Source of the DNA: Planctomycetota bacterium
GTDB taxonomy: Bacteria > Planctomycetota > Phycisphaerae > UBA1845
Assembly (NCBI GenBank): GCA_022562105.1
Contig: JADFPW010000004.1
Coordinates: 1-32,682 of the forward strand
DNA: 32,682 nucleotides
Reading direction: 5' to 3'
Positions within the stretch are counted from its first letter, which is position 1, and the number at the start of each line of letters is the position of its first letter. Below the pieces are notes generated by a model. It was not told the origin of the DNA. It was given only the letters and a program-made list of their open reading frames with translations, and ran no database searches. Positions 1 to 32,682 of the stretch are shown here, in pieces. The translations under genes and the position numbers were made by a program.

Positions 1-833
1 TGAGTACGTTCTACGGCGAAGACTACGGGTACACGGGCGAGCCGGATCGGATGGCAAGTATCGCCAACTGCTGCTTTAACGACGATGACTCGCAAGATCT
101 GCGACCGACGGCGACGATCGCGTCAACAGGTCAAACCGACGGCGCAACGAAAGATTCTCTGGAGCGTTCACCGTTGTGGTGGGCGGCACGCGACGGGCGG
201 CTTTCGGATGTCCGGACCCTTCTGGATGGCCACCCAGACGTCAATGCTCAGGATGTGGATGGGGAAACGGCGTTGCATTGCGCGGCCCGCTGGGGACATA
301 CATTGGTCGCCGAGATTTTGCTGGACCAGGGTGCGAATCCTGACGCGCAAAACGTCTACGGCATCACGCCCTTGCATCTGGCCGTGCGCGGCGCCCGGCA
401 CGACGTGGTGGCTGCGCTGCTGTCTGATGGAGCGGACGCATCGATACGGGATGAGTTCGGCTGCACGCCGCTCCACGATGCCGCCTCCCGCGGCGATGAG
501 CGGTCCGTCAAGTTGTTACTGGCAGCGGGTACGGATCCTAACGTGCAGGACATTCATGGCAGCACCCCGTTGCACCACGCTGCCCGCAAGGGTCAGCGAG
601 CCGCGGCCTCCTTGCTCGTTGGGCACGGGGCGGCACCGTACTACCGCAATACGTTCGGACGCCTGCCCATTGAAGAAGCCGAGTCGGCCGACGATTCGCG
701 ATTGGCCGAGTTTCTAGCGGCATCTCTGAACGCTCGCGTACGACGATCCGGGCCACGGGAAGGGGATCGTCCCGGCGAGACTATCGAGGGACTGAAGATC
801 GTGCGTCGTTCCAAGCCGGTCGTTCGCAAGTGA
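1..833 (+). CDS. Ankyrin-repeat protein (5' end at or beyond the window edge)
   Basis: Successive ANK repeats (DVNAQDVDGETALHCAARWGHTLVAEILLDQGANPDAQNVYGITPLHLAV...). The frame is open upstream of the ORF-track start at 51 to the window edge (..STFYGEDYGYTGEPDRMASIANCC), so the true start may lie just outside. Confidence 0.85.
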   Translation, partial: STFYGEDYGYTGEPDRMASIANCCFNDDDSQDLRPTATIASTGQTDGATKDSLERSPLWWAARDGRLSDVRTLLDGHPDVNAQDVDGETALHCAARWGHTLVAEILLDQGANPDAQNVYGITPLHLAVRGARHDVVAALLSDGADASIRDEFGCTPLHDAASRGDERSVKLLLAAGTDPNVQDIHGSTPLHHAARKGQRAAASLLVGHGAAPYYRNTFGRLPIEEAESADDSRLAEFLAASLNARVRRSGPREGDRPGETIEGLKIVRRSKPVVRK

Positions 834-840
834 TGGATTC

Positions 841-866
841 TCGACCACCGAAGTGTACGTGGTCGA
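841..866. repeat. Hairpin TCGACCAC-N10-GTGGTCGA
   Basis: Perfect 8-bp inverted repeat (841-848 / 859-866), 7 nt after the ankyrin gene stop. Confidence 0.6.
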
Positions 867-867
867 T

Positions 868-956
868 GGGTGGCACGGTCTGGTACTCCAGGCCGTGGGA
901 GCCCAAAGATAATTGTCAGCGATCTCCACGGCCTGGAGTACCAGACCGTGCCACCC
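868..956. repeat. Long nested palindromic element (BIME/MITE-like), perfect 31-bp arms
   Basis: GGGTGGCACGGTCTGGTACTCCAGGCCGTGG (868-898) is the exact reverse complement of CCACGGCCTGGAGTACCAGACCGTGCCACCC (926-956). Each arm is itself a hairpin (CACGGTCTGG-TACT-CCAGGCCGTG). Confidence 0.9.
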
Positions 957-1006
957 GTCAAAACGGCCACGCGGCGGCCGGTCGGTCAGTCGATGCATCC
1001 GCGTGG

Positions 1007-1594
1007 GTGTGGGGGGCAGCGGCCACCTGGTTCGTTTGGGTATTATTCTTCGCCGCCGGCTGTACGCGTGTCAATCCGATCACGTTCTGGCAGGATCAAC
1101 TGGCCAGCTACATCGAGCACGAGGGGAACGGCGATCCAGCGGTGTTGCGCGATCAGCCGGACCTGCACTCTCCGCGGCGTAATCGACCGTCGCAGATTAC
1201 TTTCGCTGTCTCACCGTCGGATGGGCGCGATGCCCGCGGCGTGCTGGTCGGCGTGCGCAACATCGGCGGCGAGCCGTGGTATTTTTTCATGGTAGGCGTC
1301 ACGCGCAACAGCGGCACTGCGTTCAGCCGCACGGAAGACCTGAGGCTGATCGCGTTTACCCTCGCCGGCCGTAATCTGAAATGGCGAGTAAGCTCCCGCC
1401 AGGAAGCCTCGCTACGACAATACCGATCCGGTCGAATCGACGCCGCCCGAGCCGGCCTGCCGACGCAGATCGGTTTCCCCTCGCCGGTGGACGTCTTTCA
1501 CCTCGTCATTTCCGAACGAGTGGCTACGGTCACCGAGCCACGATCGGGCGCCAGATGGAGGCTGCCCCTACCCAGCGGGGCGGCCCATAGGTAG
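1007..1594 (+). CDS. Putative lipoprotein of unknown function
   Basis: The ORF-track start at 830 runs through the palindrome. An in-frame GTG at 1007 gives VWGAAATWFVWVLFFAAGC, a lipobox-like signal peptide. Start is uncertain. Confidence 0.5.
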   Translation: MWGAAATWFVWVLFFAAGCTRVNPITFWQDQLASYIEHEGNGDPAVLRDQPDLHSPRRNRPSQITFAVSPSDGRDARGVLVGVRNIGGEPWYFFMVGVTRNSGTAFSRTEDLRLIAFTLAGRNLKWRVSSRQEASLRQYRSGRIDAARAGLPTQIGFPSPVDVFHLVISERVATVTEPRSGARWRLPLPSGAAHR

Positions 1595-1617
1595 ACGCGG
1601 ATCGTCGCAGGATCGAT

Positions 1618-2439
1618 CTAGACACACTCCGCGAATCGATGCTCGCTGGCGCGGAACGCCCGATGTCCGCTGGCCAGGAGAAAAGCAGCCAGCACGGTGG
1701 CGCAGAGAAACGGTCCGGGGTCCGGGGCCTGACCGTGGATCAACGTCGAGCGGTAGGCCCCGATGATCGGGGTCATCGGATTGACGTAGGTTAGAACGGT
1801 TCCCCAGGTTCCGCTGGTCGGTAGCGGGTAGATCACGTTGGTCAGGAACATCCATATCTGTAGACCGACGGCCAGGACGTACTTGACGTCGCGGTAGAAC
1901 AGGTGGGCCATGGACAACCACATGGCCAGCCCGGCCATCAACGACAGTTGTACGAACAAAATGATCGGCAACCACAGGATCGAGGATGTGAGCGTGAAGG
2001 TCCACACTCCGGCTTCCAAGGTCAACGAGTAATACACGATCAGCACAATCAACACCGACGAGGCGATGGCGAAGTCGAATAGGGCACTGAGGATTGACGA
2101 CAAGGGAAACACTTCGCGCGGAAAGTAGATCTTGGTGACCAGGCTCCGGTTGGCTACCAGAGAGTTGGCCGCCTGGGTGAGCCCTTGGGCGAACAGCATC
2201 CAAGGCAACAGCCCGAGGTATACAAACAACGGATAGGGCATGCGCGTATTCAGCGACTGGACCACCGGCGCAAAATGGGTGAACACCAGGGTGAAGGTCA
2301 GCATCATGGCGGTGGGAACGAGCAGGGCCCAGGCGACGCCCAGCACGGACTGCTTGTAGCGCACGCGGATTTCTCGCAGGGCCAGATGCCAGAGGACAAA
2401 GCGGCAGGAGGTTAGTCGGCGAATCATGTGTTCATCCAT
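1618..2439 (-). CDS. ABC-2 type polysaccharide export permease (Wzm/TagG-like)
   Basis: Typical sequence LALREIRVRYKQSVLGVAWALLVPTAMMLTFTLVFT...YPLFVYLGLLPWMLFAQGL..NSLVANRSLVTKIYFPREVFPLS, multiple TM segments. Confidence 0.9.
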   Translation of the reverse strand: MDEHMIRRLTSCRFVLWHLALREIRVRYKQSVLGVAWALLVPTAMMLTFTLVFTHFAPVVQSLNTRMPYPLFVYLGLLPWMLFAQGLTQAANSLVANRSLVTKIYFPREVFPLSSILSALFDFAIASSVLIVLIVYYSLTLEAGVWTFTLTSSILWLPIILFVQLSLMAGLAMWLSMAHLFYRDVKYVLAVGLQIWMFLTNVIYPLPTSGTWGTVLTYVNPMTPIIGAYRSTLIHGQAPDPGPFLCATVLAAFLLASGHRAFRASEHRFAECV

Positions 2440-2448
2440 GACAGCCGG

Positions 2449-3654
2449 TCAGGTCACCGACAATTCCGCCCGCTCTGCGCGGCTGGTCGGTGTGGATGGT
2501 GAGGGCGAAAGGACAATCCGATCGAGACGGTCGACGGTGCTACTCCACGACTCGTCGACGACCATTTTCTGAATCTGCCGGCGTTGCTCGACGGTGCCCG
2601 CGACGGAGACGCCGGCCAGCGCATCGGCGAACGACCTGGGATCATCGGCGATGCGCACCGCCGGCCGATAGCGCAGCGCTTCGGGAAGACTGGTGGATAC
2701 GACGGGTAACCCCGCGGCCAGGTACTCGCGCAGCTTGATGGGGTTGATGTGCCGCGTCATTTCGTTTCGTTTGAACGGAAGCAGTCCCGCGGCAAAGGCT
2801 GCGCAGTAGGCGGGCAGATCCGCATAGGGTCGCCGGCCGAGAAAACGCACATTGGGCAGGGCGGCCAATCTCGACAACGGCACGCGACGCTCTCCGATGA
2901 GAACGAACGAGAAGTCCGGTCGGGCAGCGGCCACGTCGGCCAACAGCGCTTCGTCGAACCAATGGTCGAACAGGCCGAAGAAACCGAAGATCGGCGACGC
3001 CATGTCGGCGATGTCAGCCGGTACGGAGCCCACCGAATCCAACGCTCGGCCGAAGTGGGTGATGTCCACCCCGTGGCGCACCAAGTACGTATTCGGATGG
3101 AGCTTTCGTTTGGCCTCGAAGAGTGGTTCCGAGGTCGTCACCACCACGTCGCACCGGTCGATCAGTTCGCGTTCGCTGCGGCGGATGGTCGCTGAATCGA
3201 GGCACTCGAACGCACTGAACTCATCGACGCAATAGTAGACCAGGCGTTCCTCCCCGAACTGCCCGGCCAGGAAGGCGACGTCCGGGGCGAAGGTCCAGAT
3301 TTGCAGCGGCCTGGGGTCGAGTCTTTGGGCACGCTTCAGCACGGCTCGGATCTGGGCGATGACCAGTCGACGATTGACCGCGCTCAGCCAACCTTCGTGT
3401 CGCCCGGGAATGAGCAGCGGCGTCATCTGTGTGAAGCGCTCGCTAACGTGGGTCGCTCCGCGGCAAGCCTGCCTTAGCGTCCGCCATGCGGCGCCGATGT
3501 CGCGTCTGCTCAATACCGGGCGGCGCGTGCCGTGGTAATTGACCCAAACGATGTGGTTATCGCGCTGGACCAGATGTTTCATGATCTGGTGTTTGCAGGT
3601 GGGATCGAAGTCCCATCGGCTGGCGATGCACAGGATACGGCGTCCGTGGATCAT
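2449..3654 (-). CDS. Glycosyltransferase, family 1/4-like
   Basis: C-terminal donor-binding region (FFGLFDHWFDE..., NPIKLREYLAAGLPVVSTSLPEA). Start placed at ATG 3654 (MIHGRRILCIASRWDFD), overlapping the upstream stop, not at 3708. Confidence 0.85.
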   Translation of the reverse strand: MIHGRRILCIASRWDFDPTCKHQIMKHLVQRDNHIVWVNYHGTRRPVLSRRDIGAAWRTLRQACRGATHVSERFTQMTPLLIPGRHEGWLSAVNRRLVIAQIRAVLKRAQRLDPRPLQIWTFAPDVAFLAGQFGEERLVYYCVDEFSAFECLDSATIRRSERELIDRCDVVVTTSEPLFEAKRKLHPNTYLVRHGVDITHFGRALDSVGSVPADIADMASPIFGFFGLFDHWFDEALLADVAAARPDFSFVLIGERRVPLSRLAALPNVRFLGRRPYADLPAYCAAFAAGLLPFKRNEMTRHINPIKLREYLAAGLPVVSTSLPEALRYRPAVRIADDPRSFADALAGVSVAGTVEQRRQIQKMVVDESWSSTVDRLDRIVLSPSPSTPTSRAERAELSVT

Positions 3655-4571
3655 TACTGGGCGGTGTCGTCGGTGGGTCGCTGGCGCAAATAGTCTCGAT
3701 AGTTGCAATCGTCGCTGTACTGGTAGCCGTATCGAGTCATCGTGCGATCATCGCCGACGAGCAGGGCGCCGAGTATGGGGATGTTGTTGACCTGCAGCAG
3801 GCGGACGGCCCGCCGGGCCATGGGCTCCAGGGCTTTGTTGAGACGGACGACCAGAATCACGGCGCTGCACATGTGGCCGATGATGCCGACGTCCGTCACG
3901 GTGGTCACCGGGGGCGTATCGACCAGCGAGTAGTGGAACTGGGCGTGTAACCTGCGGAAGACGTCGGCGGTCTTGCGGCTGGTCAGCAGTTCGGCAGCGC
4001 TTCGTCGATCAGTGTTTCCTGCGGCGATGAAGAAAAGGTTGGGCAGCGGTGTAGGCTGCAGAACCTCCTCGTAGGTGGCTTCACCGCGGAGTAGATCGGC
4101 CAGTCCCGGCGTGTTGCGTAGATTAAGCATCTTGGCCAGCGAGCTGCGGCGGAAGTCGCCGTCCACCACGACGGTCTTGAGGTGCCGAATCTCGGCGAGT
4201 GAAAACGCGAGGTTGACCGTGGAGACGCTCTTGCCCTCCTTGGGGACCGTGCTGGTGATAGCCAATACCCGGTGTTCGTTGCTAGGGTTGAGGCTGATCA
4301 ACCTGGTGCGCAACGTCCGGAACTGCTCGCTGACCGGGCAAGAGCGGTCGTAGTAGGTGACCAGCGAGCCGGTCATCCCCTCCACGATGGGGAGCACCTC
4401 GTCACTGACCTCCAGGCCACCGGCGTCCACCTGACCCACGTCTGTTGGCAGGGTCAGCATGGCCGATACGTCCATGGGATCGGCCAGTCCCGCCGTACGC
4501 GACAGGCGGCCCGGCGAGTGGCTCCGCCGTTCCTGCTCGGCGCGCTTCAGGGCTTCAGCAATTCGTCCCAT
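3654..4571 (-). CDS. Capsular/exopolysaccharide tyrosine autokinase (BY-kinase, CpsD/CapB-like)
   Basis: Walker A STVPKEGKSVSTVNLA, Walker A' TVVVDGDFRRSS, Walker B-like SLVDTPPV, C-terminal Tyr cluster RYGYQYSDDCNYRDY. Confidence 0.9.
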   Translation of the reverse strand: MGRIAEALKRAEQERRSHSPGRLSRTAGLADPMDVSAMLTLPTDVGQVDAGGLEVSDEVLPIVEGMTGSLVTYYDRSCPVSEQFRTLRTRLISLNPSNEHRVLAITSTVPKEGKSVSTVNLAFSLAEIRHLKTVVVDGDFRRSSLAKMLNLRNTPGLADLLRGEATYEEVLQPTPLPNLFFIAAGNTDRRSAAELLTSRKTADVFRRLHAQFHYSLVDTPPVTTVTDVGIIGHMCSAVILVVRLNKALEPMARRAVRLLQVNNIPILGALLVGDDRTMTRYGYQYSDDCNYRDYLRQRPTDDTAQ

Positions 4572-4596
4572 GGTCTGCTCTATCCGGCGGGTCCGC

Positions 4597-6516
4597 TCAT
4601 TGGACTATCGAGTCCACGAACGGCTCCTCCATGCCTTCGATGCGTCCGACTTGCAGGTTGTGGGTGATGAGCGCGAACGACCTCGCGTGGCGATCGTCGG
4701 GTTTCAGTTCCATTACGTGCAGAAATCCTAGAATGCTTTGCGGGAGCTGCTTGAGTTTGAGGTAAGTACCCGGCGACTCCAGGCTCAGGTACGCCAGTGA
4801 GCCGCTCACCACGGTCATGCCAATCAGCGCCGCCCCAGCCGCCGGTGCGAGCAGCATGCGCCTCAGAAATCGACGCCGTCGTTCTGCAGCGGTGACAATT
4901 TCATCGATACACTCCAACAGCGAGATTCCCAGACTCCGGGTGACTTGTTCGACGGTGCGGAATCTGCGGTCGAAGAGTTCGGACAGCACCACGCAGACCG
5001 TGCCGGTCGCAGCTCCGACCAGCAGTGTCATGATCAGGATGGTCTTCGAGGCGGGCGAGGATGGAACCACGCTCACCTCGGCCGCCTTGATGGACGCGAA
5101 TCGGATACCCTTGTCCATCTCCTCCACATTGAGGCGACGGGCCAATTCCTGGGCTTGGCCCTTGTGCTCCTGGTACTCGATCTGAGCATCTTCCAACTGC
5201 TCGGCTCGGGCCATGAATGCCCGACGGTTGAGAAAGATATTGGCATGCATCTCATTGAAACGAGCCAGGCTCTTCTCCGTCGTTTTTATAGATCGCTCGT
5301 TGTCGTCCAAGCGGTCGCCCAAGGCCACCAGTTCCATCTGAGTGCGTAGCCGAGCGGGATCCCACTCGGTCGCTTCGGTTTCGCCGAATCGAGGACCAGC
5401 TTCCACAGGCCGATTCGCCAAGCCGGCCAGCTGATCTGACTGATGTTGCTCCGCCAGTTGATCGGCATAGCGGCTCTGCATTTGGCGAAGCTCAACGATC
5501 TGCGGGTGACGCTCGGTCATGCCTCGCGTAATCTGCAACTCGTTGATTTGTTGCTCGATGGACCTGACCTGTTTCTCGAGGCCCCGCGCCGCGGGACTGA
5601 GCGATGGTATCAGGGTCTCACCGATGAGCGGCAGATTGGGTATCACAGCACCCCCCGATTCAGCGGCCGCCAGGAAGTGCCGCCTCACCTCCGCCTCGGC
5701 TTCGAGCGAGGAATGCTCACGTTCAAGATCCTCCAATCGCGCTTGCAGCAGCGTACGCTGGTAGGTGATGGTGTCCGGATCGGTCGGATCGATGCCGGGG
5801 TTATCGAGCTTGAATTGGGTCAACTCACGATCAAGCTGATTGACACGTTCGCTATGTTCGGCGGCGAGTGTCTCGAAGAACTCCTTGGTGGCCGTCAGGG
5901 TCTCGTGGAGCTTGGCCCGGGCGAACCGAACGTAGGTCTTGCGCATCTCCTCGACCAGTGGAGCTCCCACCGTTGGATCCGGCCCACGGTACTTGAGCTC
6001 AACGGTGTCGGTGTGAACGGAGCGCTCCCACCATTCGACACTCACCAACGAGGCCAACTGCACACCCCGTTCGTTCCGCACCCGGATGCTCTCGGGCGTC
6101 AGATTCCCATCGGAGTCGCGGGGCAGATCCTTGTCCAGCCCCAACATGGTCACAATGGGGCCCATGGCTTCGGGTGTCTTGATGTCGCGTGGCAACGTAC
6201 GACGGAAATACTCGAATGCTCCAGCCCCCTGCCCGTCGGGAAGCCCCCGAAGCACAGGATCATCAATCCGCTCGAAGAGCGCCGATGTCGTATAGGTTCG
6301 AGGAAGGAACTGACTGGCGACGAACGCCGCCGTCGTTGCCAGGCAGAAGGGAACCAGAAACACCCATCGCCGAAGCGACAGTATGCGCAATGCTTCCATG
6401 ACCGTCTCGCGAAGATCGCTCACGTGCGCATGATCGGCGGACGAGACTTGGCCGCCACGTTCTGCCTCGGCCTGGCCGGCCATGGTCGATTGCTGTTGGT
6501 TTTGGTAGTCAGACAC
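4597..6516 (-). CDS. Polysaccharide chain-length determinant (Wzz/GumC-like)
   Basis: N-terminal TM plus long coiled coil, C-terminal TM; lies directly upstream of the BY-kinase in the same orientation. Confidence 0.88.
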   Translation of the reverse strand: MSDYQNQQQSTMAGQAEAERGGQVSSADHAHVSDLRETVMEALRILSLRRWVFLVPFCLATTAAFVASQFLPRTYTTSALFERIDDPVLRGLPDGQGAGAFEYFRRTLPRDIKTPEAMGPIVTMLGLDKDLPRDSDGNLTPESIRVRNERGVQLASLVSVEWWERSVHTDTVELKYRGPDPTVGAPLVEEMRKTYVRFARAKLHETLTATKEFFETLAAEHSERVNQLDRELTQFKLDNPGIDPTDPDTITYQRTLLQARLEDLEREHSSLEAEAEVRRHFLAAAESGGAVIPNLPLIGETLIPSLSPAARGLEKQVRSIEQQINELQITRGMTERHPQIVELRQMQSRYADQLAEQHQSDQLAGLANRPVEAGPRFGETEATEWDPARLRTQMELVALGDRLDDNERSIKTTEKSLARFNEMHANIFLNRRAFMARAEQLEDAQIEYQEHKGQAQELARRLNVEEMDKGIRFASIKAAEVSVVPSSPASKTILIMTLLVGAATGTVCVVLSELFDRRFRTVEQVTRSLGISLLECIDEIVTAAERRRRFLRRMLLAPAAGAALIGMTVVSGSLAYLSLESPGTYLKLKQLPQSILGFLHVMELKPDDRHARSFALITHNLQVGRIEGMEEPFVDSIVQ

Positions 6517-6536
6517 GGTTCTTCGGTTCGGTTGCC

Positions 6537-7331
6537 TTACCTGATGATTGTTGTCGGCGAGGCCGCAGTCGACGAGGTGGTCAGGCCGGCACCGCCGCTA
6601 TATACTTTGGTCGAATAGTCCACCACTGCGGGGAACTGATACGCCCTAATCACGGGAGTGAATGGATTGATCACCTCGCGGATGCGATACCCCAGCCATC
6701 CCATCGGGGTTGGCGGAACGTAGACGATATCGTTCGGCTCCAGGAGGATGTTCAAGCGCTGGTCGCCCCCCTGGACGAGCTTGTCGACGTCCACGTAGAT
6801 CTTGAAGTGTTCGTTGGTCTTCGGATCGGGCCGGATCACCTGAACTTGGCTACGCCACGCCACAAACGTCAAACCGGAACTGGACAACACATCGAGAAGC
6901 GTGTCGCGACCGGTGTAAGGACGTGGGCCTGGTCCGCCCACTTCGCCGAACAGGTAGATCTTCTTGCTGTGGTAGCCGGTCACTCGAACGTGGATTTTGG
7001 GGTCGTCGTAGTAGGGCTTAGCCAGGGTCCGCAGCTTGGCAGCGATTTCCTTGGCGGTCATTCCGACGATCTTGACCTCGCCCAACAAACGTAGCGTGAT
7101 CTTGCCGTTCGGTTGCACGACCTGCCCGCGCCCGTTGATCTCCTGGATACGCGGTGCGCTGATCTGGATCGTGTCCGGTATTCCGATGCGATACTCCATC
7201 GCCGAAACCGCGTGCTTGTTGGCATGTAGAAACTGGTTCAAATCGCCGTGTCGCTGGTGGGCACAGCCCAGGCACAACGCGGGCAGCACAAGCATCGCAC
7301 CCCTGAACCATGTGATCGACGGTGACCTCAC
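6537..7331 (-). CDS. Polysaccharide export outer-membrane lipoprotein (Wza-like, SLBB)
   Basis: YRIGIPDTIQISAPRIQEINGRGQVVQPNGKITLRLLGEVKIVGMTAKEIAAKL; lipobox LCLGC. GTG start at 7331 with GGGAG 7 nt upstream preferred over the ORF-track start at 7433. Confidence 0.88.
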   Translation of the reverse strand: MRSPSITWFRGAMLVLPALCLGCAHQRHGDLNQFLHANKHAVSAMEYRIGIPDTIQISAPRIQEINGRGQVVQPNGKITLRLLGEVKIVGMTAKEIAAKLRTLAKPYYDDPKIHVRVTGYHSKKIYLFGEVGGPGPRPYTGRDTLLDVLSSSGLTFVAWRSQVQVIRPDPKTNEHFKIYVDVDKLVQGGDQRLNILLEPNDIVYVPPTPMGWLGYRIREVINPFTPVIRAYQFPAVVDYSTKVYSGGAGLTTSSTAASPTTIIR

Positions 7332-7627
7332 ACCAACACTCCCGACCTTGCCCTCTGCCGGTCGAATTCCGGTGGTGCTTGCCCGGCGCACGCACCCCAT
7401 CAGCCGCCCCAATCCACGGCAGCGGCACCGCAACCCATTTATCGGGAGCTCCGCTCCGGAACTGAACGAGCGGGCTGAAGACCAAAGGGATTATCGACGC
7501 CTGCCACGCTATCGGACGTTGCCACCGCCGGCCCGACGTGCTGAGGGCAAGGCGGGCGTCATCCGTCGGCTCCCGGGCGTGTATTCAAGAGCCCACAGGC
7601 CGGCTCCGATAAACGAGCAGGATTAGC

Positions 7628-7664
7628 CCTGCACCGTGAGCCGCGGCGGCGCCGGGGGTGCAGG
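7628..7664. repeat. Inverted repeat CCTGCACC-N21-GGTGCAGG in the ATPase leader
   Basis: Perfect 8-bp arms at 7628-7635 and 7657-7664, just upstream of GGAG and the proposed GTG start at 7676. Confidence 0.55.
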
Positions 7665-7675
7665 ATGGAGCTACG

Positions 7676-9247
7676 GTGTACGGCGAGCACTTTCAGCTAC
7701 GTGAGCTTCCCTTCAACAACACGCCCGATCCGCGCTTTTTTTTCCCCACGCCGGATCACGAAGAAGCTCTCGCCTCGTTGATCTACGCCGTCACCCAGTC
7801 CAAGGGATTCGTACTTCTGACGGGCGAGGTGGGAACCGGAAAAACGCTGATTTCCCGCATTCTTATGCGGAAATTCGGCGACCACGTCGCGTTCGCCGCT
7901 ATCAACAACGCCTATCTGACGGCCAACGATCTGTTGGCCGCCGTCTGCCAGGAGTTCAACCTCGATGTGTCTCTCGAGGCCGGCAACCTGAGGCTGGCCC
8001 GGGCACTGGAGGATCATCTGCTGGATCAGTTTTCGCGCGGCCGGCCGGTGGCCCTGATTCTCGACGAGGCGCAGAACCTCTCCGACGAAGCGTTTGAACA
8101 ATTGCGCATGATTGGAAACCTCGAAGCCGACGATGCCAAGTTACTTCAAATCGTCATCCTCGGTCAGCCCGAGCTTCGTGATCGGTTCAGGAGCCCCGAC
8201 CTCAGGCAACTTCGGCAGCGCATTTTTCGCAGCTACCACCTCCCCGCACTGACTCGAGAACTGTGCGAAGCCTACATCGTCCATCGATTGACCAGGGCGG
8301 GACATCCCGACGGCCACGTCTTCGACACCTCAGCCGTGGATGCCATCTTCGAGTTCTCCAGCGGGCTACCTCGGCTGATCAATACCGCCTGCGACAACGC
8401 CCTGCTCAGCGCCTATTCGGCTGATCAAACCGCAATTGATGCCTGCTTTGTCAAGACGGTGATCGACCAAATGCTAGACCTGGAGCAGCACGCTCGAGAG
8501 TTCGAGGCTCGACCACCAGCGCTACTGGTGCCGGAGAATGAGGGCATCCAGGCAGCGCCGACCGTGACCACGCCCGCCCGGGAAACCACCCACGAACACC
8601 GCGTCGCCCGCCAGGTGGCCATGCGATCCGCCGATGTCTCCTCGCCACGCCGCGCGACGTCGAACGATGCGACAGCCACGGGCGACCAAAGCCATCAATT
8701 CGACAGTCACGAGTCGCGTCGTGACGCCGCCACTGAGACCTCAATGCCCAGCGTCATTCCTGAACCCGATATGGGCCGCATCGAACGACTCACCGAACTG
8801 GTCCGAGGGCTGACTCGCGACGCCGAACGGGCCGCCGCCGTCCTGTTGGAATCTTGCGAGCCGACCTACCCGACAGGCGCTAGGTCGCTGCCCGAAACTC
8901 AGCTCGCCCAACCGCACCCGGGTTCCACGTCGCACGACCTCGCCGCTCGGCAGCGAGCAACTCGTTCATCCGGCGCGATGCAGCCAACACCAGCTCTGCA
9001 GTCAGCTTCCTCGGTCAAGAGATTTCGGCGGCCACGGGTGGGTGGGCTGAGGCGGCTGCTGGATGATAGCCGACAAACGCTAACCGCGCTGCACCAGATT
9101 GCGGCCAGCGCCTACACGAACTCCGCCCCGTTGGACCCGGATGATGTGCTCTATCGCGACACGGACTCCCCCGAGTCGGCGGCGGGAAAACTGGCTCACG
9201 CTGCAATGCACGTGGCCAAGGTCGCCGTCACCAGCTCTACCACTTGA
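7676..9247 (+). CDS. ExeA/XrtA-associated type AAA ATPase
   Basis: M(V)YGEHFQLRELPFNNTPDPRFFFPTPDHEEALASLIYAV..GFVLLTGEVGTGKT (Walker A), LILDEAQNLS (Walker B). GTG at 7676 with GGAG 5 nt upstream matches the usual N-terminus. Confidence 0.88.
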   Translation: MYGEHFQLRELPFNNTPDPRFFFPTPDHEEALASLIYAVTQSKGFVLLTGEVGTGKTLISRILMRKFGDHVAFAAINNAYLTANDLLAAVCQEFNLDVSLEAGNLRLARALEDHLLDQFSRGRPVALILDEAQNLSDEAFEQLRMIGNLEADDAKLLQIVILGQPELRDRFRSPDLRQLRQRIFRSYHLPALTRELCEAYIVHRLTRAGHPDGHVFDTSAVDAIFEFSSGLPRLINTACDNALLSAYSADQTAIDACFVKTVIDQMLDLEQHAREFEARPPALLVPENEGIQAAPTVTTPARETTHEHRVARQVAMRSADVSSPRRATSNDATATGDQSHQFDSHESRRDAATETSMPSVIPEPDMGRIERLTELVRGLTRDAERAAAVLLESCEPTYPTGARSLPETQLAQPHPGSTSHDLAARQRATRSSGAMQPTPALQSASSVKRFRRPRVGGLRRLLDDSRQTLTALHQIAASAYTNSAPLDPDDVLYRDTDSPESAAGKLAHAAMHVAKVAVTSSTT

Positions 9248-9269
9248 TACATCGCACAAGCAGAAGTAG

Positions 9270-9284
9270 TCCGCCTTCGGCGGA
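9270..9284. terminator. Hairpin TCCGCC-TTC-GGCGGA between convergent genes
   Basis: Perfect 6-bp stem between stops at 9247 (+) and 9375 (-). No T-tract. Confidence 0.4.
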
Positions 9285-9374
9285 GGGCCTCGACGGCCGT
9301 AGGATCGCGGCCGGTAGCCATGGACGACGCTGTTGGACCTGCAAATCGTCGTGGTCACATTCTTGAACGGACGG

Positions 9375-11222
9375 CTAGCGGCGCATCGCGGCAGCGCGTT
9401 CCGCCCGAGGCTTCGGTGTCTTGTAGGTGGTGATTTGATCGACGTGCCAACTCGTCCCGTCGAAGGTGGTTACCGATGACGACGAACTCAGGAAGTCGAC
9501 CCCGGACAGGACGTTGAAGATGCGCCTCATGATGTTGAACATGGCGGCGGGCGCCGCCGCCTCTTCCGGCATCTGGGCGATCACCGCCCCACTGAGGGCC
9601 CCGAACAGATAAGCCATCGCCCCGAGTTCCTCCCCGAATGTGGTCAGGTCGCTAAACGATGCGGCGTACGCCGGCCCGCTGGGGACCAATCCTTCATGTT
9701 GGAAGCGCTTGCTGGCCACGATGCTGGGCGCTCCCCGGCTGGTGGCCAGGCACTCGTTAACCGCCTCGGCGGACGTGCCCACCATGAGCCAATCTTCGTA
9801 CACGCCCCACACCGGCACGATTTGCATTATTAACTGCAATTGCACATTACGCACCACTTGGAATCCGTCGGCGTCCACCTCGGTCGCCGGATCTGTGCCC
9901 TGGAGCAACAGCGGAAACTTCCGGCCGAGGTAGTCAAGAGCGGCATTGATCTTCTGGGCGGCCAAACGCGGATCACGCACCCGGATCATCAGAACACCGC
10001 TCACGCCTTGGCCGCCGGACGGTGGAAGCCGGACGCTGATGGCCTCGCCGCTCAACCAGCTCAGCAGATCGCGTTCAACATGAAACCCCCACTCTTTCTG
10101 ACTTCGCTCCCATTCGGCCAGCCGATTCGCTCCGTCCGGTACGTTGGTGGCGATAAAACCGAGCGCACCATGGTAGATCTCCCCCAGGTCGAGCCCGGCC
10201 GACACGCTGAAGCTGACCGCCCGTTGGGGAACAAACCTATCGAACCTGGCAAACGGTTTGCGAGAGGTCATCGCCCGAGCCAACGGCTTGGAAGCTGCAT
10301 CCGGTTGAAGCTTGATCACCGTCGTGACGCGCTGCCGGTAGCCCTGCGTGGATTCCGAAGCCACGATGTATTCGATGATGTTGAGATTTTCGATGGCCGA
10401 CTGCAGCATGGCCAATCCACGGGGATGCTCCGCCCGGGTATCCGGCGGCCTCATCATGTGCGGAAAGGTCTGGAGTCCTCGAAACAATTCACCCATGTCG
10501 AAGAACGAAATACTGTCTTGGGGGGTCGGCACTTGTCGCATCGCCTGGCGGAAGTGCGGCGCGTCGATCACCGCGCGCGTGGTTCCCTCGCCCGCGAGCA
10601 AGCCTGTGACCTGTTCGAGCGACTTCGCCCCGACCACCAACCCTACCACGTCACCGTGATGCAACAAGTGAATACCGAACATCCCCTCGCCGTCGGAGAG
10701 CGTCGAGACGGGCACGCCATGAACCGTGTGCTCAACGACACGCGCCTCACCGAACATCGCCGCCAATTCAACCAAGATCGCGCGCAACGCTTCAGCATGG
10801 GATGAAGCGGTTCCCAAGTTGGGACGCGTCAGCAGAATCAAGTCCGGGAACGGGGCGGACAGGCGTTCGGCGAAAGCAGTCTCTTGATTGAACAGGGCCG
10901 ACCAGTCGACCTTGGAGCCCAGCGCCAGGACGCGACTCCACCCCTCCTCGGTCTCAGCTCGCCGTTGAGGATCGTCAATAGAGGTGAGCAGCAGCTCCTT
11001 AAGATCCTCGATGATGCCGCTTTGAAAGAAATCCTCCCAGACGCCACTCCAATACTCGTAGATGAATTCACTGTTGGGATTGGCAACGCCATGGGCGTAC
11101 ATCCAAACGTCGGCTGGAAGATAGCGGCCCAGCGTGTACTGCTCCGGCAGCGGATCAGCCCCGACGGGCGCACTGCTCACCAGCACCAGTAGACAAATCC
11201 ACCGCAGGCGAGCCCAGATCAC
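9375..11222 (-). CDS. Secreted protein of unknown function
   Basis: Signal peptide VIWARLRWICLLVLVSSAPVGA. GTG start at 11222 supported by alignment with the duplicated leader of the 18071-19267 gene. ORF track starts at 11264. Confidence 0.75.
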   Translation of the reverse strand: MIWARLRWICLLVLVSSAPVGADPLPEQYTLGRYLPADVWMYAHGVANPNSEFIYEYWSGVWEDFFQSGIIEDLKELLLTSIDDPQRRAETEEGWSRVLALGSKVDWSALFNQETAFAERLSAPFPDLILLTRPNLGTASSHAEALRAILVELAAMFGEARVVEHTVHGVPVSTLSDGEGMFGIHLLHHGDVVGLVVGAKSLEQVTGLLAGEGTTRAVIDAPHFRQAMRQVPTPQDSISFFDMGELFRGLQTFPHMMRPPDTRAEHPRGLAMLQSAIENLNIIEYIVASESTQGYRQRVTTVIKLQPDAASKPLARAMTSRKPFARFDRFVPQRAVSFSVSAGLDLGEIYHGALGFIATNVPDGANRLAEWERSQKEWGFHVERDLLSWLSGEAISVRLPPSGGQGVSGVLMIRVRDPRLAAQKINAALDYLGRKFPLLLQGTDPATEVDADGFQVVRNVQLQLIMQIVPVWGVYEDWLMVGTSAEAVNECLATSRGAPSIVASKRFQHEGLVPSGPAYAASFSDLTTFGEELGAMAYLFGALSGAVIAQMPEEAAAPAAMFNIMRRIFNVLSGVDFLSSSSSVTTFDGTSWHVDQITTYKTPKPRAERAAAMRR

Positions 11223-11529
11223 GATTCCGATTCTCCTCATTCGACGCTCAAACACACCACCCATTTGAGCATACTCGTGGGCTCGGCCGACGGCTAGTAC
11301 GACTTTGTAGCAGTTGTCCGAACTTGTCCCGGCTAGCCCAATGGCTCGCTCCGAAGCGACCTCGCCCCGAGCTCAACACCCGCTACACCACCCGCTTGGG
11401 CGGTTGCGCCGGCATGGGCTCATCACCGAAGCGAATGGTGAGTTGAGACGGCTGCCGGGTAGGGGTGCCAATGGCGCCGGAACGCTTACCGACCTAATTC
11501 ATGATGGCTAGAGATTCTTCCTGACACCG
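11190..11529. repeat. Duplicated leader/signal-peptide segment, copy A
   Basis: Co-linear with 19232-19565: shared 'ccgcag..agcccagatca', 'attctcctcattcgacgctca', 'gtccgaacttgtcccgg', 'gcgaat', 'attcttcctgayacc'. Confidence 0.75.
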
Positions 11530-11568
11530 TTACTCTCGTGACTCTCACCGTAACTTCTCATGACAACT

Positions 11569-14298
11569 CTATTCGTCTCTGACTATGCTCATCTTGTTAC
11601 TCTTCGCGTCTCCTGCCGGCAACGCCAAACTTTCCTCGTCGGCCGCGGCGCCTGATTCCGTGAGCAACTCGGCCAGGACGGACTTGGCTTGTGCAGCTGC
11701 TGGGTTACTGGTCTCCGACATCGAAGAGGCGTCGGCGATGCTCGCCCGCAGACAGGCTTCCGCCAAAGCAGGTCGCTGTAACTCCTTCAATGCATACCCG
11801 TAATTGTAAAGAAATCGAATGTGGTCCGGGTGGTCCGCCGCCATCTGATCGGCGGTTTGCATGAGCAATTCGTTGGCCGCAACAGTGGCGTCCGCCCGGC
11901 CGCGATTGGCCAGTTGGACCTCGAACTCACGCACCACGGCAACCACACTGTCGTGCTGATTGGGGCTGGCGGCGCGCAGGCGCGTCTCTACACTGCGCTG
12001 GTGATAGCGCAGGCCGTCTTCATCCTGCTGCAGCGCATAGCAGGCCTCGTAAAGAGCCGTAACCGCCTTTTCCGCATAGAAGTGGTTTTCGCCCAGGCTG
12101 CGGCTGAAACCTTCGTACGCCGTCAGCAGATATGGCTTGGCCTGCTCGTGGTCCTGGAGACTAGCGAGGCATACGCCGTATCCATAATGCGCGAACGCCA
12201 CCTGCCAATGATCGGAGGGAAGCGCCTCCTCGACCAGTGCGACGAGTTCCGCATAGAGCGGTGCAGCCTCGCGGTGCTTTTTGAGGCTGGTCAGTAACGA
12301 GGCCATGTTATTCAGTGCAGCCAGATTGGCGGGGTGCGAAGTCGGGTAGCTGCTGCGGCTGATCTCGAGCAGTTCGGCCAAGACCACCTCCGTTTCGGCC
12401 AGTTTGTTCTGGGCCTGGAGGCATCCGGACAGCGAGGTCATCGTCGCCAGGGTCATTTCGTTGTCACGTCCCAATAGGCGCCGCTGAGCGGCCAGCGTTT
12501 CTCGCAGAAGCGGCTCGGCTTGTGCGTGTTTGCCTTGCGACTGCAGGACATCGCCAAGGAGCTGCCGCATCTTGAGCGTAAGCGTGTGGCTTGGTCCGAG
12601 CACCGTCTCGCATCGTTCGAGGGTGTCGCTCAACAAGGGTAGGGCTTCGTCCAGCCGGTCCTGATCCTCTAGCGTGATGGCCAGCGCACCAGCAGTCTGG
12701 AGCGTCTCCTCCGCGTTCGGGCCAAGACGGCGCTGACGAATCGTCAGCGCCTTTTGCAGCTCGGTGGTGGCTACGTCGAGAATGCCCAACGATAGATAGA
12801 CATCGCCGATGGCGTGTCGCACGGCCGCTTCGAGTTCCGGCTGGTTTTCAAAGCGTTCGTCCACGCGCCCACGCGCGTACTCCAAGGCCTCGGCAATGGT
12901 CACTTTGTAACCCTCGCGCTCCTGGGTAGCACTGCCGATCATGTCCTCGATCAAGAATTGGTTTATCGCCTCGGCTTGAGCATAGGATCTGCGGGCTTCG
13001 TCGCGGGCGTCCTTGGCTATGTCGCGCTCACGGGTGGCCACCAGCGCGAACCAGGAAGTCCCGACCAAGCCAAGCACCAAGGCAGCCAATGTACCCACCA
13101 GGCCGCCCACCAGCGCCCGATTACGCCGGGCGAATTTGCGCAGCTGGTAGGTCGCGCTTGGAGGGCGGGCGACGATGGGTTCGTCGCGCAAATAGCGGCG
13201 CAGATCCTCGGCCAATTCTCCGGCCGACTGGTAGCGGCGATTGCATTCCTTCTCCAGCGCCTTGGCGGTGATGGTCTCGAGGTCGCCGCGCAGCAGCGGA
13301 TCGATCGAGCTTAGTCGCGACGGCGTGTCCTGCTGGATGATTCGTACGGCTTCCGGAAGCGACCGACTCCGCACATCGTGCGGTAGCCGCCGGCCCAGCA
13401 ACTCGTAGAGAATCACGCCGATGGCGTATACGTCGGAACGGGTATCGAGTTTGTCGGGGTCACCGGCGACTTGCTCCGGGCTCATGTAGGGAATCGTGCC
13501 GACGAGCTGGGCTGCATCCGTCAACCTGGTGATCGTCTCGACATCCGCATCCACGAACCGGGCCACCCCGAAATCGAGGATCTTGGGCTCGCCGGATGCG
13601 TCCACGAGTATATTGCCGGGCTTGAGATCGCGGTGAATTACGCCCTTCTGGTGGGCGTGTTGGACGGCGTCGCAAATCTTGACGATCAATTCCAGGCGTT
13701 GCGGAATCCCCAAGTCGTGCTGCTTGGCGTAATCCGTCAGCGGGCGACCCTCTATGTACTCCAAGGCGAGAAACGGTTTGGCGACGGGCTCGGACGTGCC
13801 GTCCGATTCGACTGTTCCCAGACCGGCTTCATAGATGTGCGCGATTCCGGGGTGCTGGAGCTGCCCCAACGCGTTCGCTTCGTATTGAAAGCGCTGGATC
13901 GCACGCGGCGATATCAGATCGGGCCGTATGACCTTGAGCGCCACCTTTCTCTGTGGGTTGGACTGGCGCGCTTCATAAACGGTGCCCATGCCGCCCGTGC
14001 CGAGAACACGGATGATGCGATAGGCTCCGATCCTCGTGGGCAGGATCACGTCCTGCGGCAAGGTGTTGACCGCTCGAACCTGTTCGTCCAACTGGGTAAG
14101 CCCGTCACGAACGTTCAGGCCTGGAACCGCCTCAAGGTCGAGGGTGCGCTGATCGCCGGCGAGCAGCGCTTCCACTGCGGACCTGCGATCGGCATCGTCA
14201 CCGCACATCTCGTCGAGAAATGCGGGGCGTTCAGTGGGAACAAGTTTCAGAGCCTCCAGAAACATCGCCCCGACTCGTTCGTGTTGCTCTGGTGTCAC
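11569..14298 (-). CDS. Ser/Thr protein kinase (Hanks type) with TM segment and C-terminal TPR repeats
   Basis: YRIIRVLGTGGMGTVYEARQ..VALKVI, GVIHRDLKPGNILVD, DFGVARF, GTIPYMSPEQVAG; TM ALVGGLVGTLAALVLGLVG; TPRs. GTG start at 14298 overlaps the sigma-factor stop (GTGA). Confidence 0.93.
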   Translation of the reverse strand: MTPEQHERVGAMFLEALKLVPTERPAFLDEMCGDDADRRSAVEALLAGDQRTLDLEAVPGLNVRDGLTQLDEQVRAVNTLPQDVILPTRIGAYRIIRVLGTGGMGTVYEARQSNPQRKVALKVIRPDLISPRAIQRFQYEANALGQLQHPGIAHIYEAGLGTVESDGTSEPVAKPFLALEYIEGRPLTDYAKQHDLGIPQRLELIVKICDAVQHAHQKGVIHRDLKPGNILVDASGEPKILDFGVARFVDADVETITRLTDAAQLVGTIPYMSPEQVAGDPDKLDTRSDVYAIGVILYELLGRRLPHDVRSRSLPEAVRIIQQDTPSRLSSIDPLLRGDLETITAKALEKECNRRYQSAGELAEDLRRYLRDEPIVARPPSATYQLRKFARRNRALVGGLVGTLAALVLGLVGTSWFALVATRERDIAKDARDEARRSYAQAEAINQFLIEDMIGSATQEREGYKVTIAEALEYARGRVDERFENQPELEAAVRHAIGDVYLSLGILDVATTELQKALTIRQRRLGPNAEETLQTAGALAITLEDQDRLDEALPLLSDTLERCETVLGPSHTLTLKMRQLLGDVLQSQGKHAQAEPLLRETLAAQRRLLGRDNEMTLATMTSLSGCLQAQNKLAETEVVLAELLEISRSSYPTSHPANLAALNNMASLLTSLKKHREAAPLYAELVALVEEALPSDHWQVAFAHYGYGVCLASLQDHEQAKPYLLTAYEGFSRSLGENHFYAEKAVTALYEACYALQQDEDGLRYHQRSVETRLRAASPNQHDSVVAVVREFEVQLANRGRADATVAANELLMQTADQMAADHPDHIRFLYNYGYALKELQRPALAEACLRASIADASSMSETSNPAAAQAKSVLAELLTESGAAADEESLALPAGDAKSNKMSIVRDE

Positions 14299-14876
14299 GG
14301 CTGGTCTTCGCTCGCCAGTTCCTGGGCCAGCCACGCCCGTGCGATCCTCCATTCCCCCTTGACTGTCGTTAGCCCAACGCCAAGGATCTCCGCCGATTCT
14401 TCCAGTGTCAGACCTCCAAAGAATCGCAGCTCGACCAGCTTGGCTTGACGCTCACTCAATTCGGCGAGGCGTTCCAGCGCCTCTTCCAGCACCAGCACGT
14501 CAACGACGCGTTCCTCGGCCAGAGCCACCGCCTCGTCCAGCGTGACCTGTGACCAGTCGCCCCCACCACGCTTCGCCGCCCGGCGATCGCGGGCATGGTT
14601 GATCAGCAGGCGTCGCATGGCCCGGGCGGCGACGGCCATGAAATGGGCGCGTCCCTTCCACTCGGTGGCTCCGGCGCCAGCCAATCGGATGTACGCCTCG
14701 TGCACCAAGGCAGTGGGCTGGAGCGTGTGGTTGGCCCGCTCTGCGCTCATGAGATTGCCGGCCACCGCCCGCAGTTCCTCGTATACCAGTGGAAGCAGCC
14801 GGGACGCCGCCGAATCGTCTCCGGCGACCATTTCGCCCAGAATCTGGGTAACCTGATTTGGATCCTTGTTGTCCAC
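14295..14876 (-). CDS. ECF-type RNA polymerase sigma factor
   Basis: MDNKDPNQVTQILGEMVAGDDSAASRLLPLVYEELRAVAGNLMSAERANHTLQPTALVHEAYIRL...LSERQAKLVELRFFGGLTLEESAEILGVGLTTVKGEWRIARAWL; resembles the planctomycete TIGR02999-type family. Confidence 0.93.
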   Translation of the reverse strand: MDNKDPNQVTQILGEMVAGDDSAASRLLPLVYEELRAVAGNLMSAERANHTLQPTALVHEAYIRLAGAGATEWKGRAHFMAVAARAMRRLLINHARDRRAAKRGGGDWSQVTLDEAVALAEERVVDVLVLEEALERLAELSERQAKLVELRFFGGLTLEESAEILGVGLTTVKGEWRIARAWLAQELASEDQP

Positions 14877-14896
14877 GAAACCGGCCTCTAGGCACC

Positions 14897-14924
14897 ATTA
14901 TACGCGTCTGTCTCGCCCTCACAA
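14897..14924 (-). promoter_or_regulatory. Candidate sigma70-type promoter for the ECF sigma/kinase operon
   Basis: Minus strand TTGTGA (14924-14919) - N16 - TATAAT (14902-14897), 20 nt upstream of the ATG at 14876. Confidence 0.5.
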
Positions 14925-15066
14925 CAACAACCCGGACAAGCCGACCGCGCCGGCGTCTTTCCGTGCAGTTAGTCGTGAGGGGTTTTGACGTGAAAAAGAA
15001 AGACGCCAGCGGCTACTCGTTGCCCGTTCGCGTTCTTACGGGACTGACCAGAAAGGGCCAATTGTG

Positions 15067-16371
15067 ATGAAGAGAGGAATTATCGTGAGGAAAAGCAAAG
15101 TTACAGCAGTATCGTTGGCTACGGCGTTGAGCCCGCTTTGGGGTATCGCCGCGTGGCTGGCCGGGCCGCTCCCCGCCCCGGCCGACGAGGTGCCCTTCAC
15201 CGAGATCGAGCTCTCCGCCCCCGCAGGCCCTAGGGACGTTTATGCGGCAGACCTGGACGGCGATGGCGACATCGACATCCTTTTTGCGTCTTCGGTACCG
15301 GGTAACCACAAGATCGGGTGGTACCAGAGCAACGGCGGCTTGCCCGTGACCTTCACCGGCGAGATCGTCATCTCGACCACCGCCCTCGACGTCACTTCTG
15401 TTTTCGCTGCGGACGTGGACGGCGACGGGAACACCGACGTCCTCTCCGCGTCACCGGGCGACCACAAAATCGCGTGGTATAAAAACGACGGCGCCCTTTT
15501 CCCGCCGACCTTCACGGAGCAGGTAATCTCGACCAACGCCCTCGGAGCGCGGTCCGTTTTCGCCGCGGACTTGGATGGCGACGGTGACATCGACGTCCTC
15601 TCCGCATCAGATATTGACAGCAAGCTCGCGTGGTACGAGAACGACGGCGAGTCGCCCCCATCTTTCACCGAGCGGGTAATCGCGACCGACATAATTCCCT
15701 TCGGCCCCCGGTCCCTGTTCGCGACAGATCTGGACGGCGACGGTGACATCGACGTCCTCACCGCGTCACTGGGCACCGCTGCTGCCCCCGGGACCGCGTG
15801 GTACGAGAACGACGGCGAGTCGTCCCCGAACTTCACGAAGCGGGTGATCACCTCGACCCGCGCCATCTCAGTTTACGCGGCGGACATGGATCGCGATGGG
15901 CATATCGACATCCTCTCGGGGTCAAATTCCCTTGGCGGGATTAAATGGCACGAAAATGACGGGGACTCCCCTCCGACCTTCACCGAGCACCCGATCGCGC
16001 CGAACAACGATTACATCCCCACAAGCATGTTCACGATGGATATGGACCTTGACGGGGACACCGACGTCCTCGTCGCGACACTATCCGCCCACTTCGTGTG
16101 GTACGATAGCAGCGGCGGCTTTCCCCCGACATTCATCGAGAGGGATTTGGTGAGTCATGCGTCGACTGACGAATCCGCCTTCGGGGCGGACTTGGACGGC
16201 GACGGGGACATCGATGTCCTCTGGGCCGGGAAAGTCTTCACCGAACGCTTCGCCAAGATCAAAATGTACATTAACTTGCTGCCGCGCACCGCCGGCGACA
16301 TGGACCGCGACGGCGACGTGGACCTGCAGGACTACGCGCTGTTCCAGGAGGTCTTCACGGGTCCGTTTTAG
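15067..16371 (+). CDS. FG-GAP/VCBS repeat surface protein, seven repeats, dockerin-like C-terminus (paralogue 1)
   Basis: Signal peptide; repeats of SVFAADLDGDGDIDVLSAS..KIAWYENDG..PPTFTERVIST; C-terminal GDMDRDGDVDLQDYALFQEVFTGPF. ATG 15067 aligns with ATG 16641 of the paralogue. Confidence 0.9.
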   Translation: MKRGIIVRKSKVTAVSLATALSPLWGIAAWLAGPLPAPADEVPFTEIELSAPAGPRDVYAADLDGDGDIDILFASSVPGNHKIGWYQSNGGLPVTFTGEIVISTTALDVTSVFAADVDGDGNTDVLSASPGDHKIAWYKNDGALFPPTFTEQVISTNALGARSVFAADLDGDGDIDVLSASDIDSKLAWYENDGESPPSFTERVIATDIIPFGPRSLFATDLDGDGDIDVLTASLGTAAAPGTAWYENDGESSPNFTKRVITSTRAISVYAADMDRDGHIDILSGSNSLGGIKWHENDGDSPPTFTEHPIAPNNDYIPTSMFTMDMDLDGDTDVLVATLSAHFVWYDSSGGFPPTFIERDLVSHASTDESAFGADLDGDGDIDVLWAGKVFTERFAKIKMYINLLPRTAGDMDRDGDVDLQDYALFQEVFTGPF

Positions 16372-16414
16372 AACACATGGGCATCCGACGGACGTCCCTC
16401 TAGCAGCCCGTTGA

Positions 16415-16451
16415 ATTAGTGGCGGCCAGCGCCTCGCCGGCCGCTACTAAT
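16415..16451. repeat. Hairpin ATTAGTGGCGGCC-N11-GGCCGCTACTAAT
   Basis: 13-bp arms with one mismatch (G/T), in the spacer between the tandem units. Confidence 0.75.
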
Positions 16452-16465
16452 CTCACGGGCGACTG

Positions 16466-17937
16466 GGCACCATCATGCGCGTTCCTCTCGCCTTCACAAT
16501 AAAAACCCGGGCAAGCCGACCGCGCCGCAGACTTTCCGTGCAATTGGTCATGTGGGGTATTGACGAGACAAGGAAGGCGCCGGCGGCTTCTCGTCGCCCG
16601 TGCGCGTTTTTTCGGGGTTCACCAGAAAGGGACGATTAAGATGAGAATAGGAATGGTCGTGAAACATCACAGGGTTACCGCAGTATCGCTCGCTGCGGCG
16701 CTGAGCCCGGTTGCAGGTATCGCCGCGTGGCTGGCTGGGCCGCTCCCCGCCACAGGAGGGGAGGTGCCCTTCAACGAGCACGTGCTGTCCGACACCGCTG
16801 ACGGACCGCGGTCTGTTTTCGCGGCGGACTTGGACGGCGACGGGGATCTCGACATCCTCACCGCGTCAGAGTTCGACAACAAGATCGCGTGGTACCAAAG
16901 CAACGGCGGCTTACCCGTGACCTTCACCGACGAGATTGTGATCTCGACCGCCGCGATTGGCGCCTGGTCTGTTTTCGCGATGGACGTGGACGGCGACGGG
17001 GACACCGACGTCCTTTCCGCGTCAGACGGTGACAACAAGATTGCGTGGTACGAAAACGACGGCGCCTTGTTCCCGACCTTCACCGAGCGGGTGATCTCGA
17101 CCGACGCCCTCGGGGCGCACTCCGTTTTCGCCGCGGACCTGGACGGCGACGGGGACACCGACGTCCTCTCGGGTTCGCTGTCTGACACCAAGGTCGCGTG
17201 GTACGAGAACGACGGCCAGTCGCCCCCGACCTTCACCGAGCATGTGCTCTCGACCGACACCACTGCCTTTGGTTCCCGATCCGTCTTGGCGACGGATTTG
17301 GATGGCGACGGCGACATCGACGTCCTCTCCACCTCCTTCGCCGGCGAGATCGCATGGTACGAAAACGACGGCGGTTCGCCCCCGACCTTCACCGAGCGGG
17401 TGATCTCGACGACCGCCAGTGGAGGCAGCGGCCTATGCGCCACGGACCTGGACGGCGACGGGAATATCGACGTCCTCTCCGCGGCTGCTGCGATTGCGTG
17501 GTACGAAAGCGACGGCGGCTCGCCTCCGACGTTCACCAAGCGAGTGATCGTGTCGGATGTCGGATTTGTTCTTTCCGTTTTCGCCGCGGATGTGGACAAC
17601 GATGGAGATATCGACGTCCTCTCCGCGACATTCGGTCACAATAACCTCGTGTGGTACGAGAGCAGCGGCGGCTCTCCCCCGACCTGGCAGGAGCGGGTGA
17701 TCTCGACCGATTCAAACCTCGGCTTTTCTGTTTTCGCGGTGGACTTGGACGGCGACGCGGACCCCGAAATCCTCCACGTGGGAGACACACTTGGCGGCAG
17801 CAAGCTCATGTGGTACGAGAACGTGATGCAGCACGCCGACCTCGACGCCGATGGCGACGTGGACCTGCACGACTTCGCTCTGTTGCAGCTGGCCTTCACC
17901 GGCCCGAAGTAGAATACATGGGCACCCGACGTCCCAT
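16466..17937. repeat. Tandem duplication unit, copy 2
   Basis: See copy 1 (14891-16398). Confidence 0.85.
16641..17912 (+). CDS. FG-GAP/VCBS repeat surface protein, seven repeats, dockerin-like C-terminus (paralogue 2)
   Basis: MRIGMVVKHHRVTAVSLAAALSPVAGIAAWLAGPLPATGGEVPFNEHVL aligns with paralogue 1 (KVTAVSLATALSPLWGIAAWLAGPLPAPADEVPFTEIEL); C-terminal DLDADGDVDLHDFALLQLAFTGPK. ATG 16641 preferred to 16560. Confidence 0.9.
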   Translation: MRIGMVVKHHRVTAVSLAAALSPVAGIAAWLAGPLPATGGEVPFNEHVLSDTADGPRSVFAADLDGDGDLDILTASEFDNKIAWYQSNGGLPVTFTDEIVISTAAIGAWSVFAMDVDGDGDTDVLSASDGDNKIAWYENDGALFPTFTERVISTDALGAHSVFAADLDGDGDTDVLSGSLSDTKVAWYENDGQSPPTFTEHVLSTDTTAFGSRSVLATDLDGDGDIDVLSTSFAGEIAWYENDGGSPPTFTERVISTTASGGSGLCATDLDGDGNIDVLSAAAAIAWYESDGGSPPTFTKRVIVSDVGFVLSVFAADVDNDGDIDVLSATFGHNNLVWYESSGGSPPTWQERVISTDSNLGFSVFAVDLDGDADPEILHVGDTLGGSKLMWYENVMQHADLDADGDVDLHDFALLQLAFTGPK

Positions 17938-18067
17938 TGCGTCTTTCAATGAACACACGATCGCGCACTGCGAGAGTACAACTTCGGCCACGGGCATCCC
18001 CACCATCTCCGGGTGGGGCTTGCTCATGGTGTCGTTGGTGGTGCTAACACCGGGGACGTTTACCTAG
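17918..18067 (+). pseudogene. Orphan IPTL-CTERM-like sorting tail (49-aa ORF or gene remnant)
   Basis: MGTRRPIASFNEHTIAHCESTTSATGIPTISGWGLLMVSLVVLTPGTFT*: IPT-x-S-x-WG motif followed by a hydrophobic stretch; starts 6 nt after the VCBS-2 stop, in another frame. Confidence 0.55.
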
Positions 18068-18070
18068 CGA

Positions 18071-19267
18071 CTACTTCTCGCCGCGTCGGGTCGCGGAAAA
18101 CCCGGATTGCTCAATCGCCGCGATCAACACTTTGGGTTTGACGCTGCTGGCCGGGTCGATGGCCACGCGTGCTTCACTCGCGTCGAAATCGACCATGACG
18201 CGCTCCACGCCGGGAAGATACAACACCGACAACGCAAGCTTGGTTGGGCAATCGGGGCAGCGCATTCCCTCGATGTCCAACACGATCACCTCACCGCTGA
18301 TGGGGCCGAGCCGAGGGTCCAGATCGAGCAGGGAGACGGCTGGGTTGTTGGTCCCGGAGATGCCGAATCCGACTGCGCCAGGGAAACCGGGGATCTGTTG
18401 ACGGGTAGCCACGATTTTCCGGTAGCCGGCCAGGGTGCATTGACCGAGCGAGCCGGCCTTTGCGCACTCGCCGCATTGTGCGAGCGCCGGCAGACTCGGA
18501 TCGTTGGCGGCGGCTACGCTCCGAGCGGCGCTGACCATTGCGTTGGTCGCACGCTTAGCCGACGCGATTTTCTGCTTGCTGGGTGGTGATTCGATGGCCG
18601 GCTCAAAGCCCAGATCGGACATGGCGTCATACAGACCCACCACCAGGGGATGTCCGCCACGCTCTCGGGCCGGATCAGCAGCCGAACCGAGTTGGTGCAT
18701 CCAGTCCGTCGGTTTGGGTGGGTAATCGACCCATAGCTGCTGTGGCGTGGCCGCGTAGAGCAAGTACATGTCCCAGGCCGGTGGTTCCTCCAAGAGCCCC
18801 TTGGCGAACGCATCGCCCGCCAGGCGGTTCGGATCGTGGAATTGACGCACCCGCGGATCATCGAAGATGCCAGCCACTCGCTGCGCCGCTGCGTAGTCGT
18901 CGCTGGGCAGGATATCGATCCACACGACGAAGATGCTGACCTCAGCGGAGGGATACGCCCTCACCACCGACTCATTGACCGCAATGGCACCCGCAACACA
19001 AGCCCCGCACGTGGCTGAAACGATCGCCACCACCCGCGGCCTGTCTCGATCCGTGTTGAATCGTTCGATCAGGGGTTCGAGCGAGTTGTCGAGTGAAATC
19101 ATCCCCCCGTCGTCGCGGATCGCCGGCTCATCCGAAAGGGTCGCCACACGAGTTGATGATCCACAGCCGAGTGTGGCCGTGAACCAGATAGCCATGAGAC
19201 CGACGCGTACGCCGGGAAGACGATGGATCAGCAGACACAGCCGCCGCAGACCAGCCCAGATCATCAT
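18071..19267 (-). CDS. Lipoprotein with thioredoxin-like region (CGAC) and C-terminal heavy-metal-associated domain
   Basis: Lipobox ATLGC; RVVAIVSATCGACVAGAIAV; central CGECAKAGSLGQC; C-terminal VIVLDIEGMRCPDCPTKLALSVLYLPGVERVMVDFDASEARV (HMA GMxCxxC). Confidence 0.8.
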   Translation of the reverse strand: MMIWAGLRRLCLLIHRLPGVRVGLMAIWFTATLGCGSSTRVATLSDEPAIRDDGGMISLDNSLEPLIERFNTDRDRPRVVAIVSATCGACVAGAIAVNESVVRAYPSAEVSIFVVWIDILPSDDYAAAQRVAGIFDDPRVRQFHDPNRLAGDAFAKGLLEEPPAWDMYLLYAATPQQLWVDYPPKPTDWMHQLGSAADPARERGGHPLVVGLYDAMSDLGFEPAIESPPSKQKIASAKRATNAMVSAARSVAAANDPSLPALAQCGECAKAGSLGQCTLAGYRKIVATRQQIPGFPGAVGFGISGTNNPAVSLLDLDPRLGPISGEVIVLDIEGMRCPDCPTKLALSVLYLPGVERVMVDFDASEARVAIDPASSVKPKVLIAAIEQSGFSATRRGEK

Positions 19268-19565
19268 TGCATTCTCCTCATTCGACGCTCAGACGCACGA
19301 GCCTCTTGAGCGTACCTCCCGCCCAGACCAGAAACCAGCCCAACGACGCCGCCGGATGTCCGAACTTGTCCCGGGCGGGTGTAGCTACGGCCAAGGGCAC
19401 CTTCGAGTGTCGCCGGCAGGTCCATGCACCGCCCGACTTAGCCTTCTTCGTCGGCGAAGCGAATCGCCAGGTGGGTTCGCTGGCTGGTGGAGGTGCCCGA
19501 AGTTGTCAGAACGCCTACCGAGGCGGTTCATGGTTCAAGGAATTCTTCCTGATACCTTTGCTTCC
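19232..19565. repeat. Duplicated leader/signal-peptide segment, copy B
   Basis: Co-linear with 11190-11529. Confidence 0.75.
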
Positions 19566-19690
19566 CCTTGCTTGTCGGGCACCGAATCACCAGCTGGTTT
19601 CGCCGGCTGGTAGAGGTGCCACGCGTATCAGACCGCCTACCGACGCGGTTCATAGTGTCAAGAAACTCTTCCTGACACCTTTTCCTCCCC
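19460..19690. repeat. Two direct repeats, about 105 bp each at 123-bp spacing
   Basis: 'cgaatcgccaggtgggttcgctggctggtggaggtgcc..tcagaacgcctaccgaggcggttcatggttcaaggaattcttcctgatacc' (from 19460) versus 'cgaatcaccagctggtttcgccggctggtagaggtgcc..tcagaccgcctaccgacgcggttcatagtgtcaagaaactcttcctgacacc' (from 19583). Divergent third copy at 11432-11529. Confidence 0.85.
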
Positions 19691-19699
19691 TTTTCCTCC

Positions 19700-20470
19700 C
19701 GGCGCGCAAGAGGAGTTGATCGCACGAAGGGATTCTCCGTTGTGCGGGCTGGTCGCGAGATTGATACCGGATATTTCGGAATAAAGGAGAAGGGTTTTCG
19801 CTGGGAGGATGCTTGGTGGGGGTGCGAGATATGCTTTGAGCCGGAACTCGACGAAGAATTTGGTGTGACACACACAAAGCAGACCATAGACCTGAGCGAA
19901 CGCATCCGAGAAACCATAGGCAAGGAGATGAAGGCGAATATCAGAACGCTCTGTACCACGATCGTTGCACGCGGCAAGAAGCGCCATGCGGTCAGCACCA
20001 AGGAAGCTGAGACCATCGCCAAAGAAAAGGACCGCTTCCTTAGGACAACGCCTACAATCAGGGACAAAGACGAGGAGACCATTACTCGTGAGCTACAAGA
20101 ATATGGCGAGCAAAGGGCGACCGACGAGCGCCCGGCCCAGAGAGTCGTAGAGGACATCAAGGACCTACCCTTCGTCATCGACTTTGAGTCGCTCCCCGGC
20201 GCTCCGTTCTACCGAGTGCGTACATTCGGCAAGACGGTCGTCGTGTCGATTAACCGGGACCACACTTTCTACGACAAGCTCTATCAGCCGCTGGCCGAGA
20301 TTGATCCAACCGCGAAGACGGCGATCGAGCTGCTGATCTTTGCCTTCGGGAAGGCCGAAACCCTCGCCGGAGATGAGGGCAAGGACTGGTACAACTCGCA
20401 ACGTGCGGAATGGAGCCGCATACTGGGTGTGTACTTGGATGCCGTCCCTTCGTTGAAGGGCGTCGCCTGA
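19700..20470 (+). pseudogene. C-terminal fragment of an Hsp90/MORC-like (GHKL) ATP-binding protein
   Basis: In-frame extension upstream of the ORF-track start gives ..GVDRTKGFSVVRAGREIDTGYFGIKEKGFRWEDAWWGCEICFEPELDEEFGVTHTKQ, resembling the middle/C-terminal part of HATPase_c_3-type proteins. The N-terminal ATPase region is absent and the frame is closed by TGA at 19673-19675. Confidence 0.5.
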
Positions 20471-20492
20471 TTGTGCAGAAGCCAGGCGTGCG

Positions 20493-20522
20493 GCCCGCCC
20501 CCACCGCGTTGTGGGGGCAGGC
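20493..20522. terminator. GC-rich hairpin after the ATPase fragment
   Basis: GCCCGCCCCCAC-CGCGTT-GTGGGGGCAGGC, 22 nt after the stop at 20470. Confidence 0.5.
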
Positions 20523-20676
20523 CTCGCCGGGGGGCCGTTCACCCATCGCCGCTACCACTCAGATTGTACTGACGTGGGCGGATATGGCTTACTCAGGACT
20601 CAACCGCCGGCGGGTGGTCAAGACGTTTGTGGGCCGTCGGGGGAGGATGCCTAACCGGCGATGCCGGGAGGACACA

Positions 20677-20691
20677 TAGTATATTATACTA
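20677..20691. repeat. AT-rich palindrome TAGTATA-T-TATACTA
   Basis: Perfect 7-bp arms around one base. Confidence 0.6.
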
Positions 20692-20769
20692 CGTGTACTC
20701 TCGAAGCCCGCTCAGGAGACGGGCTCTGGTTGGCTTGATCGATCAGCATCGTCCCTTGCCGCGCTGGAT

Positions 20770-20795
20770 GGTATGCAGTATATACACTGCATACC
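20770..20795. repeat. Inverted repeat GGTATGCAGT-ATATAC-ACTGCATACC
   Basis: Perfect 10-bp arms, 6-nt spacer, between convergent genes. Confidence 0.7.
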
Positions 20796-20848
20796 CGCCA
20801 CGCCGACTACCAACGGATGACTCGATCGGGTGATTGTCTATGCAGGCG

Positions 20849-22030
20849 TCACCCGCTGCCGGGTTTGCGGGCTTGGATGCGGTTGAGCTTCAGGTCGAAG
20901 ACCTCGAACATGACGGTCCAGTCGTCTTCCACCAGATACTCAACCAACGTCTCAGCCGTCATCGTGGCCTTGATGCGGTAGGTCGCGATTCCATTGTTGA
21001 ACGAGGGACCGTTGACTCGGTCGATACCCTTGATCGTTCGCAACTTCTTCTTGATCGCCAGGGCTTCCTTCATGTTCACGCCCTCGACGATCAACTGGAT
21101 TTCCCCGCCTGCGGAAATCCGGGTCGCCCATTGGCGCATACACGTGCGATAGACCTTGTCCACGATCTGGGCGCCGGCGTTGGCTAACGCAGTCTTGCCG
21201 GCTTGCTTGGAGGCTGAACGGTGTCCGCGAGCCCCGCCACGCCAGTGAGGCTCGGATTCGCTGGCGATCAGACGGGCGGTGTCGGTGTAGTACATCTTCA
21301 CCACGCAGTCGCAGTTGTACATGGCCAAGGGCACGCCGTAGGGCTGCTCCATGCCGGCGGCATTGGCGTGGGCCGTGCCGGTGATGAAAATCTGTGTGCC
21401 GAAGTCCCTGGCGATCGCTTGCAAACGGGCCGTGTTGCCCTCGGATTCAGCGGCCCGCGATTCCACCTCGGCCAACGCCCGAACCTGCTGGCCGGCATAA
21501 ACATCGAACCCGCTCTTGATCAGCCGCTCTTCGATCTTGGACTCCAGGATGCTGCTGGATTCGGGAACGCCGTCAATGTACTCGTCGATCAACACCATGA
21601 TCCCGGGCCGACCGATCTGATCGAGCACGTTCTGGACTTCGCCCCACGAACTGGCGATGGCTGTCTTGCTGACTTTGGCGCGAATCTTGCAGAAGTAGAG
21701 TCCACCCATGCCCGCGCCCTGGTCCAGGATCTTGTAGTCCGAGATGATCCCGTCGGCCCGCGAGTAGATGGTGTCGCGGATCAGTACGAAATCGTCCACT
21801 TGTGAATACGAGCTGATCTCCACGCGACCGCCCTGTTCCAGGGCTTTGCGCAGGGCGTCGTCGCGGGCGGCGTCGGGGGTGATGCCTTCACCGGTTGCGA
21901 CTTCCTCGACGATGTCCTCAGCTCGCGCCGCGCCGGGCGACCACGCGCAGACCACAAGCAGGGCGATCACCATGCCCTGAAAACCTCGCCGCACTCGGTT
22001 GGATGCTGCCCGCATTCTTGACTGCTTCAC
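20849..22030 (-). CDS. Secreted FlgT-like protein
   Basis: Signal peptide then EVATGEGITPDAARDDALRKALEQGGRVEISSYSQVDDFVLIRDTIYSRADGIISDYKIL (FlgT N-terminal-like). GTG at 22030 with GGAGG 5 nt upstream; ORF track starts at 22078. Confidence 0.7.
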   Translation of the reverse strand: MKQSRMRAASNRVRRGFQGMVIALLVVCAWSPGAARAEDIVEEVATGEGITPDAARDDALRKALEQGGRVEISSYSQVDDFVLIRDTIYSRADGIISDYKILDQGAGMGGLYFCKIRAKVSKTAIASSWGEVQNVLDQIGRPGIMVLIDEYIDGVPESSSILESKIEERLIKSGFDVYAGQQVRALAEVESRAAESEGNTARLQAIARDFGTQIFITGTAHANAAGMEQPYGVPLAMYNCDCVVKMYYTDTARLIASESEPHWRGGARGHRSASKQAGKTALANAGAQIVDKVYRTCMRQWATRISAGGEIQLIVEGVNMKEALAIKKKLRTIKGIDRVNGPSFNNGIATYRIKATMTAETLVEYLVEDDWTVMFEVFDLKLNRIQARKPGSG

Positions 22031-22113
22031 GGATACCTCCCCATGACTAGAGCGCTCCGGAGTCCGTGTGGTTAGCACGACTCACGCCGGAATCCACCGG
22101 CGCTCACTCCAAA

Positions 22114-22135
22114 CCCAGGGATTGCGATCCCTGGG
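22114..22135. terminator. Hairpin CCCAGGGAT-TGCG-ATCCCTGGG
   Basis: Perfect 9-bp stem with tetraloop, downstream of the cyclophilin gene. Confidence 0.5.
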
Positions 22136-22273
22136 CGTTGTTGGTGACGACCGCTGGTCCCGCGGGTCGCACTCGATCGCACACGCCAGAGCGATTCTGC
22201 CCATGGATCGCACAGGGTCAAGACCTTGGCGTTGGTCGGGGCGAGATGCTCAACGGGGACGCTCAAGTGCGCC

Positions 22274-23293
22274 TCAGGGAGCGTAGGGAGCGGTAGGCGT
22301 CAGGTCGGACGGGGCGTTGACGATGCGAATGCTGCGGATGTAGATCTTGCGCTCCGGCAGGCCATTCCTGTCCACCGGAACGGACATGAGTTTGTCCAGC
22401 GTGTTGAACGATTCGATACCGGTCAGTTGGCCGAACACCGTGTATCGACCATCCCACTCCGGAACCCGCGTATTGCAAATGAAGAACTGACAACTCCCCG
22501 AATCGGGATCGTCGCCCAGCAGCGACATGCTCACCATGCCGGGCGACTGCGGGATGTTGCTACGTTCGGCCTCGAGCTTCTTACCATCGGCGCGGATTCC
22601 GGTCCCGTCGCCCCGTGGACACCCGCCCATGATGCAATATCCCGGCTCGAGGCGATGAAACGACAAGTTGTCGTAGAATCCGTCTCCTGCGAGCTCGATG
22701 AAGTTGGCGACATGATTGGGCGCCTGCTCATGAAAGAAACGCACGGTCATGTTCCCCATGTCCGTCCAAATCACGGCCTGTTTCAGGGGGGCGACCTCCA
22801 GGCGTAGCTCGTTGGAAACCACGCTCCCGCCGTAGGGGCTCCATTGCACGAGGTAGTTGCCGGCCGACCGAAGAATCGGGTAGTGAGCCGTCACCTCCAA
22901 ACGCGTACCCACGCTGGCATGAGCAGCCAAGTCCAATACCGGTGCCTGCAGCGGCGGCCGATATGTCGGCATCGGATCCCAGCCTCGCCCGCCCTCGCTC
23001 ACGATCGAGAGCCCTTGCATTCTGAGCCCGCTGAACACGTGTTCGATGGGCAAGCCGACGGGATTCTCCGGGGGCAGCGGCTCGCTGCCCGGAACTTCCA
23101 ATCGAATCGGGCGGTCAGACTGGTTCTCAATGAGGAAAGTCATCCAGACGGGCTGTCCAACGGCTACGTGCGGGCTGTCCACGATCAGGGTGGCCTTAAG
23201 TGCCCCTTCGCCTGGCACCTGGGCCAACGCCGTTCCAGCCACCCAGGCACCCACGACCGCAGCCCCCACCATGATGGCGATTCGACTCTTCAT
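22274..23293 (-). CDS. Secreted cyclophilin-type peptidyl-prolyl isomerase with N-terminal beta-sandwich-like domain
   Basis: MTVRFFHEQAPNHVANFIELAGDGFYDNLSFHRLEPGYCIMGGCPRGDGTG...SGSCQFFICNTRVPEWDGRYTVFGQLTGIESFNTLDKL; signal peptide. Confidence 0.9.
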   Translation of the reverse strand: MKSRIAIMVGAAVVGAWVAGTALAQVPGEGALKATLIVDSPHVAVGQPVWMTFLIENQSDRPIRLEVPGSEPLPPENPVGLPIEHVFSGLRMQGLSIVSEGGRGWDPMPTYRPPLQAPVLDLAAHASVGTRLEVTAHYPILRSAGNYLVQWSPYGGSVVSNELRLEVAPLKQAVIWTDMGNMTVRFFHEQAPNHVANFIELAGDGFYDNLSFHRLEPGYCIMGGCPRGDGTGIRADGKKLEAERSNIPQSPGMVSMSLLGDDPDSGSCQFFICNTRVPEWDGRYTVFGQLTGIESFNTLDKLMSVPVDRNGLPERKIYIRSIRIVNAPSDLTPTAPYAP

Positions 23294-23734
23294 CGGTGTG
23301 ACAAGATCCTCCGGTCCATCCGCGCCGTTCTACCTACGCAACCTCGCTCCGAGCCCATGGATACCGATCTATGGGTAGGTCGCCATTGTCGCGGGCCAAC
23401 CGCCCCTGTCCACCCCACGGGCGCGGCCAACGGCGTGGGGCGGTCTACACGGCTGCCGACCGGGCGAACATCGCCCCCTCGACATCGCGCAGAATCCCCG
23501 TGTTCGCCATCTGCTTCTACCACCATCGGCCGATCCCGGTTGCATGGTCGACCCATCCGTACTCCACGATCGGAATCCTCCCTCCGTCCCCCAAGCTGAC
23601 ATCTTCGCTTTGATTCCCGTCGCGGCTTCGGTGGGTGGGCGGGATTGCATCGGCGTGCACGGCGTGCCCGGCGTAGCTACCGTGGTATCATCGGCAACGG
23701 GAGGTGGCTGAGGCGGGCCATCGGCGGCCCGTGA

Positions 23735-24643
23735 TTGAAATGGACTGAGTTGATGCACTCGATGCGTAGTCAACCCGCGAGGAGGGTGATCTTCGTCGTC
23801 GTGGCCTTGGCGGCTACGGGACCGATGGCGGTTCGTGGCCAGGCCGGACCGGAGGCGGAACCCGATCGCAACCCTGCCGCCAACGCAGGCGACGATCTCG
23901 CCCCCCGAGGCCCGATGCCTCCTCCCGGGTTCCTGCCCCAGTGCCTTGAGCTCATCAACCACGAGCGCTACGTCGAGGCAAGGATGCGCCTCTCCCCGGT
24001 GGTGGCCGACCATCCCGGATGGGCCCGGGCACAACTCTACCTCGGAATCACCTATCTCAAAGAGAACCGTGACGGCGAGGCGAGGCCGTACTTCGAGCGT
24101 GCTCTGCAGCTCGACCCGCAGCAGGACGCCACCCGCATCCATTACGGATGGTGCCTCTACTCGCTCGGTGACATCGACGCCGCACGCAACATGTTCGAGT
24201 CGTATCCACAACAGAAGGCAGGATTCGCCGAAGCCAGCTTCGCCCTCGGCCTGATCGATTTTGACGCGGATGATCTCGAGTCGGCCACGGTGCGATTGGA
24301 CACTTCCATCGCCCGGGCTCAGCTTCTCAAAGATACTCGGATGGAGGCCAAGGCCCGCGCCAGATTGGCCGACGTCTTCCTTCGTACGGACGACCTCCAG
24401 GACGCCCGGACCCAGCTCGAACGTTCGCTCAAGCTCAATTCCGACAACTACGAGGTTTGGTTCAAGCTCTCGCGCGTATTGGAGCGGCTGGGCGATACCG
24501 ACGGAGCGGAACAGGCCCGCAGAAAGCACGAGGAAATCCGCGAACGAAGACGACCGTCCATTCCTCGGCCAGCGGTCACCGACGAGAAGGCAGATGCATC
24601 GGACGGGCCGCCCGTGTCCGCCAATCGGGACGACGATGAATAG
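23735..24643 (+). CDS. Secreted TPR-repeat protein
   Basis: AQLYLGITYLKENRDGEARPYFERALQLDPQQDATRIHYGWCLYSLGDIDAARNMFES; signal peptide. Start may be 23762. Confidence 0.8.
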   Translation: MKWTELMHSMRSQPARRVIFVVVALAATGPMAVRGQAGPEAEPDRNPAANAGDDLAPRGPMPPPGFLPQCLELINHERYVEARMRLSPVVADHPGWARAQLYLGITYLKENRDGEARPYFERALQLDPQQDATRIHYGWCLYSLGDIDAARNMFESYPQQKAGFAEASFALGLIDFDADDLESATVRLDTSIARAQLLKDTRMEAKARARLADVFLRTDDLQDARTQLERSLKLNSDNYEVWFKLSRVLERLGDTDGAEQARRKHEEIRERRRPSIPRPAVTDEKADASDGPPVSANRDDDE

Positions 24644-24723
24644 TCGATCCGGAATGCAGGGCCCGGGTGGTGACAGACCGGCCGCGGTGTAGGCGTGCGG
24701 TGGTTGGATCGTGCTACGCTGCG

Positions 24724-24891
24724 CGCCGGGTGCCACTGGTGGCTTGCCCACCAGTGTTGTCCGCCAGTAGCGCTGCATCATGCAATCCAAGGCCGGGAGC
24801 TATCGTCTCGATCATCAGGCTCCCTACATTGTGGGTGCTGAGGCTCACTCTGCTACTGCACTGGTGGGCAAGCCACCAGTGGCACCCGGCG
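24724..24891. repeat. MITE/BIME-like element, perfect 33-bp terminal inverted repeats, nested hairpin arms
   Basis: CGCCGGGTGCCACTGGTGGCTTGCCCACCAGTG (24724-24756) is the exact reverse complement of CACTGGTGGGCAAGCCACCAGTGGCACCCGGCG (24859-24891). Each arm contains CACTGGTGG-CTTGC-CCACCAGTG. Confidence 0.92.
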
Positions 24892-24950
24892 AGCGAGGGG
24901 AAACAGCGAAATTCGCGTGGACCCACCAACGCGATTAATCTGTCATCAGC

Positions 24951-26009
24951 GTGACTGAGGCGGACACGGACAGTTTGAGCGGAACCCCGAGCGATTCGAC
25001 CGCCGGATCGGTCGAGGCGCCACGACGATGCTTGGCCTGCGGATACGATCTGCGGGGTCTGGGCGAGGATCTTCGCTGTCCGGAATGCGGCCTGCGCAAC
25101 ATTCCATCGGCGTATCGCCAGCAGGTGTGGGATCTGGTCGATTCAGGCCGATGGTTTTTCTCGGGATTCTTCACCCCGTTTCGCAAGCGCCTCCCCGGCT
25201 GGTGGTGGGCGCTGGACCGGCCCGGCGACGTTCGGCGCTCTGTTCGATTCGCTGCCTGCCACGCATTGATTTCGACCGTCCTACTACTCGGCTTTGCACT
25301 CGCGGCGGACTCGGTGTTGGTCGAAACAACGACAGTCTCGCGTTTCTCCTACCGCAGCAGTGGGCAACTCTACCGCACTGGTCAGCTGGGGACGCTGACC
25401 TTCCGAGCGAGCGAGTACGTCACCGCAATTGGAGTTTTTGGGCTTCCCCGTTACCGCAGGAGTCGCGATGTTTCCGACAAATACGCGAACAGCCTTCCTG
25501 CGAAACTACCCGCCCCTACGGTCAGAATTGTATTCATCAGGCCATCCGCTGCGTCCGTCTACGATGCTTTACATCTCTTGCATTTGTGGTCGTGGGGATT
25601 GCTGATTTGGGGTATTCCGGCTGCAGTTGGGCTCTGCACACAAATTCGCAAGGGTCTCCCGCAGTTCGCGCGGGCGCCGCGTACCATTCTGGCTGCTGCC
25701 AATTACGAAGCGCATCGGATAACGTACTTTGCCACGCTTTGGGCGGGCGTCTTCTCGATCCAGTTTCTGCTCCGCTGGTCGTTCCCTGCTGCGGACATCT
25801 TCAACGGCAATCTGAGTGAGTGGATCCTTCTCCCGGGCGCGTTATACGGGATGCTGGGATGGGCAGGTCCCCTGCGGAGCGACTACACTGCTCAGTTGAT
25901 TCGGTCGCGCTGGCATGGCTTTCGCATCGCCCTCATGTATGCGCTGGCTCTACCGGCAGCATTGGCGTTCGCGCTTATCCAGGGGCTCAAGTTGCTTGCC
26001 CCGCCGTAG
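24951..26009 (+). CDS. Membrane protein with N-terminal zinc ribbon
   Basis: CLACGYDLRGLGEDLRCPECGLRNIP (CxxC..CxxC), followed by several TM segments. Confidence 0.8.
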   Translation: MTEADTDSLSGTPSDSTAGSVEAPRRCLACGYDLRGLGEDLRCPECGLRNIPSAYRQQVWDLVDSGRWFFSGFFTPFRKRLPGWWWALDRPGDVRRSVRFAACHALISTVLLLGFALAADSVLVETTTVSRFSYRSSGQLYRTGQLGTLTFRASEYVTAIGVFGLPRYRRSRDVSDKYANSLPAKLPAPTVRIVFIRPSAASVYDALHLLHLWSWGLLIWGIPAAVGLCTQIRKGLPQFARAPRTILAAANYEAHRITYFATLWAGVFSIQFLLRWSFPAADIFNGNLSEWILLPGALYGMLGWAGPLRSDYTAQLIRSRWHGFRIALMYALALPAALAFALIQGLKLLAPP

Positions 26010-26043
26010 CCCTAACGGCACGTCAACCCTCTTGCCCGACGTG

Positions 26044-26070
26044 GAGCGTTGCGGTAGGTAGGCAACGCTC
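26044..26070. repeat. Hairpin GAGCGTTGC-N9-GCAACGCTC
   Basis: Perfect 9-bp arms with loop GGTAGGTAG, in the gap between 26009 and 26113. Confidence 0.6.
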
Positions 26071-26112
26071 GGCGTGGTTGAAGGGCTTTGATGGCTTCGG
26101 GGGACATGTCTT

Positions 26113-27939
26113 GTGCTGGCGCAGACGGCCAATCCAGCGCTATTGCTCGGCTTGATGCTCCTGGCGGCGATTGTCGGGGGATATGCGGCACGTCTGGGGC
26201 GTACGCCCCGGGTGGTTGGGTATCTCGTGGCTGGACTTGCGCTGCGCTGGGTGGTTCTCGCCTATCTTAACCGCGGCGAGCAGTCGGGCGACGCTGTAGC
26301 CGCCGTAGAGGAGGCCGCCGGCGCGTTGCAGGGACTCAAGGCGCTGGCCTTGGGGCTGATCCTCTTTTCCATTGGCGGGGTGTTCGAGCGCAGTCACCTA
26401 CGTCGCGTTGGGAAAATGGTGCTACGCATGGCGTCGCTGGAAGCGCTGTGCGTTGTGCTTCCAGTCACCGCCGGCTGCACGCTGGTGTGGTGGCTGCGGA
26501 ATCCCGACGCCGTCGGGCCAGCGGTGGCGGCGGGGGTATTGATCGGCGTGGCGGCGTTGGCTACGGCGCCGGCGGCGACGCTGCTGGTATTGCGGGAGTA
26601 CGACGCCCGTGGGCCGATGAGCGATACCATTCTCTCGCTCACCGCTCTGAACAACACGTTGTCCATCGTCCTGTTTCACTGTCTGCTTCTGGTGCTCACC
26701 GCCGTTGGGGCGATCGAAACCGTGGCCGCGGAACAACGACTCGTTTGGTTGGATCTACTGCTGACCTCGGTCGGCAGCATGCTGCTGGGCGGCCTCCTGG
26801 GGTTCGGCTTCAGCGTGCTCCATGCCAAGGTTCCGTTGTCCGAGTTCTTTCTGATGTTCTTCGCCCTGCTGCTGGGGCTGGGGGCGGGCGAAGCGTACCT
26901 GACTAACACCTTGCACCTGTCGTTCAACTTCCTGCTCACCTGCCTGTTCATGGGCGCGGTCTTCGCCAACGTCACCATCGATCAGGAGGCATTGCACACC
27001 CATCTGCGCACGATGGGGGCACCGATCTTCGCGGGTTTCTTCGTGTTGGCCGGCTACGAACTGCATATCAGCGACCTGAGCACCCTGGGGTGGCTGGGAG
27101 CGGCCTACGTTATCCTGCGAGCCGGGGGCAAGTACGTCGCGGGCTACCTGGGCACGCGCCGAGTGGCGTCCGGAGATGAGCTTCGGTCGTACATCGGCTT
27201 GGGGCTCATGTGTCAGGCGGGCGTAGCCATCGGGTTGGCGGACTACCTGTACTCAACCTGGGGGACGATCTCCGAAGATGGCTTCATCCCCCATCCCTTG
27301 GCCGCAGAGTTCAAGACCGTGATTCTGGGATCGGTCGTGGTCTTCGAGATCTTCGGGCCGCTGTTGCTCAAGGGCGTGGTGGTCCGTAGCGGCGAGGTCA
27401 AAGCCATCACCCTGCTGCGGCGAACGCGGACCATCTTGGCCGAGGCGGAGGGTGAGTCGATCCTCGCCCTGACCTGGCACGCATTGCTGCGGACCGTCGG
27501 GCTTGGCGGCGCCGCGAGCCGAACCAGCGACGACGTCTTGCAGGTTCGCCATATCATGCGTTCGAACGTCAAGTTCCTTCGTGCGTCGGCGAACCTGGAC
27601 GACGTGCTCCATTTCGTCGAGAGCAGTCGATACAATCACTTTCCGGTGGTCGATGACGACGGGGTGCTAGTCGGGGTGATCCACTTCGCCGACCTGCGGG
27701 AGATCATCTACGATCCCTCGCTGCGTGAATTGGTAACCGCCGTTGACTTGGCTAGCCAGGACACGCCGCCGGTACCGATCGATCTGGCGTTGGATCAATT
27801 GCTGACCGTATTCGAGCAGGCCGACGTCAGTTCGCTTCCGGTCGTCAAGAGCGACAAGAGCCACGTGGTCGTCGGCTTGGTGGAGCAGCACGACTTGTTG
27901 CACGTACTGGGCAGAGCCAACGCCAGCGCCCCGTCCTGA
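26113..27939 (+). CDS. CPA2-type Na+(K+)/H+ antiporter with C-terminal CBS-domain pair
   Basis: TM-rich Na_H_Exchanger-like N-terminus (LLAAIVGGYAARLGRTPRVVGYLVAGL) and CBS pair (VRHIMRSNVKFLRASANLDDVLHFVESSRYNHFPVVDDDGVLVGVIHFADLREI...VSSLPVVKSDKSHVVVGLVEQHDLL). Confidence 0.85.
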   Translation: MLAQTANPALLLGLMLLAAIVGGYAARLGRTPRVVGYLVAGLALRWVVLAYLNRGEQSGDAVAAVEEAAGALQGLKALALGLILFSIGGVFERSHLRRVGKMVLRMASLEALCVVLPVTAGCTLVWWLRNPDAVGPAVAAGVLIGVAALATAPAATLLVLREYDARGPMSDTILSLTALNNTLSIVLFHCLLLVLTAVGAIETVAAEQRLVWLDLLLTSVGSMLLGGLLGFGFSVLHAKVPLSEFFLMFFALLLGLGAGEAYLTNTLHLSFNFLLTCLFMGAVFANVTIDQEALHTHLRTMGAPIFAGFFVLAGYELHISDLSTLGWLGAAYVILRAGGKYVAGYLGTRRVASGDELRSYIGLGLMCQAGVAIGLADYLYSTWGTISEDGFIPHPLAAEFKTVILGSVVVFEIFGPLLLKGVVVRSGEVKAITLLRRTRTILAEAEGESILALTWHALLRTVGLGGAASRTSDDVLQVRHIMRSNVKFLRASANLDDVLHFVESSRYNHFPVVDDDGVLVGVIHFADLREIIYDPSLRELVTAVDLASQDTPPVPIDLALDQLLTVFEQADVSSLPVVKSDKSHVVVGLVEQHDLLHVLGRANASAPS

Positions 27940-27950
27940 CGCTTCCGGCT

Positions 27951-28018
27951 GGGTGCCACTGGTCCGCCTCCGGCGGATCCAGCAGCGCCCGCACTGCTCA
28001 AGAGCAGTGGCACGCCCC
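27951..28018. repeat. Degenerate relative of the 24724-24891 element / bidirectional terminator
   Basis: GTGCCACTG (27953-27961) ... CAGTGGCAC (28005-28013); internal hairpins TCCGCC-TCC-GGCGGA and CACTGCTC-AA-GAGCAGTG; lies between convergent genes. Confidence 0.65.
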
Positions 28019-28761
28019 TATTCCAAACTTCGCCCACCATCGACGGTGATGATATGGCCGGTGATGTAGCTCCCTTCCGTCACCAGAAAGCGCACCGCCT
28101 GAGCGACACTGCGGGCTCCGCCGGTCCGCCCCAGCGGCACCTTGGCCAGGATTCGATCGCGCGTTGGCTCGTTGGTGCCTTCCGGGAATACCGCCACCCC
28201 GGGGGCCACCCCGTTCACCAAGACGGATGGAGCCAATTCGCGAGCCTGAGCACGGGTCAACCAATGCAGGGCGGATTTGGCGGCTCCGTAGGCCAAAAAC
28301 CCGCGCACCGGTGGTCCATCCGCGGTAGTCAGCGCATCGCACAGATTCACGACTCGTCCGGGTTGGCCTCGCTGCAAATGCGTCCGGGCATGATGCACGA
28401 GACCGGCCGCCGCGGTGAGGTTGACGCGCATGGTCCGATCCCACGCATCGAGGTCGAACGTCTCGGTAGACATGGGTTCGTAGATAGCCGAGTTGTTAAT
28501 CAACACCGTCAAGCCGCCGAGGAGCTCGACGGTCCGATCTATCAACATCGCCCAGCTATCCGGGTCGGCCAGATCGGCGCACAACACGACCGCCCGACGC
28601 CCAAAATGCTCGATCTTCGGGACCAGTGCCTCAGCCCCCGACTGCGATCGATGATAGTGAAGGGCGATGTCGCAGCCGTGCTCAGCCAGCTCCAGAGCGA
28701 TTTGCCGTCCGATGCGCCGAGCGGCGCCGGTGATCAGTGCAATCGGCGGTGGTTGGTCCAT
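28018..28761 (-). CDS. SDR-family oxidoreductase (pteridine-reductase-like)
   Basis: ALITGAARRIGRQIALELAEHGCDIALHYHRS, LINNSAIYEP, YGAAKSALHWLTRAQARELAPSVLVNGVAPG. Confidence 0.9.
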   Translation of the reverse strand: MDQPPPIALITGAARRIGRQIALELAEHGCDIALHYHRSQSGAEALVPKIEHFGRRAVVLCADLADPDSWAMLIDRTVELLGGLTVLINNSAIYEPMSTETFDLDAWDRTMRVNLTAAAGLVHHARTHLQRGQPGRVVNLCDALTTADGPPVRGFLAYGAAKSALHWLTRAQARELAPSVLVNGVAPGVAVFPEGTNEPTRDRILAKVPLGRTGGARSVAQAVRFLVTEGSYITGHIITVDGGRSLE

Positions 28762-28836
28762 GGATGAACGTCCATTACGTGGATCGGCGACCGTCGAGAA
28801 GTGCGCGATGGCCTTGATCCAGCGTCTTGACTCCCC

Positions 28837-29157
28837 TCATTCTTCCGAACCAGCGTCGGCCGGCGGATCGTCGGATTCGAACTCGGATTCCACGTCGTCC
28901 GGCAGTCGGTGCATCTTCCAAATGTCGACGGATGGTGTGGGCGGTGGCGGCCGACGGAGCAATCGCTCTCGATAGCGGCGGCTTGAGCGAATCAGGATGA
29001 ACCCACCCAACACGAAGACCATAAACAGGCCGACGATCAACAAGACGACTTTCATGTAGCCCGCGGGCGAGATGGATTGGGCTACCGAAGCGGGCAGCTC
29101 AATCCAACGGCCGCCGACCACAGTGGCAATCAATCCAAACACAAACACCGAGCCCAT
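28837..29157 (-). CDS. Small membrane protein of unknown function
   Basis: Two TM segments (MGSVFVFGLIATVVGG; VVLLIVGLFMVFVLGGFILI). Start at 29157, after the DnaJ stop at 29165. Confidence 0.6.
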   Translation of the reverse strand: MGSVFVFGLIATVVGGRWIELPASVAQSISPAGYMKVVLLIVGLFMVFVLGGFILIRSSRRYRERLLRRPPPPTPSVDIWKMHRLPDDVESEFESDDPPADAGSEE

Positions 29158-29164
29158 CGTGGTG

Positions 29165-30142
29165 TCACTCCTGCGACCAGGGAAGCCCCTGCCGAGGGTG
29201 GGCATCGAGCTCGTCTGCCAGCTGCTCGAACAATTCCTGCTGCTTCTCGGTGAGCTGCTTCGGGGCGACGATCTTGATCACCGCGTACAAATCGCCCGCG
29301 GATCGGTGTCGGTTCGCCGGGATTCCCTTGCCGCGAAGGCGCAGCTTGCTACCCCCCGGCGTGCCCGGCGGGATCTTGAGGCTCACCCGACCGTCGAGCG
29401 TGGGAACCTCGATCGTGGTTCCCAGGGCGGCCTCGGTTAGGCTGATGGGCAGATCCAGGAACAGGTCGCGTCCAGCGCGGCGCAGGTAGGGGTGCGGGGC
29501 GACCGAGCACACCAGAAACAAATCACCAGCCGGCCCGCCGTGTGAACCGGGTCGTCCCTTGCCGCGAAGGCGTATTCGCTGCCCATCGTCGACGCCGGGC
29601 GGCACGGTAACGGTCAGCGTCTGCGGGCCACTCCCATTGCCCTTGTCGGTCAGCCGCAACTCGATCTTGGTGCCGTGGAGCGCTTGATCAAACGTGAGAC
29701 GGACGGCATGCTCGACGTCACCCCCGCGGGCGGGTCCGGCCCGGCGTCGAGGAGCACGGCGCTGACCTCGCCCACCAAAGAACTGCTCAAAGACGCTGGC
29801 CTGTTGTCCACCACCACCCCCGAAGGCGGAGAACAAGTCCTCGAGGTCCTCCGAGTTGATCTGCGATCCGCCGCCCCAGGAGTAGACCCGCTGCCCGCCT
29901 TGGCGTTGCTGCCAGTCTCCGACTCCAGCCCGGCCGAATTGGTCGTACTCAGCTCGTTTCTGTGCGTCGCTCAGGACACTGTAGGCACTCTGGGCCTCCT
30001 TGAACTTTGTCTCGGCCTCGGGGTTCCCGGGATTGCGATCGGGGTGATGCTGTTTAGCCAGTTTGCGATAGGCCCGTTTGATCTCGTCGGCCGAAGCGCT
30101 TCGGCTCACACCCAGAATGTCATAGTAGTCTCGGTGTGACAT
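29165..30142 (-). CDS. DnaJ-family co-chaperone without zinc-finger domain (CbpA-like)
   Basis: J domain [55 protein letters not shown] plus DnaJ C-terminal domain; no CxxCxGxG repeats. Confidence 0.93.
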
Positions 30143-30247
30143 CGAAGCTCACTCGATAACAGATGGCCCGCCACTGCCTACGCCGCCTCGCGTTGCACGG
30201 CCGGCAAACTCGGCAGCCGCCTCCGGAACTGCCACTCATGCACGTCA

Positions 30248-30275
30248 AGTATAGGTCGGTCGGCCAACGTTGCAA
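30248..30275 (-). promoter_or_regulatory. Candidate sigma70-type promoter upstream of the dnaJ-like gene
   Basis: Minus strand TTGCAA (30275-30270) - N16 - TATACT (30253-30248). Confidence 0.4.
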
Positions 30276-30292
30276 TTGGGGTTCTGCGCCCT

Positions 30293-31744
30293 ATGATGGC
30301 TTCCCCCATGAGCGCGAGCCCAGCCGAGATCACCGCTGCCGCCGCCCAGTTGCCGGCGTTTCCGCTGGCCGAGGCGGCACGAAGCCTGCAGCAGATCGAA
30401 GCCGCCTTCGCCGAGGCCGCCAAGCGAGCAGTAGACCTGTTGGTGCTGCCGGAATGCGCCTATCCAGCCTACTTGCTGGGCAGTCCCGAACACTACGCTG
30501 AATCCGGCTGCCTGACGAGCGATCAGTTTCTAAGCCGACTGAGCAAACTGGTAGCCAAGGCCGGACTGCACGCGGTTTGCGGCTTTGTCGAACGGCGCGA
30601 TGGGAAGCTCCACAATGCCGCGGTGTTGCTAGGGCCGGACGGAGCCGTGCTCGGGGTGCATCGCAAGTCGTTTCTATGGGGCGACGATCTGAAGTGCTTC
30701 TCACCCGGCGAACGCATCGAAGTCTTCGACAGCGATCTGGGACCCATCGGGATCGCCATCTGCGCAGATCTGCGCAGCCCGGAGATCATGGCGTCGCTGG
30801 TGGATCAGGGTGCGCGACTTGTAGCCGTACCGACCTGTTGGGTCAACGTCGCCGCCAAATCCGGCGGGTATTCCAACCCTCAGGCGGAGTTCTTGGTCGA
30901 GGCTCGTGCGCGCGAGTTCGGTGTACCGCTGGTTTGTGCCAACAAGTTCGGCATGGAGAGCCCCGACCTGGGCTATTGCGGGATGAGTCTGATCATGGCT
31001 GGCGACGGGACGATCCTGGGCCAAGCCGAACCGGATCGAGAGCAGCTGTTGGTCGCTGAGGTGAAACCGGTGGACGGCATCGGCCGTGATGTTCCGCACT
31101 GGGCAGCGGTGCGCATCCTCACCCCGGAGGATCCCGTTGCACCGGCTGCGGATGGGCAGCGACCCATCACCGTTGCGGCCGTTCCCGATGTACTCGTCGA
31201 AGCCGACCGAGGCCGATTGACGGACGCCGGTATCCTCGATCAATTCGCCACGCAGGACGTGGACGTCGTCGTCGCTCGAATGACACCGGGTACTCGGACC
31301 GCTGCATTCGAGCTGCATCTTCGAGCCATGGGGATGACGGCCATCACGGCGCCCTCGGACTGTCGGGTGATGTACGAACCGTTCGGCTCCTTTGGCTGTG
31401 TCGAAGCGGAGCATGTCATGTCGTTCGCTCCACTGCGCGCCCTGGCACTGGATGGCGCGGCTCTGCTCGTCGCCCTATCCGCCGCCGATGAGCCGACGGT
31501 CCTACGCTCACGGGCGATGGAAAACCGATGCTGGCTCGCAGTTACCCATGATCGTGGCGCCACCATCGTCGCTCCCAACGGCGCGATCACGGCGTGTGGG
31601 TCAACGGCGAATCCTGAACCGGTGGTCGCAACCATCGACCTGAGCGAATCAGCCAACAAGCTGGTATTTGCCGATACGCACATTTGGGATCAGCGGCGGC
31701 CGGAAGTGTACGCGGCGGCCACTCATCTGGGACTGGACGTGTAG
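30293..31744 (+). CDS. Carbon-nitrogen hydrolase (nitrilase superfamily) with degenerate second domain
   Basis: E in LLVLPECAYPAY, K in GVHRKSFLWGDD, C in GIAICADLRSPE; residues from about 285 onward look like a second nitrilase fold lacking clear catalytic motifs. Start may be 30308 (MSASPAEI). Confidence 0.85.
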   Translation: MMASPMSASPAEITAAAAQLPAFPLAEAARSLQQIEAAFAEAAKRAVDLLVLPECAYPAYLLGSPEHYAESGCLTSDQFLSRLSKLVAKAGLHAVCGFVERRDGKLHNAAVLLGPDGAVLGVHRKSFLWGDDLKCFSPGERIEVFDSDLGPIGIAICADLRSPEIMASLVDQGARLVAVPTCWVNVAAKSGGYSNPQAEFLVEARAREFGVPLVCANKFGMESPDLGYCGMSLIMAGDGTILGQAEPDREQLLVAEVKPVDGIGRDVPHWAAVRILTPEDPVAPAADGQRPITVAAVPDVLVEADRGRLTDAGILDQFATQDVDVVVARMTPGTRTAAFELHLRAMGMTAITAPSDCRVMYEPFGSFGCVEAEHVMSFAPLRALALDGAALLVALSAADEPTVLRSRAMENRCWLAVTHDRGATIVAPNGAITACGSTANPEPVVATIDLSESANKLVFADTHIWDQRRPEVYAAATHLGLDV

Positions 31745-31763
31745 CGCGAGGAGCTTCCACACA

Positions 31764-32682
31764 ATGTTTACCAACCGGACACAGATTCGTGGCATCGTTG
31801 CGGGTGGGATGCTGTGCTGTTCCATTGCATGGGCGGTCGTTGTGATGATTGGCTGTCGGGAGCGTTCCCAGACTCCCGATGCCGATAGCGGAACCAGCGA
31901 GCCAACACCCACTACAGAGATCGATCGTCTTGTGCGCCTGCGCAACCTGGGTATGGCTTATCTCGACGTGGGCCTGACCGCGGAGGCGGCACGCACGTTC
32001 GAGGAACTGACCGATGCCGCACCCAACGAACCTATGGGCTGGTACAACCGAGCGCTGATCGCTATGCGCCGCGACAAGTTGGATTCAGCCCGCGAATTCC
32101 TCGATCGTGCTCAACAGTTGGCCGGCCGGCGTCCGGACATTCTCGAACTGGCTGGGGCCATCGCCGCCATGGACGGACGCCATACCGAGGCAGCCGACCT
32201 GTTGTCACAAGCCATCGCCCTGGACTCCGAAGACGTCCGCCTACGGTATGCGCTCTTCGAGGTGCTGCGCCACAGTCCTGATCCCAAGCTGCGCGAAACG
32301 GGTGGTGAACAGCTCGGGGCGATGATCGCGCTGCGCCCGGACAATTTGGAATTGCGAATCGCAGCGGCCCGCGCCGCGCTGGATCGTGGAGATGTGAATG
32401 CAGCGACCCCACACATCAATGCCCTTTCCGTCATGGATATCGAGTGGCCGACCGAGCCGATTGATGCTCGAACACTCGTCGAGCAGCTACAGCAGGCGGT
32501 GGAGAAGGGTGACGCCACCGCCGCTCGTCGGCCGCTGCTTCAGTTACGCAACATACTCGCCCCCGGGGTGGCGTTCCGCGACGCCCATCGTGAGTTGGCG
32601 ACGCCGGCCGGTGAGCCCGGACATCCGTTATGGAAGTTTCTCTCTGTTGAAATAGTCCCACCCTCGGCCGCTCCTCCGAACG
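31764..32682 (+). CDS. TPR-repeat lipoprotein, 3' end beyond the window
   Basis: ATG 31764 with AGGAG upstream; MFTNRTQIRGIVAGGMLCCSIAWAVVVMIGCRERS (lipobox) then TPR repeats (LRNLGMAYLDVGLTAEAARTFEELTDAAPNEPMGWYNRALIAM). Open to the window edge, so absent from the ORF track. Confidence 0.8.
   Translation, partial: MFTNRTQIRGIVAGGMLCCSIAWAVVVMIGCRERSQTPDADSGTSEPTPTTEIDRLVRLRNLGMAYLDVGLTAEAARTFEELTDAAPNEPMGWYNRALIAMRRDKLDSAREFLDRAQQLAGRRPDILELAGAIAAMDGRHTEAADLLSQAIALDSEDVRLRYALFEVLRHSPDPKLRETGGEQLGAMIALRPDNLELRIAAARAALDRGDVNAATPHINALSVMDIEWPTEPIDARTLVEQLQQAVEKGDATAARRPLLQLRNILAPGVAFRDAHRELATPAGEPGHPLWKFLSVEIVPPSAAPPN

Follow-up and report, generated by a model that had tools for sequence, protein, structure and literature searches.

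How did two genes whose products are unrelated come to begin with the same leader? The question is raised by a pair of minus-strand planctomycete genes, one for a secreted protein (gene A) and the other for a lipoprotein (gene B). The stretch of DNA analyzed here, which we call the window, comprises 32,682 nucleotides (positions 1 to 32,682, forward strand, of JADFPW010000004.1 in assembly GCA_022562105.1). It corresponds to contig C76 in the 4.19 Mb draft genome (MAG) of a Planctomycetota bacterium (Phycisphaerae, UBA1845), which is 79% complete with about 5% contamination. A first-pass annotation had described the shared region as an expression and secretion cassette captured by two different genes. 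Our analysis agrees that a duplicated expression leader precedes two unrelated exported proteins, but it assigns different roles to the two genes, with gene A as the owner and gene B alone as the captor. In the reading that we consider very probable, the leader, with its putative promoter, was captured from the resident gene A by gene B, which is itself probably foreign. The positions of the features are given in Table 1.

Table 1. Genes, leaders and leader segments in the window, with the basis of each assignment
Feature	Position	Strand	Basis
Gene A, DUF3352-type secreted protein, GTG start preferred	9375..11222	-	Pfam PF11832
Leader A (probable donor), non-coding leader plus first ~12 codons of gene A	11187..11534	-	71% identical to leader B; ownership by signal-peptide comparison
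Island 2 in leader A, TGAGCGTCGAATGAGGAGAAT, 3' arm of hairpin plus Shine-Dalgarno	11230..11250	-	21/21 identical to leader B
Island 1 in leader A, CCGGGACAAGTTCGGACA, candidate promoter/operator core	11315..11332	-	18/18 identical to leader B
5' unit of leader A, starting with the GGTGTCAGGAAG repeat	11426..11534	-	Three-way alignment
Ser/Thr kinase-TPR gene directly upstream of leader A	11569..14352	-	Pfam
Gene B, lipoprotein with thioredoxin-like CxxC region, C-terminal HMA and probably captured N-terminal extension	18071..19267	-	PF00403; lipobox; relatives
Leader B (probable captured copy), leader plus 11 codons, in-frame fusion to gene B	19229..19562	-	Missing in six gene B relatives
CTG (Leu12) at the fusion point, where the relatives have their native ATG	19232..19234	-	Alignment of relatives
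11 probably captured codons, MMIWAGLRRLC, at start of gene B	19235..19267	-	Homologous to gene A codons; none in relatives
Island 2 in leader B	19271..19291	-	21/21 identical to leader A
Island 1 in leader B	19357..19374	-	18/18 identical to leader A
5' unit of leader B, starting with GGTATCAGGAAG	19454..19562	-	Three-way alignment
Third copy of 5' unit, just upstream of leader B	19569..19684	-	Best-preserved hairpins, z -3.9

The window contains several other repeats. Two units of about 1.5 kb (14880-16390 and 16455-17931) form a tandem duplication that includes both upstream and downstream flanks, and they encode FG-GAP/VCBS-repeat proteins with dockerin-like ends. Near-perfect inverted repeats with arms of 36 nt and 34 nt (97% complementary) occur at 24721-24894 and 865-959, and are possibly small mobile repeats or strong terminators. 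In addition, a Ser/Thr kinase-TPR gene, which precedes gene A in the window, is also found upstream of gene B in three loci of another lineage, the one that contains the close relatives of gene B (L126, 4055-5017; L129, 1193-2155; L130, 4832-7072).

The best local alignment of the two leaders pairs positions 11534-11187 with positions 19562-19229 and contains 228 identical bases among 320 aligned (71%) and 42 gap columns. The two copies thus lie upstream of both genes where they had been reported, on the minus strand. The alignment score of 91 is far above the scores of 2000 dinucleotide shuffles (mean 19.1, sd 2.4, maximum 34), a comparison that the first-pass annotation had itself proposed. 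Judged from this alignment, leaders A and B are a duplication, and since 29% of the aligned positions differ between the copies, with many indels besides, an assembly duplicate is excluded. Both leaders contain ATTCTCCTCATTCGACGCTCA (21/21) and GTCCGAACTTGTCCCGG (17/17, within an 18-base identical run) exactly, and the end ...ATTCTTCCTGAYACC is present in both. A 1-nt indel ahead of the start codon had been taken to mean that the non-coding part is the conserved unit and that gene A starts at GTG 11222. The non-coding part is indeed conserved, but so is the coding side, where 33 of 42 bases are identical. The GTG start is plausible, as it aligns with the second ATG of gene B and GAGGAG is common to both; however, the indel argument is not decisive because gene A offers two further in-frame ATGs, at positions 11240 and 11264. 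The gene B ATG that matches 11240 meets a stop after 5 codons.

The duplication is restricted to these two places. The 21-mer occurs twice in the draft genome, with up to 3 mismatches allowed, and the genes downstream of the two sites are A and B; the full leader likewise occupies two places genome-wide, 8 kb apart on one strand. The leader core is found in 0 of 50 other genomes of the family, and its block has zero exact matches among the GTDB contigs searched. A dispersed cassette was rejected after the 21-mer and the full leader had been sought in the genome, the family and the GTDB contigs, with two copies only.

These counts also bear on the idea of two separate insertions, one ahead of each gene, by a mobile element or dispersed repeat that brought a promoter and a start codon with it. 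Each leader begins with a dispersed repeat of the GGTGTCAGGAAG type, which is also present in other genomes of the order, and a third copy of the 5' unit exists; these observations are what such insertions would leave. However, the full leader is confined to two same-strand sites and its core is missing from the rest of the family, the 3' end of the leader sits within native signal-peptide codons of gene A, and terminal inverted repeats are not seen. We consider independent insertion very improbable.

Only the 5'-most ~110 nt of the leader exists as a third copy. The dispersed repeat itself, AAGGTGTCAGGAAG, has 11 sites in the genome against 0 for the reversed control, namely 11517-11530, 19545-19558, 19668-19681 and eight others, and similar copies are found in other genomes of the order. 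It is usually preceded by a direct doublet of 9-12 nt whose sequence is site-specific (GGCAGATAAGG twice, GGAGGAAAAGG twice). Y1 transposases are present in the genome, and the GGTGTCAGG motif is absent from the 1.5 kb flanks of all Y1 loci, which were checked as possible RAYT neighbors. The situation thus resembles REP/REPIN elements with RAYT (Y1) transposases in that a short dispersed palindromic repeat, here the first bases of the leaders, occurs together with Y1 transposases, but it differs in that the leader is not dispersed and the Y1 loci lack the motif within their 1.5 kb flanks. A plus-strand ORF (19742-20470; GC 0.56 versus ~0.62) adjoins the third copy of the 5' unit; it has no match in NCBIfam or PADLOC, and looks like the remnant of an inserted gene.

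The proteins encoded downstream were said to be unrelated in their mature parts, and this is correct: the gene A and gene B proteins share nothing past the first ~14 codons. An ordinary gene duplication followed by extreme divergence of the mature parts would explain why the start codons and leaders align without a break. It is already contradicted, and has practically no probability left, because A/B similarity ends at codon 14, each gene has its own distinct family of orthologs, and the relatives of gene B do not have the leader.

A search of 100 genomes of the family and order gives matches to gene A in 90. Its orthologs in the family have a single signal peptide of equal length in an equal place, and gene A keeps their single-h-region layout and the distance to the FTLGRY motif. 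Its identity to family-mates (32-38%) is comparable to that of the family-mates among themselves (median 36%). By signal-peptide and ortholog comparison, gene A is the resident gene and the owner of the leader. In the synteny comparison its neighbors are not shared with relatives, so the insertion is not datable from context.

The 5' end of gene B is different. When GTDB contigs were scanned with gene B, eight loci in Planctomycetota MAGs were obtained (71-77% identical). Six Planctomycetota loci reach the 5' end of the gene, and these have 72-77% amino acid identity to the window and a different 5' end. The six relatives start with M(L/V)IHR, which aligns to window residues 12-16, and have an AGGAG-type or AAGGA-type site upstream of this start; at the DNA level the start reads ATG-(C/G)TG-AT(C/T)-CAT in the relatives and CTG-CTG-ATC-CAT, at 19234, in the window. 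For each of these six loci the DNA match to the window begins at 19233, where identity drops from about 80% to background; the ungapped identity is 74-87% immediately past the native ATG, 74-92% downstream of it in all, and 10-40%, which is background, upstream of it. The A/B leader homology stops abruptly at gene B codon 11-12 (19234), and the two breakpoints coincide. At the fusion point the window has TGTC joined to TGCTGATC, the relatives have GACCATGCTGATC and gene A has TGTCTACTGGTG; the join is in frame, with at most 1-3 bases of common sequence. In this alignment, the ancestral start of gene B, Met1, is now Leu12.

The lipobox Cys lies 24 residues from the start in the six relatives and in the distant ortholog of the family-mate genome G045, and 35 residues from it in the window. 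Since G045 and the six relatives have this native length in common, the window form of gene B is the derived one. After the 11 captured residues, gene B still has its native lipoprotein signal in full (LIHRLPGVRVGLMAIWFTATLGC); its gain would therefore consist of expression signals and an n-terminal extension only; the term secretion cassette does not apply to gene B.

Gene B relatives include L062, L065, L068, L069, L070 and L072. Several gene B relatives have an in-frame TGA (SPT-TGA-GGC) in place of the first cysteine codon of the CxxC, which fits a thioredoxin-like family with a selenocysteine UxxC. Cys occupies this position in the window, in G045 and in the six close relatives.

The native start of the relatives, together with the placement of the gene A n-region in its only signal peptide at the ortholog position, argues that A is the donor and B the recipient. 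The reverse direction, in which A took the leader from B or a third gene supplied both, gains something from the fact that the genomes compared include no same-genus outgroup for leader A. We nevertheless regard it as very improbable: the 11 codons of B are additional to an already complete signal peptide, with a native start that six relatives retain, whereas those of A form the n-region of its sole signal peptide, in the family's standard position.

Where gene B came from is a separate problem. Gene B is 73-78% identical to genes of the other lineage mentioned above but 45% identical to that of the family-mate G045. Its Ks to that lineage is 0.35-0.50, and the spread within the lineage is 0.27-0.47. 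When ~0.5 Mb of this genome was compared with a sample of like size from genome G114, gene B ranked first in similarity among the 43 reciprocal best hits, with 77% identity against a median of 37%. Gene A was found in none of the seven genomes searched of the other lineage. As gene B of that lineage is far closer than gene B of the family-mates, and gene A was not found there, it is likely that gene B entered by horizontal transfer from another planctomycete group. Where rpoB was found, the other lineage forms its own clade (100/100) outside the family of the window; rpoB of the draft genome itself was not found, and the place of the genome outside the other lineage rests on its family label, gene A and the reciprocal best hits with G114. 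With this caveat about rpoB, the history of gene B disagrees with that of the genome.

Alternatively, the same leader capture may have taken place with gene B inherited vertically, if the contig belongs to, or was mis-binned from, a lineage near the seven genomes in which gene A has been lost; no transfer would then be needed. The contamination of the draft, the unrecovered rpoB and the GC content of gene B (0.63, which does not stand out) are compatible with this. On the other hand, gene A is as close to its family-mates as these are to each other, all seven genomes of the other lineage lack it, and the other window genes with a best match in the G114 sample are only ~30% identical to it. We consider vertical descent unlikely, and retain transfer as the preferred origin. 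Note that the divergence of the two leaders (JC 0.36) is comparable in magnitude to the gene B Ks, so that the capture may date from near the acquisition; it is possible that it occurred around the time of gene B's arrival, although this dating is rough, as rates differ.

The locus, then, has homologous upstream regions before non-homologous genes, recipient orthologs without that region, and a native donor that retains its own copy of the leader. As for the capture itself, a second, diverged copy of the leader and first 11 codons of gene A has replaced the leader, ribosome-binding site and ATG of gene B in frame, and the horizontally arrived gene would thereby have been put under resident expression signals. 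Less certainly, the join would have arisen through illegitimate recombination that duplicated in tandem the ~8 kb stretching from gene B to leader A, after which the upstream repeat was lost and the leader alone was kept; a deletion between GGTGTCAGGAAG-type repeats could have trimmed the duplicate. The layout, with B upstream of A on the same strand, fits a tandem duplication with loss of the upstream repeat. Upstream of leader B, neither the kinase gene nor the VCBS gene has left a recognizable duplicate, and the homology is that of the leader and 5' unit only; the tandem-duplication route is thus conjectural, and its remnant could have been deleted. At present, transcription of both genes would begin at putative sister promoters, the hairpin/GAGGAG region common to the two would serve as their translation start, and we infer that proteins A and B are co-expressed. 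The gene B product would be a lipoprotein precursor with an n-region longer by 11 residues, processed at its own lipobox.

Within the diverged leaders, two islands are perfectly kept, separated by 64 bases in A and 65 bases in B. Island 1 (CCGGGACAAGTTCGGACA) has no exact copies genome-wide other than these two. Island 2 carries the GAGGAG ribosome-binding site in both leaders, and its hairpin has a predicted energy of -12.2 kcal/mol in leader A and -16.8 kcal/mol in leader B. When the same matches are placed at random, the longest run is reached in 4% and the second longest in 0.9% of shuffles; the two runs are a moderate sign of constraint, and suggest that the captured piece includes a candidate promoter. 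Scans with sigma70-type consensus sequences give no coding-strand promoter in leader A or leader B. As a regulon operator, island 1 was rejected: one more weak site (2 mismatches) was found, which is not above the control. A riboswitch or other structured RNA was also rejected, since Rfam has 0 matches within the window and the proximal leader folds no better than its shuffles (z-scores near zero). From the islands one may derive a further reading, which we offer tentatively and regard as rather doubtful: the foreign gene B, encoding a lipoprotein that handles thiols or metals, joined the regulon of a resident envelope protein through the operator CCGGGACAAGTTCGGACA and the common hairpin start, the capture being adaptive and co-expression still selected. 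It is based on both elements being unchanged in a leader that has otherwise diverged by roughly a third.

Taken by its sequence, the feature belongs to the established class of promoter or leader capture, and its natural junction is unusually clear. Transferred genes can be activated when illegitimate recombination produces a tandem duplication through which they capture a promoter (PMC11111574, citing Li and Bock 2019), and an earlier case cited in the same article concerns the his genes in Salmonella (Anderson and Roth 1978). As the E. coli experiments are presented in that article, a resident promoter region was likewise joined to another gene by illegitimate recombination of the duplication type and the donor copy was retained, as it is here, where the recipient is probably foreign. 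Unlike those experiments, the event described here is old and natural, the leaders having diverged by 29%, and the translation start and 11 signal-peptide codons came along with the transferred piece, whose promoter is putative. Our literature search found nothing close to a natural capture of a leader plus signal peptide in bacteria.

Promoter propagation by putative mobile promoters has reportedly been described by Matus-Garcia et al. in 2012 (NAR 40:10032). The likeness is that homologous upstream regions precede non-homologous genes in one genome. In the present case, however, there are two copies, there is no sign of autonomous mobility, and the homology reaches into coding sequence.

Promoter capture has been proposed as a main way in which silent foreign genes become active, and the well-resolved cases in the literature searched come from laboratory selection. 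The present locus would provide a natural case at base resolution, with the donor 8 kb away and the ancestral start of the recipient visible in six relatives. In addition, the diverged sister leaders may serve as an internal footprint of the bases that are kept in a planctomycete expression signal.
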